From the NCBI GenBank assembly GCA_958295785.1, contig OY282377.1:5582896-5646895 (forward strand): a stretch of 64,000 nucleotides of DNA, written 5' to 3'. Made by a program: the position numbers and the translations under genes. This document shows, piece after piece, positions 1-64,000 of the stretch; within the stretch, counting starts at the first letter, position 1; each line of letters opens with the position of its first letter. Origin of the DNA: an uncultured Latescibacterota bacterium (lineage in GTDB: Bacteria; Latescibacterota; UBA2968). The notes beneath the pieces are model-generated. The model did not search any database, was not told the DNA's origin, and saw only the letters and a list, made by a program, of their open reading frames with translations.

Positions 1-1002
1 CTTGAAGTCAAAATCATCGACCGCAGCCGGCTCATCCTCGACATCTTTGCCAGTCGCGCCAAGACCCGAGAAGCGCAAACCCAAGTCGAGTTGGCCCAGC
101 TCATCTATATGTTGCCCCGATTGACCCGTCAGTGGACGCATCTGTCGCGTCAGGCAGGCGGCACTGGGGGCACGGGCGGCGTGGGCACGCGCGGGCCGGG
201 CGAAACGCAGCTCGAAGTGGATCGACGCACAACCCACCGCCGCATCATCGTCCTCAAACACGCCCTCGCCCGCATTGCCAAACAGCGCGAAATTGCCCGC
301 AAACAACGCGCCGACCTCTTTCGCGCCGCACTCGTCGGCTATACCAACGCGGGCAAATCCACCTTGATGCGCGCCCTTTCCGGCGCCGATGTCTTCATCG
401 AAAATCGCCTCTTTGCCACCTTGGATTCCACCACGCGGCGCGTCTCCCTCGGCTACAACCGCGATATGCTCCTCTCCGACACGGTCGGATTTATCAAAAA
501 GCTCCCCCACCACTTGGTCGCTTCGTTTCACAGCACGCTTGAAGAAGCTATCGGCGCAGATCTCATGCTCCACATCGTAGATGCCAGCCATCCCTCCTGC
601 GAAGAACACATGTCCACGGTTGTCGCCGTGCTCGGCGAACTCAACGTAGCGGACCGGCCGACCATGATGGTGTTCAACAAAAGCGATTTGCTGCGCGATC
701 CCGCCAGACGCGCACACCTCGCAACGACCTATCCAGACGCGATCTGGATTTCCGCTGAAACGGGCGATGGCCTCGACGACCTGCGCTGGGCCATCTACAA
801 CCACCTCGAGGGCGACCGCCTAACCCTCCAAGTTCAAATCCCGCAACGCGAGGGCAAACTCCTGTCCGAACTCTACCGCATTGGCGAAATTTTGCACATG
901 GACTACAAGGGCAACGATGTCTTCATGGAGGTCAAACTCAGCCAACACAATGCCCGACGTCTCTTGCCCCAGGGGCGATATCAATCCTCTGTCTCAAAAT
1001 AA
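1..1002 (+). CDS. hflX: GTPase HflX, 5-prime truncated by the window edge
   Basis: Ribosome-associated GTPase of the Obg/HflX superfamily, known to bind 50S subunits and split or rescue stalled ribosomes. The frame is open from base 1, so the N-terminus is missing; 333 residues are visible. They begin in the HflX N-domain (IDRSRLILDIFASRA, then QVELAQL), continue through the Gly-rich linker (GTGGTGG, GPGETQLE) and a basic helical segment, and reach the G domain: G1 GYTNAGKST near visible residue 113, G3 DTVGF, G4 NKSD and G5 SAETG. A C-terminal domain of about 80 residues follows. A hairpin directly after the stop probably ends the transcript. The family assignment is secure; the start cannot be seen. 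Confidence 0.95.
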   Translation, partial: LEVKIIDRSRLILDIFASRAKTREAQTQVELAQLIYMLPRLTRQWTHLSRQAGGTGGTGGVGTRGPGETQLEVDRRTTHRRIIVLKHALARIAKQREIARKQRADLFRAALVGYTNAGKSTLMRALSGADVFIENRLFATLDSTTRRVSLGYNRDMLLSDTVGFIKKLPHHLVASFHSTLEEAIGADLMLHIVDASHPSCEEHMSTVVAVLGELNVADRPTMMVFNKSDLLRDPARRAHLATTYPDAIWISAETGDGLDDLRWAIYNHLEGDRLTLQVQIPQREGKLLSELYRIGEILHMDYKGNDVFMEVKLSQHNARRLLPQGRYQSSVSK

Positions 1003-1004
1003 AA

Positions 1005-1029
1005 AAACGCACGTCATAAACGCGCGTTT
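1005..1029. terminator. Hairpin between convergent hflX and M23 genes
   Basis: AAACGCACG pairs with CGCGCGTTT across a short loop with one internal mismatch. It begins three bases after the hflX stop, and A/T runs flank it, so it could act on both strands. The M23 gene converges from the other side. Confidence 0.55.
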
Positions 1030-1060
1030 GATCTTTCAGCCCGCCCAACCTCATCCCGCT

Positions 1061-1846
1061 TTATTCCCCCGGCAGAAAATCGCGCGGATCGCATGCCCGT
1101 CCAGATTCAATGACTTCGTAGTGCATATAGGGCACACGGCTTTGCCTCGAACTGCCCACCAGCGCGATGTATTGCCCTTGCCGAACCCGCGTGCCTTCTT
1201 TGACCAGCAACACGCGATTGTTGCCATACCGAGTCGTATAAACCCCACCGTGATCGATAACCAACAGATGGCCCAACGCCGGATCGGCGCCTGTAAATTT
1301 CACCTGCCCATCGGCTGTGGCTCGCACGGGCGTTCCTTCGACCGCGGCGATATCGATTCCCGAATGGGGATTTTTGAATACGCCCTCCGCAGACTCAAAT
1401 CCGCGCATTATCCATCCCACCGCAGGCGATATGGGCCATATTGCGGGACGCCAATGCCCGTCTTGTCCGGCAGAAGGTCGTTTCAACAGCGTTGCGACCT
1501 CGGCAACTCGCGTTTCATAAGGGGCTGATGGCAAGCTGATGTGACTCGCCAATACAGAACGCAGTTGTTGCTCTCCGGCTTTCATGTGCGTCACCAGTTG
1601 TGCCAATTCATCCACGCGGGCAACGTCAGCACGCAGACGCGCATTGTCGTGTTCGCGAGTTTGTGCGGTGTGTTCCCAATATCTGGCTTTGAAAAAAAAA
1701 CCAAAGCCGGCAAAGACCATATACAGCGAAAAGACCAAGACAAAGCCCATCCCCCACAGCATGGGACAACTGAATTGAAACTTGAAGCTCTTTGAACCGT
1801 CGTCTGGAATGACCAGCACTGAAAACTTTTTGCGTCGCTTTGCCAA
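1061..1846 (-). CDS. Membrane-anchored M23/LytM-domain protein, probably without peptidase activity
   Basis: 261 residues: a short cytoplasmic N-terminus, one membrane helix (about 30-55), a short helical region, and a C-terminal LytM/M23 domain (about 155-258). The zinc ligands are recognisable: HSGID gives His and Asp, and the last His is in YMHYEV. Both catalytic His are replaced. The YxH position reads RYGNN, and the first His of HxH is Tyr. In known relatives such as EnvC and NlpD, LytM domains without catalysis activate amidases, so a regulatory cell-wall role is likely (inference). I chose the TTG at 1846 because AGAGGG lies seven bases upstream and the protein then starts MAKRRKKF; a TTG six codons earlier has no such site. 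It is the last gene of a minus-strand run, 21 bp after the DUF2227-like gene. Confidence 0.85.
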   Translation of the reverse strand: MAKRRKKFSVLVIPDDGSKSFKFQFSCPMLWGMGFVLVFSLYMVFAGFGFFFKARYWEHTAQTREHDNARLRADVARVDELAQLVTHMKAGEQQLRSVLASHISLPSAPYETRVAEVATLLKRPSAGQDGHWRPAIWPISPAVGWIMRGFESAEGVFKNPHSGIDIAAVEGTPVRATADGQVKFTGADPALGHLLVIDHGGVYTTRYGNNRVLLVKEGTRVRQGQYIALVGSSRQSRVPYMHYEVIESGRACDPRDFLPGE

Positions 1847-1867
1847 TTCAATTCCCTCTGCCAAAAG

Positions 1868-2362
1868 TCACCGGGCGTTTTTGAGCGTGTGATCAGCCGC
1901 GATGTGAAACAGATCGGGCAAACACAGCCCGGCAAATGCCCATAGAACCATTTTGAGATCGATCTGCTTCACATCGTCCACCGATAGATTCCATCCCAGG
2001 TTCAAGAATGCGTTGGCCACAACGGCCAGCACGCCCACCACCGCGAGCAGATAAATCACCCGCGTCATCGTCCCCACAATCGGCATGTGGGAAATCCCCC
2101 TGTGTTTAAAAAAACGGGCATAAGGCCGCCACAGCCAGCGCAAAATCCCCCAGTTCTTCAGGGGATCGCTCTTTTTCAAGTCCAAATCGGGCGACAGCAA
2201 AAACGTGCCAAACAAATAGGCCACCACAAAAACGACCGCGTATTCGACCATTGCATTGCGCCCAAAAAATCGGACCAGATGCCCCCAAAAAACAGCACCT
2301 GCACAGAGAATGACCACGAGACAACAAAGATCGATCCGCGTATGCGTCTTACCCGATGGCAT
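1868..2362 (-). CDS. DUF2227-like putative metal-binding membrane protein
   Basis: 164 residues. It has the hallmarks I associate with the DUF2227 'uncharacterised metal-binding' family: MPSGKTH at the start, SPDLDL near 57, LRWLWRPY, then HRGISHMP and a late DLFHIAADH. The conserved His and Asp suggest a metal site at the membrane. Hydrophobic stretches at about 13-30, 38-55, 105-122 and 138-152 suggest four membrane segments. The biochemical role is unknown. It starts three bases after the stop of a 28-codon ORF that has a much stronger ribosome binding site, and AGAGG lies close before its own ATG. Translation may therefore be coupled to the short ORF. The M23 gene follows. Confidence 0.75.
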   Translation of the reverse strand: MPSGKTHTRIDLCCLVVILCAGAVFWGHLVRFFGRNAMVEYAVVFVVAYLFGTFLLSPDLDLKKSDPLKNWGILRWLWRPYARFFKHRGISHMPIVGTMTRVIYLLAVVGVLAVVANAFLNLGWNLSVDDVKQIDLKMVLWAFAGLCLPDLFHIAADHTLKNAR

Positions 2363-2365
2363 CGT

Positions 2366-2452
2366 TTAATCCTCTCTATCTCGACTATCAATAGGTGACT
2401 TGGATAGTGCTGACAGAGATACACGGGGGATGAGTTTGTCTTGCCAATCCAT
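2366..2452 (-). CDS. 28-residue ORF upstream of the DUF2227-like gene
   Basis: A short frame that begins MDWQDKLIPRVSLSALSK and ends DSRDRED. Its ATG is preceded at about seven bases by AAAGGAGGGAG, one of the best Shine-Dalgarno matches in the window. The stop is three bases from the next start codon. The peptide is polar and has no signal peptide or membrane helix. I do not recognise a family. It could be a leader ORF that sets translation of the downstream membrane protein, or a genuine small protein. The frame itself is seen; that it is expressed is inferred from the ribosome binding site and the spacing. Confidence 0.5.
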   Translation of the reverse strand: MDWQDKLIPRVSLSALSKSPIDSRDRED

Positions 2453-2537
2453 CGCGTTCTCCCTCCTTTTGTTGAGGGTAGATGGGCAGAGGCTGATAGC
2501 TGATAGCTGTTTTTTGCTCTGCACTTTGCAGTTGTGT

Positions 2538-4160
2538 CTAAAAATAAGTATTGAGACGCATTTCCACGCCTTTGAACGGCAGTACCTGATAGCAGGTTCC
2601 CGACGTGCAGGCCGTGCCGCCGCGCCGTTCGCCCGCAAAGAGGATGGCGTCTAAATGCGTGCCAAATCGCGCATTGAGATTGAGGGAATAGAAGGTGCGA
2701 CTGCCCGTTTCAATCTCGAACGTTTCCGCGCGATCTACTTCAAACGGGTCTGTCGTGTGATCCGCGACAAGGGCCGCGCCAAAGCCGCGTTTGTGTTGTA
2801 CGGAGAACGCGCTGTATGCGTTGGAGAAACTCGGTTCGTCTTCAAAGTGGACAGCGCGTTGATATTGAATGTCTAGACCGAGCGTGTGTCCCTTAGTGGT
2901 TGTGGTTTCCAAAGTCGCGCCGGCCGTGCGGTGCCTGTCAATGCTGTGGAGGTCGTCTTTGCCCCAGTTGTAAAAGATCGTGGCACTCAGATTGTCAAAT
3001 TTGTACAAATCAAAAGCCAAGTATCTTTCCTTAAAAAAGGTCTGTACAGTCGGTGCCAAATCATTGCGCGCATAGCTGATGTTGGCCGTGACATTGCCCA
3101 AATCGGGTTGCGTATAGGTGGCCTCAATCTGATAGCCCTGCTCATTGGAGAGCAACAGCACATGGGTGGATCGGTTGAGCAAAAAGGCCGCGTGTTCGCG
3201 GACGAGCGAAGGCGGATCGTTGAAGCCGAAGGTCAGGTTGTCGTAATTTTTGTATTCCACACTCAATCCCAAGTGCGCGCCGCCCACATTGCCCGACAAA
3301 TAGAGACCGTGCCCTTCAACGCCGCTTTCTCGCCGTGTGTATTCGCCGTAAAAATTTCCGTAAAAGCCCGTGTTGCCCAGAAAGGGCGACAGGTCGAGAT
3401 CGGCAAACCCAGACCACGCCCAATTGTTTGCAACGAGGGAATCCTTGGGCGCGATGTGAACGCCCGTGACCCCAATTTTGAGATTGGCAGTGGGCCTCGC
3501 GGCAAATTCACCGCCCGTCACCCAATCGCCGCGGCGGGAAACACCGCGCGGGGGCGTGCCGGTTTTGGCGCCCGGGGGAATGTCACTCAGCACCGGACGA
3601 CCGATCAAGGCTTTGGCCTCCAAGCGGTTGCCTGTCCAGGTGGCTATCGCGCCTTCGAGGTCTTGCACGGGGGAATAGCGCAGGCGATAAATCGCATCTT
3701 CGAGCACCACGCCGGGCAATTCAAATGCGCGCAGCGTGAGGCCCCGCCCGAGAATCGCGTAGTAATTGCCGATCTCCAAGCGCGCAGAGCCGTTGTTCCA
3801 CCGCGCGTATTTCTGGGTAATTTGGTACGTTTCCCGGTTCGCGCCCCATGTGTTATAGACCTCTGCCCGCAAACCGGCCTGCAAGCCTTTTTGCGTAAAG
3901 TCGATGTTAAACTGGTTGTAGGCCGTGGAGATGGCTGTCGAGTCAGAACCCGGCACTTCGCCGCGTTGCACTTCCATGAGACCCGCGATGGTCATTTGCG
4001 CGGAAACGGGCGCCGCAAAGGCCACGAGCAACCACAGATAAACAGAGATAAACGCAGAGCAAGCCCTATTATTCCGTGCATGGGCGGAAGTTGTGTTTAT
4101 CACTAACGTAGAGGCGCGGCCCCTGTGCCCGCCTGAATTTAGCAACCTACTCGCGTTCAT
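2538..4160 (-). CDS. Predicted outer-membrane beta-barrel protein
   Basis: 540 residues. A hydrophobic segment ending PVSAQ (about 38-55) looks like a signal peptide. The rest alternates aromatic, Gly and polar residues as barrel strands do and ends in Tyr-Phe, a typical barrel C-terminus. It resembles proteins annotated DUF6029 or 'porin-like' in other phyla, but I cannot name a substrate. The ATG overlaps the end of the TlpA-like gene by 14 bp, so the two are probably co-translated and the barrel may be a client of that thioredoxin pathway. The N-terminus is odd: the first 35 residues are not signal-like, and the DNA for the hydrophobic core (4028-4060) is an 'accacagataaacagag'-type intergenic repeat, so a GTG farther in (about 4103) is a possible true start. 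Confidence 0.7.
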   Translation of the reverse strand: MNASRLLNSGGHRGRASTLVINTTSAHARNNRACSAFISVYLWLLVAFAAPVSAQMTIAGLMEVQRGEVPGSDSTAISTAYNQFNIDFTQKGLQAGLRAEVYNTWGANRETYQITQKYARWNNGSARLEIGNYYAILGRGLTLRAFELPGVVLEDAIYRLRYSPVQDLEGAIATWTGNRLEAKALIGRPVLSDIPPGAKTGTPPRGVSRRGDWVTGGEFAARPTANLKIGVTGVHIAPKDSLVANNWAWSGFADLDLSPFLGNTGFYGNFYGEYTRRESGVEGHGLYLSGNVGGAHLGLSVEYKNYDNLTFGFNDPPSLVREHAAFLLNRSTHVLLLSNEQGYQIEATYTQPDLGNVTANISYARNDLAPTVQTFFKERYLAFDLYKFDNLSATIFYNWGKDDLHSIDRHRTAGATLETTTTKGHTLGLDIQYQRAVHFEDEPSFSNAYSAFSVQHKRGFGAALVADHTTDPFEVDRAETFEIETGSRTFYSLNLNARFGTHLDAILFAGERRGGTACTSGTCYQVLPFKGVEMRLNTYF

Positions 4161-4647
4161 CTGAGGCTTCCTCTTTGGGTAATAGGGTTTCTAATGCGTT
4201 GATGAGCGGTTGCACGTCGGACAGCCCGGCCTGCCGCAACACGATTTCTCGATCAGGTGCGATGAGGAGCGTCGTGGGCAAGGCCCGAACTTGCATGCGC
4301 TTCATAACCGCGCCATCGGCGTCAATGGCGATGGGAAAGGTGATTTTGCGCCCTTTTAGGAACGGGCGAATGCGGTTTTGACCGCGAGGGCCATCTTCGT
4401 TAATGCCCAAAACCGCGACGCCTCTCTCGGCGTATTTGGCGTGGATTTCCTCCAACTTGGGCATCCCCTTGATGCAGGGTTTGCACCACGTCGCCCAAAA
4501 GTCGAGTATCACAGGGCCTTTTTTCAAAAGCGCGGACAATTGTATCCGCTCGCCATTCGGGGCTGGCAGGTTAAAATCGGGTGCTTCGGTTGCCCGCGCA
4601 GTTGAGGCGATGAACAGGCAGAACCACAGGACGAGAAATTTTTTCAT
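4147..4647 (-). CDS. TlpA-like periplasmic thioredoxin
   Basis: 166 residues with a clear signal peptide (MKKFLVLWFCLFIASTARA). The AhpC/TSA-redoxin fold follows: PDFNLP, a WATWCKPC active site near 52-59, GINEDG, and a cis-Pro region RALPTTLLI. Proteins of this type reduce or shuffle disulfides in the periplasm, often for cytochrome c maturation or for particular outer-membrane partners. No cytochrome genes are nearby; the only partner in the unit is the overlapping barrel gene. The start is supported by GGAGGTGATT six bases upstream. A TTGACA box 17 bp from TTAATT precedes it. Confidence 0.9.
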   Translation of the reverse strand: MKKFLVLWFCLFIASTARATEAPDFNLPAPNGERIQLSALLKKGPVILDFWATWCKPCIKGMPKLEEIHAKYAERGVAVLGINEDGPRGQNRIRPFLKGRKITFPIAIDADGAVMKRMQVRALPTTLLIAPDREIVLRQAGLSDVQPLINALETLLPKEEASDERE

Positions 4648-4985
4648 GAATCACCTCCGGGAAGAATGGTGGAACAGCGTCCAACGATTGGACCGCCTGA
4701 TCATAATTAAGACCATTTAATGCCTTGTGTCAACTATCTGTTGTCACTCAAGCGCGTGTTGATTTTCTTGCCGATCAACTTTTAGTGCCCTATTTTATTT
4801 GCTGATGTTACGCACATTAGCATAGACGTTGCTTGCTTGTTCAAGGGCTTATGATGATAAACCGTTGCTTTTTTTTCGATGCCTTCGGCGTCAAACGCTC
4901 AAATTACTCGCGGTTGCATCGCTTAACTTGCACTGGTTGAACCAGAGCGGTCAATCATGGTCAACAGAAAAGGATCAGGTCTATT
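4648..4985. other. Divergent intergenic region
   Basis: 338 bp between the minus-strand thioredoxin gene and the plus-strand oxidoreductase. It is AT-richer than its surroundings and holds the thioredoxin promoter. I see no further gene, tRNA or clear hairpin. The oxidoreductase promoter must lie here but no box is convincing. Confidence 0.5.
4705..4733 (-). promoter_or_regulatory. Promoter of the TlpA-like/barrel operon
   Basis: On the minus strand TTGACA (4733-4728) is followed after 17 bp by TTAATT. The box is perfect at -35 and weak at -10. It lies about 60 bp upstream of the TlpA-like start. Confidence 0.45.
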
Positions 4986-6035
4986 ATGATTTCAATAGGT
5001 ATTGTCGGATTGGGATTTATGGGAATGACGCATTACAGGGGCATTCGGAAGGTGCGGGGGGGCGAAGTGGGGGCAATCTGCACGCGCGATCCGAAAAAGC
5101 GAGCGGGAGATTGGCGCGGTTTGGGGGGCAATTTTGGCGAACCGGGTGGCGTGGAAGATCTGTCGGGCATCCGCACATACGAGAAAATTGACGATCTGCT
5201 GTCCGATGAGGCCATCGATCTGGTCGATATCTGCCTGCCGACCGCGCAACACTGCGAGGTTGCCATTGCTGCTATGCGAGCGGGCAAGCATGTGCTGGTC
5301 GAAAAGCCCATCGCGCTCGGCCTTGAAGACGCCGACCGCATGGTGCGGGTTTCCGAACAGACGGGACGGTTGATGATGGTCGCGCAGGTTTTGCCCTTTT
5401 TTCCCGAGTTTGCCTATCTCAAGCAGGTGATTGAAGGTGGGGAATACGGCGAGGTGCTCGGCGCGCATTTTAAGCGCGTCATTTCGCAACCCAATTGGTC
5501 GTCCGCATTTGCCAACATGGAAAAGAGCGGTGGGCCGGGCGTTGATTTGCACATCCACGATACGCACTACATCATGGTGGCGCTCGGGCGGCCAGACCGC
5601 GTGGTGTCGTCGGGCAGGCTGGTGCAAGATCGGTATGTGGAATACATTTCCACGAGTTATCAATACGATAGCCAGCCGGATTTGTGCGTCACATGTGCTT
5701 CGGGCGCGATTTCTCAGCGCGGGCGGGCGTTTACACACGGGTTTGAGGTCTATTTGGAGCGGGCGACCGCGCTGTATGAATTTTCGACCTTGCGCGGCAA
5801 ACCCGTTGTGACCATGCCCGCGACATTGCTGACCGATGATGGCGAGGTGCGCGAGCCGGACTTGGGCGATGGCGATCCCGTCGTTGCATTTGCCCGCGAA
5901 ATTCAAGCCGCCGTGCATGCTGTGGAAACCGGCGAGGTTGCCAGTGAACTTTCAGGAGAAAATGCCGCCGACGCCCTGCGTCTGTGCTTTGCGGAAGTCG
6001 AATCCGTAAAACGCAGACGGGCGGTGAGGGTTTAG
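4986..6035 (+). CDS. Gfo/Idh/MocA-family oxidoreductase
   Basis: 349 residues: an NAD(P)-binding Rossmann domain (GLGFMGMTHYRG near 8-19, then DLVDICLPTAQH and VEKPIALGLEDADRM) and the C-terminal GFO_IDH_MocA domain. The EKP motif that carries the catalytic Lys is present, and GPGVDLHIHDTHYI supplies the usual His/Asp of the substrate site. Enzymes of this family oxidise sugars, inositols or sugar acids, and the substrate cannot be read from sequence. The gene stands alone. AGGATCAGG lies just upstream of the ATG. Sulfatases and a heparinase-like protein elsewhere in the window make a carbohydrate substrate plausible. Confidence 0.92.
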   Translation: MISIGIVGLGFMGMTHYRGIRKVRGGEVGAICTRDPKKRAGDWRGLGGNFGEPGGVEDLSGIRTYEKIDDLLSDEAIDLVDICLPTAQHCEVAIAAMRAGKHVLVEKPIALGLEDADRMVRVSEQTGRLMMVAQVLPFFPEFAYLKQVIEGGEYGEVLGAHFKRVISQPNWSSAFANMEKSGGPGVDLHIHDTHYIMVALGRPDRVVSSGRLVQDRYVEYISTSYQYDSQPDLCVTCASGAISQRGRAFTHGFEVYLERATALYEFSTLRGKPVVTMPATLLTDDGEVREPDLGDGDPVVAFAREIQAAVHAVETGEVASELSGENAADALRLCFAEVESVKRRRAVRV

Positions 6036-6109
6036 CAGACAGCAACCAACAGTCCGTTCATCGTGCGGTTAATTAGCCAGAATGAGCCTTCGAGCGTTTC
6101 CACCCGCTT

Positions 6110-7504
6110 TTACCGCATTTTGACGCTGGCAATCGGTGTGCCATGCGTTGCATCGGTGGAAAGGCCGGCGGCTTTGGCCATGGTGGCGGATATGTTTTCC
6201 AGGCTTTGCCCCTCGAAGGATTGACCGCCGATGATTTTGGGGCTTACAAGGAGTGCCTGGCCCGAGGGTTGATCGAACAGAGCGAATGTCGCTCCGTTGC
6301 CATAGCGCGCCATCGCGCTCAGGGTATCGTGGAATTTGGCGATGGCGTCCGCAGAGACGTCGCCGGCTTTGATTTCTACAAACAGAACGTCGGGAAGTGC
6401 CGCATGCATGGCGGTTCGCGTGACCTGCGCGATAAATGCGCCGCCGAGTTTGCGGCTTTCTTCGTTGTCCATCAGCACGCCCGAGACCAGCCGGCCGAAT
6501 GCCTCGTCTTTAATGACCTTTTTGAGTTTGAGGGCTTCCGGCGTCAGTTTGGGTTTGACCATACGGTCGATATATCGCTGCGATTTGCCCTGCTTTACGG
6601 CTGTGCCGAGTTCTTCTTCGATGATGGCCGCAATTTTTTTTAGGCTTGGGGCATTGACCGCAAAGGGGCTGTACTTGTCCCCATAGCCCTTGGTTTTGCT
6701 GGCTGTGGGCGGAATGTCCTTGTCTCCAGACTGATAAAAAGCAAGTGTGCGCGTGTGGGATTTGTCTTCAATGGCTTTGTTGTGATATTCAAACAGCGAA
6801 GGCGCGGCGAGGTTTTTGCCCTTGATCGCATTGGGCGAGGCCGTTTGCACCGCGCCCATCCAATCGCGCGGATTGTTGTCATAAGCAACGCGGTCAAACA
6901 ACACCCCTCTGTGCGTCAGATAGGCCGGGATATGCGATTCGGAGTCCGATCCAGTAATCGCGAAGATGACCAATCCTTTGGGCAAGCCCTGATCGGGCAA
7001 CACAAAAGATTGGAAAGCGCGCTCGATCATGGCGTATTGGGCCGGGGTTAAATCTCCGACCGCGAGATTGACGCGACTGCCCCTGCCGCCTCTGCGCGCG
7101 CCTTGCCCGCGACGGCCCTGCGCGCCGCCTTGAAGCCCTTGAAACTCGCGCAATACATCGCCAAAAACCGCGTTAAACTCCGGGCGTGCTGTATTGGGAA
7201 TTTTGCGAAAAAAGAGTTCGAGTTGTTGCTGCCGCACTGGAAACAGATCATCCCATTTTTTGGCCTGATCCAAAATGTACACCCGTATGGGGGCCGGCAT
7301 TTGGCTGAGAATCTGCCCATTGGCTTCGAGGAGTTTTCGAGCCTCCCATGGGAAATCCTCGTATTGTCCGCGTTGTCCGGGGCGCAAATCCGCGCCGCCC
7401 CCTCTGCCGCGTCCACCGCCACGCTGGGCGAAAACATCTGCCATATCCAAGGCGCACAATGCCGCGCCCATCAGCAAAATTGAAATCCATCTCGAAAATC
7501 GCAT
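6110..7504 (-). CDS. Secreted protein of unknown function
   Basis: 464 residues from the ATG at 7504, chosen because GGGAGG lies six bases upstream and a signal peptide follows (MRFSRWISILLMGAALCA... ending VFAQ). After a Gly/Arg-rich patch comes a helical region of about 100 residues (PWEARKLLEANGQI, then DLFPVRQQQLELFFRK), a second Gly/Arg patch, and an alpha/beta part of about 300 residues that contains GLVIFAITGSDSESH. The last part recalls a degraded alkaline-phosphatase/sulfatase fold (a strand, a threat of Asp, then AYLTHRGVLFDRV), but I cannot find the metal ligands, so no enzyme activity is claimed. It follows the lipoprotein hydrolase with 91 bp between and is probably co-transcribed. 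Confidence 0.6.
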   Translation of the reverse strand: MRFSRWISILLMGAALCALDMADVFAQRGGGRGRGGGADLRPGQRGQYEDFPWEARKLLEANGQILSQMPAPIRVYILDQAKKWDDLFPVRQQQLELFFRKIPNTARPEFNAVFGDVLREFQGLQGGAQGRRGQGARRGGRGSRVNLAVGDLTPAQYAMIERAFQSFVLPDQGLPKGLVIFAITGSDSESHIPAYLTHRGVLFDRVAYDNNPRDWMGAVQTASPNAIKGKNLAAPSLFEYHNKAIEDKSHTRTLAFYQSGDKDIPPTASKTKGYGDKYSPFAVNAPSLKKIAAIIEEELGTAVKQGKSQRYIDRMVKPKLTPEALKLKKVIKDEAFGRLVSGVLMDNEESRKLGGAFIAQVTRTAMHAALPDVLFVEIKAGDVSADAIAKFHDTLSAMARYGNGATFALFDQPSGQALLVSPKIIGGQSFEGQSLENISATMAKAAGLSTDATHGTPIASVKMR

Positions 7505-7595
7505 GCGTGCCTCCCTGATGGGATTGTAAATTGCCTTAAAATAGACGAATCGAAGAATCGACGGAACGGGCTTGAAAGGCAGCCCGTTGTACACT

Positions 7596-8381
7596 TCAAA
7601 AATTTTGATCGAGCCAGTCCAAAACATCTGTCCACGCGCTTCCCTCTGCGAGCAACTCGAGGCCATGCCCCGTGCCCTGATAGCCGATCACAGCGGTGAC
7701 GCCCTGGGTCAAGTCAGACATGGTTTGGGACGAGGTATAGGCATAGCCATCGCCAAAAGCCGCCAAAAAGAGAATGTTGCGCGGCGCGAACCCGGGGATG
7801 TTCGTGCCGATGAGCACTTCCCGCGCCTGATTTTCGCGGAAGTTGGGCGAAACAGATACCGTTGCTTTGATATCGGGCAACAAGCCCGCGCTCACAAACG
7901 CGATGTTGGCGCCGATGTCTGTGCCCACGACGCCGATGCGATTGGGGGCCGCCTCCGGGCGGGTTTTGAGAAATGCAATTGCCGCCGCCACGTCTAATGG
8001 CATCTGGTTGAAATCTGCAACGGAAAATTCCCGAATGGTGAACGCTTGCCCATTGCGAAAAATGCTGTTGCCATGCCCGCGCAGATCAAAGGCGAGGGCC
8101 ACATAGCCCCGCTCGACGACGAGTTCGGGCACAAAGCCCGCCCATTGCGTGTGGCTTTGGTTAAACGGATGGAGCAAGATGACCGCAGGACGCGGCGCCG
8201 TCTGGTGCGAAGCGGAAAAGAGCGTGCCAAACAACGAGAAGCCATCCGTCGTTTGAAATTGCACGGGTTCCAACCGCGCATATCGCGCCGCGGTGCCGGG
8301 CGATGTCAGAGGCGGCGGTGTCGCGGTGTCGCTGCAACCGCCCAACAATGCAACGAGCGCGATCCATAAGCATGGGCGCAT
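7596..8381 (-). CDS. Lipoprotein alpha/beta hydrolase-fold protein with Asp in the nucleophile elbow
   Basis: 261 residues. The start at 8381 has AAAGGA upstream and gives a lipoprotein signal, ALVALLGGC, with Cys as the lipidation site. The rest is an alpha/beta hydrolase of the dienelactone-hydrolase/esterase type: oxyanion region LLHPFNQSH, then FDLRGHGNS, and a late GTGHGLELL with the catalytic His. The elbow reads VVGTDIGAN. The usual G-x-S-x-G Ser is Asp, as in haloalkane dehalogenases and epoxide hydrolases; here it could equally mean loss of activity. An acyl or ester substrate should therefore not be assumed. It lies outside the cytoplasm, anchored in a membrane. Confidence 0.8.
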   Translation of the reverse strand: MRPCLWIALVALLGGCSDTATPPPLTSPGTAARYARLEPVQFQTTDGFSLFGTLFSASHQTAPRPAVILLHPFNQSHTQWAGFVPELVVERGYVALAFDLRGHGNSIFRNGQAFTIREFSVADFNQMPLDVAAAIAFLKTRPEAAPNRIGVVGTDIGANIAFVSAGLLPDIKATVSVSPNFRENQAREVLIGTNIPGFAPRNILFLAAFGDGYAYTSSQTMSDLTQGVTAVIGYQGTGHGLELLAEGSAWTDVLDWLDQNF

Positions 8382-8505
8382 GATCGAGTCCTTTGAATCC
8401 ATTTTGTTTTCGACTGCTTTTGTATTTATGTTGTGCCCCAATATGGGTGGAGAACATAAGGCAATCTAACCGAAATAGCAAGCGGGTACGCATGCGGAGG
8501 AGACT

Positions 8506-8673
8506 ATGCCAGAGCTAACGCGCTATGATTTGATTTTGATGGTGATTACAGGCGGCATTTTTGTGGTGGGTTTGTGGTCCACAATTTTCGCCTTTCTCTA
8601 CGGGTTTTTGAAGCGTTTGGATCGGATTATTTTGCTCTTGGAGGCCGACCAAGATGCCTCGAAGGATGTTTAG
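8506..8673 (+). CDS. 55-residue single-span membrane protein
   Basis: A small frame with a good ribosome binding site (GGAGGAG, five bases before ATG). The sequence begins MPELTRYDLILMVITGG, runs through one hydrophobic helix of about 25 residues, and ends in a charged tail (KRLDRIILLLEADQDASKDV). Length, composition and ribosome binding site all fit a real small membrane protein. No family is recognised. It lies between the divergent hydrolase and the sulfatase pair, whose promoter begins 119 bp after its stop. Confidence 0.6.
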   Translation: MPELTRYDLILMVITGGIFVVGLWSTIFAFLYGFLKRLDRIILLLEADQDASKDV

Positions 8674-8791
8674 GATGTGGTGGTTTCGTCCTGCCATCAC
8701 GCCGACTCGCGCTGGATGACGGATGCTTCCCCTTCGCGTTCTGCGTGGCATTACCCCAGTTCAAACTGCTTACCATCTATTTCCACAACAG

Positions 8792-8820
8792 TTGCCAATT
8801 TCACTTGGGGCGTTTATATT
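8792..8820 (+). promoter_or_regulatory. Promoter of the sulfatase pair
   Basis: TTGCCA, 17 bp, TATATT. It lies 46 bp upstream of the first sulfatase start. Five of six bases match at each box. Confidence 0.55.
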
Positions 8821-8866
8821 GGGCGCGGTGAAATTTTAGCAAGACACTTTTTGAAAGGACACTGTC

Positions 8867-10264
8867 ATGGGCAAACCCAATATTTTGATGATTGTCACCG
8901 ATCAGCAGCGATGGGACGCGCTGAGTTGCGTGAGCGACTGGTTGGAAACGCCCCACATGGACCGCATTGCCGCAGAGGGTGTGCGGTTTTCAAATTGCGT
9001 GACCAATTCGCCGGTGTGCATTCCAACGCGCCTGAGCCTGGCCACCGGGCATTATCCGCACAACACGGGCGTGTGGGACAATCAGAATCACACGCTGTCG
9101 CCCGATTGCCCAACGTGGATGCAGGCCGTGCGCCGAGCCGGGTACCGCACGAGCCTGTTTGGCAAAACGCACCTCCACCCGCACGGGGGCGACTTGCGAG
9201 ACCGCGAACACCTGATGCGCGCTTATGGGCTTGACGACATCGATGAAATCGGCGGGCCGAGGGCGAGCGCGCGATGCCTGTCACACATGACGGCGATGTG
9301 GAAAGAAAAGGGATTGTGGCAAGCGTACAAAGCAGATTTTGACGAACGCTTTGGCAACAAGCCCTGGGTTGCGCGCCCGTCGGTATTGCCCCTTGAAGAT
9401 TATGCCGATGTGTACGTGGGGCAGCAGGCGAAGCAATATTTGGCGGGATATGACCGGGATCAGCCCTGGTTTTGCTGGGTGAGTTTTGGCGGCCCCCACG
9501 AGCCGTGGGATACGCCAGAACCCCATCACAGCCGGTATCGCCCCGAAGACATGCCCGATCCCGTCGCCGCGCCAAACGATGACCGCGACCGGGCACGGGG
9601 GTTGTTAGACGCCAAGCGACGAGTGCCGTTTGAACCGGGCGAAGAGAAATTGTTGCGCGCCAATTACGCGGGCAATGTCGCGCTGATCGACGATCAGATC
9701 GGCGAAATTTTCGACGCGATTGAACAGCGCGGCGAGATGGACAATACCGTCGTTGTTTTGATGTCGGATCACGGCGAGATGAATGGCGATTACGGCTTTA
9801 TTTACAAGAGCAATTTTCTAAACGGCGCGGTGCGCGTGCCCCTGCTGATTCGCACGCCCGATACGGCGCAAAGCGATGTGGTCGGCTCTGTATGCGACAG
9901 CCCGATTGAGTGGTTTGACGTTGGCCCCACGCTGGTCGAACTCGCGGGTGGCGAATTGGATTACAGGCAATTCGCCAAATCCGCATGTCCCGTTCTCAAC
10001 GATCCAACGCGCGAACACCGCGCGGAAGCCATCTCGGAATACGGGGGCGAAATCATGTTGCTGAACCGCGAATGGAAAATCGCGCTGAACCGCCAAGCAC
10101 AGCCCTATTTGCTGTTCAACGTGCAAGATGATCCGCGCGAGGTGAACAATCTCGCGGGGTTGCCCGAAATGGTCGATGTCGAAGATCGCCTGCGTCTCCG
10201 CATTCTCGACCGCGTGGCTTCGTCCCAGGTGTTGTCGGGCGCGCATTTCGCATTGGGAACATAA
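8867..10264 (+). CDS. Type I sulfatase (formylglycine-dependent)
   Basis: 465 residues. It starts KPNILMIVTDQQRWD, giving the metal-binding Asp cluster. SPVCIPTRLSLATG near 49-62 carries the C-x-P-x-R motif whose Cys is converted to formylglycine. A late MSDHGEMNG supplies further metal ligands. It hydrolyses sulfate esters, probably on carbohydrates; the substrate is unknown. There is no signal peptide, so a cytoplasmic enzyme acting on imported material is suggested (inference). The start has AAAGGACACTGTC upstream. It is followed after 9 bp by a second sulfatase, so the two form an operon. No sulfatase-modifying enzyme is in the window. Confidence 0.95.
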   Translation: MGKPNILMIVTDQQRWDALSCVSDWLETPHMDRIAAEGVRFSNCVTNSPVCIPTRLSLATGHYPHNTGVWDNQNHTLSPDCPTWMQAVRRAGYRTSLFGKTHLHPHGGDLRDREHLMRAYGLDDIDEIGGPRASARCLSHMTAMWKEKGLWQAYKADFDERFGNKPWVARPSVLPLEDYADVYVGQQAKQYLAGYDRDQPWFCWVSFGGPHEPWDTPEPHHSRYRPEDMPDPVAAPNDDRDRARGLLDAKRRVPFEPGEEKLLRANYAGNVALIDDQIGEIFDAIEQRGEMDNTVVVLMSDHGEMNGDYGFIYKSNFLNGAVRVPLLIRTPDTAQSDVVGSVCDSPIEWFDVGPTLVELAGGELDYRQFAKSACPVLNDPTREHRAEAISEYGGEIMLLNREWKIALNRQAQPYLLFNVQDDPREVNNLAGLPEMVDVEDRLRLRILDRVASSQVLSGAHFALGT

Positions 10265-10273
10265 GGAGACCCG

Positions 10274-11767
10274 ATGTTTGAAAACAAACCCCACATTATT
10301 TTTGTCATCACCGACCAACAGCGGTTCGATACCATCCGCGCTTGGGGGTACGACCACATGGTGACGCCAACGCTGGATCGGCTCGCACGCGAAAGCGTCT
10401 CGTTTCGCCAGGCGTATTCCCCCGGCGCGACGTGCGTGGCATCGCGTGCGGCCATTTTTACCGGCATGTACCCGCATACCACAGGCGTTTACAGTTTTGA
10501 TCACTGGGCGAATCACCGCAATTGGGTGCAAGACTTGGCGGACGCGGGCTATTATTGCGTCAATATCGGCAAAATGCACCTGACTCCGCGCGATGTGCCC
10601 GCGGGGTTTCACGAGCGCGTCATTGTGGAGAACCCCACCAACAAGGCCCTGGACAATGGCGGGGCAGACGACGATTGGGGCAGGTACATGACCTTTCACG
10701 GCATAAGGCGGCCCAATGACCGCAACAAAACAGACCCCGAATGGCTCGACAAATGCCAAGGCGTGGTGTGGCGCGAGGAGGAACGGTTTCACAGCGATGT
10801 GTTCATCGGCAATTCCGCGCTGAACTGGATTCGCAACCATCGGGGCGACAAGCCGCTGTTCCTCCAAATCGGATTTACGGGCCCTCACGAGCCATGGGAT
10901 CCCCTGCCGCGGCATTTGGACCTGTATCGCAACAAAGCGATGCCGCCATCTGTCAAGCGAGAAGGCGAGTTGGCGGAAAAGCCGCCCCAACACTTGGCGC
11001 ATCTCGACATGCACGCGACCACCGATCACGAATCGCAAATTGACCTGCGCGGGCGCACGGCGGATGAACTCGCCGAGATGAAACGCCATTACTACGGCAA
11101 TATCTCGACGGTCGATGAAAAACTCGGCGAAATTTTGGATGCCCTGCAAGAACGGGGCTATCTGTCGAACAGCCTGTTGATCTTTTGTTCGGATCACGGC
11201 GAATTGCTCGGCGATCACGGGTTGGCATACAAGTGGTTGATGTACGATCCCATTGTGCATATTCCCCTGATGATTCGCACGCCCCAGTCCGTGCATCAGC
11301 CCAGCGAAACGCGCGATCTGGTCTCCCTCATGGATTTGGGGCCGACGATTCTCAATGCGGCGGGCATCCCGGTTCCGACCTATTTGGAAGGCCGCTCCCT
11401 GATGCCGTATTTGAATGGCGAAACCCCCGCGCCGCGCAAATGCGTTTTCTGCGAGGACAACTACCAGATCATGACGCGCTCAAAAACGCACAAGATGGTG
11501 TATTATATCGGGCAAGCAGAAGGCGAGTTGTACGACTTGCACGCAGATCCAGGCGAATTGTGGAATATTTGGGACAAGCCCGAATGCGCCGCTGTAAAAA
11601 GTGAGATGCTCGCGGATTTGCTGGCGTGGATGGCGACGAGCAATTACTACAATGCCGGCTACAAACGCCAGCGCGACAAGCAGTATCTCATGCGATGGCC
11701 CGCGCAAAACAATGCGTATTTGCACGGGCGCAAGGGACAGCCCAAACCCCGAACCGCGGATTTGTAG
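10274..11767 (+). CDS. Second type I sulfatase in tandem
   Basis: 497 residues, sharing the layout of its neighbour: PHIIFVITDQQRFD at the start, then C-V-A-S-R near 55-59 in the permitted C-x-A-x-R form, and CSDHGELLGDHG late. The two proteins are clearly diverged relatives, so the pair may desulfate different positions of one polymer (inference). AAGGAGACCCG lies just before the ATG. No signal peptide is seen. No later gene in this unit; the following 190 bp hold only short tandem words (ACTGACC repeats). Confidence 0.95.
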   Translation: MFENKPHIIFVITDQQRFDTIRAWGYDHMVTPTLDRLARESVSFRQAYSPGATCVASRAAIFTGMYPHTTGVYSFDHWANHRNWVQDLADAGYYCVNIGKMHLTPRDVPAGFHERVIVENPTNKALDNGGADDDWGRYMTFHGIRRPNDRNKTDPEWLDKCQGVVWREEERFHSDVFIGNSALNWIRNHRGDKPLFLQIGFTGPHEPWDPLPRHLDLYRNKAMPPSVKREGELAEKPPQHLAHLDMHATTDHESQIDLRGRTADELAEMKRHYYGNISTVDEKLGEILDALQERGYLSNSLLIFCSDHGELLGDHGLAYKWLMYDPIVHIPLMIRTPQSVHQPSETRDLVSLMDLGPTILNAAGIPVPTYLEGRSLMPYLNGETPAPRKCVFCEDNYQIMTRSKTHKMVYYIGQAEGELYDLHADPGELWNIWDKPECAAVKSEMLADLLAWMATSNYYNAGYKRQRDKQYLMRWPAQNNAYLHGRKGQPKPRTADL

Positions 11768-11959
11768 CTGCGCGTGAAATGCAACAACAGAGGACCCGTC
11801 TCAAAACAACGCCTATGGTCCATCGCATTTCTCAATAATAACGGTGTACAACTTCGACAGAAGTTTATCCTGATTCAGACAGAGATTGACCACTCATCCC
11901 TCTCCTCTAACTACTGACCACTGACCGCCGCAGCGGAGCGAGAGATGGAGGACATGCCC

Positions 11960-12439
11960 ATGGCGTTTGAAGCGCAGATCGAAGGCATATTTATCGACCG
12001 GCAATTCGAAGAGCCAGTCGTGATGCTAAAAGAAAAAGACGGGGATCGCCGCGTGCCAATCTGGATTCAAATGGGCGACATGTTCGCACTCGCCCTTCAG
12101 TTGGCGGGCGATGATTTCAAACCGCCGCGTCCATTTGCACACGATTTGATCCAAACGGTCGTCCGCAACCTACACGCCAGCGTTCGCCAGGTGCTCATCA
12201 CAGATCTTGTCGATCACATCTATCACGCGCGGTTGTCTCTCGCATCGCCCGAAGCCCCTTTGGAACTCGACGCTCGCCCGAGCGATGCGATCTCGCTGGC
12301 ACTCAAATTCGACGCGCCCATCTACATCGCCAATAAGGTCGCAACGAAAAATGTCGAACTGTCCAAAGGCACCTCTCCCGAACGCCTTCGGCAAAGACTT
12401 CAACAAGTGCGTCCCGAAGATTTTATCAGCTTGGTTTGA
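11960..12439 (+). CDS. DUF151 / bifunctional-nuclease-fold protein
   Basis: 159 residues from the ATG at 11960, which has GGAGG eight bases upstream; ATG codons at 11945 and 11954 are in frame but worse placed. The family core is clear: VVMLKEKDGDRRVPIWI, then PFAHDLI, and LDARPSDAISLALK, the DARPSDA motif being diagnostic. Plant members are reported as bifunctional nucleases; the bacterial role is unproved. Its TGA shares one base with the ATG of the next gene (TGATG), so the two are translationally coupled, an unusual pairing with a periplasmic-type protein. Confidence 0.88.
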   Translation: MAFEAQIEGIFIDRQFEEPVVMLKEKDGDRRVPIWIQMGDMFALALQLAGDDFKPPRPFAHDLIQTVVRNLHASVRQVLITDLVDHIYHARLSLASPEAPLELDARPSDAISLALKFDAPIYIANKVATKNVELSKGTSPERLRQRLQQVRPEDFISLV

Positions 12440-14310
12440 TGAAAAAAAAATTATCCATACTCCTGATTTTTCTCTGCGCTACAACACAGGCAACCGCTAC
12501 AACCTTCAGCCGAGAAGCGGAAACCCTGTTTCAGCACGCACGCGATCAGTATCGCCAAAACAAAATCGCAGATGCCAGACAGGGGTTTGCAGACCTGATC
12601 GAACAACACCCCTCCAACCAGCGCACTTCTGCTGCGCGATTGATGCTGGCAAAATCGCACTACAAATTGAAAGACTACGCCCTGGCCATTGACGCGGCAA
12701 TCGCGCTGCAACGCCACCACCCGCGCAGCCGATATGTGCCTGAAACCGATCTGATTATCGGGGACTGCTATTTTCATCAGCATCGGATTTACAGCGCGGC
12801 CATGCAATACGCGCGCGTGCTCACCCGCCGCGCCGATATACGCACCAAAGCGCGGGCAGCCGACCGCTTGGGCCAATTGTCGGGCAGCCAAAAACTGACC
12901 GAGGGCGAGGTCGAAAAATTGAAAACCGAATTTGATCGCGCCCTCATCGACGAATCCATTGCATTTGGCAAAGCGCGTTGGCATATCAAACTCGGGAATC
13001 GCAACGAGGGTGCCAAACACTTCTCTGCCTTTCTCGACCACCATCCAAACGGGCAATTGACCGCGCTCGCCCGCCAAATTTTGACGCCCGAACCCCCCCG
13101 GCCTCTCGCTCGTCCCATACAACCCACTGAACCTCAAAATGCGCGCTATAAAATTGGCGTGATCGCCCCGTTGAACACCCCACACGGCGAAGCCCTACGC
13201 AACGGCATTTTGCTCGCCCGGGACCACAACCCTCTCGCAGAACCGGTCGGATTGGTGTTTGAAGACTCCGAAGGCGATCCCATCCGCGCAGTGCGCGCCG
13301 CGCAGCACCTCGTTGAAGAGCGCGGCGTAATCGCCATTATCGGCGCGCTCACCAGCGCGGAAACCACGCCCATCGCGGCCCTGCTCGGCGCGCAACATGT
13401 GCCCTTGGTGGCGCCAACGGCTTCAGACGACGGCATTGCCTCGCTCAGCCCGTACATTTTTCAAGTCAATGCCACGCCGGGCGCGCAGGGCCGCCGCATT
13501 GCAGAACACGCCGTACGCAAACAGGGGTTGCGAACATTGGTTACCCTCGCGTCTCGAGACGCTTATGGCAGGCGCATCGCCCGCGAATTTACGGTCAAAG
13601 CCGAAGACCTCGGCGCCGAAGTCCTCATTCAAGAATGGTATGAACCGGGGACGACGGACTATCGCCGCCAATTTGAACGCATCCGCAGCGCGGGTCTGGC
13701 ACTCCGGGCAGTTGACGAACTCGCTTCGGAAATTGACGCTTTGATCCTCGGCGACTTGTACATCGCACCGCCTCCCCATGTCGAAGTTGACCCGGATACG
13801 GCCCAAGCCGAAGTGGTCGAAACTTTGGACGGCATCCTCATCGCGGGCGACGATGCGGATATCTTGCTCATTGCCCCGCAATTTCACTCGGCCCTGATTC
13901 CCTCCCAAGTGCTCGGCAGCGATGGTTGGAACCACGCCGAAGTGGCACGCGACGGCGGCAATTACGTGGAGGGCGCGGTTTTTGTCGCCAAGTATTACGA
14001 ACAAAGCCATCTCGAATCCGTGCAAAATTTCGTCAACGCGTACCGCTCGCGCTTTGGCAAAGAACAAAATTTCGTCGCGGCCCTCGGGCACGATGCCATG
14101 CTGGCAATTCTGCACGGCATCAACGCGGGCGGTAGCAGCCGAGACCGCCTGCGCGACCGCCTTGAAACCCTGACAGACATTCCCGGTGCAACGGGCAAAA
14201 TCTCCTTTGGCAAAGGCAATCGGGAAAATGGATGGATGTATCTGCTCACCATCCGAAAGGGAAAAATAGAATCCTATCAAAAGCGAAAAGCAACCACAGA
14301 GGAACACTGA
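12439..14310 (+). CDS. LpoA-like protein: TPR region plus periplasmic-binding domain
   Basis: 623 residues. A signal peptide (MKKKLSILLIFLCATTQATA) is followed by TPR-like helices (about 25-215, for example TLFQHARDQYRQNKIADARQ) and a type I periplasmic-binding fold of the branched-chain amino-acid receptor type (from YKIGVIAPLN near 237 to the end). This order matches LpoA, the activator of penicillin-binding protein 1A, and also some ABC-type binding proteins. No permease genes are nearby, which favours a cell-wall or regulatory role. It overlaps the DUF151 stop by one base and has no separate ribosome binding site apart from sequence inside that gene. A terminator follows 120 bp later. Confidence 0.82.
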   Translation: MKKKLSILLIFLCATTQATATTFSREAETLFQHARDQYRQNKIADARQGFADLIEQHPSNQRTSAARLMLAKSHYKLKDYALAIDAAIALQRHHPRSRYVPETDLIIGDCYFHQHRIYSAAMQYARVLTRRADIRTKARAADRLGQLSGSQKLTEGEVEKLKTEFDRALIDESIAFGKARWHIKLGNRNEGAKHFSAFLDHHPNGQLTALARQILTPEPPRPLARPIQPTEPQNARYKIGVIAPLNTPHGEALRNGILLARDHNPLAEPVGLVFEDSEGDPIRAVRAAQHLVEERGVIAIIGALTSAETTPIAALLGAQHVPLVAPTASDDGIASLSPYIFQVNATPGAQGRRIAEHAVRKQGLRTLVTLASRDAYGRRIAREFTVKAEDLGAEVLIQEWYEPGTTDYRRQFERIRSAGLALRAVDELASEIDALILGDLYIAPPPHVEVDPDTAQAEVVETLDGILIAGDDADILLIAPQFHSALIPSQVLGSDGWNHAEVARDGGNYVEGAVFVAKYYEQSHLESVQNFVNAYRSRFGKEQNFVAALGHDAMLAILHGINAGGSSRDRLRDRLETLTDIPGATGKISFGKGNRENGWMYLLTIRKGKIESYQKRKATTEEH

Positions 14311-14434
14311 TAGACAGCGGTCAGTAGTCAGCAAACCAACGCTTTGGGCGAATGGCTGAAAGCTGAAAGCCAAACGCCGGTAGCTGATTTTCAGTCCCAT
14401 CAGCACTTTATCTTTCAGTCTGCGTTAAAAAAAG

Positions 14435-14463
14435 AACCCGCAATTTTAGTGCGATTGCGGGTT
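14435..14463. terminator. Terminator between convergent genes
   Basis: AACCCGCAAT and ATTGCGGGTT form a perfect 10-bp stem with a nine-base loop, flanked by A and T runs on the two sides. It can serve the LpoA-like gene and the methyltransferase that converges on it. Confidence 0.75.
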
Positions 14464-14506
14464 TAAGTATTTGATCCATCACTTTGGGATGTAGCATCCC
14501 ATGAGG

Positions 14507-15493
14507 TTAAGTTGAATAAAAAATGGATTTCCCCTCTGGCTCTTTCTCGTATTTACGACACGATTGAACCGCTTTTGTCGCGATCTCTACCGACCTCTTT
14601 TCCTTGTCAATCCCAATATATCTCCGGCCTTCGCGCAATGCTGCCAACGCAGTCGTGCCGCTTCCCATAAAACAATCGAGTACAATTTCATCGGGCTCGG
14701 TAAATAGCTTAATGACGCGCCGAGGCAGTTCAATGGGAAACTTGGAATCGTGATTTGAATTGCTTCGCACCGAGGGAATTTCCCACACGCCTCTGGAACC
14801 CCAATTGACCCATTCTCGTTTTGTAAGCCTCGATCTATCTACTTTTGTGATCCCCGGTTTCCAAAAAGCATAAACGTATTCTGACTCATCGACAGAACGG
14901 TAGGATATGGTATGCCATCTCGAGTTTTCCCATGCGGCGTCTTTTACCCAGATACGCCGATCGTACAAATAAAAACCCGCATCTGTAGCGGCACGCTCGA
15001 TTAGCCCGCCAACGAGATAAACCCGTGTTTGAGGCTGGTATTTTCCACCTCTGACATTGTTGCCGTTGAGCCGCCGATCAATGGTTTGCTCGCTGCATCC
15101 AAAGTGTGTTGCAAGTTTGTACCTGTTCCAATCCGGATGCTGTTTTACAACTTTCAGAATGTCTTCTTTTGTCAGATCGATTTTTCTCCGAGAAATGTTT
15201 TCCGCCATAATTTTTGGCATTTTCTCATCCTTGAAACACAGTATATCCGCAATATTGATCACCAGAAACCCACCGGGTTTTAGGATGGGGAAATGTCGTT
15301 TAATCACCTCTCGCAAAAGATTTTTCCAATCTTCAAAAGACAAATTTTTCTCGTATTCCTTGCCGACATAATAGGGCGGCGACCATACGCTTAGGGCAAT
15401 GGATTCCCGTTCGATCCACCTTATCAGTTGCCGTGAATCCCCGTGATATATTTCGTTCGGAACAAGCGGGTTGGGCATATTTACGGTTGCCAT
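14507..15493 (-). CDS. Orphan DNA methyltransferase with an embedded helix-turn-helix
   Basis: 328 residues. Motif IV reads SPPYYVG (about 38-44) and precedes motif I, CFMGSGTTALAALREG (about 272-287), the beta-class order. S-P-P-Y is typical of N4-cytosine enzymes, though N6-adenine cannot be excluded. Between the motifs, at about 107-150, a segment DLTKEDILKVVKQHPDWN leads into KLATHFGCSEQTIDRRLNG, a helix-turn-helix-like unit inside the region that normally recognises DNA. No endonuclease or specificity gene is adjacent, so it is probably a solitary modification enzyme. AGAGGA lies before the ATG. It is not closely similar to the methyltransferase at 55.3 kb. Confidence 0.9.
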   Translation of the reverse strand: MATVNMPNPLVPNEIYHGDSRQLIRWIERESIALSVWSPPYYVGKEYEKNLSFEDWKNLLREVIKRHFPILKPGGFLVINIADILCFKDEKMPKIMAENISRRKIDLTKEDILKVVKQHPDWNRYKLATHFGCSEQTIDRRLNGNNVRGGKYQPQTRVYLVGGLIERAATDAGFYLYDRRIWVKDAAWENSRWHTISYRSVDESEYVYAFWKPGITKVDRSRLTKREWVNWGSRGVWEIPSVRSNSNHDSKFPIELPRRVIKLFTEPDEIVLDCFMGSGTTALAALREGRRYIGIDKEKRSVEIATKAVQSCRKYEKEPEGKSIFYST

Positions 15494-15944
15494 GATCCTC
15501 TACACTCCTGTTTGTTTTCATTGTAAATAAGCGTTTGTATCCGCCACGCAGCCTTGGCTTTCAACCTTCTAAAGCCTATCTCCAGAATACCCGACAAAAG
15601 CGCGAATGGAAGCACAGGCGTAGCCTACAACGTAGCGTAGCGAGTAATAGACGAAATCCCACCCATCCACCCATCCACTACGTATTTCGTTTTGCTGATT
15701 CGCAGATTCGCCAATGAACTAGCCTGAGAGGCGGCCAGTTGTACCCCGTTCCGTAGAAGTGTATTTTGTCGTGTGCTGTGTCCTTTCTCATAATGATAAA
15801 ATGTATCGGCTTGCGCGATCATGCATGAGGAAATCCCTCGTGCGTGTCAAGTCAGAACGCACCCCGTCTTTTTTTGGCTAAAAAACCGGTTTTGTGTATC
15901 TTCCTTTCTCGCAACGCCTGTTCGCACGCTTTGAAGGAGTTTGC
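15494..15944. other. Intergenic region with dispersed repeats
   Basis: Region between the divergent methyltransferase and ftsY. It contains a 37-bp unit (15612-15648) that recurs with four differences at 33145-33181, and an inverted copy of the GGGGTACAAC motif at 15736-15747. No gene is convincing. Confidence 0.5.
15612..15648 (+). repeat. 37-bp dispersed repeat, copy 1
   Basis: Reads GCACAGGCGTAGCCTACAAC and continues to AGTAAT. Copy 2 is at 33145-33181 and matches at 33 of 37 bases. Both copies lie just upstream of the gene that follows. Confidence 0.7.
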
Positions 15945-16871
15945 ATGCTCGGCAAATTGATCGACAAATTTAGAAAGGGATTGACCAAGACCCGCGAGGG
16001 CATGGTACAAAAAATCCGCGCTGTCATTCGGCGGCGTCCAGAACTCGACGAAGAAACCCTTGAAGAAATCGAAGAAATCCTCATCCAAGCCGATGTCGGC
16101 GTCTGCCCGACTCTGCGGATCATCGACCACTTGCGCGCGCGCGTGGCATCGGGCGAACCGGTCGAAGACGCGGAAACCGCAGTTCAAGAATTTCTCGAAG
16201 AAGAAATCCGAAAAATCCTCATGCCCGCAGACGACGCGGCCCCCATTGCCATCACAACAAAACCCCACGTCATCCTCGTCGTAGGCGTCAATGGCACTGG
16301 CAAGACCACCACCATTGGCAAAATGGCCCACAAGTTCAGGCGCGAGGGCAAAAAGGTGCTCTTTGCCGCGGGAGACACCTTTCGCGCCGCCGCCATAGAT
16401 CAACTCGGCATTTGGGCCGAGCGCACCGGGGCGGACATGGTGCGCCACCAGCCGGGCGCAGACGCAGCATCCGTGGCATTCGACGCGATCCGAGCAGCGC
16501 GTGTACGCGATATCGACATCGTGCTCATCGACACAGCAGGCCGCCTGCACACCAAAGTCAATCTCATGGAAGAAGTCAAAAAAATCCGCCGCGTCATAGA
16601 CAAAGCCATGCCCGGCGCGCCCCACGAGACCCTGCTCGTACTCGACGCAACCACCGGCCAAAATGCCGTTATTCAAGCCAAACAATTTCACAGCGCGGTC
16701 GAAGTCACGGGGCTCGTACTGGCAAAACTCGACGGCACGGCCAAGGGCGGCGTGGTCATCGCCATCGCCGACGAACTCGACTTGCCCGTGCGCTTTGTCG
16801 GCATGGGAGAAAGCGCGGAGGATTTGGACGACTTTGACGCCGAGAGCTTTGTCAAAGCACTGTTTGAATAA
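15945..16871 (+). CDS. ftsY: FtsY, signal-recognition-particle receptor
   Basis: 308 residues. The ATG at 15945 is chosen because GAAGGAG lies six bases upstream and the protein then begins MLGKLIDKFRKGLTKTREG, the usual N-domain helix; there is no long acidic extension. The NG core is complete: G1 GVNGTGKTTT near 112-121, RAAAIDQL, DTAGR, and the G4 region AKLDGTAKGG. It binds the Ffh-ribosome complex at the membrane and drives co-translational insertion of membrane proteins. It stands alone between the intergenic repeats and hemB. Confidence 0.97.
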   Translation: MLGKLIDKFRKGLTKTREGMVQKIRAVIRRRPELDEETLEEIEEILIQADVGVCPTLRIIDHLRARVASGEPVEDAETAVQEFLEEEIRKILMPADDAAPIAITTKPHVILVVGVNGTGKTTTIGKMAHKFRREGKKVLFAAGDTFRAAAIDQLGIWAERTGADMVRHQPGADAASVAFDAIRAARVRDIDIVLIDTAGRLHTKVNLMEEVKKIRRVIDKAMPGAPHETLLVLDATTGQNAVIQAKQFHSAVEVTGLVLAKLDGTAKGGVVIAIADELDLPVRFVGMGESAEDLDDFDAESFVKALFE

Positions 16872-16879
16872 CGAGAATG

Positions 16880-16907
16880 TTGACGCCAACGCGAAATCGG
16901 GTATATT
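16880..16907 (+). promoter_or_regulatory. Promoter of hemB
   Basis: TTGACG, 16 bp, TATATT. It lies about 60 bp upstream of the hemB start, directly after ftsY. Confidence 0.6.
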
Positions 16908-16930
16908 GGCAAGAAGCCTCCACGGGCATG

Positions 16931-16961
16931 TCCCTTGACCCTTGACCCTTGACCCTTGACC
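16931..16961 (+). repeat. Seven-base tandem repeat before hemB
   Basis: The word CCCTTGA/CCTTGAC is repeated four times, ending seven bases before the ATG. It occupies the place of the ribosome binding site, and no good Shine-Dalgarno is left. Confidence 0.7.
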
Positions 16962-16967
16962 ACTACC

Positions 16968-17939
16968 ATGGCTTTTCCCATCACACGCATGCGACGGATG
17001 CGCCGCAGTGAAACCACGCGGCGGATGGTGCGCGAAAATCACTTGCGCGTTGACGATCTCATCATGCCCCTGTTTGTGTGCCCGGGCAAAGGCGTTCAAA
17101 AAGAAATTGGATCTATGCCGGGCAACCATCAGATGTCCATAGACGTCGCGGTTGAGGCGTGCAAGGAAATCGCCGATCTGGGCATTCCCGCAGTGATTCT
17201 CTTTGGCATTCCGGACCACAAAGACGCGATGGGCAGCGAGGCTTATTGCGACGGTGGTGTGATTCAGCGCGCCGTATCCGCGATCAAGGAACGGGTATCT
17301 GATCTCTACGTAATCACGGATGTGTGCCTCTGCGAATACACGGACCACGGGCATTGCGGCATCATCGTTGACGACGATGTACACAACGACGAAACCGTCG
17401 CCTATCTCGTCAAAGAATCCCTCTCGCATGTGCGCGCAGGCGCAGATATGGTCGCGCCATCCGACATGATGGATGGCCGAGTGGCCGCCATTCGCGCCGC
17501 GCTTGACGTGGAGGGATTTGACCACATTCCCATCATGGCTTACGCGGCCAAATACTGCTCGGGCTTTTACGGGCCATTTCGAGAGGCGGCGGAATCCGCG
17601 CCCCAATTTGGCGACCGCCGATCCTATCAAATGGATCCGGCAAATAGCGATGAAGCCATGCGCGAAGTGGCGTTGGACATCGAAGAAGGCGCGGACATCG
17701 CGATGGTCAAACCCGCGTTGTCCTATCTCGATATCATCTACCGGGTCAAGGCAGAATTTGGCGTGCCGGTTGCCGCGTACAATGTCAGTGGCGAATTTGC
17801 AATGGTCAAAGCAGCGGCGGGCAATGGCTGGCTCGACGAAGACAGGGTGCGAGACGAGATTCTGTTGAGCATCAAACGCGCAGGTGCCGACCTGATTCTC
17901 ACCTATTTTGCCCGGGATATTGCACGCCTGTTGAGGTGA
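16968..17939 (+). CDS. hemB: Delta-aminolevulinic acid dehydratase (porphobilinogen synthase)
   Basis: 323 residues. It condenses two 5-aminolevulinate molecules to porphobilinogen in heme synthesis. The zinc-type site is present ([14 protein letters not shown], about 118-131). Both Schiff-base lysines can be seen: [15 protein letters not shown] and [10 protein letters not shown]. The start is the ATG in 'accatgg' at 16968. No other heme genes are adjacent. A 7-bp tandem word replaces the normal ribosome binding site region, which is unusual for a housekeeping gene. Confidence 0.97.
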
Positions 17940-18070
17940 GACGCGAGAGGTGGAAGGCGAAATGCAACCCCTGGTGAATCGCGGATGCAAGGCGATAGGC
18001 TGCGGAATGGGCCGGGGTAACGCACATGGCGGAGCGGATGGACGAACTGACCGCTGACGCATTTGCTATA

Positions 18071-18099
18071 TTGACATAATTCCCATTATGCTCTACACT
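18071..18099 (+). promoter_or_regulatory. Promoter of the zinc-ribbon gene
   Basis: TTGACA, 17 bp, TACACT, ending 46 bp before the ATG at 18146. The -35 is perfect. Confidence 0.6.
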
Positions 18100-18145
18100 T
18101 ATAGAAAGCAGATTATCATTTTACCTTTTTTATGAGAGGCCACAG

Positions 18146-18925
18146 ATGCTGAAACGTTTTTTCAAGAAACACGCCGATAATTCAGAGAAAGGCGCGAGCA
18201 AGGAAAGGCAAATTTACATTGAAGGGCAAGACGAGCACGTTCAGGAAGCCATGGATCTCCTCACACAGAAAAACCAATTTGACTTGGACGCAACTCTCGT
18301 TGAAGTGACGGAAACCGTGCGCGAAGCCGCCAAAGCCTCCCTGCGCGACATCAAGCTCATGGAAGAAGGCCATTGTCCTGCCTGCGGGCACAAAACCCTG
18401 CGGCAATTTCTCTTTACGACAGTGTGTTCCAGTTGCGGGTGGTTTTCATTTATTTCGCCCGAAGAGGGCAAGTCGCACATTCACTTGCAAAGTGGCCGCA
18501 CCATTGAATGCGGCACCACGTTTGAAACCAAGGGCGATTTTGTGCTCGGCATCACAGATGGCGTTGTGCGCGCCAAAGTGTCCAAAGAAAATGTCGAATA
18601 CATTGAATTTACCTGGACCGACGAAGAGATTCAGCGCAAACGCGAATCGCGGGCACGAGAGGAAGCCGGGATCTGTAGTTGGTGCGAAAAAACGCTCGCA
18701 GAGTCAAAAGAGGAAAATGTCATTGTCTATGCGGCCTTTGGCACCATGCAAGAGCGCTTTGTTTTTTGTTCCGACAAATGCAACGAAGCGTTCCAAAAAC
18801 AATATCCCGTTCGCATTCACAAAAATTGCTATGAACGCTCTTGCCTCGATTGCGATTTGTGCAACAAACGCTACCTGGGCGAAGACGAGACCTTTCTCAA
18901 ATTGTTGGAGCAGGGGAAGGTGTGA
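18146..18925 (+). CDS. Multi-zinc-finger protein of unknown function
   Basis: 259 residues. The start has GAGAGGCC upstream. Three metal sites are seen: a ribbon HCPACGH...CSSCGW (about 76-97), a pair CSWCEK...FCSDKC (about 178-215), and CLDCDLC near 234-240. The first 70 residues are charged and helical (KRFFKKHADNSEKG). There is no membrane helix or signal peptide, so it is cytoplasmic. Zinc-ribbon sets of this kind bind nucleic acid or proteins, but I do not recognise the family. It is a single gene with its own promoter and a strong terminator. Confidence 0.75.
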   Translation: MLKRFFKKHADNSEKGASKERQIYIEGQDEHVQEAMDLLTQKNQFDLDATLVEVTETVREAAKASLRDIKLMEEGHCPACGHKTLRQFLFTTVCSSCGWFSFISPEEGKSHIHLQSGRTIECGTTFETKGDFVLGITDGVVRAKVSKENVEYIEFTWTDEEIQRKRESRAREEAGICSWCEKTLAESKEENVIVYAAFGTMQERFVFCSDKCNEAFQKQYPVRIHKNCYERSCLDCDLCNKRYLGEDETFLKLLEQGKV

Positions 18926-18990
18926 GCGTGCGGATTAGGCGGATGACGCGGATGGGGTATCGCAGGTGGTGTGGAGCGTGCGAAGGACAA

Positions 18991-19026
18991 AGAGGACGCG
19001 GGTTTAATCCGCGTCCTCTTTTTTTT
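18991..19026 (+). terminator. Strong rho-independent terminator
   Basis: AGAGGACGCGG and CCGCGTCCTCT form a perfect 11-bp stem with a seven-base loop, followed by eight T. It ends the zinc-finger transcript. Confidence 0.9.
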
Positions 19027-19129
19027 GGAGAAGTGTGATTTAGCGGTCAGCGTTTGGCGGTCAGCCTCTTCGGGCGGGCACTGGGGCGCCGCCCCTGCGA
19101 TTGCGATTGTTTCTTACGTCTCCCGTCTT

Positions 19130-19593
19130 ATACCAATTTGATTTTTATTTTTTCGTATCCTGCCTCCCATCAGGGAGGAATGAGGAACAGACGTTCCGTA
19201 GAGATCATGCGTTGCTCGTCTCAAGCGTTTGGCTTTGCCTCCGCGTGGGTTGCCTTCGATGCGTTGGCTACGCCTGTGCCTACGGCGTGCGGCGACCTAC
19301 TTTTTTTCAACAGCAAAAAAAGTAGGCAAAAAATGCCGCTCTCATGCGCCGAGGGGCTTGCACAGCGCAAAGCGCTTTTGTAACAGGACGACATGCGTTG
19401 GCCTGCAAGGTGGGTTGCAAGAGGGAGGTGGGTTGCGAGACGGCCTTGCGCGCTGTGCGTGATGGCTTTATCTGATGGTCTTTTGTGATGGCCTGGTTGC
19501 AATGGCTTTTCTGAATGACTGCGTAAGGTCAAGGGAATCATTTGCTGGCAATATATCGCATCACATCAGGGCAATAGAAAATCAAATTGGTAT
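19130..19593. repeat. Four-copy inverted-end element, copy A
   Basis: 464 bp with perfect 16-bp inverted ends (ATACCAATTTGATTTT at the left, its complement at the right). Inside is a conserved hairpin, CTACTTTTTTT/AAAAAAAGTAG, near 19285-19325. Three more copies lie at 40372, 45449 and 49115. The right end stops six bases from the stop codon of the ABC gene. No transposase is encoded. One minus-strand frame stays open over much of the element but changes frame between copies, so coding is doubtful. It looks like a non-autonomous mobile element or a structured RNA unit. Confidence 0.85.
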
Positions 19594-19599
19594 TATCTC

Positions 19600-21516
19600 T
19601 TACCTTTGCCCCGCCATCGCCATAATCCCTTCGATATAGGAATCCGCCACTTCTTCTTTTTGTTTTTGTTGCTGTTCGTAGAGCAAGCGGTACACTTCGG
19701 ATTCGGACAGCAAGTCGTCGTGGACGCCCCAGCCCGCCATGCGCCCGTTGTCCAAGACCAAAATGCGATCCGCGCGCATGGCCGTAGAAATCCGGTGGGT
19801 GATCACAAATGTCGAACGGCCCTCCATCAAGCTATCGAGCGTCTGTTGAATTTTGGCTTCTGTTTTGGCGTCGAGTGCCGAGGTCGTGTCGTCCAGAATC
19901 AAAATACTGGGATCGGTGACAACGGCCATTGCAAAGGCGAGGCGCTGTTTTTGCCCGCCCGACAGGTTGGATCCGCGCTCCTCCACGCGGGCCTCGTATT
20001 TTTCTGGCAATGTCATAATAAAATCGTGCAACTCTGCGGCTTTGGCTGCGTCCATCACTTGTTCGGGCGTGGTATCGGGCTGGCCGTAGCGGATATTCTC
20101 GGCTATCGTGCCCGAAAACAACACGGGTTCTTGCGGCACCATGCTGAGGTGATTTCGCAAGGAGGAAATTTTGAGGTCTTGGATGTCGTAATCGTCCAAA
20201 ATAATTTTGCCTTCTGAAGGTTCGTACAGGCGCATCAACAAGCTGACCAGTGTGCTCTTTCCCGCGCCCGAAGGCCCGACCACGGCCACCGAAGTGCCCG
20301 GACGGACGACAAAATTGAGATCTCGAACAGCGTAATCGCCCGTCTCGGTGTAGCGAAAAGACACGTTGCGAAACGCCACGCGCCCGCGCACGTTGTCGAG
20401 ATTTTTCGCATCTGGCTTGTCCCGAATAACCACCTCTTCATCCAGCACCTCAAACACGCGGCTGATCACCACCAACATCTGTTGCAACACGGCATTGACA
20501 TTGGCCAAAGCGACCAAGGGCATAAAGAGATTGCCCATCGACATGTTGAAATAGATCAGATCCCCAACCGTCATCATCCCGTTGCGGACCTGCAACGCGC
20601 CGAAGTAGAAGATCAGTCCCATCGCAACGCCGCCCACAACCGAACAGGTCGCCCCGAGCGCGGAACTCAAAACCGACTGTTTGACGCCCAGGCGATACAG
20701 CGCGATCAGTCGCCTGAAAAAATCCCGAAATTCTCGGCGTTCGCGCGCATAAGACAAGATGAGGCGAATCCCTTTTGCGCGCTCTTCCAAAAAGCCGGAG
20801 GCCTCGGCGTAATCTTCTCGGAAACGGGTAAAGACATTTGCAATGGGACGCTGGAACAGCTTGTAGGTGACGACATAAGCCGGCAGTACGACAAAGGCGA
20901 GCAGCGCGAGTTTGACGTCGATCGTGAGCAGAATTACAGTGCCCATCAAAATACGTGCGACGTGGCGCGTGGTTTCGACAAAGGTCGTGGTGATTTCGCT
21001 TTGCAACAGCCCCACATCGTCCAAAATCCGCGCCATGATTTTCCCGGTCTGTTGCCGGTCAAAAAACGTCATTTGCAATTTTTGCACCTTCTCGTGCAAA
21101 TCCAGGCGAATGCGAAAGACAATGCGCTGCCCCACATAGGCGATGCTGTACGTGTAAAACCAGTTGATCGTGGCAAAGCACGACCTGACGACCAGATAGA
21201 GAATGAAAATCCACCCCAACCACTCGAGCTTTTCCGTGCGCGTCTTCGGCCTTGTCACCTCTTTGCCCAGCCCCGGAATCGCGGCATGCGGGTCGCGCCG
21301 TGGTCGCCTGTCCGCCTGAATCAACGACTGCCTGTGCGCGTCTGAGACGATTTCGCCCGAGGGCTTGAGTTGCAGGACTTCGTCAACCGTTATTTTGGAA
21401 ATGAAGCCGAGCAAAAACATATAGGACGACGTGATGGTTGCCATCGCGATGACCATCGCCATCCGCACCCAGTACGGCTTGATGTACAAAAGGACAAATC
21501 GCTTCAAACTTTCCAT
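19600..21516 (-). CDS. ABC exporter half with a degenerate Walker B (second gene of pair)
   Basis: 638 residues: six-helix ABC membrane domain (about 1-345) and an ATPase domain (about 375-620). The membrane domain has an insert of about 45 residues after the first helix. Walker A is GPSGAGKST, the signature is SNLSGGQKQR, and the H-loop is ITHRIST. Walker B reads LILDDTTSALD; the catalytic Glu is Asp. With its partner at 21520 it would make an asymmetric heterodimer of the kind known for TM287/288 and BmrCD, exporting lipids or drugs (inference). The ATG follows the partner's stop by three bases. Confidence 0.92.
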   Translation of the reverse strand: MESLKRFVLLYIKPYWVRMAMVIAMATITSSYMFLLGFISKITVDEVLQLKPSGEIVSDAHRQSLIQADRRPRRDPHAAIPGLGKEVTRPKTRTEKLEWLGWIFILYLVVRSCFATINWFYTYSIAYVGQRIVFRIRLDLHEKVQKLQMTFFDRQQTGKIMARILDDVGLLQSEITTTFVETTRHVARILMGTVILLTIDVKLALLAFVVLPAYVVTYKLFQRPIANVFTRFREDYAEASGFLEERAKGIRLILSYARERREFRDFFRRLIALYRLGVKQSVLSSALGATCSVVGGVAMGLIFYFGALQVRNGMMTVGDLIYFNMSMGNLFMPLVALANVNAVLQQMLVVISRVFEVLDEEVVIRDKPDAKNLDNVRGRVAFRNVSFRYTETGDYAVRDLNFVVRPGTSVAVVGPSGAGKSTLVSLLMRLYEPSEGKIILDDYDIQDLKISSLRNHLSMVPQEPVLFSGTIAENIRYGQPDTTPEQVMDAAKAAELHDFIMTLPEKYEARVEERGSNLSGGQKQRLAFAMAVVTDPSILILDDTTSALDAKTEAKIQQTLDSLMEGRSTFVITHRISTAMRADRILVLDNGRMAGWGVHDDLLSESEVYRLLYEQQQKQKEEVADSYIEGIMAMAGQR

Positions 21517-21519
21517 AGC

Positions 21520-23295
21520 TCAACCCGCCATTGCCTCCACAGCCTCTTCAATAGAACCTGCGGCCTGCTGTTCGTAGAGTTGGCGATACTTGCCGTTGGG
21601 GATCTGCAACAATTCTCGATGCGTCCCGGTTTCGATAATTTCGCCGTGATCCATCACCACGATAATATCGGCATTGACGATGGTCGATAGCCGATGGGCG
21701 ATGGCAAAAGATGTGCGCTCCTTTAAGATATTGCCCATCGCCTTTTGTATCAGGGCTTCAGACAGGGAATCGAGCGACGAGGTCGCTTCGTCCAAGATCA
21801 TAATTGCCGGATCGGTCAGCACGGCCCGGGCGATGGCCAAGCGTTGTTTTTCCCCCACCGACAGCTTGATGCCATCATTGCCCAACATCGAGTCGTAGCC
21901 TTCGGGCGTTTGCATAATAAATTCGTGAATCTCGGCAATGCGCGCCGCGGCGATCAATTCGGCATCTGTGGCATCGGGGCGCCCGTACAGCAGATTTTCC
22001 CGAATCGTTCCATTAAACATCACCGAATCTTGCAACACCTGTCCGATCTGCGTTCGCAAGGTTCGCAACTTCACGTCTCGCACATCGTAGCCATCAATTG
22101 AAATGCGCCCTTTGTTCACGTCGAAAAAGCGCATCAACAAACTCGTCATCGTGGTTTTGCCGCATCCGGTGTGCCCGACGAGCGCGACCATCTGCCCAGG
22201 CTGAACTTCCAAGTCGATCCCCTTGAGGACAGGCTCTCCTTTTTTGTATTCAAAATGCACGTTTTCAAACGCGACGTGCCCTTTGATGGGCGGCAATTCA
22301 ACGGCGTCTTCACGGTCTTTGATCTCGATGGGAAAATCCAAAATTTCCAAAATGCGGTCCACGGATACCATCACGGCTTGGAGGCGCATGGCAATTTGCG
22401 TGAGGTTGAGGATGGGCTGAAACATGCGGCTCGAATACGAAAAAAACGCCATCACAGCGCCATAAGTCATTTCGCCTTCGATCACGTAATAACAGCCCAG
22501 GCAAAAGATCACCGTGTTGCGAAAGCCAGATACCCCCCATGTGCCCGCGTAATAGCCCGCGCGGTGCGAGGCAGATTGCATCGCGGCGTCCAAACTGCTG
22601 TGTGTATCTTCTGCAAATGCGCGGTTTTCTCTGCGCTCTCGCCCATAAGATTTTACCAGTTGCACCCCGGTCAACCGCTCTTGCAACCCCACGGAGACCC
22701 GATCCATTTTTCTGCGCCAAAGGCTTATTGACTCTCTGATGGGCGTGCGCCACCCGTAATAATTGAGAAAATACAGGGGCAACAACACGAGCAGCAAACA
22801 ACCCATTTTCCAATTCAGACCCATACAAAAGGCAAGCGCGACCCAGAACGACACAAAGTCGATAATAATGCCCAGCATGCGCGATGTGACCATGCCGCGA
22901 ACACTCGCCACATCGCCCATCACGCGCGACATGATTTTGCCCGTGCCCATTTCGTCGTAAAATCGCATGGGCAATTTCAACATGTGCTCGTAGATGAACT
23001 TCCGCATCTGCGTCGTCAACCCCCAGCCCACATAGGCGTTGGTAAATGAAATGGCAATTCGCATCGCAGCAGACGCGATGGGCAGGCAGATCGAGATAAC
23101 CAAGAGCACTTCCAGCACGCGCCAGTTGCCGTCGACAATGACGTCGTCGATGACGTACTTCATCACCAGCGGGGGCATCATGCCCAGGGTTGTCATTGTC
23201 GCGGTGAGGCACAACAGCAAGATCAGGCGCGATTTGTATGGCGTGACAAAATGCGCCAGTTTGCGTAATTTTTCCATATTGCCTTCGTCTGCCAT
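21520..23295 (-). CDS. ABC exporter half with a degenerate signature motif (first gene of pair)
   Basis: 591 residues from the ATG at 23295 (GAGGGCAAT just upstream; in-frame ATGs at 23310 and 23277 are alternatives because the DNA 'GGCAATATG' is doubled). It has a six-helix membrane domain and an ATPase with Walker A GHTGCGKTT, a normal Walker B (MILDEATSSLD) and H-loop IAHRLST. The signature is altered to LSVGEKQR. This complements the partner: the consensus site pairs this Walker B with the partner's LSGGQ, and the other site is degenerate on both faces. The transported substrate is unknown; no periplasmic partner lies nearby. Confidence 0.92.
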   Translation of the reverse strand: MADEGNMEKLRKLAHFVTPYKSRLILLLCLTATMTTLGMMPPLVMKYVIDDVIVDGNWRVLEVLLVISICLPIASAAMRIAISFTNAYVGWGLTTQMRKFIYEHMLKLPMRFYDEMGTGKIMSRVMGDVASVRGMVTSRMLGIIIDFVSFWVALAFCMGLNWKMGCLLLVLLPLYFLNYYGWRTPIRESISLWRRKMDRVSVGLQERLTGVQLVKSYGRERRENRAFAEDTHSSLDAAMQSASHRAGYYAGTWGVSGFRNTVIFCLGCYYVIEGEMTYGAVMAFFSYSSRMFQPILNLTQIAMRLQAVMVSVDRILEILDFPIEIKDREDAVELPPIKGHVAFENVHFEYKKGEPVLKGIDLEVQPGQMVALVGHTGCGKTTMTSLLMRFFDVNKGRISIDGYDVRDVKLRTLRTQIGQVLQDSVMFNGTIRENLLYGRPDATDAELIAAARIAEIHEFIMQTPEGYDSMLGNDGIKLSVGEKQRLAIARAVLTDPAIMILDEATSSLDSLSEALIQKAMGNILKERTSFAIAHRLSTIVNADIIVVMDHGEIIETGTHRELLQIPNGKYRQLYEQQAAGSIEEAVEAMAG

Positions 23296-23449
23296 ATTGC
23301 CCTCGTTCATCTGTGAGCGAAAAATAAGTTGCAGATTTTCGGATCTCGATGCTTTTTGGAGCAGTAAAAAATAACATTTAAGCACGGATTGTCAAACATA
23401 TCAAGACAACTTTTGGGCACTTGAGACCCTCTCATTGCGTGTCGCGATC

Positions 23450-24745
23450 ATGAAAAATTTCTCGGCGATGACCTTCGCACAAATTCGCGCGTACATCAAA
23501 TCTGTCGATTCACTGGACGAAAGGTGCCTCCACGCGCTTGAACGGGATGCGCGCATTGGGGTTCGGGCACTCGCGGCAGGGGTGCGAAAAAAGAGAAAAG
23601 CGCGAGCCGGCGAGCATGCGCGCCTCGAGCGCATGCTCGCGTGGGAAAAAAAACTCAAAGAACGGGGCATTGAACGCATCGCGGGCGTGGATGAAGCCGG
23701 GCGCGGGCCGCTTGCGGGTCCCGTGGTCGCGGCAGCGGTTGTTTTGCCGCCCGATACGCTCATTCTCGGATTGAACGACTCCAAGGCCCTGTCCGAAAAG
23801 CGCAGAGAAGCCCTTTTCAAAACCATCCGCGAAGTGGCCCTCGCCATTGGCGTGGGCGAAGCGTCTCCAGAAGAGATAGACGAGTACAATATCCGCAACG
23901 CCACGCACCGCGCCATGTGCAAAGCACTCGCCGCCTTGGGTATGTCGCCCGACCGCGTGCTCGTGGATGGCAATGCGGTTCCGCAAAGTCCATTTCCCGA
24001 ACAGGCGATAGTCGGCGGGGACAGGGCTTCGCTTTCCATAGCTGCCGCATCTGTGATCGCCAAAGTGACGCGCGACCGATTGATGGTTGCCTACCACGCG
24101 CAATATCCCGATTACGGCTTTGCATCGCACAAGGGATACGGCAGCGCGGATCACCTCGCCGCCTTGCGAAAACACGGCCCCTGCCCGATCCACCGGCAGT
24201 CTTTCAAAGGCGTTTTTGAAGTGGCGCGAAACCGCTCTGAGGATTTTGAAATTTTTGCCGAAGGGATTCGCACCGCGACCAACTGCGACCAACTCCAAGC
24301 CATGGGAAAATCTATCGCCAGCGCGGGCAAACACATCTCGCCAGACGAACTCGATGCCCTGCGCCGGCTTTTTCGCACGCGCCGCGCCCGGCTTCAGCGG
24401 TCTGGCCCAAAAGGCGAGCAGTTGGCAGAAACATTTTTGAAGCAAAAGGGATATGGCATTCTCGCGCACGGATTTCGCGCTGTGGGCGGTGAAATCGACC
24501 TGATTGCACAGCGCGACAACACCGCGGTTTTTGTCGAGGTCAAAACCGCGACCACCGATCAGTTTGGGCAGCCCGAGTCGTGGGTGACACCGACCAAGCA
24601 AGCGCAGATCATCAAGGTTGCAACCGCCTACCTGCAACAACACCCCGACTCGGCCTCTCGATTTGACGTCATCGCCATTGACCTGACGCAACCGCGCCCC
24701 GTCATCCGGCACTATGAAAACGCCTTTACAGTGGGTGAGAAGTGA
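23450..24745 (+). CDS. rnhB: Fusion of ribonuclease HII and YraN (UPF0102) nuclease domain
   Basis: 431 residues. An N-terminal helical extension (about 7-65) resembles the substrate-binding region of longer RNase HII enzymes. The catalytic domain follows (about 75-270): GVDEAGRGPLAGP gives the Asp-Glu pair, LVDGN the next Asp and AAASVIAKVTRD the last, plus HKGYGS. A linker of about 60 residues leads to a YraN domain (about 320-425): GEIDLIAQR...VFVEVKT, the D-x(n)-E-x-K of the restriction-like fold. RNase HII removes RNA from RNA-DNA hybrids; YraN is a putative nuclease. The two genes are often neighbours, so a fused protein is reasonable. The start is not sharp: no good ribosome binding site precedes the ATG. 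Confidence 0.92.
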   Translation: MKNFSAMTFAQIRAYIKSVDSLDERCLHALERDARIGVRALAAGVRKKRKARAGEHARLERMLAWEKKLKERGIERIAGVDEAGRGPLAGPVVAAAVVLPPDTLILGLNDSKALSEKRREALFKTIREVALAIGVGEASPEEIDEYNIRNATHRAMCKALAALGMSPDRVLVDGNAVPQSPFPEQAIVGGDRASLSIAAASVIAKVTRDRLMVAYHAQYPDYGFASHKGYGSADHLAALRKHGPCPIHRQSFKGVFEVARNRSEDFEIFAEGIRTATNCDQLQAMGKSIASAGKHISPDELDALRRLFRTRRARLQRSGPKGEQLAETFLKQKGYGILAHGFRAVGGEIDLIAQRDNTAVFVEVKTATTDQFGQPESWVTPTKQAQIIKVATAYLQQHPDSASRFDVIAIDLTQPRPVIRHYENAFTVGEK

Positions 24746-24800
24746 AGGGATCCATTGAAGAGACGCGAGCGGGGTACAATCGCGTTTTGCCTCTTAAATC

Positions 24801-24829
24801 TTGACAATATTTCCCCTTGCCGTTACTTT
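24801..24829 (+). promoter_or_regulatory. Promoter of hisS-aspS
   Basis: TTGACA, 17 bp, TACTTT, ending 33 bp before the hisS ATG. Confidence 0.5.
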
Positions 24830-24862
24830 TGCTTTTCGCAAAAAACAGCCTACTATGGATCG

Positions 24863-26161
24863 ATGCCCATGACACAGTTGATTCCCAAAGTAAAAGGCAC
24901 CCGCGATTTTTACCCCGAAGATTGGGCCTACCAAAAGTGGCTCTGCGAGAAATTTATCGGCGTGGGAGACCTGTTTGGATACCGAGAATACGAAAGCTCA
25001 ATTCTCGAATACATCGCCCTATACCTGGGCAAAAGCAGCGAGGAAATCGTCGCGCAACAGACATTCACCCTGTCGGATCGCGACGGCAAACAACTCGTCA
25101 TGCGCCCCGAACTCACGCCCACGCTCGCGCGCATGGTCGCGCAAAAAGAAGGCGAACTCACCTTCCCTATCCGCTGGCAATCCTACGGTCGGTTCTTTCG
25201 CTACGAGCGTCCGCAGCGCGGTCGGGGGCGTTCTTTTTTTCAGTGGAACATCGACGCGCTCGGCAGCGACAGCCATCTGGCCGATGCCGAAATGATCGCC
25301 ATTGCTTGCACCCTGTTCAACCATCTCGGTCTCGGCCCCGAACACGCGACCATCCGCGTCAATGACCGGGAGGGGCTCGAGGGTCTCATCGCCAAAAAGC
25401 TAGCCCTATCACCCGCAGACATTCGACCGGTTTTTGCGGCTATTGACCGCATAGACAAAATGCCCGAGGAAAAATTTCGCGCCTATCTGACCGATGATTT
25501 GGGCCTGAGCGCAGGCCAAGTTGACGCCCTCTACGACCTGCTCCACACCGCAGACCTGGGGTTTTCCCCGTGGCTTGCGCGCGTTTTTGAACACCTCGAC
25601 AAAAGCGGCGTGATCGCCTTCGTCGAACTCGACCTCAAAATTGTGCGCGGGTTTGACTACTACACGCGCACAGTCTTTGAAGCATGGGCGAAAACCTCGT
25701 TGCGCCGCGCGCTGTTTGGAGGCGGGCGGTACGACAATCTCACCCGTCAAGTGGGGGGCAAACGCCAGATACCGGGTGTGGGATTCGCTGTCGGGGATAT
25801 GGCGATCACCGAATTGCTCAAGGAAATCGACGCCTATCCCCAGATCGAACCCCCCGGCGCGTGCGTCTTTGTAACGGTCTTCTCGGAAGACCTGCTCGCA
25901 CAATCGTCTGCTTTTGCCGAAAGCCTGCGCCGCGGGGGCATTGCCACAGAACTGCATCTCACACCGGGCCAGCGGCTCGACCGGCAATTCAGACATGCGG
26001 ACCGTCAAAATATCCCCTTTGCCGCGGTGATCGGCCCAGACGAGGCGGCTGCCAAGACCATCGTGCTCAAAGACCTCGAAAATCGCGCACAACGGGTTTT
26101 TTCGCAAAGCGACCTATCCGCCATAAAAACAGCCCTGAAAAACGGAATTTCCAAAACGTAG
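24863..26161 (+). CDS. hisS: Histidyl-tRNA synthetase
   Basis: 432 residues. Class II synthetase that charges tRNA-His. Motif 1 follows KVKGTRDFYPED; motif 2 is RWQSYGRFFRYERPQRGRGR; the His-specific signatures RGFDYYTRTVFE and LFGGGRYDNL are complete, and an anticodon-binding domain ends the protein. Start: the ATG at 24863 (MPMTQLIPKVKG), six bases before another ATG; there is no strong ribosome binding site, and the predicted promoter starts the message just upstream. aspS follows after 9 bp, so the two form an operon, a common pairing. Confidence 0.97.
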   Translation: MPMTQLIPKVKGTRDFYPEDWAYQKWLCEKFIGVGDLFGYREYESSILEYIALYLGKSSEEIVAQQTFTLSDRDGKQLVMRPELTPTLARMVAQKEGELTFPIRWQSYGRFFRYERPQRGRGRSFFQWNIDALGSDSHLADAEMIAIACTLFNHLGLGPEHATIRVNDREGLEGLIAKKLALSPADIRPVFAAIDRIDKMPEEKFRAYLTDDLGLSAGQVDALYDLLHTADLGFSPWLARVFEHLDKSGVIAFVELDLKIVRGFDYYTRTVFEAWAKTSLRRALFGGGRYDNLTRQVGGKRQIPGVGFAVGDMAITELLKEIDAYPQIEPPGACVFVTVFSEDLLAQSSAFAESLRRGGIATELHLTPGQRLDRQFRHADRQNIPFAAVIGPDEAAAKTIVLKDLENRAQRVFSQSDLSAIKTALKNGISKT

Positions 26162-26170
26162 GAGACAGCC

Positions 26171-27946
26171 ATGCCAGAGTCGCTCGGCGACTGGAAACGC
26201 ACGCACAACTGCGGCGAATTGCGTATTGAAAATGTAGGCGAGGAAGTTTGCCTGATGGGTTGGGTTGGCAAAAGACGCGACCACGGGGGGGTGATTTTCG
26301 TGGATTTGCGCGACCGCCACGGCATCACGCAAGTGGTCTTTCGCCCCGACCTCAAAGCGGATACACACGCCATTGCCGAGGGGATTCGCAACGAATACGT
26401 CTTGGCCATTAAAGGCCGCGTTGAACCCCGCCCAGAAGGCATGGCAAATCCCAAATTGCCCACCGGCGCCATTGACATCGAATGTTCAGACCTGCGCCTT
26501 CTCAACGAATCAGACACACCGCCATTTGCCATTGAACCCGACATCGACGTCAACGAAGAACTGCGCCTGCGCTATCGCTACTTGGATTTGCGCCGCCCCG
26601 AGATGCAGCAGGCCCTGCTTTTGAGACATCGCGCCGCGCAGGAAACGCGCCAATATTTGACCGCACAGGGCTTTCTCGAAATCGAAACCCCCTTTCTCAT
26701 GAAGAGCACGCCCGAAGGCGCGAGAGATTATCTCGTGCCCTCTCGCGTTCAAAGAGGCCATTTTTACGCCCTGCCCCAATCGCCTCAAACCTACAAACAG
26801 TTGCTCATGATCGCGGGCTATGATCGCTATTTTCAAATCGTGCGCTGTTTCCGCGACGAAGATCTGCGCGGCGACCGCCAGCCCGAGTTTACGCAAATTG
26901 ACATTGAAATGGCATTTGTCACCGAAGACGATGTGATGCACTTCTCAGAAGGGCTTACGCGTCATCTGTTCGCGCGCGTCATCGGCGTTGACATTCCCGC
27001 TCCCATTCCGCGAATGACCTACCGCGAGGCCATGGACCGCTTTGGCACGGATCGTCCAGACACGCGCTTTGGCCTGGAAATTGTCGATATTTCAGACGCG
27101 GCGCACGCCTCGGATTTTCAGGTCTTCAAATCCGTGCTCGCGTCCGGCGGGCAGGTTCGCGGCATCAATGCCAAAGGATGTGCAAACTACTCGCGCAAGC
27201 AGATCGATGACCTCACGGCGTTCGTGGCAAGACACGGCGCACGCGGCCTCGCGTGGATCAAAGTGGCCGACAAGGGCCTCGAATCGTCTATCGTCAAATT
27301 CTTCCCGGCCCAAGCCCAACAGATGCTCAGATCGGCACTCGACGCGCAAATCGGCGACCTGCTCTTATTCGTCGCCGATCAACCCGCCATTGTCGCAACC
27401 GCGCTGGGCAACCTGCGCTTGGAACTCGCGCGGCAACAAGACCTGATGAGGGCCGACCATTTCAGTTTCTTGTGGGTGACGCAATTCCCGCTCCTCGAAT
27501 TTGACGACGGGGAAAAACGCTATGTCGCCTGCCACCATCCCTTCACATCGCCGATGGAAGCAGACCTCCCCATGCTCGAGACCGCGCCTGGCGACGTTCG
27601 CGCACGCGCCTATGATCTCGTTCTCAATGGCAATGAAGTCGCCGGCGGAAGCATCCGTATCCACCAAAGAGAAATCCAAGAGCGCGTGTTTCGCATGTTG
27701 GGCATATCGGAACGCGAATCCCGGGAAAAGTTCGGCTTTTTGCTCGACGCGTTTCGCTATGGCGCGCCCCCCCATGGCGGCATCGCATTTGGATACGACC
27801 GCTTGATCGCCCTGATGGCGGGCAAAGCGTTCATCCGCGACGTCATTCCATTTCCAAAAACCAATACCGCGGCGTCTCTTATGGACGGGGCGCCATCCGC
27901 AGTGGATTCGGCTCAACTCCGCGAGCTCGGTTTGCGCTTGTCGTGA
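26171..27946 (+). CDS. aspS: Aspartyl-tRNA synthetase, bacterial type
   Basis: 591 residues, the length of bacterial enzymes with a GAD insert. The N-terminal OB-fold anticodon domain shows LMGWVGKRRDHGGVIFVDLRD. The class II core has FLEIETPFL, RDEDLRGDRQPEFTQ and a C-terminal GIAFGYDRLIALM. The insert lies between about 290 and 420. It charges tRNA-Asp; whether it also charges tRNA-Asn cannot be told from these motifs alone. AGGAGACAGCC sits before the ATG. Second gene of the hisS operon. Confidence 0.97.
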   Translation: MPESLGDWKRTHNCGELRIENVGEEVCLMGWVGKRRDHGGVIFVDLRDRHGITQVVFRPDLKADTHAIAEGIRNEYVLAIKGRVEPRPEGMANPKLPTGAIDIECSDLRLLNESDTPPFAIEPDIDVNEELRLRYRYLDLRRPEMQQALLLRHRAAQETRQYLTAQGFLEIETPFLMKSTPEGARDYLVPSRVQRGHFYALPQSPQTYKQLLMIAGYDRYFQIVRCFRDEDLRGDRQPEFTQIDIEMAFVTEDDVMHFSEGLTRHLFARVIGVDIPAPIPRMTYREAMDRFGTDRPDTRFGLEIVDISDAAHASDFQVFKSVLASGGQVRGINAKGCANYSRKQIDDLTAFVARHGARGLAWIKVADKGLESSIVKFFPAQAQQMLRSALDAQIGDLLLFVADQPAIVATALGNLRLELARQQDLMRADHFSFLWVTQFPLLEFDDGEKRYVACHHPFTSPMEADLPMLETAPGDVRARAYDLVLNGNEVAGGSIRIHQREIQERVFRMLGISERESREKFGFLLDAFRYGAPPHGGIAFGYDRLIALMAGKAFIRDVIPFPKTNTAASLMDGAPSAVDSAQLRELGLRLS

Positions 27947-27993
27947 TCGCTTCGGACTGTTATTTCGATAGCGTTTATCCACAAAACTTTTTC

Positions 27994-28022
27994 TTGACTT
28001 TCTGTATTTTATGTAGTAAGTT
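27994..28022 (+). promoter_or_regulatory. Possible promoter of the lipoprotein/LysM pair
   Basis: TTGACT, 17 bp, TAAGTT in an AT-rich stretch about 95 bp before the lipoprotein start. The -10 is weak. Confidence 0.35.
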
Positions 28023-28115
28023 CTGCAAGTTGTCATATCAAAAAAATTATTTTTTGATAACTCCTAAAAATTTAACATAGTTACGCCAATATTGACACAA
28101 GGAGGTTATCGGGTT

Positions 28116-28370
28116 ATGAAAATGCGTGGAATAGCAAAAAAAGCGGCGGGTTGTGGTTTGGTGCTCGCGTTGTTGGCTGGCTGTTGCACGCCAATGGCGT
28201 CGAGAGCGCAACTCCAAATGCTCGAACAAGCGCGTAGAGCCGCAGAAGCCGCAGAAGCCGACCTCGAAGCCTGCAAGCAACACCGGGCCGAGTTGGAACG
28301 TCAATTGGCAGAAAAAAAACAGGTTCTGGCCGAATGGCAAAACATCCGGGCCAGTGTAAACAGGCCATGA
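28116..28370 (+). CDS. Small coiled-coil lipoprotein
   Basis: 84 residues. Lipoprotein signal with LALLAGCC; the first Cys is the probable lipidation site. The mature part is an amphipathic alpha helix rich in Ala, Glu, Gln and Lys (QARRAAEAAEADLEA, then ELERQLAEKK), much like Lpp-type or tether proteins. The start is preceded by AAGGAGG ten bases upstream. It is followed 32 bp later by the LysM protein, so both may work at the envelope-peptidoglycan interface (inference). Confidence 0.75.
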   Translation: MKMRGIAKKAAGCGLVLALLAGCCTPMASRAQLQMLEQARRAAEAAEADLEACKQHRAELERQLAEKKQVLAEWQNIRASVNRP

Positions 28371-28402
28371 ACTAGTATGATGTGTGGAAAGGAGTTGTTA
28401 GG

Positions 28403-29245
28403 ATGACAGTTTTGAAACATTTCGGAAAGTTGATCGTCTTTTGTGCATGTGCCCTTCTCGTTTTACCCCAACAGGGCATTGCCCAGATGGAAATGACCTA
28501 CGACGAATACAAGTTGAAACTTACCGAATACGAGAAACGGAACGCAGACCTCAAACAGTCTTTGACCGAATGCCAAATGGCAAACAAGGGTCTCTCCGAC
28601 GAGATTTCGGGTTTGGATACGCAGATCAGCGACCTCAAACAGCAAGTCTATGGGTTTGTCGAGTCTGACGAAGCGGGTATCAATGAATTTATGCAAGAAC
28701 TCGGTCGCATTGAAGGCCGCCTCATGGGTTTGCGCGAGCTTTCAGAAGACGCCCTTTTCGATGTCGTAGATGAAGTTGACCAAATCGAGACCCGCGTAAC
28801 CGAGCTCAAAGCAGATAAACGATCTTATCTCCCAGATGCACAGGCCAAATTGGCCAGCATAGATCAATTGCTCGAACAAGTTAAATCGCGCATGCCGCGC
28901 AAGCGCATTCGGCAATATTCGGTCCTCAGAGGGGATAGCCTTTGGAAAATCGCCAAAAAAGACGACATTTACGGCGACGCCTATCTCTGGCCTCGCATCT
29001 ATGTTGAGAACCGGGCGAAAATTAAAAACCCCGATATGATTTATCCCAAATGGGTTCTCACTATTCCCTTTGGCGTCGATCTTCATCAGCACCTCGTCAT
29101 GCGCGGCGAAAATCTCTCGTCTATTGCCGGCAAGGTGTTTGACGATATCACCAAATGGCATCGGATCTATCAGGCCAACAAATTGCAGATTCTGGACCCG
29201 AGCTTGATTTTCCCGGCCCAAGTCCTCGACATTCCAGAAAATTGA
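28403..29245 (+). CDS. Periplasmic coiled-coil protein with two LysM domains
   Basis: 280 residues. A signal peptide ends QGIAQ; a long coiled coil runs from about 35 to 160; then two LysM modules occupy roughly 175-228 (QYSVLRGDSLWKIAKK...YPKWVLTIP) and 230-280 (VMRGENLSSIAGKVF...FPAQVLDIP). LysM binds peptidoglycan. The order coil-LysM is similar to YgaU/LysM tether proteins. The start has AAAGGAG at a distance of about 11 bases. A strong terminator follows. Confidence 0.88.
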   Translation: MTVLKHFGKLIVFCACALLVLPQQGIAQMEMTYDEYKLKLTEYEKRNADLKQSLTECQMANKGLSDEISGLDTQISDLKQQVYGFVESDEAGINEFMQELGRIEGRLMGLRELSEDALFDVVDEVDQIETRVTELKADKRSYLPDAQAKLASIDQLLEQVKSRMPRKRIRQYSVLRGDSLWKIAKKDDIYGDAYLWPRIYVENRAKIKNPDMIYPKWVLTIPFGVDLHQHLVMRGENLSSIAGKVFDDITKWHRIYQANKLQILDPSLIFPAQVLDIPEN

Positions 29246-29325
29246 CCTCAACCTTTTCGATCCCAGAATTGTTGGATCTTTCATAAATTCCATGGAAGGT
29301 TCATCTATCAACCTCTAAACGTGAG

Positions 29326-29369
29326 CTCTCGTTCCCGCAGTCTGTTTGGGAACGAGAGTTTTCTTTTTT
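29326..29369 (+). terminator. Strong terminator immediately before phoH
   Basis: CTCTCGTTCCC pairs perfectly with GGGAACGAGAG across an 11-base loop, then TTTTCTTTTTT. The last T is only five bases from the phoH start codon, leaving no room for a promoter or ribosome binding site. Confidence 0.9.
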
Positions 29370-29373
29370 CGAC

Positions 29374-30357
29374 GTGAAAACCAAAGAACTCACCCATAAA
29401 CTGTCTTTGCGCGGCGTTGATCTGCTGTCCCTATACGGTCACAACGATGCGAATTTGCTCGCCCTTGAAGACCGCTATGGCGTGCATTTGACTGCACGGG
29501 GCGATCACCTCAATGTTCAAGGGCCCCAACACAAGGTTCAGCATGTCTCTGGGCTGTTGGAGGAAATGATTTCATGCCTTCGGCGCGGCGATCAGTTTGA
29601 CCCCTTGCACTTGCTCGCGCCGCCGCTCGAAAACAGCGAATCCGAAATTGGCGAATACGCAAAGCCCATTCTTTCAACGCCCAAGATCCTCATCCGGCCC
29701 CGCTCGCAAACACAGGTTGCTTATTCTGTTGCCATCGAAAACCACGATATTGTTTTCGGCATTGGACCGGCCGGCACGGGCAAAACGTACCTGGCAGTCG
29801 CCGCAGCCGTTGCCGCGCTCAAACGCAAACATATCTCCCGAATCATTTTGACGCGCCCGGCCGTAGAAGCTGGCGAAACCCTGGGGTTTCTTCCGGGCGA
29901 TATTCAAGATAAAGTCGATCCCTATTTGCGCCCGCTCTACGACGCACTGCGCGATATGTTACCCGATACGCAACTGCAACATCTGATGGAAATGCACACG
30001 CTTGAAATCGCGCCACTCGCATTTATGCGGGGCCGCACCCTGAACAATGCTTTTGTCATTCTCGACGAAGCCCAAAATACCACCATCAATCAGATGAAAA
30101 TGTTTCTCACCCGGTTGGGCAACAATGCCAAGGCCGTGATTACAGGGGATATAACGCAAGTCGATCTGCCGCAGGGCATTCAGTCTGGCCTCGTACACGT
30201 CCAACACATTTTGTCTCATATCGAAGCCATCAAATTTGTCAACTTTTCAGAAAGAGATGTTGTGCGACACGCATTGGTGCAACTGATCATAACTGCTTAT
30301 GAGCAAAACGCACATCTGCAAGGACCGGATGCAAAAGAGGGTTTGACAAAGCCATGA
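29374..30357 (+). CDS. phoH: PhoH-like ATPase
   Basis: 327 residues. A KH-like N-terminal region (GHNDANLLALEDRYGVHL) precedes the P-loop ATPase: Walker A GPAGTGKTYLA near 131, FLPGDIQDKVDPYLRPLYD, Walker B NAFVILDEAQNTT, and ITGDITQVDLP. PhoH/YbeZ ATPases act with YbeY in RNA and ribosome metabolism, and ybeY is two genes downstream. The start is GTG at 29374, just after a T-tract with no Shine-Dalgarno; later in-frame starts lack one too. Its TGA overlaps the ATG of the next gene. Confidence 0.93.
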   Translation: MKTKELTHKLSLRGVDLLSLYGHNDANLLALEDRYGVHLTARGDHLNVQGPQHKVQHVSGLLEEMISCLRRGDQFDPLHLLAPPLENSESEIGEYAKPILSTPKILIRPRSQTQVAYSVAIENHDIVFGIGPAGTGKTYLAVAAAVAALKRKHISRIILTRPAVEAGETLGFLPGDIQDKVDPYLRPLYDALRDMLPDTQLQHLMEMHTLEIAPLAFMRGRTLNNAFVILDEAQNTTINQMKMFLTRLGNNAKAVITGDITQVDLPQGIQSGLVHVQHILSHIEAIKFVNFSERDVVRHALVQLIITAYEQNAHLQGPDAKEGLTKP

Positions 30358-32603
30358 TGTTCTTTAGAAAACGGAGACGCGACCGCAAGCGTCAGACCAC
30401 CAAATGGAAACAGCACGGGAGACAAGCCATCCGCATCGCATTGGTGCTCGCCCTTTTGGGTGTGCTGACCGTCTTGTTTCCCACGCAACAGCAGCGCGAA
30501 TACAGCGCGTTCCGCGAAGGCGCGATTGCGCCGGATGAAGTCATCGCGCCCACGACATTCCCCGTGCATAAAAGCGCGGAGGAATACGGAAGCGAAGTTG
30601 AAGCAGTCAGCCGCCAAATTTTGCCGGTTTTGCGCTACGACAGTGCCGTGCAGCAGAACAAGCAGAAGGCCCTGTCAACATTTTTGCGCGACACGGAAAA
30701 GCACAGGGGCCGCCCCTTAACGGATTCGCTCTCAAACGCGCTGCATCTTTCGCATCCAGAGATTGGCCCCCTATCGGAATCCACACTGAAATTTCTCCTG
30801 CCCGCGTCCCGCCGGCGGTCACCTGCCCGCCGCAAATTGATCGCCACAGTCGATAGCATGCTCCAAAGCACGTACCAAAACGGGATTCTCGATCAAAAAC
30901 GCAATATTGCCGAAGAGGGGTACGACGAGTTTACCCTGCTCAAAAACAAAGCCGAACAGCGAATAACCCTTGAAAAACTCGCGGATATAGAAAGCGTGAC
31001 TTTGGCCCTCCAACAAACCATTGAACAACACTTGCCAGATGCCGGCGACGCCGAACTCAGAGCGGGTAGCGAACTGGTCTTGGCCTATTTGTCCCCCAAT
31101 ATTGCTTATGATATTGACGAAACACAGAGGCGCAGACAGGAAGCAACCAGCAATGTTCCACACACCAAAGGCACCGTGCTCAGGGGCGAGCGCATTATTG
31201 ACAAACACGACCGCGTGACCTCTGGACACATTGACAAACTCAGGTCACTAGCCGAACACCTCAATCAACACCGCCAACAAGATCCATTCATCAATCTCAT
31301 CCAACGCGGCGCGGGGCTGGTGCTTTGCGCCTTGGTGCTGACGACATTTTTTTTGTTTCTAAAATTTTACCGTCCCGCGCTTTATGGCCCGTCTAAAAAC
31401 ATCGTCCTTTTTGGCATTCTCATTTTGTTCCCCACTGCCATAGCCGATTACGCGGCCCAAAGCCAAGCCATCTCTCCTTTTCTCGTTCCGGTCGCGCTGT
31501 CGGCAATGCTGGCAACCGTGCTTTTTGACGCTGTCGTGGGCATGGTGATCACCCTTGTAATTACCACCCTTTGCGCCAGCATTTTGGGCGAACTCCAATA
31601 CGGGGTCGTTTTTCTCATCACCGGGATTATCGGCGCGTTTTCGGTTCACCAAGTGCGGCATCGCAGGGATTTTTTCCGCCCCGGCCTGTATCTCATCGCC
31701 GCTTATATCTTGACCATTAGCTCTGCGGTTGGCCTGCGTTTCACCTATGCCAGCACCGCCGAGTTTCTGTCGGAAATCAGTTGGCATTTGCTCTGGGGCG
31801 CCGTATCTGCCTTCACCTCTCTCATCCTGACCATTGGCTTGCTGCCCTTGTTTGAAAACATTTTCAATATCGTCACATCCATTACCTTGCTCGAATTGGC
31901 GGACTTAAATCGCCCGTTGTTACGCAATTTAGCCATTCGTGCGCCCGGCACGTTTAGCCACAGCATCAACATGGCCAATATCTCGGAATCCGCGGCAGCA
32001 GCCATCGGCGCAGATCCCCTGTTTGTGCGCGTGGGGTGTTATTACCACGATATCGGCAAAATGAGGCGCCCGCACTATTTTATCGAAAACCAGCAGGGGA
32101 TAAATCCCCACGATGAATTGCAACCGCGCATCTCTGCCCTCATTCTCATGGCCCACGTCAAGGATGGCATCGAATTGGCAAGAGAAGAAGGGTTGCCTAT
32201 GGCGATCATCGATCTCATCCCGCAGCATCACGGGACTTCGGAAATGACTTCGTTTAAGCATCAAGCGCAAATAATGGACGATCAAAGCGTCCTCGATGCC
32301 GACTTCCGCTATCCAGGCCCAAAGCCGCAGACCAAAGAAGCGGGTATTATTAACCTCGCAGACGCCGTTGAATCTGCAACGCGATCTTTGCCCAACAGCG
32401 ATCTAGGGGAAATTAAAAAACTCGTTCAAACTATCGTCAAGGGCCGTTACGATGCAGGGGAATTGGACGAGTGCGATCTGACATTGCGCGATTTGACCAA
32501 AATCCAAGAAGCCTTTTTGCCCATGTTGCAGGCTTCGCAGCACCAGCGCGTGCCCTACCCCTGGCAGATGCAACAACGAGAACGCCAAAGCGCGAGCCAA
32601 TGA
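30354..32603 (+). CDS. PgpH-type 7TM HD-domain phosphodiesterase
   Basis: 749 residues. One N-terminal helix (about 23-42), an extracytoplasmic 7TMR-HDED domain (about 45-310), seven membrane helices (about 320-530), and a cytoplasmic HD domain (about 540-720). FSHSINMANISE, then VGCYYHDIGKMRRP holds the HD pair, and PQHHGT follows. Homologues such as Listeria PgpH hydrolyse c-di-AMP; no cyclase is in the window. It overlaps phoH by four bases and ybeY by four bases, so it is translated as part of the phoH-ybeY-CorC operon. Confidence 0.92.
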   Translation: MMFFRKRRRDRKRQTTKWKQHGRQAIRIALVLALLGVLTVLFPTQQQREYSAFREGAIAPDEVIAPTTFPVHKSAEEYGSEVEAVSRQILPVLRYDSAVQQNKQKALSTFLRDTEKHRGRPLTDSLSNALHLSHPEIGPLSESTLKFLLPASRRRSPARRKLIATVDSMLQSTYQNGILDQKRNIAEEGYDEFTLLKNKAEQRITLEKLADIESVTLALQQTIEQHLPDAGDAELRAGSELVLAYLSPNIAYDIDETQRRRQEATSNVPHTKGTVLRGERIIDKHDRVTSGHIDKLRSLAEHLNQHRQQDPFINLIQRGAGLVLCALVLTTFFLFLKFYRPALYGPSKNIVLFGILILFPTAIADYAAQSQAISPFLVPVALSAMLATVLFDAVVGMVITLVITTLCASILGELQYGVVFLITGIIGAFSVHQVRHRRDFFRPGLYLIAAYILTISSAVGLRFTYASTAEFLSEISWHLLWGAVSAFTSLILTIGLLPLFENIFNIVTSITLLELADLNRPLLRNLAIRAPGTFSHSINMANISESAAAAIGADPLFVRVGCYYHDIGKMRRPHYFIENQQGINPHDELQPRISALILMAHVKDGIELAREEGLPMAIIDLIPQHHGTSEMTSFKHQAQIMDDQSVLDADFRYPGPKPQTKEAGIINLADAVESATRSLPNSDLGEIKKLVQTIVKGRYDAGELDECDLTLRDLTKIQEAFLPMLQASQHQRVPYPWQMQQRERQSASQ

Positions 32604-33022
32604 GCACACTTGAAATTACGACTTTGGTCGATGTCTCCGATCTGGATATCCCGCACTTAGAGGCGGTTGTGATCCAACTTTTGTCAGACAAGGGCGTGCA
32701 ACTTCCCCTGTCTTGCGTGTTGACCTGTGATGCCCATATCCGACAACTCAATAAAAATTATCGCAACCTTGACAAACCCACCGACGTGCTTTCATTCGAA
32801 CTTTCAGACGCGGTGCATTCCGAAGCCCATTATTGCGGAGAAATATACATTTCAGTGGATCGCGCACGCCACCAAGCCGCAACACACAACCGCACTCTTC
32901 AAGCCGAAATAACCCATCTGACATTGCACGGTGCCCTGCATTTGCTCGGGTTTGAACACGATACCGATGCGGGCTACGCGCAAATGCGAAGCGAAGAAAA
33001 AAAATATTTGGCTCGGATGTAG
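32600..33022 (+). CDS. ybeY: YbeY endoribonuclease / rRNA maturation factor
   Basis: 140 residues from the ATG that overlaps the preceding stop (AATGAG). Zinc motif HGALHLLGFEH near 110-120; the usual Asp before the last His is Glu. PTDVLSFE and AEITHLTLHG are also conserved. It processes 16S rRNA ends and aids ribosome quality control, with PhoH-type ATPases as frequent partners. The operon continues 240 bp later with CorC. Confidence 0.94.
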   Translation: MSTLEITTLVDVSDLDIPHLEAVVIQLLSDKGVQLPLSCVLTCDAHIRQLNKNYRNLDKPTDVLSFELSDAVHSEAHYCGEIYISVDRARHQAATHNRTLQAEITHLTLHGALHLLGFEHDTDAGYAQMRSEEKKYLARM

Positions 33023-33144
33023 GTGGGTTAGCATGGACGAAAAGACAAGACGCAAGACGCGAGCAGTAAGAGGGCCATTCTACGGCCCCAAAAGACGAGA
33101 AACAAACCGCGTGGCCTCTGGCCCGCCCGAATGGACGAATAGAC

Positions 33145-33181
33145 GCACAGGCGCAGCCTACAACGCAGCGCAGCAAGTAAT
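33145..33181 (+). repeat. 37-bp dispersed repeat, copy 2
   Basis: Matches 15612-15648 at 33 of 37 bases. It lies in the ybeY-CorC gap, which also holds a run of GATTC-type words (33205-33236) just before the CorC ribosome binding site. Confidence 0.7.
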
Positions 33182-33261
33182 CCCTCCCCAACCACTGCGT
33201 GCTTCGATTCACTGATTCGTCGATTCATCGATTCGCTTCCCACGAAAGGAGTGTGATTTTT

Positions 33262-34581
33262 TTGGATGACCCTTGGCCAGCAGTTTTCACAACCATCCTT
33301 GCCCTCGTCCTGACGGCGGCTTTCTCGGGGCTCGGCTCCATTGGTATCTCGCGCACAACCCTCGAGCGATTGCACGAAGAAAAAATTGCGCGTGCAGGGC
33401 TTTACCTGTGGCTTTATCGCTCGCGCGATTTTGTGTCACAAATGGTTTTGCTCGGGCAAACCATCGCCATATCCACAGGGACTCTCGCGCTGTTGTCTCT
33501 TTTTTTTCAACCGCCGATTGCCGCGGGTTTCTGGCAGTATCTCGGCGCGGTGTGGTCCGTCGCGCTCTACGTCTTTCTCGCGCTGGTCATCCGCAGCATT
33601 GTTCCCCCCTACCGCAGAGAAGAAGGCTCAGACCGCCCGTTGCCCTTTTTGCCGATCTGTTTCTTGCCCCTGTACTGCCTTCTCGTGTTGCCCACGCTCC
33701 TGTTGCAAAAGGCGCAAACAGTGTTCTTGAGTGAAGATGACAGCAGGGCATTGAAAGAAGAGGAATTGCGAAACATCGTCGAATCGGAAACAGAAGAAGG
33801 CACTATCGAAGCAGAAGAAAGAGAAATGATCGAGGGCATCTTTGGATTTGGCGAAACAACCGTCAAGGAAGTGATGATTCCGCGCATCGACATGATTTCC
33901 TCCGAGATAACCGCCACGCCCAAAGAGCTTCTCGAATTGATTCAACAATCGTGGCATTCGCGCATCCCCATCTATGAAGGGCGCATCGACAACATCAAGG
34001 GCGTGGTGTATGTCAAAGATATTTTGCTCAATCTGGCGACCAATCGGGCGTGGTCCATTCCAGAGATCATGCGCGCGCCTTATTTTGTGCCCGAAACCAA
34101 AACGATCGATGTTTTGATGGCGGAGTTTAAGCGCGAAAAAGTACACATGGCGATTGTGGTCGGGGAATACGGCGGCACATCTGGCCTGATTACGATGGAA
34201 GACATTATCGAAGAGATCGTCGGCGAAATTCAAGATGAATACGACGATGAGGAACCGCTTTTTGAGTGGCGCGAAGAGGGCAAAATCCTCATCGCAGATG
34301 CGCGCATCGACATTGAAGACCTCAATGACGTGCTCCATGTTGAACTGCCACAAGAGGGTTACGAAACCCTCGGCGGTTTTATTTTTAGCGCGCTTGAACA
34401 CGTACCCCAGACCGGCGAAAATTTAGAACACGGCCATCTGTTGATCGAAATCCTCGAAGTCGTGGGGCAGCGCATTACGCGGGTCAAAATTTCCAAACTT
34501 GGCGATCCCTTACCGCGCGGGCCCGAAAGCAACTCAGAGGAGGCGGAGATGCAACCGCAGAATGACGAACGGGAAAAATAG
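33262..34581 (+). CDS. CorC/HlyC-family membrane protein with CBS pair
   Basis: 439 residues. DUF21 membrane domain with several helices (about 1-165), a linker rich in Glu (EELRNIVESETEEGTIE), two CBS domains (about 200-320; VMIPRIDMI and GEYGGTSGLITMEDIIEEIVGEI), and a C-terminal CorC_HlyC domain. Members take part in magnesium or other metal efflux. The start I prefer is TTG at 33262, with AAAGGAG ten bases upstream; GTG at 33253 is in frame but only one base away from it. It closes the conserved phoH-PgpH-ybeY-CorC group. Confidence 0.88.
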   Translation: MDDPWPAVFTTILALVLTAAFSGLGSIGISRTTLERLHEEKIARAGLYLWLYRSRDFVSQMVLLGQTIAISTGTLALLSLFFQPPIAAGFWQYLGAVWSVALYVFLALVIRSIVPPYRREEGSDRPLPFLPICFLPLYCLLVLPTLLLQKAQTVFLSEDDSRALKEEELRNIVESETEEGTIEAEEREMIEGIFGFGETTVKEVMIPRIDMISSEITATPKELLELIQQSWHSRIPIYEGRIDNIKGVVYVKDILLNLATNRAWSIPEIMRAPYFVPETKTIDVLMAEFKREKVHMAIVVGEYGGTSGLITMEDIIEEIVGEIQDEYDDEEPLFEWREEGKILIADARIDIEDLNDVLHVELPQEGYETLGGFIFSALEHVPQTGENLEHGHLLIEILEVVGQRITRVKISKLGDPLPRGPESNSEEAEMQPQNDEREK

Positions 34582-34582
34582 C

Positions 34583-34611
34583 TTGACAAATGTCCAAAAA
34601 TTCAGTTTTTT
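34583..34611 (+). promoter_or_regulatory. Promoter of tRNA-fMet
   Basis: A perfect TTGACA lies 17 bp from a T-run that replaces the -10. The spacing agrees with the other two tRNA promoters but the -10 is poor. Confidence 0.45.
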
Positions 34612-34637
34612 TGTTTCAACACTTGGACATCAATGGT

Positions 34638-34714
<77 letters not shown>

Positions 34715-34722
34715 AAAAAATA

Positions 34723-34757
34723 GGGGGGCCGAAAATATCGGTCCCCTTTTCTTTTTT
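34723..34757 (+). terminator. tRNA-fMet terminator
   Basis: GGGGCCGA-type stem pairs with TCGGTCCCC (one bulge), followed by TTTTCTTTTTT. Confidence 0.75.
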
Positions 34758-34804
34758 AAATTTACACAGTACACAACAAAACGCACATCTACGAATCGGC
34801 GGAC

Positions 34805-34829
34805 GGGGTACAACGGAACGGGGTACAAA
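34805..34829 (+). repeat. GGGGTACAAC motif, doubled copy
   Basis: GGGGTACAAC and GGGGTACAAA lie 15 bases apart. They belong to a dispersed motif seen also at 15736, 24771, 35693, 45658 and 53907. Confidence 0.6.
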
Positions 34830-34898
34830 TGCGTCAGCAGTTCATCAGTTAATTGAAGCACGCAGTGGTTGGGTGGATCAGATGCCGCGCCGCCATTT

Positions 34899-35651
34899 CT
34901 ACTTTTTGACCTCGACCAACCACGCGATGGGGTTCAGGTCGTAAAACGCGATATCCTCGGCGCGAATGCCACACGCGTCGAGATTGGACGCGACGCTGTC
35001 TTTCGTCCAGCGGGCGGACCAAAAACCCTCTGCGGTCGCCACAAATCGCGATCCCAAAGGCGTTACGACGCGCTGCCCCGTGTGCTCGTAGAAATCGATC
35101 TGCGCGGCCTCTGCTTCCGCCACATCCTTGTATAGGGTGAGAAATGCGGCCCCGCCGATTTTCAGGGCGTCATAAAAGCGAGAGATAACGCGAATGAAAC
35201 GCGGGTTCCGGTCGAGATACGCGTCGCTGTACAGGCTGAGGTCGTCCGATCTGTCCCGGATGTTGCCCGGTGTGAAGTAGAGGCAGAGAACAATATCGTA
35301 AAACCCGGTCTCGATCACCGCTTCTGCCGCGTCGCCCACGAAGATCTGCGCGTTGTCAATCCCCGCTTTACGCCAGAGCGGGCGGGCAGAATCGGCCATT
35401 GCAGGCGATATTTCAAAGCCGTGGTACAAAAGGCAAAACGGCGCGAATTGCACGGCGTGATAGCCATTGCCACATCCGATGTCCGCAATCCCGAATCCCG
35501 CAACACCCGTTTTGTCCATGTCCCGTCGCAGTCGCTCGCCGAGTATCTCGTCCTGCCGTTGCCGCGCATATCTGATCGGTTCGGGACAATAGGCCGACTC
35601 GAGCGCGCGCTTGACGACTTCATTTTCAGATTCCAGCGATATCTTACTCAC
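34899..35651 (-). CDS. Class I SAM-dependent methyltransferase
   Basis: 250 residues. Start GTG at 35651 with AAAGGTGA six bases upstream. Motif I is GIADIGCGNGYHAV near 54-67; an acidic turn follows in YHGFEIS, and DIVLCLYF corresponds to motif IV. The C-terminal half (about 170-250) is not a standard extension and probably binds the substrate. Whether it methylates a small molecule, lipid or protein is unknown. It is alone, convergent with the tRNA-fMet unit, and its upstream region carries a GGGGTACAAC palindrome. Confidence 0.88.
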   Translation of the reverse strand: MSKISLESENEVVKRALESAYCPEPIRYARQRQDEILGERLRRDMDKTGVAGFGIADIGCGNGYHAVQFAPFCLLYHGFEISPAMADSARPLWRKAGIDNAQIFVGDAAEAVIETGFYDIVLCLYFTPGNIRDRSDDLSLYSDAYLDRNPRFIRVISRFYDALKIGGAAFLTLYKDVAEAEAAQIDFYEHTGQRVVTPLGSRFVATAEGFWSARWTKDSVASNLDACGIRAEDIAFYDLNPIAWLVEVKK

Positions 35652-35969
35652 GCATTCACCTTTCTTTTTTTAGGCCAGTTCATCGGCGGCACGGGGTACA
35701 ACTGCTATAGCAACTCGGGGCGGGGACTGACCACTAACCCCTGACCGCTTGGCGGCCGGGTTGGGCGGAGGGCGTCCATTGCGATCCTGTATCAATTTTA
35801 CAACACCTGTGCGAAAATAACACACCTATCGTTTCCGCATGCAAATGGCGTGGTACAATAGACATTGTAAAAACAAGTGGTTAGATCATTTTTGTTTTCA
35901 AAGCAATCTGCGGCACGCATTTTGCGGATTTGACGAAACGCCGGGGTCACACTTTTTCAGGAGGTTGTC
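35652..35969. other. Intergenic region between divergent genes
   Basis: 318 bp. It holds the GGGGTACAAC palindrome, a CTGACCACTAACCCC-type word cluster near 35728, and AT-rich DNA before the next gene. No gene is seen. Confidence 0.5.
35693..35715. repeat. GGGGTACAAC palindromic motif
   Basis: GGGGTACAACTGC, three bases, GCAA: the inner ACTGC/GCAG part is palindromic. It is upstream of the methyltransferase gene, 42 bp from its start. Confidence 0.6.
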
Positions 35970-36506
35970 ATGTTGTGGATTCACCTGTTTTTTTTTGCGG
36001 TCCTCGTCTGCCTGCCCAGCACGGCTTTTGGCGCCGAGACGCCGAACCTCCAAATTCCAGAAGACAAGTTCATTCGCATTTTGATCCGAGACGGAGGAGA
36101 AAGGATCAAGGGCCGGTTTCACGAAGCGATAAAGGATTCTCTGGTCATGACGAGAGCGAAGGGCATTTTGGGAAGGAAGCAACGCTTGTCTATCGCGTTC
36201 TCAGATATTTCCAAACTCGAAGTGCATAAATACCACGAGTCCTACGCAAAAAAAGGTGGCATCATCGGCGCGTTCACTGGGGCCATAGTGGGCGCCCTCA
36301 TCATCAGCAAAACAGACGAAGGGCTTGGTGGGCTTGGTACTTTGATCTTTACACCTATGTTTACTTTGGGAGGTGGCTTATGCGGTGCCTTCGTCGGCGG
36401 GTTGACCAGTCATCATGTCTGGCAGGAAATTGACCTCTCGCCTAAAAATCAAATTGGTATAAGAGGTGACCGGCGGCTCTCGTTCCAACTGTCGTTTCGA
36501 TTTTGA
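35970..36506 (+). CDS. Secreted glycine-rich protein of a local family
   Basis: 178 residues. A signal peptide ends STAFGAE. A beta-rich part (about 25-90: IRDGGERIKGRF, SLVMTRAKG, FSDISKLEVHK) resembles an SH3/Lsm-like barrel. A Gly-rich hydrophobic stretch follows (GGIIGAFTGAIVGALI), typical of glycine-zipper membrane segments. The end is LSFQLSFRF, with a terminal Phe as in outer-membrane proteins. The same order (SISNFEVSLGQ then a Gly-rich helix) occurs in the genes at 43.0 and 44.6 kb, so these are relatives. The function is unknown. AGGAGG sits five bases upstream of ATG. 17 bases near its 3-prime end equal the inverted end of the four-copy element. Confidence 0.75.
   Translation: MLWIHLFFFAVLVCLPSTAFGAETPNLQIPEDKFIRILIRDGGERIKGRFHEAIKDSLVMTRAKGILGRKQRLSIAFSDISKLEVHKYHESYAKKGGIIGAFTGAIVGALIISKTDEGLGGLGTLIFTPMFTLGGGLCGAFVGGLTSHHVWQEIDLSPKNQIGIRGDRRLSFQLSFRF
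36444..36460. repeat. Solo match to the right end of the four-copy element
   Basis: AAAAATCAAATTGGTAT matches the right inverted end of copy A exactly over 16 bases, here inside a coding frame (KNQIGI). No partner end lies nearby. Confidence 0.45.
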
Positions 36507-36628
36507 GCGGATGCCTTATCTGATCAAAGGCTGTGGTTCCCACACATTCTTTTTTTAGGAAATGCGATACTTTCTTTTTTCGATTTTGGGATGGATGGAC
36601 AGGCACTTTGTACGTTGCACCTTTCCCC

Positions 36629-36656
36629 TTGACGATACCCTATTTTGGACTATAAT
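36629..36656 (+). promoter_or_regulatory. nrdR promoter
   Basis: TTGACG, 16 bp, TATAAT. The -10 is perfect; nrdR starts 49 bp after it. Confidence 0.75.
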
Positions 36657-36705
36657 TGGGATGCCATACAACATCGTGTTGATTTCAAGAAAGGGAGCCA
36701 GTCTC

Positions 36706-37158
36706 ATGAAATGTCCTTATTGCGGCGTGACCGAAGACAAAGTGGTCGATTCCAGAGCCAGTAAAGAAGACACCGCCATTCGACGGAGACGCGAATGCTT
36801 GGGATGTGGGCGTCGATTTACGACCTACGAATCCATTGAAGACACGCCCCTCACCGTTATCAAATCGGACGGACGGCGCCAAGCCTTTGACAAAAACAAG
36901 CTCATTGACAAAATCCGACTCTCCTGCACCAAACGCCCGATCTCAACTGCTCAGATCGAGGAAATCGCCGACCGAATTGAAGACCAACTCGTCAGCAAAG
37001 GCGAGCGCGAAATAGAAGCCAAACAACAAATTGGCAAACTCGTCATGAACGAACTCAAACGCCTCGACGACGTCGCCTACGTGCGCTTTGCCTCTGTGTA
37101 CCGACGATTCAAAGACCTCAGTGACTTCAAAAAAGAACTGCAGCAACTGGAGCGATGA
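36706..37158 (+). CDS. nrdR: Transcriptional repressor NrdR
   Basis: 150 residues. Start ATG at 36706 with AAGGGAG nine bases upstream. The N-terminal zinc ribbon is CPYCG...[12 protein letters not shown] (about 3-40), followed by the ATP-cone domain (about 49-139: [16 protein letters not shown]). NrdR senses nucleotide levels and represses ribonucleotide reductase genes. No reductase gene is in the window. It has its own promoter; hairpins follow in the next 300 bp. Confidence 0.97.
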
Positions 37159-37233
37159 GACGCGCGGCGTGGAGGCGAAAAGCAACCGCAGATGACGCAG
37201 ATGAAGGGCGGGAGGCGAGTCAGCGATCAGCAG

Positions 37234-37553
37234 TCAGTGACCAGTCCCTGCCCCATCAGCCGTAGGGACAGGCCCCCGTGCCTGTCCGAAGCAGCGGTCA
37301 GCAGTCATCGATCAGTGACCAGTCCCTGCCCCATCAGCCGTAGGGACAGGCCCCCGTGCCTGTCCGAAGCAGCGGTCAACCCATCCATCGCTACATCCCA
37401 AGCACTTGGTCGCATCATACATAGAAAAAACAAAAAACCCGTTCGATTACGTCGAGCGGGCGTTTTTGTGGTCAGCGGTCAGCAGTCATCGACCAGTCCC
37501 TGCCCCCATCAGCCGTAGGGACAGGCCCCTGTGCCTGTCCGAAGTAGCGGTCG
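37234..37553 (+). repeat. Three direct repeats carrying the GGACAGGC hairpin
   Basis: Units of about 67 bp at 37234-37300 and 37312-37378 (78-bp period) and a third at about 37490-37553. Each contains GGACAGGC...GCCTGTCC, an 8-bp inverted pair with a six-base loop, and a leading CAGTCCCTGCCCC. Inverted relatives lie at 46247, 46393 and 48757. Confidence 0.8.
37438..37465. terminator. Hairpin terminator in the repeat region
   Basis: CCCGTTCG pairs with CGAGCGGG (one G-T pair) followed by CGTTTTT; the other side has an A-run, so it may work in both directions. It lies between nrdR and the converging gamma-glutamyltransferase gene. Confidence 0.6.
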
Positions 37554-37554
37554 G

Positions 37555-39135
37555 TCAATATCCCACCGCCAGACCATCTTTGCGCGGATCGGAGGCCGCG
37601 CAATAACCGTCGTCGAGTTTGTAGATGAGTTGGCCTCCGCCATATCCGATCCTGGGCGGGATTTGAATATCGTGCCCGCGGGCGCGAAGATCGTCGAGAA
37701 CGCCATCAGGCACGCCGGGTTCGATGCCCACATTTGTCCCGCCCAAAACCTGCCATCGGGGCGCGTCGCAGGCGGCCTGTGGATTTTGACCATAAGCAAA
37801 AATCCGAATCATCATCTGCGCGTGGCCTTGCGGTTGCATGTGCCCGCCCATCACGCCGAATGCCATCGCGGGTTGGCTCGCGTGTGTCGCAAATGCCGGG
37901 ATGATGGTGTGATAGGGCCGCTTGCCGCTGTCCACGCGATTGGGATGATCTTTTGAAAGAACAAAACCCGCCCCCCGATTTTGCATGCTGATCCCGGTAT
38001 CGGGAATGACAATGCCAGAGCCAAATCCCATGTAATTGGACTGAATAAAAGAGACCATCATGCCCGTTTCGTCTGCGGCAGCGAGATACACCGTATCGCT
38101 GTGCGGCGTGCCAAACGCGGGGGCCTGGGCGCGTTGCAAATCGATCAACCGAGCGCGTTGAGCCAAATAGTTTGGATCGAGCAATTGCGCGTATTCAATA
38201 TCCCGCGCATCGGGGTCAGAGACGTATCGGTGCGTATCGGCATACGCCAATTTCATCGCTTCGATCTGGAGGTGAAAGCTGTCTGCCGAATCGACGGGAT
38301 ACTGGGGCAAATCCCAGTTTTCGAGGATGCCCAATGCGATCAGCGCCGCGATACCCTGACCGTTGGGGGGAATCTCGTGCAAGGTGTGGTTTTGAAAGTC
38401 AATGGTCATGGTATCGACCCAATCGGCCCGGTGTTCGGCGAGGTCATCTTCGGTCATCGCGCCGCCGGTCTTTTTGGCATGGGCCGCGATTTTTTTTGCG
38501 AGGTCGCCCCGGTAAAACGCATCTCCGTTGGTTTCGGCAATGCGTTCTAGGGTGCGCGCTTGCGCCTCGCATGTGAATTTTTCGCCAATTTGGGGCGCGC
38601 GACCACGCGGCGCGAACGTCGCCATCCAATCGGGCATATCGCTGTAATTGCGCGCGGCGCTTGCCCAACTGCGCCCGGTGATGGGCGAGACCACAAAGCC
38701 ATTGCGGGCGTAGTGAATCGCGGGTTCAAACAGCGCGTCAAAAGGCAATTTGCCAAAGCGTTCTGAAATCGCGGCCCAAGCCGAAACACAGCCGGGCACG
38801 GTAACGGCGTCCCAACCGCGCTGCGGCATGCGGTCATACGCGGCAAATAATGCGGGCGACCACGCCTTGGGAGAACGCCCCGATGCGTTGAGGCCGTGCA
38901 TGCGTTCTCCGTCCCACAAGATGCAAAAGGCATCGCTGCCAATGCCATTGCTGGTGGGTTCAACAACGCAAAGCGCGATGGCCGTGGCCAGGGCCGCATC
39001 TGCGGCATTGCCGCCTTTATACAACATGCACACCCCGGCTTGCGCGGCCAGCGGTTGCGACGTGGCAACCACATTGCGCGCCATAACGGGCATGCGCTGG
39101 GAAGGATAGGGAAAAGACCATGACAGTTCGGGCAT
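37555..39135 (-). CDS. Gamma-glutamyltransferase-family protein
   Basis: 526 residues. Family hallmarks: GGNAADAALATAIAL near 41-55, GIGSDAF, and the autoprocessing site HSDTVYLAAADETG near 352-365, where Thr would become the nucleophile of the small subunit; a late NRGAGFVL and GYGGGQLIYK. There is no signal peptide, unlike classical GGT, so it is more like cytoplasmic relatives (YwrD type). Substrates may be gamma-glutamyl compounds or related amides. AGGAG lies 10 bases before the ATG. It is co-directional with the VOC gene, 21 bp downstream of its stop. Confidence 0.9.
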   Translation of the reverse strand: MPELSWSFPYPSQRMPVMARNVVATSQPLAAQAGVCMLYKGGNAADAALATAIALCVVEPTSNGIGSDAFCILWDGERMHGLNASGRSPKAWSPALFAAYDRMPQRGWDAVTVPGCVSAWAAISERFGKLPFDALFEPAIHYARNGFVVSPITGRSWASAARNYSDMPDWMATFAPRGRAPQIGEKFTCEAQARTLERIAETNGDAFYRGDLAKKIAAHAKKTGGAMTEDDLAEHRADWVDTMTIDFQNHTLHEIPPNGQGIAALIALGILENWDLPQYPVDSADSFHLQIEAMKLAYADTHRYVSDPDARDIEYAQLLDPNYLAQRARLIDLQRAQAPAFGTPHSDTVYLAAADETGMMVSFIQSNYMGFGSGIVIPDTGISMQNRGAGFVLSKDHPNRVDSGKRPYHTIIPAFATHASQPAMAFGVMGGHMQPQGHAQMMIRIFAYGQNPQAACDAPRWQVLGGTNVGIEPGVPDGVLDDLRARGHDIQIPPRIGYGGGQLIYKLDDGYCAASDPRKDGLAVGY

Positions 39136-39156
39136 GGGATCGCATCTCCTGTGCTA

Positions 39157-39627
39157 TCAGTTTAAGGTGATTTCTTTGAGTTGTTCCGCGACTTGGTTCA
39201 TTAACTCGTCGCCATCCATGGATACGTGCAGGGGTTCGGTGAAATTGAGCCGATACCCATTGGGGTCTATCACAATGACCTCTCGCGCCTGCCACGGTCG
39301 GTTGTGCGGGCCGGAAATTTGGACATTGCCAGCGCGCCGCACCCGTTCGGCAATGGCGTCAACCGATTCGCGCAAGGCGGTAAAATTGAGCGTGACGCCC
39401 GCGCCCTTGATGGTTGCGATCAAGGCGTTCGGCCCTTCTGCCATCAAAATCAAGTCCGCATGCGGTGCCCAGCGCAAGTGCGACATGATGGGATCGCCGT
39501 TCGGGCCGGGCATTTGTGAAATCAAAGTAAAACCGAGGATGTCGCAATACCAGCGTGTGGAGAGATTGAGGTCATTGACCATCAGCGTTGTATAGGACGG
39601 CATTTGGTAGTCGAGGTCGGGTTCCAC
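39157..39627 (-). CDS. VOC-superfamily (glyoxalase/dioxygenase-fold) protein
   Basis: 156 residues from the GTG at 39627, chosen because AAAGGA lies nine bases upstream; an ATG eight codons later (39603) is an alternative. It shows two beta-alpha-beta modules: TLMVNDLNLSTRWYCDILGF and a second half with VIVIDPNGYRLNFTE. The last Glu is the common metal ligand, but the matching His in the first half is not obvious. VOC proteins include glyoxalases, dioxygenases and resistance proteins; the substrate is unknown. First gene of a two-gene unit with the gamma-glutamyltransferase. Confidence 0.85.
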   Translation of the reverse strand: MEPDLDYQMPSYTTLMVNDLNLSTRWYCDILGFTLISQMPGPNGDPIMSHLRWAPHADLILMAEGPNALIATIKGAGVTLNFTALRESVDAIAERVRRAGNVQISGPHNRPWQAREVIVIDPNGYRLNFTEPLHVSMDGDELMNQVAEQLKEITLN

Positions 39628-40371
39628 CTGCGTGTCCTTTCTCCCTTGAGGGATTAAATGTTGTGATGGTGGGTTTGCCTGCAAAGTAAAATTTCTCATC
39701 CAAAACCTGTAACGTGGCGCAGCTTATATTTGGACAGCCTGAACGCTTGATCGGTTAGCAGTTAGGGCTATGTCTTTGATTGAGGAACTTGCCAGATGTT
39801 GCGGTTGCTTCTCGTATCATTGGGCGAGCACGGGGGCATCGCCCCTACACATACTCGCCTTTGTATGGTATGGGCTAAGGTTCGGGGCAACTGACACTGG
39901 CTACTGATTTGCCTTTCTTCGTGCCCTTAGTGGATCTTATCTCTCTCGCCTTAAAAAAACAAAACCCGCCGAAATTGCTTCAGCGGGTTCGTTTTGGAAA
40001 AACGTTTTTTGCGTTCATGTCTCTGTCATAAGAACCCGCTGGCATGTCTTCATAGTGACGCCATGACCCGTGAAAATCCCGAGATTCAGCCCACTTTCCG
40101 GGCACGCCTGATCATTGTCACGGACACATGACATCTGTGCATGTAAACTGCCATCGCAGCGGTATGCCACTTGTCGGAAATCACTCTGGTAGGTTGCTGA
40201 GGTCATGTTACACGCTCTTATGTGTCAACGAAACGGACGCAGAAGATATAGCGGAAATTTGCCAAAGTCAAGCGGGTTTTTTGAAAAAATTTGCAGAACT
40301 ATTCAATGATGTCCTATACGGGATTGTAGCAAAGTCACAGTTTCATCCACAACATAATCACTTGTTATCGG
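39628..40371. other. Gene-free region between the VOC gene and repeat copy B
   Basis: 744 bp. It contains a 'gcgagcacgggggcatcgcc' GC palindrome near 39824 (again at 42001) and a bidirectional terminator at 39963-39989. At 40010-40370 there is DNA of different character with short open frames but no ribosome binding site or family I recognise; it may be a gene remnant. Confidence 0.45.
39963..39989. terminator. Bidirectional hairpin terminator
   Basis: AACCCGC pairs with GCGGGTT around a 13-base loop; an A-run precedes and CGTTTT follows. Confidence 0.65.
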
Positions 40372-40747
40372 GGAACAGACGTTCCGTAGAGATCATGCGT
40401 TGCTCGTCTCAAGCGTTTGGTTCTGCCTCCACATGGGTTGCCTTTGATGCCTTCGGCGACCGACTTTTTTTCAACAGCAAAAAAAAGTAGGCAAAAAATG
40501 CCGCTCTCATGCGCCGAGAGGCTGGCACAGCGCAAATCGCTTTTGTAACAGCACGACATGCGTTGGCCTGCAAGGTGGGTTGCAAAATGGCTGTTGGTTG
40601 CGAGACGGCCTTGCGCGCTGTGCGTGATGGCAGGATCCGATGGTCTTTTGGGATGGCCTGGTTGCTATGGCTTCTCTGAATGACTACGGAACGTCAAGGG
40701 AATCATTTGTGGGTCGCATATCGCATCAGGCCAATAAAAAATCAATT

Positions 40748-41835
40748 AGGACTTACGCAATCTCCATTGGAATATGAGGTACTTTGAGTTGTTGTCTCAA
40801 GAAGTCAGCCACCCCCCGGTATTTGACTTGATAAATGGTTTGTCCTGTTTGATAGGCCACCTGCGCGAGTCGAATCCAAACGAACATCGCACACCCAATA
40901 TGATTTCGTACCATGCGTGCCAACCGACATGGACCCTTTTCAAGCCCGGTCACTTGTTTGACTTCGCGGTGAAATGGCTCAATTTTCCATCTTTGGTGAC
41001 ACACCTGTTGTACCCCTGAAGAATCGTTTTGAGCATGGTCGTTGGTCACGACATACGCCGTGCGTCTATCAGCAGACGCCACCCGGAATCATTTCACTTT
41101 GTGGTCTTTGGGAAACCCTCTGATTTTAATTGGCTTGCCTTGTTTGCGTTGCGCTTGAGTCCAAGTTAAGCTATCTACGCGCTGGTAGGGGGTTGTGCCT
41201 GCCGAATCGTCCACGCGCCGGTTCGTCTTGAGGGGACAATAATAGGTTTTTTGCATCTGCTCTCTGTGTCGCATGACCGTTTTGGTCGCATACCCACTGT
41301 CCATCAAGACCCCGGTAAAAGGAAGGCCCTTCTGATAGACCCACACAGAGAGCATGTCCTTGAGATGATCCAATTTGGTTTGCCATCGCCTTGCGGGTCA
41401 TAAATCCGATAGTCAATCAGCCAGAACCGATCCTGTTGCGGATTGACATAGACACATGTAACCACCCCGATGCCATTGATGACGCCTTGGGCGTTGCCGC
41501 TCTATTGACGACGCACTAACGCGATCTTGCGTGCGTGTCGCTTGTCTAAAACCGGGTCATCAAAGATCACATAGCCTTCAGGCGTCAACGCGATGGGGTC
41601 TTTGACGTGTTCCCACACCAAGCGGGGGGGATACGCTCACCGGCGAGATAGCGGTTGATCATATCATGACTGAACCCTTCGCTATGGGCGGCGAAAGGGG
41701 TCAGGGTATCGTTGAGGGGACGGCTAAGCAGATACTGACAGTAATCCAAACGCGTCGGTTGGCGCATTGACACCTCCTCAAAGTGATAAATTTTACGGAA
41801 TTGCACCCTTTTTTAACTCAGCATGCGTAAGTCCT
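40748..41835 (-). mobile_element. Degenerate IS701-like insertion sequence
   Basis: 1088 bp bounded by perfect 12-bp inverted ends AGGACTTACGCA/TGCGTAAGTCCT. ATCAATT is duplicated on both sides (40741-40747 and 41836-41842), a 7-bp target duplication. It carries a single broken DDE transposase. It sits inside the right inverted end of copy B, so it arrived after that copy. Confidence 0.85.
40753..41767 (-). pseudogene. Broken transposase of the IS701/IS4 type
   Basis: The intact start is MRQPTRLDYCQYLLSRPLND with GAGGAGGTG upstream. Relatives continue RLVWE...VFDDPVLDK...LVRRQYSGNA...IDYRIYDPQGDGK...GVLMDSGYATK...YYCPLK...VVTNDHAQ...WKIEPFHREVKQ. Here a C is missing at about 41622 (frameshift), Tyr became a stop near 41507, an A is missing near 41380 (frameshift), and TGA interrupts at 41089-41091. 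The D, D and E regions can all still be recognised. It cannot make an active enzyme. Confidence 0.88.
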
Positions 41836-41849
41836 ATCAATTTAGTATA

Positions 41850-42190
41850 ACCACTAACCCCTGCTTTTCGCCTTTGCTTTTCGCCTTTCATCCGCGCAAT
41901 CCGCGCAATCCGTTTAATCCGCGATCCGCCTTTGGTTGACCGGGTGACTGATCACTGATCACTGCCCCTTAACCCCTGCTTCTTGTATCTCGCATCATTG
42001 GGCGAGCACGGGGGCATCGCCCCTACACACACTCACCTTGTAATCCGTGTCATTCGCGCTTCGCCTTTGCTTTTCGCTTTTGCTTTTCGCCTTTCATCCG
42101 CGCAATCCGCGCAATCCGTTTAATCCGCGCTTCGCCTTTGCTTTTCGCCTTTGCTTTTCGCCTTTCATCCGCGTCATCTGCGTCATCCGT
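41850..42190. repeat. Block of short tandem words
   Basis: 341 bp composed of repeated words: CTTTTCGCCTTTG (about seven times), CCGCGCAATCCG / CCGTTTAATCCG, and ACTGATCACTGATC, plus a GC palindrome near 42001. No gene. Related words appear near 18931, 37159 and 53065. Confidence 0.75.
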
Positions 42191-42997
42191 TTAATCCGCG
42201 ATCTCTTTTGACTTTTGAAAAATGAGATCGGCAAACGCGCCCGTGACTGTGCTGCCGGTGTTGTCCGAGTCGGACATGAGATAGACGCGCACAATTTCAG
42301 CGGGTTCTTCTTTCGGGTAAAAGCGTTTGAAATCTGCGTAAAAATTGCGCGATTCAGCAACCCATTGGTTCGCGTTTTGATCCCCGCTTTCGGCCACAAT
42401 GCGATACCACTTGAATTTGAGCACCCATGGAACCACGGTTGTCACCTGTGTGAGCGCGGTTTCTTCGGGGATGGTGCGCGTCCAGAGGTAGGCGATTTCC
42501 CGCAGGTCGCCTTTGCTGTTGAGAACGGAAATGCCGAGTTTGGCTGCAAAGTCATCGCCCGATTTTTGAATTTCCCCTTTGTCATTGGTCGTTTGGCTGT
42601 CGTCTATCGTATTGCTCACGCGCCAACGCCAGGAGATGGTGGGGTATTCGGTTGCCGAAATGAGACGGTGTTGCCCCCCCGTTTGTTTGCGGATGTTTTT
42701 TTCAAATCCGGTTGGGGGACGGTCGCAGCGTTTGATCCAATCTTGCTCGCGGTCAACGGGCAAGGGCGTCCCGTTTTGGGTGGGCACTTGCCAAAAGAGC
42801 GCGGCGGCCTGATCGCTGTGAATCTCAAACGCGCCATTGCGATGCTGCGCGGTGACGTTTTCGCGGCAGTGGTCCCAATCGCGCCGAAGCCAGTCGCCCG
42901 CCATGTTGACGGAAACGCGGTCTCGCGCTTGCACAACACACGGGAAAATCGCGAAGAGGTACGTCTTGAGCAAAATCGAAAGAACAATGCGAACCAT
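42191..42997 (-). CDS. DUF3047-domain secreted protein
   Basis: 268 residues from the ATG at 42997 (AAGGGAAAT just upstream; the protein then begins with a signal peptide ending VVQA). The DUF3047 features are ISWRWRVSN (about 113-121), DDFAAKLGISVL, YLWTRTIPE, WVAESRNFYADF and MSDSDNTGSTVTGAFADLIF at the end. The fold is a beta-sandwich often found in periplasmic or outer-membrane proteins of unknown role. An Asp-rich DSDNTG could bind calcium (inference). The gene follows the decayed family member at 43.0 kb on the same strand. Confidence 0.85.
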   Translation of the reverse strand: MVRIVLSILLKTYLFAIFPCVVQARDRVSVNMAGDWLRRDWDHCRENVTAQHRNGAFEIHSDQAAALFWQVPTQNGTPLPVDREQDWIKRCDRPPTGFEKNIRKQTGGQHRLISATEYPTISWRWRVSNTIDDSQTTNDKGEIQKSGDDFAAKLGISVLNSKGDLREIAYLWTRTIPEETALTQVTTVVPWVLKFKWYRIVAESGDQNANQWVAESRNFYADFKRFYPKEEPAEIVRVYLMSDSDNTGSTVTGAFADLIFQKSKEIAD

Positions 42998-43042
42998 AGA
43001 TTTCCCTTTTGTCGAGTTTTTGAGTGTCTGTCCGAGTGCCAT

Positions 43043-43591
43043 TTAGAACCGCAATGTGGCAAGTGCCGATACGCTCCCATCCGGTGCGGGCGCGAGGCCG
43101 ACTGAGAAACGGCGGGATTCAAGGGCAGGATGTGACCGCTGGATCATTTGGCGCTTTCATCGTATTGATACCAGCAACGACAAGTCCAATGCCAAGCCCT
43201 ATTTTCCAGCCCGTGCCCGTGTTTTTGTGTTGTCCAAGACTGACTTCAAAATTGGAGATGGAAGACATGGGCACTTTGGACAATCTGCGTTTGCCAGACA
43301 ATCGTCCTTTGAAAAATGTGTGTGCTTTAATTACGAGCGTGTCTCGCGTCATTTTGACGACCTCGCCAACCTTCCATGTTTTTGACATTGAAGGAGCTTT
43401 GAAACGCACTTTGGCCCCCTGCACACGCACTTTGTAATTCTCTTCCCGAATCCATTGTATAGCGGACTGTTCTGTTTCTGCGTCTTGAGGTCGTGTGGTC
43501 GCATACGCGAGCGCGGGGGCCATCGCGTTGAGCAAAAGGCTACCGTGATGAAAATGGCGATGGATTTGGTGATGTCGTGTTCTGCGTACAT
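43043..43591 (-). pseudogene. Decayed member of the local SH3-like/glycine-rich family
   Basis: Start MYAEHDITKSIAIFITVAF matches the signal of the gene at 45430 (MHTGDNIIKSIAIFATA). A missing T near 43532 changes frame; the next frame carries LLNAMAPALAY and KVRFKAPSMSKT...MSSISNFEVSLGQ. After a Gly-rich piece a second break leads to FSVGLAPAPDGSVSALATLRF, the expected C-terminus with a final Phe. About 60-90 residues are missing in comparison with the relative. So it has a frameshift and an internal deletion. Confidence 0.75.
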
Positions 43592-43635
43592 GGATGCCTC
43601 CGATTGAATTTGGGGTGCTTGTTCCACAACATGTC

Positions 43636-44559
43636 CTAAAATTTCAAAGATGGCCCAACCGCCACGGTCATTCCTCGAAAAAAATGATGATCCAAATACT
43701 CCCAAAATAAGTCGGCTTGCACGGCGGCTTGCACGTTGATATGCGGATGAACAGGTACGAGGATCGCGGCGCCCAATGAACCGCGTGGACGAGTCGTCGG
43801 GGTCGGCAATTCGTAAGCCCCTCCGCTCCGGTAGTAGATGTTCTCAAGGGATAAGCCAAACGCGAAATCGGCCAGCAAGACGACTTGTTTGCGATTGTTG
43901 AGGACATGGGCCTTTTGGAAGACCAGCAATAGGGAAAGCAACCGTGCGGCCATGCCATCCTCACGCTGTCTAATCTCAGCTTCTCTTCTCCGCCAATGAG
44001 ATACATTATATTCTCGGTCGGGCGATACCGCAAAGATATTTACTTTTTGGTACGCACATCGCAACCCAACCCGCGAACGGCTTTCATCTGAAAGGAAATC
44101 GCCGAAATAGAGAGACGCGGCCCACAGTGACTTTTTGTACCGATCACCAAAGTTATAGAATCCCGTAAACATTTTACTGAGGTTAAAAAAATAACCGGTT
44201 TCAAGCGTCAGTTCTGGTTTGTAACGGGTTAGCCATGAACGCGGGCCGGTCGTCATTTTAGGTGCAGACAATGCGATGAGGTTGTGAATGCGGTCGCGGT
44301 CAATTTCCGTTTTCCAAGAATCGACGCCGATGATCACCCGCTCTGAATCAACGGCCTTGATATAGCCTCTTACAGTCGTCATTCTTTCCCACTTTCCAGA
44401 GATCGAATCCCGCTCTCCTTCCCCATAAGTGATCGCGACATACGCGCCGATTTCAACCGCGCTACTGTCGGTCTCCCCGGCTTTCACACCCACTTCTGCC
44501 CGCAGAACTTCCGGCAGACAAACGGATAGTAGCAAAACGATTATCGTCATTCGTACCAT
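43636..44559 (-). CDS. Predicted outer-membrane protein with SH3-like N-terminal part
   Basis: 307 residues. A signal peptide (MVRMTIIVLLLSVCLPEVLRA) leads to a small beta domain (VEIGAYVAITYGEGE...VRGYIKAVDSERVIIGV) that resembles the neighbour's DAYIAVTYYDG...ARGWIDAIGETSFTI. From about 110 barrel-like strands follow (PELTLETGYFFNLSK, ASLYFGDFL, RVGLRCAYQKV), ending VAVGPSLKF. It thus fuses the local beta domain to a small barrel. The function is unknown. It lies between two damaged relatives of that domain, which suggests duplication and decay of one family. Confidence 0.72.
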   Translation of the reverse strand: MVRMTIIVLLLSVCLPEVLRAEVGVKAGETDSSAVEIGAYVAITYGEGERDSISGKWERMTTVRGYIKAVDSERVIIGVDSWKTEIDRDRIHNLIALSAPKMTTGPRSWLTRYKPELTLETGYFFNLSKMFTGFYNFGDRYKKSLWAASLYFGDFLSDESRSRVGLRCAYQKVNIFAVSPDREYNVSHWRRREAEIRQREDGMAARLLSLLLVFQKAHVLNNRKQVVLLADFAFGLSLENIYYRSGGAYELPTPTTRPRGSLGAAILVPVHPHINVQAAVQADLFWEYLDHHFFRGMTVAVGPSLKF

Positions 44560-44591
44560 GTGTTCCTCCTGTTGAATCAGTGACCCTTGCG

Positions 44592-45430
44592 CTAAAAATT
44601 GAACGTGAGCGCGGCGCGAAGCCCTTTTCCGGTGTGGGCGCGATGCTCAAATTGAGGCGTTGCGGCGATACCTCGACCCATTTGTCGGATTCTATGCCAC
44701 CACCAATGAGAGTCGAGAAAACCACTATGGGTGGGGATATACACACCATTGTCACGGCTGTGGCTAAGCCTTGCCATTCGCTTTCGCTCTCGTCGCTATA
44801 ATCTACAATCGCGACTGGAACAAGGACAGCAAGTCCAAGTCCAAGCCCAAGCCCAATCTTAAAACCTTTGCCAGCGTTCCGACGCTGTCCAAGACTGACT
44901 TCAAAATTGGAGATGGAAGACAGGGGCACTTGAAGAAATGTACGTCCTTTTTGGATTTGGATAAGAAGTGTGTCTTGCGTCATTTTGACGACCTCTCCAA
45001 CGATCCGTTTTTTTGTTAGTGAAGGGGCTTTGAAACGCACTTTGGCATTGTGTGTCTTGAACCGTTGTATGGCTTCGGCCTTTGTTTTTATTTCTCGACC
45101 TATTGCATTCATGGACATGACCGCATCTTTGCCCATGACCACGGATAAGACTTTGGCGTAGGCAATGGTCGTCTTGCTCTTGAGGCCGCTGCGAATGGTG
45201 AACGATGTCTCGCCAATCGCGTCAATCCAGCCCCTCGCTGTTCTTTCTCGGTTGTTGCCATCGTAATAAGTGACGGCGATATACGCATCTCGAACCAGCG
45301 CGGTGGCGTTGACTTCTGCGCCTTGCAAGTGCTTGGCGGCCTGCGCGAGCGTAGGGGCTATCGCGTTGAACAGGATGGTCGCCGTTGCGAAAATGGCGAT
45401 AGATTTGATGATGTTATCCCCTGTGTGCAT
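44592..45430 (-). CDS. Family member with a C-terminal frameshift
   Basis: A signal peptide (MHTGDNIIKSIAIFATA...) precedes the SH3-like part (AYIAVTYYDGNNRERTARGW), a second beta part (KVRFKAPSLTKKRIVGEVV...LSSISNFEVSLGQ), and a Gly-rich membrane-like stretch (GFKIGLGLGLGLAVLVPVAI). The natural end is QRLNLSIAPTPEKGLRAALTFNF, stop at 44592. One base is missing in the A-run near 44617, so the frame as written instead runs on to 44462, into the next gene. The loss sits in a homopolymer and could be a sequencing error. AGGAGAAATCC lies before the ATG, and repeat copy C begins only 18 bp upstream. Confidence 0.72.
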
Positions 45431-45448
45431 GGATTTCTCCTTTCTGTA

Positions 45449-45945
45449 ATACCAAATTGATTTTTATTTGTCCGTATCCCGTCTCCCATCAGGGAGGAAT
45501 GAGGAATGAGGAACAGACGTTCCGTAGAGATCATGCCTTGCTTGTCTCAAGCATTTGGCCCTACAGCATCGTTTGTTGCCTTCGATGCGTTGGCTACGCC
45601 TGTGCCTACGGCGTGCGGCGACCTACTTTTTTTCAACAGCAAAAAAAGTAGGCGAGCGGGGTACAACTGCCTTAGCAGTTCAAAAATGCCGCTCTCAAAC
45701 GCCGAGGGGCTTGCACAGCGCAAAGTGCTTTTGTAATGGGACAACATGCGCTGGCCTGCAAGGTTGGCTACATAATCGCTGTGGGTTGCGAGATGGACTT
45801 GCGCGCTGTGCGTGATGGGTTTGTGTGACGGTATTTTGTGATTGCATTTTGCTATGGCTTTTCTGAATGACTGCGTAACGGCAAGGGGATCGCTTGCTGG
45901 CAACATAGCGCATCACATGAGGCCAACTGAAAATCAATTTAGTAT
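45449..45945. repeat. Four-copy element, copy C
   Basis: 497 bp. Left end ATACCAAATTGATTTTTA, right end AAAATCAATTTAGTAT. It carries an insertion of about 30 bp that contains the GGGGTACAACTGC...GCAGTTC palindrome (45658-45681) directly after the conserved CTACTTTTTTT hairpin. It borders the start of the gene at 45430 so closely that it must supply or block its promoter. Confidence 0.85.
45658..45681. repeat. GGGGTACAAC palindromic motif inside copy C
   Basis: GGGGTACAACTGC, four bases, GCAGTTC; inner arms AACTGC/GCAGTT. It is absent from copies A, B and D, so it inserted into the larger element. Confidence 0.7.
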
Positions 45946-45965
45946 AAGTCATGTTTTGAGGCCGA

Positions 45966-46022
45966 TTAGAACCGCAACGTGGCCATCACCTCTGAGGGCG
46001 CGTTGAACGCATTGCCTGCGGC
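45966..46022 (-). pseudogene. 3-prime remnant of a barrel-type gene
   Basis: The frame AAGNAFNAPSEVMATLRF ends in a stop and matches the end of the decayed gene at 43043 (SALATLRF). Nothing upstream continues it. It is a 19-codon relic next to repeat copy C. Confidence 0.4.
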
Positions 46023-46199
46023 AAAAAAAACTCGAAATGAGCAAGTTGAAAGTGATGCAAAACATCCTCGGGGAAGCCCCTCATCCTTTCTTTGTGTGTG
46101 AAATAAATTCACACCTGTGGAGAAAAATCCACACTTATACGCGGTTTTTAACGGGAATTTCGCTCAATCGGAGATAGATGCAATTTTCGTTCCAAAACA

Positions 46200-46231
46200 A
46201 AAAGCGCGACGGAAAAATCCGCCGCGCTTTT
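46200..46231. terminator. Hairpin terminator
   Basis: AAAAGCGCG-A-CGG pairs with CCG-C-CGCGCTTTT around a six-base loop. Confidence 0.6.
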
Positions 46232-46246
46232 GCGGTTTGATGATAA

Positions 46247-46268
46247 GGACAGGCACGGGGGCCTGTCC
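46247..46268. repeat. GGACAGGC hairpin, copy at 46.2 kb
   Basis: GGACAGGC and GCCTGTCC with a six-base loop, then CTACGGCTGATGG: the reverse complement of the 37.2-kb units. Confidence 0.75.
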
Positions 46269-46392
46269 CTACGGCTGATGGATGTGGGGATTGACTACGA
46301 AAGACGAAGAGCGGTTTTCAACATGCGCTGTCCAGACACGTTCACGGCGCGAAAGGGAGAACCGATGGGGATTGACGACTGGTCACTGCTTT

Positions 46393-46413
46393 GGACAGGC
46401 CCGGGGCCTGTCC
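46393..46413. repeat. GGACAGGC hairpin, second copy at 46.4 kb
   Basis: GGACAGGCCCGGGGCCTGTC-type palindrome followed by CTACGATTGATGG. Confidence 0.7.
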
Positions 46414-46498
46414 CTACGATTGATGGGTGTGGAGAGAGGAGATGCGATCCCCGCCTTCCTCGAAAGAAGGAGGGGGCGAGGATCGGCCCCAATCCGCC

Positions 46499-47071
46499 TC
46501 ACTGTTTTTTGGAACTGTGTTCTGACGATTCCTCCATCTTAGATTGTTTTTTTGAGTGGTCGTGATGCCCGCCGCGCCGCCCGTGTCCCCTGAAGCCATC
46601 GTGATCTCTGAACCAAGGGCCGCCGCGGCCTCTGAACCGATGCCCGCCGCGCCCGCGGAACCCTTTGCGGCCCCCGCGCATGGAGTGCGTCTCACCGAGC
46701 TTTTCCCGTTGCTCTGGGGTGAGCACATTTCTGACTTCCATGTCGTGCTGAATCCCGTGCGCCATCATTTTGCCCTGCGCCGCCATCAGCGCGTCGATTT
46801 TGGCTTGAATATCCGAGGCCATGGGATTGTCCTCATTGCGAACCGCACTCAAATCGATCCGGGCTTTTTGGTATGTTGCGCGCAAATCGACCATCGCTTT
46901 TTGATGCTCGGCCTTGAGGTCTTGCATCGTCTTTTTCTGCTCGTCCGTCAGGTCCAATGCGGCCATGCCCCAGTGGGCGCGTTTGCCTTTGTGAACTTTG
47001 GCATGCACCACAAAAGCCGAGCATCCAACGACGAGAACACCGATCACTGCGTAGAGAATTTTGCGTTTCAT
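46499..47071 (-). CDS. Spy/CpxP-like periplasmic protein with Gly-Arg-His tail
   Basis: 190 residues. A signal peptide ends VVHAK. The helical domain has the LTxxQ repeats of the Spy/CpxP/ZraP family: LTDEQKKTMQ near 41 and LTPEQREKL near 117. From about 130 the protein is rich in Gly, Arg and His (GRGGHRFRGRGG, then GRRGGHHDHSKK), which could bind metal. Family members are chaperones or stress sensors in the periplasm. It is the last gene of the minus-strand sigma operon, 115 bp after the preceding gene. Confidence 0.82.
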   Translation of the reverse strand: MKRKILYAVIGVLVVGCSAFVVHAKVHKGKRAHWGMAALDLTDEQKKTMQDLKAEHQKAMVDLRATYQKARIDLSAVRNEDNPMASDIQAKIDALMAAQGKMMAHGIQHDMEVRNVLTPEQREKLGETHSMRGGRKGFRGRGGHRFRGRGGPWFRDHDGFRGHGRRGGHHDHSKKQSKMEESSEHSSKKQ

Positions 47072-47186
47072 CGTACTCCTCCTCCTGTGTCAACAGCCGC
47101 GTAACGGGTCTTTCCCGGGGTGCGGACTGTTTGTGAATGATGACCTTCCGATGTGCTCAGGCCGGCGTCTGGTTACACCGCGAAGG

Positions 47187-47609
47187 TTATGGCCCTCGGC
47201 GAGGGCCGGGTGGGTGGCCAACCGGAGGGCCGCGACGGCCGCCACCTCGGCCGCGAAACCCTCGGCGTCTGTTTCTTTTTTCAAATTTTTCAAATTGCTC
47301 GGGCGTGAGAATCGTCAGGAGTTGATCGCGCAATTTTTGTTCCTGCAAGCGCATGTCTTCGCCAATTCGCCGCCGCATTGTTTCGATTTCGCGCCGGTTT
47401 TCCTGAAATGCACGCTGAACCGCTTTTTGCTGCTCGTCCGAGAGCGCGAGATCGTGGCCCAAGTGTTCAACCACGCGCTGGTGTGGACGCCCACGCGGGC
47501 CGGGGGGGTGCAAAAACCTGCGTTCGGCAATGACGCCACACACCAAGCCGAGCGCGAAAATGCCCAGCAACAAAACAATGGCTTGTGTGCGATGGGAAAA
47601 CGAAAACAT
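47187..47609 (-). CDS. Membrane-anchored Spy/CnrX-like sensor protein
   Basis: 140 residues. One N-terminal membrane helix (about 9-28, with a CGVIAERRFLHPPGPRG exit), then a helical hairpin with LSDEQQKAVQ near 57 and LTPEQFEKFEKR near 102, and a Gly/Arg/Pro tail (RGFRGRGGGRRGPP). This is the layout of CnrX/ZraP-like metal sensors. It lies between the anti-sigma gene (15 bp) and the second Spy-like gene. Together with them it could report envelope or metal stress to the sigma factor (inference). Confidence 0.8.
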   Translation of the reverse strand: MFSFSHRTQAIVLLLGIFALGLVCGVIAERRFLHPPGPRGRPHQRVVEHLGHDLALSDEQQKAVQRAFQENRREIETMRRRIGEDMRLQEQKLRDQLLTILTPEQFEKFEKRNRRRGFRGRGGGRRGPPVGHPPGPRRGP

Positions 47610-47623
47610 GACAAATCCTATTT

Positions 47624-48019
47624 TTAGGGATAAATAACCAAACTGTCCGCTTGGATATCCGACAACACCAGTTCGGTTTGCGAATCAAAATAATCGGCAA
47701 CCACGTTGGCTTCGGTATCCGCATTGTCGATCAGCACTACGAAAATAACAGCGGCGGCAGCGGCCAATGGGACGAGGCGTTTGCCCGCCCAAACCAAACT
47801 GCGCCACAGGCTTTCCTCTCGAATATGTGCATGGACCCCCTCCCACAGCCCCGGCGAGGGTTGGGCCGGACGCTGGCGCAAGCGATTCTGCACATGGCAG
47901 AGCAAATCGCATTCGGCGCGCAGTTCTGCATCTTCTCGGATTCGCGCTTCGATTTCGCGGGCTTGTTCCGCCGAGAGGTTGCCGTCAATGTGGTGCAACA
48001 ATTTATCGCGGTCCGTCAT
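47624..48019 (-). CDS. Membrane anti-sigma factor
   Basis: 131 residues. The N-terminal cytoplasmic part (about 1-70) starts MTDRDKLLHHIDGNLSAEQA and has CDLLCHVQ, like short anti-sigma domains but with an incomplete zinc motif. One membrane helix follows at about 83-100 (VPLAAAAAVIFVVLI), then a short outer part. Its ATG lies two bases from the sigma stop, so the two are made together. It would hold the sigma factor at the membrane until a signal arrives. Confidence 0.78.
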   Translation of the reverse strand: MTDRDKLLHHIDGNLSAEQAREIEARIREDAELRAECDLLCHVQNRLRQRPAQPSPGLWEGVHAHIREESLWRSLVWAGKRLVPLAAAAAVIFVVLIDNADTEANVVADYFDSQTELVLSDIQADSLVIYP

Positions 48020-48020
48020 G

Positions 48021-48599
48021 TCATTCCCTCCATTCGCGGTACAGGGGCATCAGCAAGTCGCGCAAACGCGCCCGCGCCCGCGAAAGTCTCGATTTAACCG
48101 TGCCGATAGATAGCCCTAAAACATTGGCGATTTCTTCTTGCGAAAGATCCTCGATATCCTTGAGCACCACCACTGCGCGGTGTTCGGGCGACAACAGGTT
48201 GAGCACATTTTGAATCTGGTCGCGCAGGCCAATGCGGTCGATATCGTTTTGCGGTTCATCCGTGCCCCAAAACCGGTCGAGGGCCATCGCGTTGGCCTCT
48301 TGCATGCCGTCGAGAGATACGCTGTCGGGCCGCCGCTGCTCGCGTTGGGCAACCGTGAGGCAAACATTGGTGGCAATGCGATAGAGATAGGTGTAAAAAC
48401 TCGACTTGCCCTCAAACTTGCCCAGTGCGCGATACGCTCTGATAAACGCCTCTTGCGCCGCGTCTTTCGCCGCTTCGCGGTCGCCAATTATCGAACAGGC
48501 CAAGCCGTAGATTCGGTCTTCATAGCGTTTGACAAGATGGCGAAAAGCCTGCTCATCGCCCGTTTGGCATTGGTGGATCAGATCATGTTCATCGCGCAT
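48021..48599 (-). CDS. ECF-type RNA polymerase sigma factor
   Basis: 192 residues from the ATG at 48599 (MRDEHDLIHQ...). Region 2: FRHLVKRYEDRIYGLACSII, then DAAQEAFIRAYRAL and FYTYLYRIATNVC. Region 4: LSPEHRAVVVLKDIEDLSQEE, then IANVLGLSIGTVKSRLSRAR. Such factors direct polymerase to a few stress promoters and normally autoregulate. An in-frame ORF extends farther upstream but the ATG at 48599 gives the usual ECF N-terminus. First gene of the four-gene operon. Confidence 0.93.
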   Translation of the reverse strand: MRDEHDLIHQCQTGDEQAFRHLVKRYEDRIYGLACSIIGDREAAKDAAQEAFIRAYRALGKFEGKSSFYTYLYRIATNVCLTVAQREQRRPDSVSLDGMQEANAMALDRFWGTDEPQNDIDRIGLRDQIQNVLNLLSPEHRAVVVLKDIEDLSQEEIANVLGLSIGTVKSRLSRARARLRDLLMPLYREWRE

Positions 48600-48756
48600 T
48601 CGGAATACTGTTCGGGTTAAAGTCAGTCGAAAGGCGCGTCTGAGCATAAACGCCAGTTTGGTGCTTCACAAAGTTAGACCACAAAATCAACGCTGGCGTT
48701 CCGAAAAAAAAGCGGTCCGCGATTGGCTTTCAGCGTTCAGCCACCGCCGGGGGCGA

Positions 48757-48778
48757 GGACAGGCACGGGGGCCTGTCC
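48757..48778. repeat. GGACAGGC hairpin, copy at 48.8 kb
   Basis: GGACAGGC and GCCTGTCC with a six-base loop followed by CTACGGGGGATGG. Confidence 0.75.
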
Positions 48779-48809
48779 CTACGGGGGATGGGACTGACCA
48801 CTGACCGCT

Positions 48810-48953
48810 TCATTCCGTAATGATGTCGGCGAATGTCATGCCCGAGGGGATCATCGGCAACACATGTTCTTGGTAGGGCACAATCACGTCGAGCAAATAG
48901 GGTCCCTTGGCAGAGATCAGGCGGTCAATTTTGTGCATCACCCGTTCGGCGGG
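48810..48953 (-). pseudogene. ilvB: 3-prime fragment of acetolactate synthase large subunit
   Basis: The minus-strand frame reads [20 protein letters not shown] and then [17 protein letters not shown] before the stop: the unmistakable C-terminus of IlvB/AHAS. Only about 47 codons remain; the frame ends at a palindromic element that begins at 48957. The rest of the gene is absent from the window. It is either a deletion relic or one end of a rearrangement. Confidence 0.8.
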
Positions 48954-48956
48954 CAC

Positions 48957-49052
48957 GGGGACACATTTGTACCAACTAATTGTTTACCTGTTGTCCTATA
49001 CTGCTTATTGTAAGGGGATAATGTCCCTGTCAAACCAGCAAGGATGTGTCCC
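48957..49052. repeat. 96-bp palindrome-ended element
   Basis: Ends GGGACACAT (48958-48966) and ATGTGTCCC (49044-49052) are inverted. The size and the GGGGACA start are like REP/RAYT-type small elements. It abuts the truncated ilvB. Confidence 0.6.
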
Positions 49053-49114
49053 ACCGCGCCCCTACGTACGGTTCGTCTATTCGGGCGGGCACAGTGCCTG
49101 CCCCCGCGGGTGTA

Positions 49115-49586
49115 ATACCAATTTGATTTTAAGTTGTCCGTATCCTGCCTCCCATCAGGGATGAATGAGGAATGAGAAACAGACGTTCCGTAGCACTCAT
49201 GCGTTGCTTGTCTAAAGCGTTTGGTCCTAACTCCTCGTGGGTTGCCTTCGATGCGTTGGCTACGCCTGTGCCTACGGCGTGCGGCGACTTCCTTTTTTTC
49301 AATAGCAAAAAAAAGTAGGCAAAAAATGCCGCTCTCATGCGCCGAGAGGCTGGCACAGCGCAAAGCGCTTTTGTAGTAGTACGACATGCGTTGGCCTGCA
49401 AGGTGGGTTGCAAGAGGGAGGTGGGTTGCGAGACGGCCTTGCGCGCTGTGCGTGATGGCTTTATCGGAGGGTCTTTTGGGATGGTCTTGTTGCCATGGCT
49501 TCTTTGAATGGCTGGGTAAGGTCAAGAGAATCATTTGCTGGCAACATAGCGCATCACATCAGGTCAACAGCTATTCAATTTGGTGT
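49115..49586. repeat. Four-copy element, copy D
   Basis: 472 bp. Left end ATACCAATTTGATTTT, identical to copy A; right end degenerate (ATTCAATTTGGTGT). It has the conserved CTTTTTTTCAATAGC hairpin and the GC-rich middle, and is closest to copy A. It ends 102 bp before the vWA-type gene. Confidence 0.85.
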
Positions 49587-49688
49587 AAGTTAGGAGGACC
49601 AGCTTTGGCACATGCCAACTGCTGATCGCTGGGCACCCTACATTTCATCTGCGTCATCTGCGGATACTCACTTTTCACTCCTCGCCCC

Positions 49689-52046
49689 ATGACCGACTGG
49701 ATATTACAATTATGGGTCGGTGAACGCGCTGCCGCGTATCGAGATGCGTGGTTTGTGTTGGACATTGCATGGCCTGTGGCAGGGGTCTTGCTCGGTGCTG
49801 TTTTTTGCGCGAGCGCGTGGTTTTGGCACAAGCGGTTGCCCGCATTTCCAAAGGCGTTGATTGGGGTACGCGCGTTGGCATTAACGCTGGTGCTGTTTTT
49901 GTTTTTGGGCCCCGTGCTGGTGGCGCAACGGTTGGAGCCCGGCACGCATTTTGTGCCCGTTTTGTTTGACGATTCCCGCAGCATGACCGTGCCCGAACAC
50001 GATAGACAGACGCGCGCAGAGCGATTTGTGCAGGCATACCGCGAGTCGGGATTTGAGCGCGCATTGGCGCGGACCCATCAGGTGGCGCGATTTCGGTTTG
50101 GCAAACGCACAGCGCGGGTCAATGGTGTCGCAGACCTCGGCTTTGATCGGGCGCGGTCAAATATCGTCGGCGCAGTGCGCGATGTCCTCCGACAAATGTC
50201 GGGCGCTGAGGTATCGGCTGTGGTGGTGTTTAGCGATGGCATTCAGCAAAGCGATGCGCCCGCGCCGCTGGCGGATTTACCCAGCGATGTGCCCGTTTTT
50301 ACCGTGGGAACAGGGCGCGATGGGCACTGGCGCGACTTGGCATTGGCCAATGTGTCCGCATCGCATGTGCGAGACGATGAAGTGGCGGTGACAGCGCGGG
50401 TGATGGCCGAGGGGTTGGTCGACGAAGAGGTGACCGTTGAAATGCGGGATGGCGCGCGCGTGGTGGCGTCATCATCGCTCGCCATTTCAGAGGCCGAAGA
50501 AGAACACTACGTCCGCCTCGAGTTTCACCCGCAAAGAGAGGGTTGGCGGGTTTATCGCGTGCAAGCGCGCCTATCCGATACCACAGATGTGCGGGCAAAA
50601 GACCGCATTGCCGCGAACAACGCACGGGATATTTTGATCGACCAGCGCGTGCGCGTTTTTCGCATTTTGTATTTTAGTGGGCGGCCCAATTGGGAGGGCA
50701 AGTTTTTGCGCCGCGCCTTAGACGGGGATCGGCAATTGGCCCTGTCGAGTCTGCTCCGCATTTCCGGGCCCGAGCGCAAGTTTGTATTTCGAGGACGCGA
50801 CGCGACCATGGCCAATCCCCTGTTTGAAGGCTTTGACGATCAGGCGTTGAACGCGCCGCGCTATGACGAGGCGGTGTTTATCCGCATTGGCGTGTCAAAA
50901 TCCGAGTTGGCGAGCGGCTATCCATCTGCGGCATCCGCGCTTTTTCGCTACCATCTGGTGATTTGGGGGGATATCGAGCGCGAGTTCTTTTCCCTTGCCC
51001 AACTCGATCTAACGCGGGAATTTGTGTCCAAACGCGGGGGCAGTTTTTTGATGCTGGGCGGGCCGCGTGCGTACTCAGAGGGCGGGTGGGCGCGTTCGAC
51101 TATCGAGCCGATGTTGCCCATTGTGTTAGGGCCTGCGGGCGATTACGACGATGTGGCGTTTCGCGCGAAGCCAACCATTGATGGCCTCTTGTCCGGGGTG
51201 TGGTCTCTGAGTGACAATGCCGAAGCCAATGCCGAACGGTGGGCGAATTTGGCCGCGCTTTACGGGGTCAATGCGTTTGCCGCTGTGCGCGCAGGCGCGA
51301 CCGTAATGGCAACTGTAGATGCCGATGCCGATGCCGTGGATGGACAGCCCCTGTTCGCATGGCAGCGGTACGGCGAGGGCTTGAGCGCGGCACTGGGCAC
51401 GGGCGAGACGTGGCCGTGGCAGATGATGCAAAGCGGCGAAGATGTGGCGCACGAACGCTTTTGGCGGCAATTGGCGCGGCTGCTGGTCATGCGCGTGCCC
51501 GAGCCCGTGACGATGATCCACAGCGGCGAAGATGTGTTGGTGGGCGAAATGCGCGAATTGCAATTTGCGGTGCGCGATTCACTTTTTGAACCCCGCGAGG
51601 GGCTGTCCGTCGATGTGCGGGTCGAGACGGAAAACGGCGGTGTTGTCACCTTACCGGTTTCTGAATCTATCGCCGAGGTAGGGTCTTATACCGCTGTTTT
51701 TGAGCCTGTAGAACCAGGTCTGCACCGCATCACCCTGACCGCACGCGGCGCCACGGGCGAGGATGTGGGGCGGTTGGACGCGGCTGTGCTGGCGCGAGCC
51801 GATCAGCGCGAGTTTGAGACTGCGCGTTACAATCCGGATTTTTTGCGGCGTTTGTCCGCACACACGGGCGGTCAGTTTTTCGCGCTGGACGACCTCGACC
51901 AATTGGCCGAGCAAATTCCGTGGACCGATAACGCGCATGCGCGACTGGATCGTTTTCCATTGTGGCACCGCCCGCCTTTTTATATTCTACTCGTGTTGTT
52001 GCTTTGCGTGGAATGGTATTTGAGACGAAAGCGGGGCGAGCCGTGA
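49689..52046 (+). CDS. Membrane protein with vWA-like and glutamine-amidotransferase-like regions
   Basis: 785 residues. Two or three N-terminal membrane helices (about 25-80), a vWA-like part starting with VLFDDSRSM (about 92), an altered MIDAS-type motif (DxSxS with Arg), and SAVVVFSDGIQQSD. Beta-sandwich segments come next, then at about 325-460 a flavodoxin/GATase-1-like fold (LIYFSGRPNWEGKF-type start and GGSFLMLGGPRAYSEGGW). A final membrane helix lies near 760-775. The layout matches proteins found beside BatA/MoxR clusters in many phyla. The role is unknown, possibly envelope-stress or complex assembly. The stop overlaps the GTG of the caspase-like gene by four bases. Confidence 0.8.
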   Translation: MTDWILQLWVGERAAAYRDAWFVLDIAWPVAGVLLGAVFCASAWFWHKRLPAFPKALIGVRALALTLVLFLFLGPVLVAQRLEPGTHFVPVLFDDSRSMTVPEHDRQTRAERFVQAYRESGFERALARTHQVARFRFGKRTARVNGVADLGFDRARSNIVGAVRDVLRQMSGAEVSAVVVFSDGIQQSDAPAPLADLPSDVPVFTVGTGRDGHWRDLALANVSASHVRDDEVAVTARVMAEGLVDEEVTVEMRDGARVVASSSLAISEAEEEHYVRLEFHPQREGWRVYRVQARLSDTTDVRAKDRIAANNARDILIDQRVRVFRILYFSGRPNWEGKFLRRALDGDRQLALSSLLRISGPERKFVFRGRDATMANPLFEGFDDQALNAPRYDEAVFIRIGVSKSELASGYPSAASALFRYHLVIWGDIEREFFSLAQLDLTREFVSKRGGSFLMLGGPRAYSEGGWARSTIEPMLPIVLGPAGDYDDVAFRAKPTIDGLLSGVWSLSDNAEANAERWANLAALYGVNAFAAVRAGATVMATVDADADAVDGQPLFAWQRYGEGLSAALGTGETWPWQMMQSGEDVAHERFWRQLARLLVMRVPEPVTMIHSGEDVLVGEMRELQFAVRDSLFEPREGLSVDVRVETENGGVVTLPVSESIAEVGSYTAVFEPVEPGLHRITLTARGATGEDVGRLDAAVLARADQREFETARYNPDFLRRLSAHTGGQFFALDDLDQLAEQIPWTDNAHARLDRFPLWHRPPFYILLVLLLCVEWYLRRKRGEP

Positions 52047-53023
52047 AGGGGTTACATATCGTTGCCTTATGCCTGATTTGGGTTTTGATGACGGCAGCGG
52101 GACAGGCGCGAGCCGCTGCTTTCGATGTGATCATCAGCGGTAGCGGTGGCGAAGAGGGGTATGCCGAGCGGTTTGGCGATTGGGCGCAGCGATTGCGGCG
52201 GGCACTCATCGACCGATGCGATCATCCCACCGACCATGTGCAGTTGCTCAACGAGACGGGCGAAAATGCCGATGGCATAGCGACAAAAAAAGGCATTGCC
52301 AATGCCCTGCGCGATTTGTCCAAGCGCGTCGCCCCGACCGACGATGTGTTTGTTTTTTTGCTCGGGCACGGGACCTATCGGCGGCGGGTTGCCAAGCTGA
52401 ATACCCCCGGCCCGGATTTGACTGCTGAGGAACTCGATAGACTTTTGAAGCCCCTGTCTGCGCGGCGCATTGTCGTTGTCAACGGCGCGTCTATGAGCGC
52501 GCCCTTTGTCAATGCCCTCAGCCGAACCGGGCGCGTTGTATGCGCGAGTACGCGCAGCGCGGATCAACGCGAGGCCACGCGGTTTATGGGCTTTTTGGTG
52601 CAGGCATTGGAAGATGGCAGCGCGGATCAAAACCGCGATGACCGCATTTCGATTTTGGAAATTTGCACGCAAGCCGCTTCCCTGACAGATGCGTGGTTTT
52701 TAAGCGAGGGCCTGATCCCCACAGAGAACGCCATTTTGGATGACAACGGCGATGGCTTGGGTACGCGTCTGTCAGCGCCGGGCGAGGACAGTGCCGACGG
52801 GGCCGTGGCTGCCCGTTGTTTTCTGCACGATTTTCGCGTCCCCAAAGGCACTTCGCCCGCGCTTGTCGCAGCATATCGCAAGGCCATTGACGCGGTGCAG
52901 GCTCTGGTGGCGCGAAAAGCCACGATGGACTCGGCGGCCTATTACCACTTGTTAGAACGCGAGTTGGTGAAGGCAGCGCGGCTGAACCGGGAAATCAAAC
53001 AGATGACGCGGTTCAACGAATAG
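52043..53023 (+). CDS. Caspase-like (C13/C14 fold) secreted protein lacking the catalytic Cys
   Basis: 326 residues from the GTG that overlaps the previous stop. A signal peptide ends GQARA. The fold is seen in FDVIISGSGGEEGYAERF, DVFVFLLGHGTYRR (the His of a caspase-like dyad) and RRIVVVNGASMSAPF, where the strand that normally ends with the nucleophile Cys has Ala-Ser instead. DDNGDGLGTRLSAP follows. So it is probably inactive as a protease or uses another residue. It is translationally coupled to the vWA-type membrane protein and is likely its partner at the membrane (inference). Confidence 0.78.
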   Translation: MKGLHIVALCLIWVLMTAAGQARAAAFDVIISGSGGEEGYAERFGDWAQRLRRALIDRCDHPTDHVQLLNETGENADGIATKKGIANALRDLSKRVAPTDDVFVFLLGHGTYRRRVAKLNTPGPDLTAEELDRLLKPLSARRIVVVNGASMSAPFVNALSRTGRVVCASTRSADQREATRFMGFLVQALEDGSADQNRDDRISILEICTQAASLTDAWFLSEGLIPTENAILDDNGDGLGTRLSAPGEDSADGAVAARCFLHDFRVPKGTSPALVAAYRKAIDAVQALVARKATMDSAAYYHLLERELVKAARLNREIKQMTRFNE

Positions 53024-53154
53024 ACGAACCCGCGCACCACACCCAAAAGCGGGGCTGTGGGGTTAATCCGCGCAATCCCCAAATCCCCAAATCCGCGACA
53101 ATCCGCGATCCAAATAGCGGTCATGCCCCGTGCCCGCCAAGAGAGGAGATTTTT

Positions 53155-53892
53155 ATGTTGACAGACAAACAAGCGCAACAATTTCGCAGCGACGGGTATC
53201 TCGTTTTTGAGGCCCTCATTCGAGGCGAGCGGTTGGCCTATTACAAAGGGGTGTTCGACGAATTGGTCAAACAGGGCCGCGGGCTGACCGAGCAGGTGCC
53301 GCATTGGACGCTCGAGTTGGACGAGTGCGGCGCGCCACGGGCCGGGTTGCTGCACAAAATTCAGGGCGTTTGCGTGGTTGATCCCCGCGTGCTGGCACTG
53401 GCGCGTGAACCGGCGATTTTGGCCCGCGTGGAAGCTCTGATCGGCGAGAATATCGACGTGTTTGGCACCAAGTTTTTTCCGAAATTGCCCAATGGCGGCA
53501 CTTCCACACATTGGCATCAGGACAATTTCTATTTTGGAACCGAGACCGAGCGCATTATCAGTTGCGGGATTTATCTGGAAGATGCGGATGTGGAGAATGG
53601 GTGTTTGCGCGTGGTGCCCGGCAGCCATCGCATGGGCAAAATTGTCGAACACCGCAAAAACCCGACCCAGCACGGCAGGTGGACAGAAGTCGATGAATCG
53701 CGGGCGGTTGATCTGATCATTCCCGCGGGCACTGTGGTGCTGTTTTCAGCCAATATCCTGCACGGTGCCCACGACAACCTCAGCAACCGCACGCGCTACA
53801 GCACGGCTTGGCACTATTTGCCCGAAGACCTCAATCCCGAAAAATTTGTGAAGGGCAAATACGAAGATCGGCATGTGGCGCGCAAGCATTGA
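53155..53892 (+). CDS. Phytanoyl-CoA dioxygenase-family protein
   Basis: 245 residues. Fe(II)/2-oxoglutarate dioxygenase fold: the H-x-D ligands are in STHWHQDNFYFG (about 117-128), the far His is in LHGAHDN near 201, and the Arg that binds 2-oxoglutarate is in NRTRYSTAWHY. Members hydroxylate many small molecules; the substrate is unknown. Start: ATG with AGAGGAG nine bases upstream. Next gene is the thioesterase, 83 bp on, past a GGGGTACA palindrome. Confidence 0.92.
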   Translation: MLTDKQAQQFRSDGYLVFEALIRGERLAYYKGVFDELVKQGRGLTEQVPHWTLELDECGAPRAGLLHKIQGVCVVDPRVLALAREPAILARVEALIGENIDVFGTKFFPKLPNGGTSTHWHQDNFYFGTETERIISCGIYLEDADVENGCLRVVPGSHRMGKIVEHRKNPTQHGRWTEVDESRAVDLIIPAGTVVLFSANILHGAHDNLSNRTRYSTAWHYLPEDLNPEKFVKGKYEDRHVARKH

Positions 53893-53906
53893 GGAATAGA
53901 CAGCGC

Positions 53907-53930
53907 GGGGTACAGTTGCGATAGCAGTTC
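53907..53930. repeat. GGGGTACA palindromic motif
   Basis: GGGGTACAGTTGC, four bases, GCAGTTC. Same family as 45658 and 35693. Confidence 0.65.
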
Positions 53931-53975
53931 ACAGACGCCCCGTGCCCGCCCGTAGATTTTTTGGAGGCCATCTCG

Positions 53976-54401
53976 ATGAGCAGGGTCAAGTTGGCATTGC
54001 CCGAGACGTTTCACTTCACAACCGAAATCCCGTTGCGAATTTCGGACATCAATTACGGGGGGCATCTCGGCAATGACGCGGTATTGTCCGTGTGTCATGA
54101 CCTGCGGGTGCGTCTTTTTGCAGCGCATGGGTTCACGGAATTGGATGTGGAGGGTGTGGGGATTGTGATGGTCGATGCCGTGATCGTTTTTCAAACCGAG
54201 GCGTTTTACGGCGAGACCCTCGTGGGCGATGTGGCTGTGTGCAATTTTTCGCGCACGGGTTGCGATGTGTTTTACCGGTTGCGCGCAAAGTCCGATGATC
54301 GAGAGGTGGCGCGTGCGAAGACCGGGATTGTCTTTCTCGATTACGGCAATCGAAAAATCAAACCCGTGCCCCAAAGGTTCAGAAAAATTTTTGAGGGCTA
54401 A
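53976..54401 (+). CDS. Hot-dog-fold acyl-CoA thioesterase
   Basis: 141 residues from the ATG at 53976 (GGAGG eight bases upstream). The 4HBT signature is [14 protein letters not shown] near 25-38; the Asp and the long helix [14 protein letters not shown] are typical. [17 protein letters not shown] and [10 protein letters not shown] complete the fold. It hydrolyses acyl-CoA thioesters, chain length unknown. Between PhyH and the ThuA-like gene it may serve the same catabolic route (inference). Confidence 0.88.
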
Positions 54402-54471
54402 CGATGGGGTTGACAGGTCAGAGCGTCTGTTGTCAATTCGCATTCACAAACACACAACACAGGAGATAAAC

Positions 54472-55125
54472 ATGGGCAAAAAAGCCTTGATGGTATGGGG
54501 CGGTTGGGCCGGGCACGAGCCCGAGCAATGCGTGGATATTTTCGCGCCGTTGCTGAAAGAAGATGGGTTTGAGGTGGATGTGCGCGATTCAATGGATGTG
54601 TACACCGATGCGGATTACATGGCGGAATTGAGCGTTGTTGTGCCGTGCTGGACAATGGGCAGTATTGAAAAAGAACAGGAGCGAGGGCTTCAAGAAGCGA
54701 TTAAAAGCGGCGTTGGCCTGGCTGGGTGGCACGGCGGAATGTGCGATGCGTTTCGCAACAACACGGGCTATCAGTGGATGACGGGCGGGCAATGGGTGGC
54801 GCATCCGGGCGGGGTGATCGATTATGAGGTCCATATTGTGCCCGACAAAGCCGACGATCCCATTGTGGCGGGGTTGCGCGATTTTGCGATGCACTCCGAA
54901 CAGTATTACATGCACACGGACCCGGGCAATGAAGTGCTGGTCACAACGACATTCGAGACCGATGTGGCCCCGTGGGTCAATGGTTGCGTGATGCCGGTGG
55001 TGTGGAAACGCATGTGGGGCAATGGCCGCGTGTTTTACTCGTCACTGGGTCACAAAGCCGTGGATTTTGATGTGATAGAGGCAAAGGAGATCCAGCGGCG
55101 CGGGATAAACTGGGCCGCGCGTTAA
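54472..55125 (+). CDS. ThuA-like domain protein
   Basis: 217 residues, ATG with AGGAGATAA upstream. It has a class I glutamine-amidotransferase-like fold: [17 protein letters not shown] at the start, [15 protein letters not shown] near 85 (the elbow has Gly-Gly where amidotransferases have Cys), and [14 protein letters not shown] near the end with His. ThuA proteins were linked to trehalose use and are frequently found in carbohydrate clusters; the reaction is undefined. It ends 16 bp before the tRNA-Cys promoter. Confidence 0.88.
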
Positions 55126-55141
55126 GAGCAAAGACCCCCCC

Positions 55142-55170
55142 TTGACATTCAGCCCAAAGTTCAGTATCTT
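55142..55170 (+). promoter_or_regulatory. tRNA-Cys promoter
   Basis: TTGACA, 17 bp, TATCTT, 29 bp before the tRNA. Confidence 0.75.
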
Positions 55171-55199
55171 AACCCGTCACAAAACAAGCGCGCATGCAA

Positions 55200-55274
55200 G
55201 GCGCCGTGGCCAAGTGGTAAGGCAGAGGCCTGCAAAGCCTTTACTCGGCGGTTCGAATCCGCCCGGCGCCTCCA
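55200..55274 (+). tRNA. tRNA-Cys (GCA)
   Basis: 75 nt. Acceptor GGCGCCG/CGGCGCC, anticodon arm GAGGCCTGCAAAGCCTT with GCA, T-loop GTTCGAATC, discriminator T and encoded CCA. Confidence 0.96.
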
Positions 55275-55280
55275 AAAATC

Positions 55281-55319
55281 AACCGGTCAATCTCAGCGTA
55301 TAGATTGACCGGTTATTTG
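55281..55319 (+). terminator. tRNA-Cys terminator
   Basis: AACCGGTCAATCT and AGATTGACCGGTT form a perfect 13-bp stem, then ATTTGT. It is the left border of the restriction-modification unit. Confidence 0.75.
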
Positions 55320-55333
55320 TATGGGAAAACGAG

Positions 55334-56722
55334 ATGATGACAAAAGAACAAATCGGCCGCCTAAAAAAACGCGACAACGGGGCTTTGGAAAGCTTGGTGA
55401 AAAATCACTCGGATGGCAAAAGCCTGCTGTTCATCTTGCAAAACCTCGGCTATCTGCCCAAAAATTTTGATGATCGCTGGGTCGCGTCCCTCATCTCAAA
55501 CCCCAATCAAAAAGTGCGGCTCTGGTCTGTCAAAACCCTGGGAAAGACCAAGCGAGAGGAAAACCTACGCATCCTCAAGCGCGTTGCCCAACGCGATGAA
55601 GCGACGGAAGTGAGACGCGAGGCGGTTTCTTCTATCGGCAGAATGCGATCCCCTGCCATTGTTTCGGTCTTGTTTGAATTTTTGAATGACGATGATCCCA
55701 AAATTGTTTTGCAAGCGATCCGGGGGCTTCTCGCCTTTAAGCGCGACGCGAGTGTGAGCGAGCGACTCAAATCGTTTCGCAGGCACCCGAATGAAATGAT
55801 CCACAAAGTCATTGAGAGGGAATATTTTCCCGCCGAGCACGACGCGCTTCCCGCACAAGCGCATCGAGATACCTATAATTTCTTAAAAAATGCCATCGTT
55901 TTGGGCGATGTGCGGGCGGTGTTAAATGCCGTGCCGGATGAGAGTTTTCACCTCACGTTCACGTCCCCGCCCTATTACAATGCGAGGGACTATTCCATTT
56001 ACAAAAGTTATCAGGCGTATTTGGATTTCCTCAAAGAGGTTTTTCAGCTCACCCATCAAAAGACAAAAGAAGGGCGTTTTCTGATCGTCAACACATCCCC
56101 CATTATTATTCCACGAGTGAGCCGGCAACACGCGAGCAAGCGATACCCCATCCCCTTTGACATTCACAATTTTCTGGTCGAGATGGGTTGGGAATTTATC
56201 GACGATATCGTCTGGAAAAAGCCGGAAACGAGCGTCAAGAACAGGAACGCGGGATTTTTGCAACACCGCAAGCCGTTGGCGTATAAACCCAATGTCGTCA
56301 CGGAATACGTGATGGTTTACCGAAAAGAAACAGACAAGTTGATCGATTGGAACATACGGCAATACGACCAGAAAACCGTATCTGAAAGCAAAGTTGAAGA
56401 TGGGTATGAGACCTCAAATGTTTGGGAAATCGCCCCCAAACACGACAAGGTGCATTCCGCGGTGTTCCCGGCCGATCTGTGCAGGAGAGTGGTGAAATAT
56501 TATTCCTTCAAAGGGGATTTGGTTTTTGACCCCTTCGCCGGCAGTGGTACGTTTGGCAGAGTGGCGAAGAGCCTGAACAGATTTTTCTTTTTGACCGAGC
56601 AAGAGCCAAAATACTTTGAGTATATGAAAACCTTCCTCGTCCAGCGCAATATGTTTGACGAAGAATCGGCCAAGAGTGATTTTTTGACGCTCGACGAGTT
56701 TAGAGAGAGAACAAAAACATGA
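55334..56722 (+). CDS. HEAT-repeat/DNA methyltransferase fusion of a type II R-M system
   Basis: 462 residues. About 1-165 is helical with HEAT-like repeats (VRLWSVKTLGKTK, VRREAVSSIGRM, PKIVLQAIRGLLAF). The methyltransferase follows (about 180-450): motif IV TSPPYYNARDY, then IVWKKPE, and motif I FDPFAGSGTFGRVA, the beta order; S-P-P-Y suggests N4-cytosine. The reading frame overlaps the endonuclease by four bases. HEAT repeats may bind DNA or the partner. No clear promoter is seen; translation starts 19 bp after the tRNA terminator stem with GGGAAAACGAG upstream. Confidence 0.92.
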   Translation: MMTKEQIGRLKKRDNGALESLVKNHSDGKSLLFILQNLGYLPKNFDDRWVASLISNPNQKVRLWSVKTLGKTKREENLRILKRVAQRDEATEVRREAVSSIGRMRSPAIVSVLFEFLNDDDPKIVLQAIRGLLAFKRDASVSERLKSFRRHPNEMIHKVIEREYFPAEHDALPAQAHRDTYNFLKNAIVLGDVRAVLNAVPDESFHLTFTSPPYYNARDYSIYKSYQAYLDFLKEVFQLTHQKTKEGRFLIVNTSPIIIPRVSRQHASKRYPIPFDIHNFLVEMGWEFIDDIVWKKPETSVKNRNAGFLQHRKPLAYKPNVVTEYVMVYRKETDKLIDWNIRQYDQKTVSESKVEDGYETSNVWEIAPKHDKVHSAVFPADLCRRVVKYYSFKGDLVFDPFAGSGTFGRVAKSLNRFFFLTEQEPKYFEYMKTFLVQRNMFDEESAKSDFLTLDEFRERTKT

Positions 56723-57630
56723 CACTGACCGAACAAGTCGCAAAAAACATCATCAGAAAATTGCTCAAAGGTGAGGATTACAGAATCGAGATCGTCGCCC
56801 TCATAAACGCCGAATTTTTGCAATTTGCAATCGAATTTTTCAAAAAGGTGATCGTTGCAAAATTCGCGCATCAAAGGATAACGATTGACTGGTACAAAAG
56901 GGCATTTCTCGATCCCGACCTCCCAAAAGAAGATATAGCCATCAACTCTGGATTAAACATGAAAACCATCGGCAATATGTTTAATTCGAGCAGGAAAGAA
57001 GTCGTGATAGATGCGTCCAATAACCATTACGATACACTGTACGAATCCATCGTGAAATTGGCAGATTCAGAGGAAGACCTCGACTTGACATTGACGCTGA
57101 AATTTCAAGGTGTGAGCGTGGATTTGAATGTCAGTGAGACGTTGATCGTCATCAACACCCTCGCCGTTAAAAGAGCCGCATTGAGAGGGGGATTGTGGAG
57201 CACGGCGGGAAAAAGGGTCGAAAAGCCGCTCATGCAAACATTATGCAAATTATACGGCGTTTCCGAAGAACATTACACGGCTGAACTGAAGGGGCAGGGC
57301 GGGCAAGCGGATTTTACGCGGGAGATCGATTTCTACTTGATCAAAGATGACGCGCATTACAAATGCGAAGTAAAGCTGATAGGAAAGGGCAATCCCGAAA
57401 GTGCCGATGCGGTTATCGCAAGGGATAGCGAGGTCTTTGTCGCGGATAAGCTCTCGGAGACAAACAAGCGACAACTCGATAGCTTGGGTGTGGAATGGGT
57501 CGAATTGAGAACTGCGAATGGCTTTCAGAAATTTAAAACCATATTGGAAAGGCTCGACATACCGTTTACAGATGTCGATTTGAGAAACTTGGAATCGAAT
57601 GTTGAAAGGATATTCGATGATATTTTTTGA
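56719..57630 (+). CDS. Restriction endonuclease, probably CfrBI family
   Basis: 303 residues. The C-terminal half has TREIDFYLIKDD and YKCEVKLIGKGNPESADA near 210-230: D, then E-x-K, a PD-(D/E)XK active site in the form I recall for CfrBI-type enzymes (recognition CCWWGG in CfrBI). The N-terminal half is helical with ITIDWYKRAFLDPDLPKEDI. Family length fits. The neighbour is an N4-type methyltransferase, as expected for that system. The recognition site here is not determined. The unit ends at the tRNA-Leu promoter, 22 bp after the stop. Confidence 0.8.
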   Translation: MTLTEQVAKNIIRKLLKGEDYRIEIVALINAEFLQFAIEFFKKVIVAKFAHQRITIDWYKRAFLDPDLPKEDIAINSGLNMKTIGNMFNSSRKEVVIDASNNHYDTLYESIVKLADSEEDLDLTLTLKFQGVSVDLNVSETLIVINTLAVKRAALRGGLWSTAGKRVEKPLMQTLCKLYGVSEEHYTAELKGQGGQADFTREIDFYLIKDDAHYKCEVKLIGKGNPESADAVIARDSEVFVADKLSETNKRQLDSLGVEWVELRTANGFQKFKTILERLDIPFTDVDLRNLESNVERIFDDIF

Positions 57631-57652
57631 CCTGTACCTAAAAAATGTATGT

Positions 57653-57681
57653 TTGACAAGCAGAGGGACTTTGCCTATTTT
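57653..57681 (+). promoter_or_regulatory. tRNA-Leu promoter
   Basis: TTGACA, 17 bp, TATTTT, nine bases before the tRNA. Confidence 0.75.
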
Positions 57682-57690
57682 TGATGTAAT

Positions 57691-57775
57691 GCCGAGGTGG
57701 TGAAATTGGTAGACACGAGGGACTTAAAATCCCTTGGGCGAATCGCCCGTACGGGTTCGAGTCCCGTCCTCGGCA
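57691..57775 (+). tRNA. tRNA-Leu (TAA)
   Basis: 85 nt with a long variable arm (CTTGGGCGAATCGCCCGT). Acceptor GCCGAGG/CCTCGGC, anticodon loop ACTTAAAAT with TAA. The 3-prime CCA is not encoded (CTT follows the discriminator), unlike the fMet and Cys genes. Confidence 0.95.
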
Positions 57776-57783
57776 CTTTACAG

Positions 57784-57813
57784 AGCTCGGTCATCTGCCG
57801 AGCTTATTTTTTT
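57784..57813 (+). terminator. tRNA-Leu terminator
   Basis: AGCTCGG pairs with CCGAGCT around seven bases, then TATTTTTTT. Confidence 0.85.
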
Positions 57814-57987
57814 ACAATTTCTGGATTTGAGAGGAATCTCGTTGTGATTTTTCGACACGGGGGGGCGGCCTGACCGCGCATAGCTTGTTTTGCTGACAAC
57901 TGCGGGCGGGCACGGGAGCACCGCCCCTACGTTTCTATCCTCGCATCTTACCTTTTACCGCTGACCGCTGACCAACAGGAGAAAACC

Positions 57988-59902
57988 ATGCTTTCGCAAA
58001 CGTATTCCAAAGACATATTGCGCGATGTTTTGATTCCCCTCGATGAATGGCGACCATTTCCAACCGCGTCAATGCGCGATGCTTGGGAGGCGTTGCCCGA
58101 GCGCGTTCGGCAAGTGCAAATTGAGCGGGGAGAAGAACGCCTGAATTTTGAATGGCCGCCCGTGCCTGCGGCGCGCTTTTTGGATTATGCGCGCAATGGC
58201 AATCGCTCGCGCTACGAAGCCCTGAGTTTTGGGCGACGCGCTGGCCGATCTGGTTCTGGCCGAATGCGTGGAGGGCAAGGGCCGATTTTTGGACGAGATC
58301 ACAAATGGCGTGTGGTGCATTTGCGAAGAGTCATTTTGGGGCGTGCCCGCGCATATTGGCGTGCAAAAGGCCGGCAGTGGGTTGCCCGATACAGCCGAGC
58401 CGATTGTCGATCTCTTTGCCGCAGAGACCTCGGAATTGCTGGCGTGGACCGTTTATTTGCTCGGCACGCAACTCGACGCGGTCTCGCCTTTGATCGCGCC
58501 CCGCATTGTGCGCGAAATTCAATACCGCATTTTGACGCCGTTGGCGGAACGCGATGATTTTGGTTGGATGGGCTATTCGGGGGCGCGCGTGAACAATTGG
58601 AATCCGTGGATCGCGTCGAACTGGCTGACCTCAAATTTGCTGGTGGAAGCCGATGAGGCGCGCCGGGTTTCCGCGGTGTTCAAAGCGATGGAGACGGTGG
58701 ATCATTTCATCGATTCCTATCCGAAAGATGGCGGTTGTGACGAAGGCCCCGGCTATTGGGGCCGCGCGGGCGCGTCGCTCTACGACTGTTTGGAATGGCT
58801 ACACAGCGCGACCCATGGCGCGATAGACGTGTACGACGACCCCCTGATTCAAAATATCGGCAAGTTCATCTATCGCGTGCAAATTGCCGATCAATACTTC
58901 ATCAACTTTGCCGATGCGTCGCCCGTGGTGACGCCCGCCTTTGGCGTGGTCTATGGCTATGGCAAGCGCGTTGGCGATGACGCCATGATGGCATTGGGCG
59001 CGTGGGCATTAAAGCGACAAGGCGCCGCCGAGAAGGGCATCACAGAAGCGTTTGGGAGCATGGGGCGCGCATTGCCCGCGCTGTTTTCGCTGAATGAAAT
59101 CCTCGACGCAAAGGCCGCGATGCCCCTGCCGCGCGATGTGTTTTTGGATGAAATTGAGGTGTTTGTCGCACGCGACCGCGCCGGATCGTCCGATGGATTT
59201 TTTGTCGGCGCGAAGGGCGGGCACAATGCCGAGAGCCACAACCACAATGACATCGGGCATGTGGTGGTCTATGTCGATGGCAAACCCGTGATCGTGGATG
59301 CCGGCGTAGAGACCTATACGGCCAAGACGTTTAGCAGCGAGCGGTATGAAATTTGGACCATGCAATCCCAATACCACACCTTGCCCACGGTGAACGGACA
59401 CATGCAACTTCCCGGGCGGGTGTATTCCGACGCGGGGATCGACTATCACTACGATATTGCCGCGCGAGATGTGTCGCACGGGGCAAGCGATGCAAAAGCC
59501 ACCTTCGCGCTGGACATTGCACAAGCCTATCCGCCCGAAGCGCAGATCGATTCGTGGGTCAGAACCGTCGCCTTGGACCGCGGCGAGGGCGTGACCATTA
59601 CAGACCAGTACGCGCTGAAAGCCGTAACCGGTGATCTCGTCATGCATGTATTGACCGCCTGCGCGGTTGAAGATCGCGGCGATGGCACACTCGCCCTGAA
59701 CGAGGCGAAATTGGCAGATGGTCGCGTGTCGGGCAGCGCGCACTTGCACTGCGATGCCAATTTGTTCGACATCGCGATTGAAGATATCGCGATTGAAGAC
59801 GCGCGATTAAAAGCCGTGTGGGGCGATGTGCTGAGAAGAATCGCGCTGACGGTCAAAAATCCCGAACCCCGCGGCGCGTGGACAATTCGGCTGACGCGAT
59901 GA
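57988..59902 (+). CDS. Heparinase II/III-like protein, frameshifted near its N-terminus
   Basis: About 637 residues once one base is removed. Residues 1-75 are read from 57988 (MLSQTYSKDILRDVLIPLDE...RYEALSF); then an extra G in the run at 58231-58233 shifts the frame and the protein continues GDALADLVLAECVEGKGRF. An alpha-toroid region follows, with a heparinase II/III C-terminal domain from about 410: AESHNHNDIGHVVVYVDG, then VDAGVETYTAKTF and YHTLPTVNGHMQLPG. These catalytic motifs are intact. Such enzymes cleave acidic polysaccharides. The frameshift is in a homopolymer and may be a sequencing error. No signal peptide is evident; AGGAG lies seven bases before the ATG. Confidence 0.85.
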
Positions 59903-59920
59903 GCGGATCCGCTACAAAAA

Positions 59921-59958
59921 AGAGGCCCTGTAACTTCCTTCTTGCAGGGCCTTAATTA
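59921..59958 (+). terminator. Terminator after the heparinase-like gene
   Basis: GGCCCTG pairs with CAGGGCC around 14 bases, followed by TTAATTATT. Confidence 0.65.
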
Positions 59959-60097
59959 TTGCTGTTGCACGATTTCGATTATGGCAGATTCAGAGAATCT
60001 AAGGTGCCGGTGTAGCCACTTTCAGAAAGCTTTGACGAGGCATGATGCACTTTGACAAGGCGAAATTTTGCATATCTAATTTTGACCAACACAAGAT

Positions 60098-60114
60098 ATA
60101 GAGTCGCTACATAA
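60098..60114 (+). repeat. Left direct repeat around the Rpn array
   Basis: ATAGAGTCGCTACATAA, repeated exactly at 63413-63429. The 3.3 kb between holds only the Rpn gene, its partial copies and one IS. Confidence 0.75.
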
Positions 60115-60127
60115 CATCCGCTATTCA

Positions 60128-60160
60128 AAAGGAGCAAGCCCCTGTGACTTGCTCCTTTTT
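60128..60160 (+). terminator. Hairpin beside the Rpn array
   Basis: AAAGGAGCAAG and CTTGCTCCTTT form a perfect stem with a nine-base loop followed by TTTTT. It could end the minus-strand Rpn transcript or a plus-strand one. Confidence 0.65.
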
Positions 60161-60583
60161 TTTGATCATTCATCGGGAAATTGCGTCACTCCACAGCATC
60201 CAACACGCGCTGAAATGCCTCCAGATTATTGACTTGCACCGCTGCATGAAGCAACTGCTTGAGCCGCTGCAAATCGTCGATGACCGCAATGCGATCAGCG
60301 AATTGTCCGGCCACACCCGCATCAAAGCGAATCGCCAACGCTTCTCGGATGCTCTCTTGGATGCCTCGCTCAATGCCCTGCTCAATGCCCTGCTCAATGC
60401 CCTGCTCAATGCCCTGCTCAATGCCCTGTTTAACGCCCTGTTTAACGCCCTGTTCCTTGATGTATTGGGCAAATGATGACTCACGCATAATCGCGTCCAT
60501 AAGACCCTCCTGCGAAATAATTCTCGTGATGGTGGTCGGCTCATAAGCCAACCCACTCAATACAGCCAATCCACCTAAAAAAT

Positions 60584-61637
60584 GGGAATTATATACTTGA
60601 CAACCTAAATCTTCTTGTTAAAGTAATCACGGGTTTTTGGTGTTGAATGCAAGCGCCCTCTGATTTTCGGCACGCCTGCCCCTAACATCTGGCGTTTCAA
60701 AACGTTTTCCTTCGCGTCTTTCAGGAACGGATAACATTTGCATGCGTGGATAAGATTTCCCGTTGACTTCCATATCGCCCGCCTGTGCCCTAAAGGTTGT
60801 TCATGCAACCCCCTCACTGGCTATAAGTTGCTTGTAAGTCAACCGGGCGCCCATCGCCCTATTCAACATCTCATCAACACGACTTAAGGTATCAACCTTT
60901 TTTCGATTGATGCGAAACACGCAAGCATTCAGGTCCTTTTGCATGTGTTTGTCTGACCCATGGTGATGAATACCCATATAGACACGCTTAACCCGTGCCC
61001 ACAAACTCTCAATGGCGTTCGTATGGACACCATCGCGTTCATATTCGTCGGCAGAATGATTGATTTGTTCCCCTTCGTAATCATCCCTCAATGCGCCGTA
61101 TGCGCGGTTCTCGTCTGCATGAATAGTTGCGCCCGTCAAGACCTGGTTCAACATCTGATCGTGTCATGTTGCCCCTTTTGCGTCCTGTACATGAACCGCC
61201 ATTGCCTCACCATCTTCACCTTTTTCCCGCATTCCGAAAGCAACCGATTTACCTCCTGTTCCGCGACCAGCATTCAACTTTTTGGATTTATGTTTGTTCT
61301 TTTCTTTGCCACCGATGTAGGTTTCATCAATTTCAACGATACCAGACAGAAAATCATCATCATCGTCTTTGTTGCCAAAAGCGTTTCGTATTCTTTCCGA
61401 GCACCTATACGCCAAATCAGAACGACGATAGATTTTTCCCATACGCCCACAATGCGGACAAGACGCGCCATCCTTAAAGCGTATCTTTTCAAGGTGCAAA
61501 ATACACGCTTCAGGCGTGGCAAACTTCTGTGTGAACGCGACGAAACTAAGCTGCTTTGCCATCATACACCCCCTTGTTAATTCGTAACTTGGATAAATAT
61601 AACAAGAAAGGTTAGGGTTGGAAAGTATATAATTCCC
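60584..61637 (-). mobile_element. IS1595-type insertion sequence
   Basis: 1054 bp. Inverted ends GGGAATTATATACTT (left) and its complement (right). TAAAAAAT is duplicated on both sides (60576-60583 and 61638-61645): an 8-bp target duplication, as expected for IS1595. About 210 bp between the left end and the transposase stop carry no recognised gene. Confidence 0.9.
60801..61565 (-). pseudogene. Degenerate IS1595-type transposase
   Basis: Start ATG at 61565 (AAGGGGG upstream). It shows the zinc ribbon CPHCGRMGKIY...YRCS and the DDE part: VEIDETYIGGKE, TIHADENRAYG, and NAIESLWARVKRVYMG, a good ISXO2/IS1595 set. Two lesions: the segment between YRCS and RIRNAFGNK (about 45 residues in relatives) is missing, and TGA interrupts at 61164-61166. 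So it is inactive. Confidence 0.85.
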
Positions 61638-61738
61638 TAAAAAATTAACCTTGTCTGCCTGATCCAACGAAACTGCATCGGTCTTGCGAATGCACTGACG
61701 CAACCATTCCTCGGATTGTCATTCATCGGGAAATCGCG

Positions 61739-62175
61739 TCACTCCACAGCATCCAACACGCGCTGAAATGCCGCCAGATTATTGACTTGCACCGCTGCAC
61801 GATGCAACTGCTTGAGCCGCTGCAAATCGTCGATGACCGCAATGCGATCAGCGAATTGTCCGGCCACACCCGCATCAAAGCGAACCGCCAACGCTTCTCG
61901 GATGCTCTCTTGGATGCCCTGCTCAATGCCCTGCTCAATGCCCTGCTCAATGCCCTGTTTAACGCCCTGTTCCTTGATGTATTGGGCAAATGATGACTCA
62001 CGCATAATCGCGTCCATAAGACCCTCCTGCGAAATAATTCTCGTGATGGTGGTCGGCTCATAAGCCAACCCACTCAATACAGCCAATCCACCTAAAAAAT
62101 TAACCTTGTCTGCCTGATCCAACGAAACTGCATCGGTCTTGCGAATGCACTGACGCAACCATTCCTCGGATTGTC
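61739..62175 (-). pseudogene. Rpn array unit 2: partial copy
   Basis: The same 3-prime part as in the full gene, 455 bp upstream-to-upstream from unit 3. It reads EEWLRQCIRKTDAVSL...FLGGLAVLSGL...ISQEGLMDAIMRESSF, then five G-x-x-Q units (GVKQ, three GIEQ, GIQE) and ends VLDAVE. No nuclease part. Few substitutions separate it from unit 3, so the duplication is recent. Confidence 0.85.
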
Positions 62176-62193
62176 ATTCATCGGGAAATCGCG

Positions 62194-63123
62194 TCACTCC
62201 ACAGCATCCAACACGCGCTGAAATGCCTCCAGATTATTGACTTGCACCGCTGCATGAAGCAACTGCTTGAGCCGCTGCAAATCGTCGATGACCGCAATGC
62301 GATCAGCGAATTGTCCGGCCACACCCGCATCAAAGCGAATCGCCAACGCTTCTCGGATGCTCTCTTGGATGCCCTGCTCAATGCCCTGCTCAATGCCCTG
62401 CTCAATGCCCTGTTTAACGCCCTGTTTAACGCCCTGTTCCTTGATGTATTGGGCAAATGATGACTCACGCATAATCGCGTCCATAAGACCCTCCTGCGAA
62501 ATAATTCTCGTGATGGTGGTCGGCTCATAAGCCAACCCACTCAATACAGCCAATCCACCTAAAAAATTAACCTTGTCTGCTTGATCCAACGAAACTGCAT
62601 CGGTCTTGCGAATGCACTGACGCAACCATTCCTCTGAATTTATCCCCGCAGGACGCTTCATCAATGGCGCGAAAGGAAGCAAACCCGGATGATCACCTTC
62701 AATAATGCCTTGCCCCTCAATCTCGCTCAACCGAATCACCTTGTATTCTACAAAGACGCGATGACCCAGAAGTTCTTGAGTGTAGGATCCTTTATCGCGT
62801 CGTCCGGCATTGGGACGCAGGTAGATCACAAAGGAATAGACAGGCAGGCCATAGTGTTCAATGAGTCGAATGATATAGGAGGCCATGCGGATCGGCATGG
62901 GCGTGTCCGTGCTGTCCGCAGTTTGAAATTCGATGTGTACCAGTGCATCCTCGCCATCAATCCGCACGCGAATCAAGCTATCGATTAAGCGCGTTTCGAC
63001 CGTGGGTTGCTCGGTTTCGAGAATCTCGTCGACCTCGACATCAGCACGTCCAAGTATGAAACGGACGATGTCTTGCGGGTAAGTTTGAATCAGGCGTTTG
63101 GAAATCGTGTCGTACTCTGCCAT
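62194..63123 (-). CDS. Rpn-family PD-(D/E)XK nuclease-like protein (complete copy)
   Basis: 309 residues. The N-terminal domain (about 5-120) is of the Rpn/DUF4351 type: ISKRLIQTYPQDIVRFILG, then RVRIDGEDALVHIEFQTADS, with D and E-x-Q as a nuclease core, and YSFVIYLRPNAG. Rpn proteins promote DNA recombination and include GIEQ-type tails in many genomes. At about 235-258 the tail has six four-residue units: GVKQ twice, GIEQ three times, GIQE. It is the only complete copy; two partial ones lie downstream. Start ATG at 63123, with AGGTATTTAT upstream. Confidence 0.88.
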   Translation of the reverse strand: MAEYDTISKRLIQTYPQDIVRFILGRADVEVDEILETEQPTVETRLIDSLIRVRIDGEDALVHIEFQTADSTDTPMPIRMASYIIRLIEHYGLPVYSFVIYLRPNAGRRDKGSYTQELLGHRVFVEYKVIRLSEIEGQGIIEGDHPGLLPFAPLMKRPAGINSEEWLRQCIRKTDAVSLDQADKVNFLGGLAVLSGLAYEPTTITRIISQEGLMDAIMRESSFAQYIKEQGVKQGVKQGIEQGIEQGIEQGIQESIREALAIRFDAGVAGQFADRIAVIDDLQRLKQLLHAAVQVNNLEAFQRVLDAVE

Positions 63124-63138
63124 ATAAATACCTCTGAA

Positions 63139-63277
63139 TCATGCCGGTTTGCTACCGGCTTGCCTGGCCGCTTTTTCTGTCCAGTCACCGAGGGTGTCAT
63201 AACCTTTGTCATTGACCCCAATCGTATGTGGACAGGGGGTTGACGTGGTTTTCATAGACTGCTTCCAAGTGATCCAT
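63139..63277 (-). CDS. Possible small frameshifted ORF
   Basis: ATG at 63277 has AAAGGAG eight bases upstream and reads MDHLEAVYENHVNPLSTYDW before a stop at 63209. Another frame then reads NDKGYDTLGDWTEKAARQAG and ends at 63139. One missing base would make a single 46-residue protein. No family is recognised. The evidence is only the ribosome binding site and the matching frames. Confidence 0.3.
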
Positions 63278-63412
63278 CCTAGCATCTCCTTTCGCTACGC
63301 CTCATTTTTAGCTCGCGCAATGTATTTTAGAATCGCCCCGCGTGCAACTGTATTTTCCTCACCAATCAACCACTGTGAAAACGCCAAGAGATCGCGGGAT
63401 CTCTATTGCGAG

Positions 63413-63429
63413 ATAGAGTCGCTACATAA
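63413..63429 (+). repeat. Right direct repeat around the Rpn array
   Basis: ATAGAGTCGCTACATAA, identical to 60098-60114. Confidence 0.75.
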
Positions 63430-63435
63430 TGTCAG

Positions 63436-64000
63436 TTATTTGATCAATGCTTCGGATATCGCGTCGTGAAATTCGGGGCGGAGGTGTTTGATCTGCGCGT
63501 TTTCGCGCGTGGGATGTACGCGGTTGGTGAGCAGGACAACGCCGAGGTCTCGGATGGGGTCTGCCCAGATCGATGTGCCGGTGAATCCGAGCGCGCCGAA
63601 GGATTGTTCGCTAAAATGGCGACCGCTTGAGCTGACGCCGGGCGAGACCGTATCCCAGCCGAGTGCCCAGGTGCTTTTGGGTGCGATATTCACCCGCGTG
63701 GTGAATTGTCGGATGCCCTGCCCGGGAAAGAGGCCCGCGCCGAGCCATGCACGCAGAAATTTTGCCAGATCCCCCGCAGTGGAAAACAGACCCGCGTGGG
63801 ATGCGATGCCGCCCATTGCAGCGGCGTTTTCATCGTGGACTTCCCCGTGTACTAGGCCATCGCGCAAATTGGTGCTGTGCTCAGTGGGGGGAATCCGATG
63901 CCTGAGATCGGGAGATGGACAGTACAATGTATCGCGCATTTCGAGCGGCTCAAAAACGCGCTGTTTGGCGAGCAAATCCAAACGACCCTCGCCAATGGTT
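63436..64000 (-). CDS. Beta-lactamase-family serine hydrolase, truncated by the window edge
   Basis: The visible 187 residues are the C-terminal part of a class C beta-lactamase-like/penicillin-binding domain: LEMRDTLYCPSPDLRHR, GLVHGEVHDENAAAMGG, HAGLFSTAGDLAKF, and FGALGFTGTSIWADP with the KTG-like H-T-G counterpart (F-T-G). The S-x-x-K nucleophile lies before the window edge. These enzymes hydrolyse peptides or esters; many are secreted. Frame open to base 64000. Confidence 0.88.
   Translation of the reverse strand, partial: TIGEGRLDLLAKQRVFEPLEMRDTLYCPSPDLRHRIPPTEHSTNLRDGLVHGEVHDENAAAMGGIASHAGLFSTAGDLAKFLRAWLGAGLFPGQGIRQFTTRVNIAPKSTWALGWDTVSPGVSSSGRHFSEQSFGALGFTGTSIWADPIRDLGVVLLTNRVHPTRENAQIKHLRPEFHDAISEALIK

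Follow-up and report, generated by a model that had tools for sequence, protein, structure and literature searches.

The window that we analysed, a stretch of 64,000 nucleotides from an uncultured Latescibacterota bacterium, carries a restriction-modification (R-M) pair between the genes for tRNA-Cys and tRNA-Leu(UAA). Our overall account is that an intact Type II R-M operon of the CfrBI family arrived horizontally and was inserted into the old spacer between the two tRNA genes. We put the probability of this account at about 0.82. It builds on the identity of the genes, their conserved motifs, the junctions, the empty sites in relatives and the direction of change, all of which the analysis establishes. 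The features of the locus are listed in Table 1.

Table 1. Features of the tRNA-Cys/tRNA-Leu locus, in window positions.
Feature	Position	Strand	Basis or remark
tRNA-Cys promoter-like site (TTGACA-17-TATCTT)	55142..55170	+	consensus match only
tRNA-Cys (gca)	55200..55274	+	match in 10/11 genus genomes
Terminator-like hairpin 3' of tRNA-Cys	55281..55314	+	also in aligned genus genomes
Inserted segment, ~2.31 kb	55329..57642	+	alignment with 6 empty sites; low G+C
DNA methyltransferase (M), 462 aa	55334..56722	+	HEAT repeats N-terminal plus N6_N4_Mtase domain
CfrBI-type restriction endonuclease (R), 303 aa	56719..57630	+	RE_CfrBI; PADLOC REase_II
tRNA-Leu promoter-like site (TTGACA-17-TATTTT)	57653..57681	+	left intact by insertion
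tRNA-Leu (taa)	57691..57776	+	match in 11/11 genus genomes, G010 match partial

The original prediction took both genes for R-M genes, and each is indeed recognised by curated profiles. R matched the Pfam family RE_CfrBI at 1.8e-22, with 80.3 bits against a cut-off of 25, which places it in that family. It matched PADLOC REase_II at 3.4e-113. M and R are separate, side-by-side genes, which is the Type II layout, and their open reading frames overlap by four bases, as had been claimed. The pair is a Type II system of an already known sort, with an endonuclease of the CfrBI family. CfrBI, whose host is Citrobacter freundii, has the site CCWWGG. This sequence occurs at 38 sites in the window, compared with a mean of 56.5 in 100 shuffles, a comparison made against shuffled sequence only.

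M contains the motifs TSPPYYNARDYS and DPFaGsGT, and R contains the conserved stretch REiDFYL...CEVKLiGkGNPESAD. The TSPPY and DPFaGsGT motifs of M and the D...ExK pattern of R, which we take to be the catalytic and cofactor motifs, fall in columns that are at least 97% conserved across 38 sequences including the window's. Both catalytic motif sets appear intact. The SPPY in M is presumably a sign of N4-cytosine methylation. The N-terminal region of M, which holds the HEAT repeats in the window, aligned from one of residues 1-12 onward in 35 of the 39 homologous loci that have M. When compared with solved structures, this part of M matched designed or synthetic repeat proteins only. R matched designed repeat proteins only, and those matches were taken as meaningless. 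In the window's genome, the single match of R was R itself, and M had 15 weaker matches of at most 42% identity over part of its length.

The distances claimed at the two edges were exact. There are 19 nt from the hairpin end to the ATG of M and 22 nt from the stop of R to the -35 box of tRNA-Leu. The empty spacer, counted on G006, has only about 22 nt between the stem of the tRNA-Cys hairpin and the TTGACA of tRNA-Leu. The tight fit of the pair between the tRNAs reflects a small insertion into a short spacer. The region with the hairpin (55275-55335) folds at -20.8 kcal/mol with a z of -4.4.

We compared the tRNA spacing in related genomes, which was the check proposed with the original prediction. 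The genus set has 11 genomes, of which 10 were readable; in G010 the first base of the contig already falls within the tRNA-Leu match, which makes this genome unreadable here. The tRNAs are adjacent without an insert in 6 of the 10 (G002, G004, G005, G006, G008 and G009). The flanks are joined directly in G005, G006, G008 and G009, and in G002 and G004 the alignment shows a few differing bases at the join. Three more (G001, G003 and G007) have a PhyH gene of ~1.0 kb in the spacer, identified by Pfam on the G003 copy. None of the nine readable genus relatives has the R-M pair at this place. The same genes here in all relatives would have spoken for old vertical inheritance; 0/9 carry them.

The order of the two tRNA genes was also read outside the genus. 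A tRNA-Cys locus was obtained from 8 of the 10 genomes of the family and order, and ARAGORN placed tRNA-Leu(taa) downstream of it in 7 of them. The eighth (G011) has a partial tRNA-Leu cut by the contig end, which was read by eye. The upstream ThuA gene is present in 7/8 of these loci (tblastx). Further out in the class, 24 genomes matched and 15 loci were read, 14 with tRNA-Leu(taa) by ARAGORN. For G035 the evidence is a match of 42 bp (88%) with the part of G011 that was read as tRNA-Leu. Across the class the Cys-Leu order is kept in 33/33 loci read, two of them on partial evidence, with 9 more matched loci unread. Spacer lengths in the measured loci outside the genus run from 9 to 803 nt. 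Since the order held in every locus read, the adjacency is ancestral and the R-M pair an insertion on the branch of this genome. By this comparison the pair is a lineage-specific insert of ~2.31 kb.

Under old vertical inheritance, the pair would have been present here in the genus ancestor and then lost from every other lineage. The nine relatives are closely clustered, with 92-98% nucleotide identity among themselves right of tRNA-Leu, and therefore count as few independent lineages. The window's genome stands apart from them, at ~84% at the ThuA-tRNA-Cys flank, which leaves some room for this explanation. However, each loss must leave a spacer that is alignable end to end, and no R-M remnants were seen in the alignment of the six empty sites. 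Of the eight family and order loci, four have a spacer no longer than 117 nt, and the longer spacers of the other four have no R-M similarity; in nine non-genus spacers, mostly longer ones, tblastx at E up to 0.01 gave no similarity to R-M or PhyH. The G+C of the insert is 46.7% versus 54.0% for the window, and only 1 of 617 same-length windows, one overlapping the insert, is as low. We consider loss in all other lineages very improbable and prefer insertion on this branch.

The left flank of the insert ends ...TTGTATGGGAAA and the right flank resumes at AAATGTATGTTTGACA. The only repetition at the junctions is AAA, and the insert edges are uncertain by a few bases. No target duplication was found around the insert beyond these 3 nt common to both junctions, and the repeat search gave no inverted pair at the two insert ends. 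GGAAAA also lies directly before M in the G007-type copy (L012), which would allow for about five bases of homology between the incoming and the target DNA. The joining may have taken place by end-joining at such short homology and not by site-specific integration.

The R-M and PhyH insertions both lie inside the ~22-nt gap between terminator and promoter, within ~10 nt of each other as the alignment was judged by eye. Because the gap is so short, insertion elsewhere in the spacer would damage the signals of a tRNA gene. Selection against damage to the terminator or promoter would account for the exact fit, with no site-specific enzyme needed. A sequence preference at the insertion point is a possible alternative to selection.

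The original prediction was of insertion at a tRNA hot spot. One part stood, namely insertion between two formerly adjacent tRNAs, with 6/10 sites empty and the order kept class-wide. The part that implied an integrase-type hot spot did not. A classical integrase-borne tRNA island is not supported by the locus, where the insert has no integrase gene, no duplicated tRNA end lies at the far junction and the insert begins after the tRNA-Cys hairpin. It might still be that an integrative element attached at the 3' end of either tRNA gene and that decay has since left only the R-M pair. In favour of this, the spacer is enlarged by different DNA in G001/G003/G007, G011, G012 and G024/G032, and the sequence right of tRNA-Leu also differs in the window's genome from the shared flank of the nine relatives. 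The junctions largely refute it, since the insert starts past the hairpin of tRNA-Cys and stops before the promoter of tRNA-Leu. Furthermore, the repeats in 54900-58000 are only 11-22 nt long, no attachment repeat was found as a copy of the tRNA end at the far junction, and M and R fill the insert. We give little credence to a decayed element of this kind.

Synteny with the relatives is short: compared with G008 and G006 stretches on the same strand, it starts at 49690, and with the nine relatives it ends at 57779. The window at 57777-59902, right of tRNA-Leu, differs from all nine, which have a common flank. The first 3.2 kb of the G006 right flank, with a transketolase-domain gene, matches near 2.5 Mb in the window's genome. 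The alignments indicate that the right side of tRNA-Leu is a rearrangement breakpoint in this genome. Further right (within 59980-62400), an IS1595-type transposase on the - strand is split over two frames (60801-61154 and 61164-61703). On either side of it lies a copy of an ORF with QGIEQG repeats, and 300-nt repeats occur at 60083, 61636 and 62091.

Another explanation is that there is no hot spot: gene turnover would be general in this neighbourhood, and the insert one instance of it that drew notice only because this spacer was inspected. Within the same 8-kb block, whole genes also come and go in the PhyH-ThuA spacer, which is 593 nt in the window's genome (G000) versus 1106-1720 nt in 8 measurable relatives. 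In this spacer, a thioesterase-like gene (Pfam 4HBT_2; window 53961-54401) is present in 4/9 readable genus genomes (G000, G003, G005 and G008), a count that leaves out G004, whose contig starts too late. Against mere turnover, several different long inserts or enlargements occur at this one tRNA spacer across the class. We regard general turnover as quite possible, at somewhat less than even odds.

We also scanned 50 other loci with R-M homologues for tRNAs. The set includes several loci that are short or truncated next to the pair, one locus in duplicate (L012 and L114) and the distant homologues L137-L140. A tRNA lies within 200 bp of the pair only in L015 and within 1 kb also in L022, and 7/50 contain any tRNA at all. 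On this count, a general tRNA proximity of the R-M family was rejected. Taken together, the turnover of the PhyH-ThuA spacer and the rarity of tRNAs near the R-M family argue for a permissive spacer and not for a tRNA integration hot spot. The term "tRNA hot spot" therefore holds weakly.

Relatives of R were found at 44 loci in one-per-species genomes by a pattern-based scan that takes close relatives only. At 39 of these, M is found upstream of R; the two are adjacent at 38, and at L045 a gap of 1.3 kb separates the end of the M match from R. Five loci remain: at L050, L051 and L053 the contig breaks off beside R, and no M was seen at L047 and L054. The R relatives are filed under many phyla, among them Patescibacteria, Bacteroidota and Ignavibacteria, and also under archaea. 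A tree built from 38 concatenated M and R sequences places the window's pair as sister to L012 (support 1.000), amid loci with mixed labels. As a whole, the scatter of labels fits horizontal spread. RE_CfrBI occurs in 7/47 class genomes. Within the genus, a near R copy is present in G007 at another place, and the copies in G006, G009 and G010 are distant and gave no tblastn match with the window's R.

The best genome-contig match of R (77%) is L012, which is VXYV01000095.1 (1-7049) and is filed under a Gammaproteobacteria MAG. From 1646 on, L012 shares 99.7% identity with contig C61 of G007, a genome of the window's own genus, over 5.4 kb. Its first 1546 bases match G007 contig C169, and at 1546/1547 this match stops exactly as the R-M homology with the window sets in. 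A gammaproteobacterial source was rejected, as the identity to C61 shows L012 to be most likely mis-binned. Its label is evidently wrong, and single MAG labels are thus not to be trusted. Short dispersed repeats with many copies in genus genomes lie around this G007 R-M copy, at 534-650 and 6421-6458 of L012. The R-M pairs of the window and of the G007 organism are 76.4% identical at the nucleotide level (R 77% and M 81% in amino acids). Neighbouring genes are 77-84% identical in nucleotides and 82-92% in amino acids. The R-M identity is only slightly below that of the neighbouring genes, so the two copies were not necessarily acquired in separate events.

With R we searched 72,556 plasmid and 50,697 phage records and found no match at E up to 1e-5; transfer by known plasmids or phages was set aside on this result. 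A complete M-R pair with the same 4-bp overlap is present on a phage contig from IMG/VR (L141, IMGVR_UViG_3300028840_000732, 3622-5918), next to tail-fibre-like and virion-protein genes. A phage vehicle is therefore possible. This contig cannot be called the donor because its R identity of 72% is too low.

In the mechanism that we propose, the R-M operon would have entered the lineage horizontally and landed in the tRNA-Cys/tRNA-Leu(UAA) spacer as scarcely more than two reading frames. M would mark a short DNA site, probably at N4-cytosine, and R would cut the unmarked site in incoming DNA. The overlap of the genes would keep both coupled.

The insert starts only ~5 nt before the ATG of M. In a consensus scan, which misses other promoters, no promoter-like site was found on the + strand between the tRNA-Cys promoter and the start of M. 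Expression of the pair may therefore depend on read-through from tRNA-Cys. The T-run of the tRNA-Cys hairpin is weak (ATTTGTAT). Read-through of the hairpin may be the simplest source of M-R transcripts. The hairpin loop of the window's genome contains a TATAGA that the empty sites lack and that might act as a rival promoter; as judged by eye it has no good -35 box. The PhyH insert appears, by eye, to carry its own promoter. A wider reading is that a promoterless two-frame R-M cassette lives on read-through from a strong tRNA promoter, that the leak of the terminator sets the dose of M and R, and that the inter-tRNA gap is a recurrent landing site for bare genes. We consider this wider reading rather unlikely. 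If tRNA read-through is true, it would be a simple route to expression on arrival for a promoterless and potentially self-toxic gene pair.

The window's pair resembles CfrBI in that R scores above the RE_CfrBI cut-off and has a methyltransferase partner alongside. According to PMC12707154, the CfrBI genes are divergent, with overlapping promoters that are switched by methylation. In contrast, the window's genes are in tandem with a 4-bp overlap, which differs from the layout of CfrBI proper. The divergent-promoter control of CfrBI thus cannot operate in the same form here.

PMC3874152 describes the putative mobile R-M systems of Furuta et al. (2010) as inserts with short or ~100-bp target duplications and imperfect terminal inverted repeats. 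The window's insert is similar in being a bare Type II pair, present in one genome, with a readable empty site in relatives. It differs in having at most AAA repeated and no inverted end pair.

The leuX defence hot spot of E. coli (hotspot 37) is an integrase attachment site that holds gene clusters, according to PMC12707154. There, as in the window, defence genes adjoin a tRNA gene. Unlike leuX, the window's insert consists of two genes, has no integrase and lies outside the tRNA. Proximity to a tRNA alone does not imply integrase-driven insertion, and the locus offers a clean natural case, with its empty sites, of a defence pair inserted without a recognisable mobility gene.
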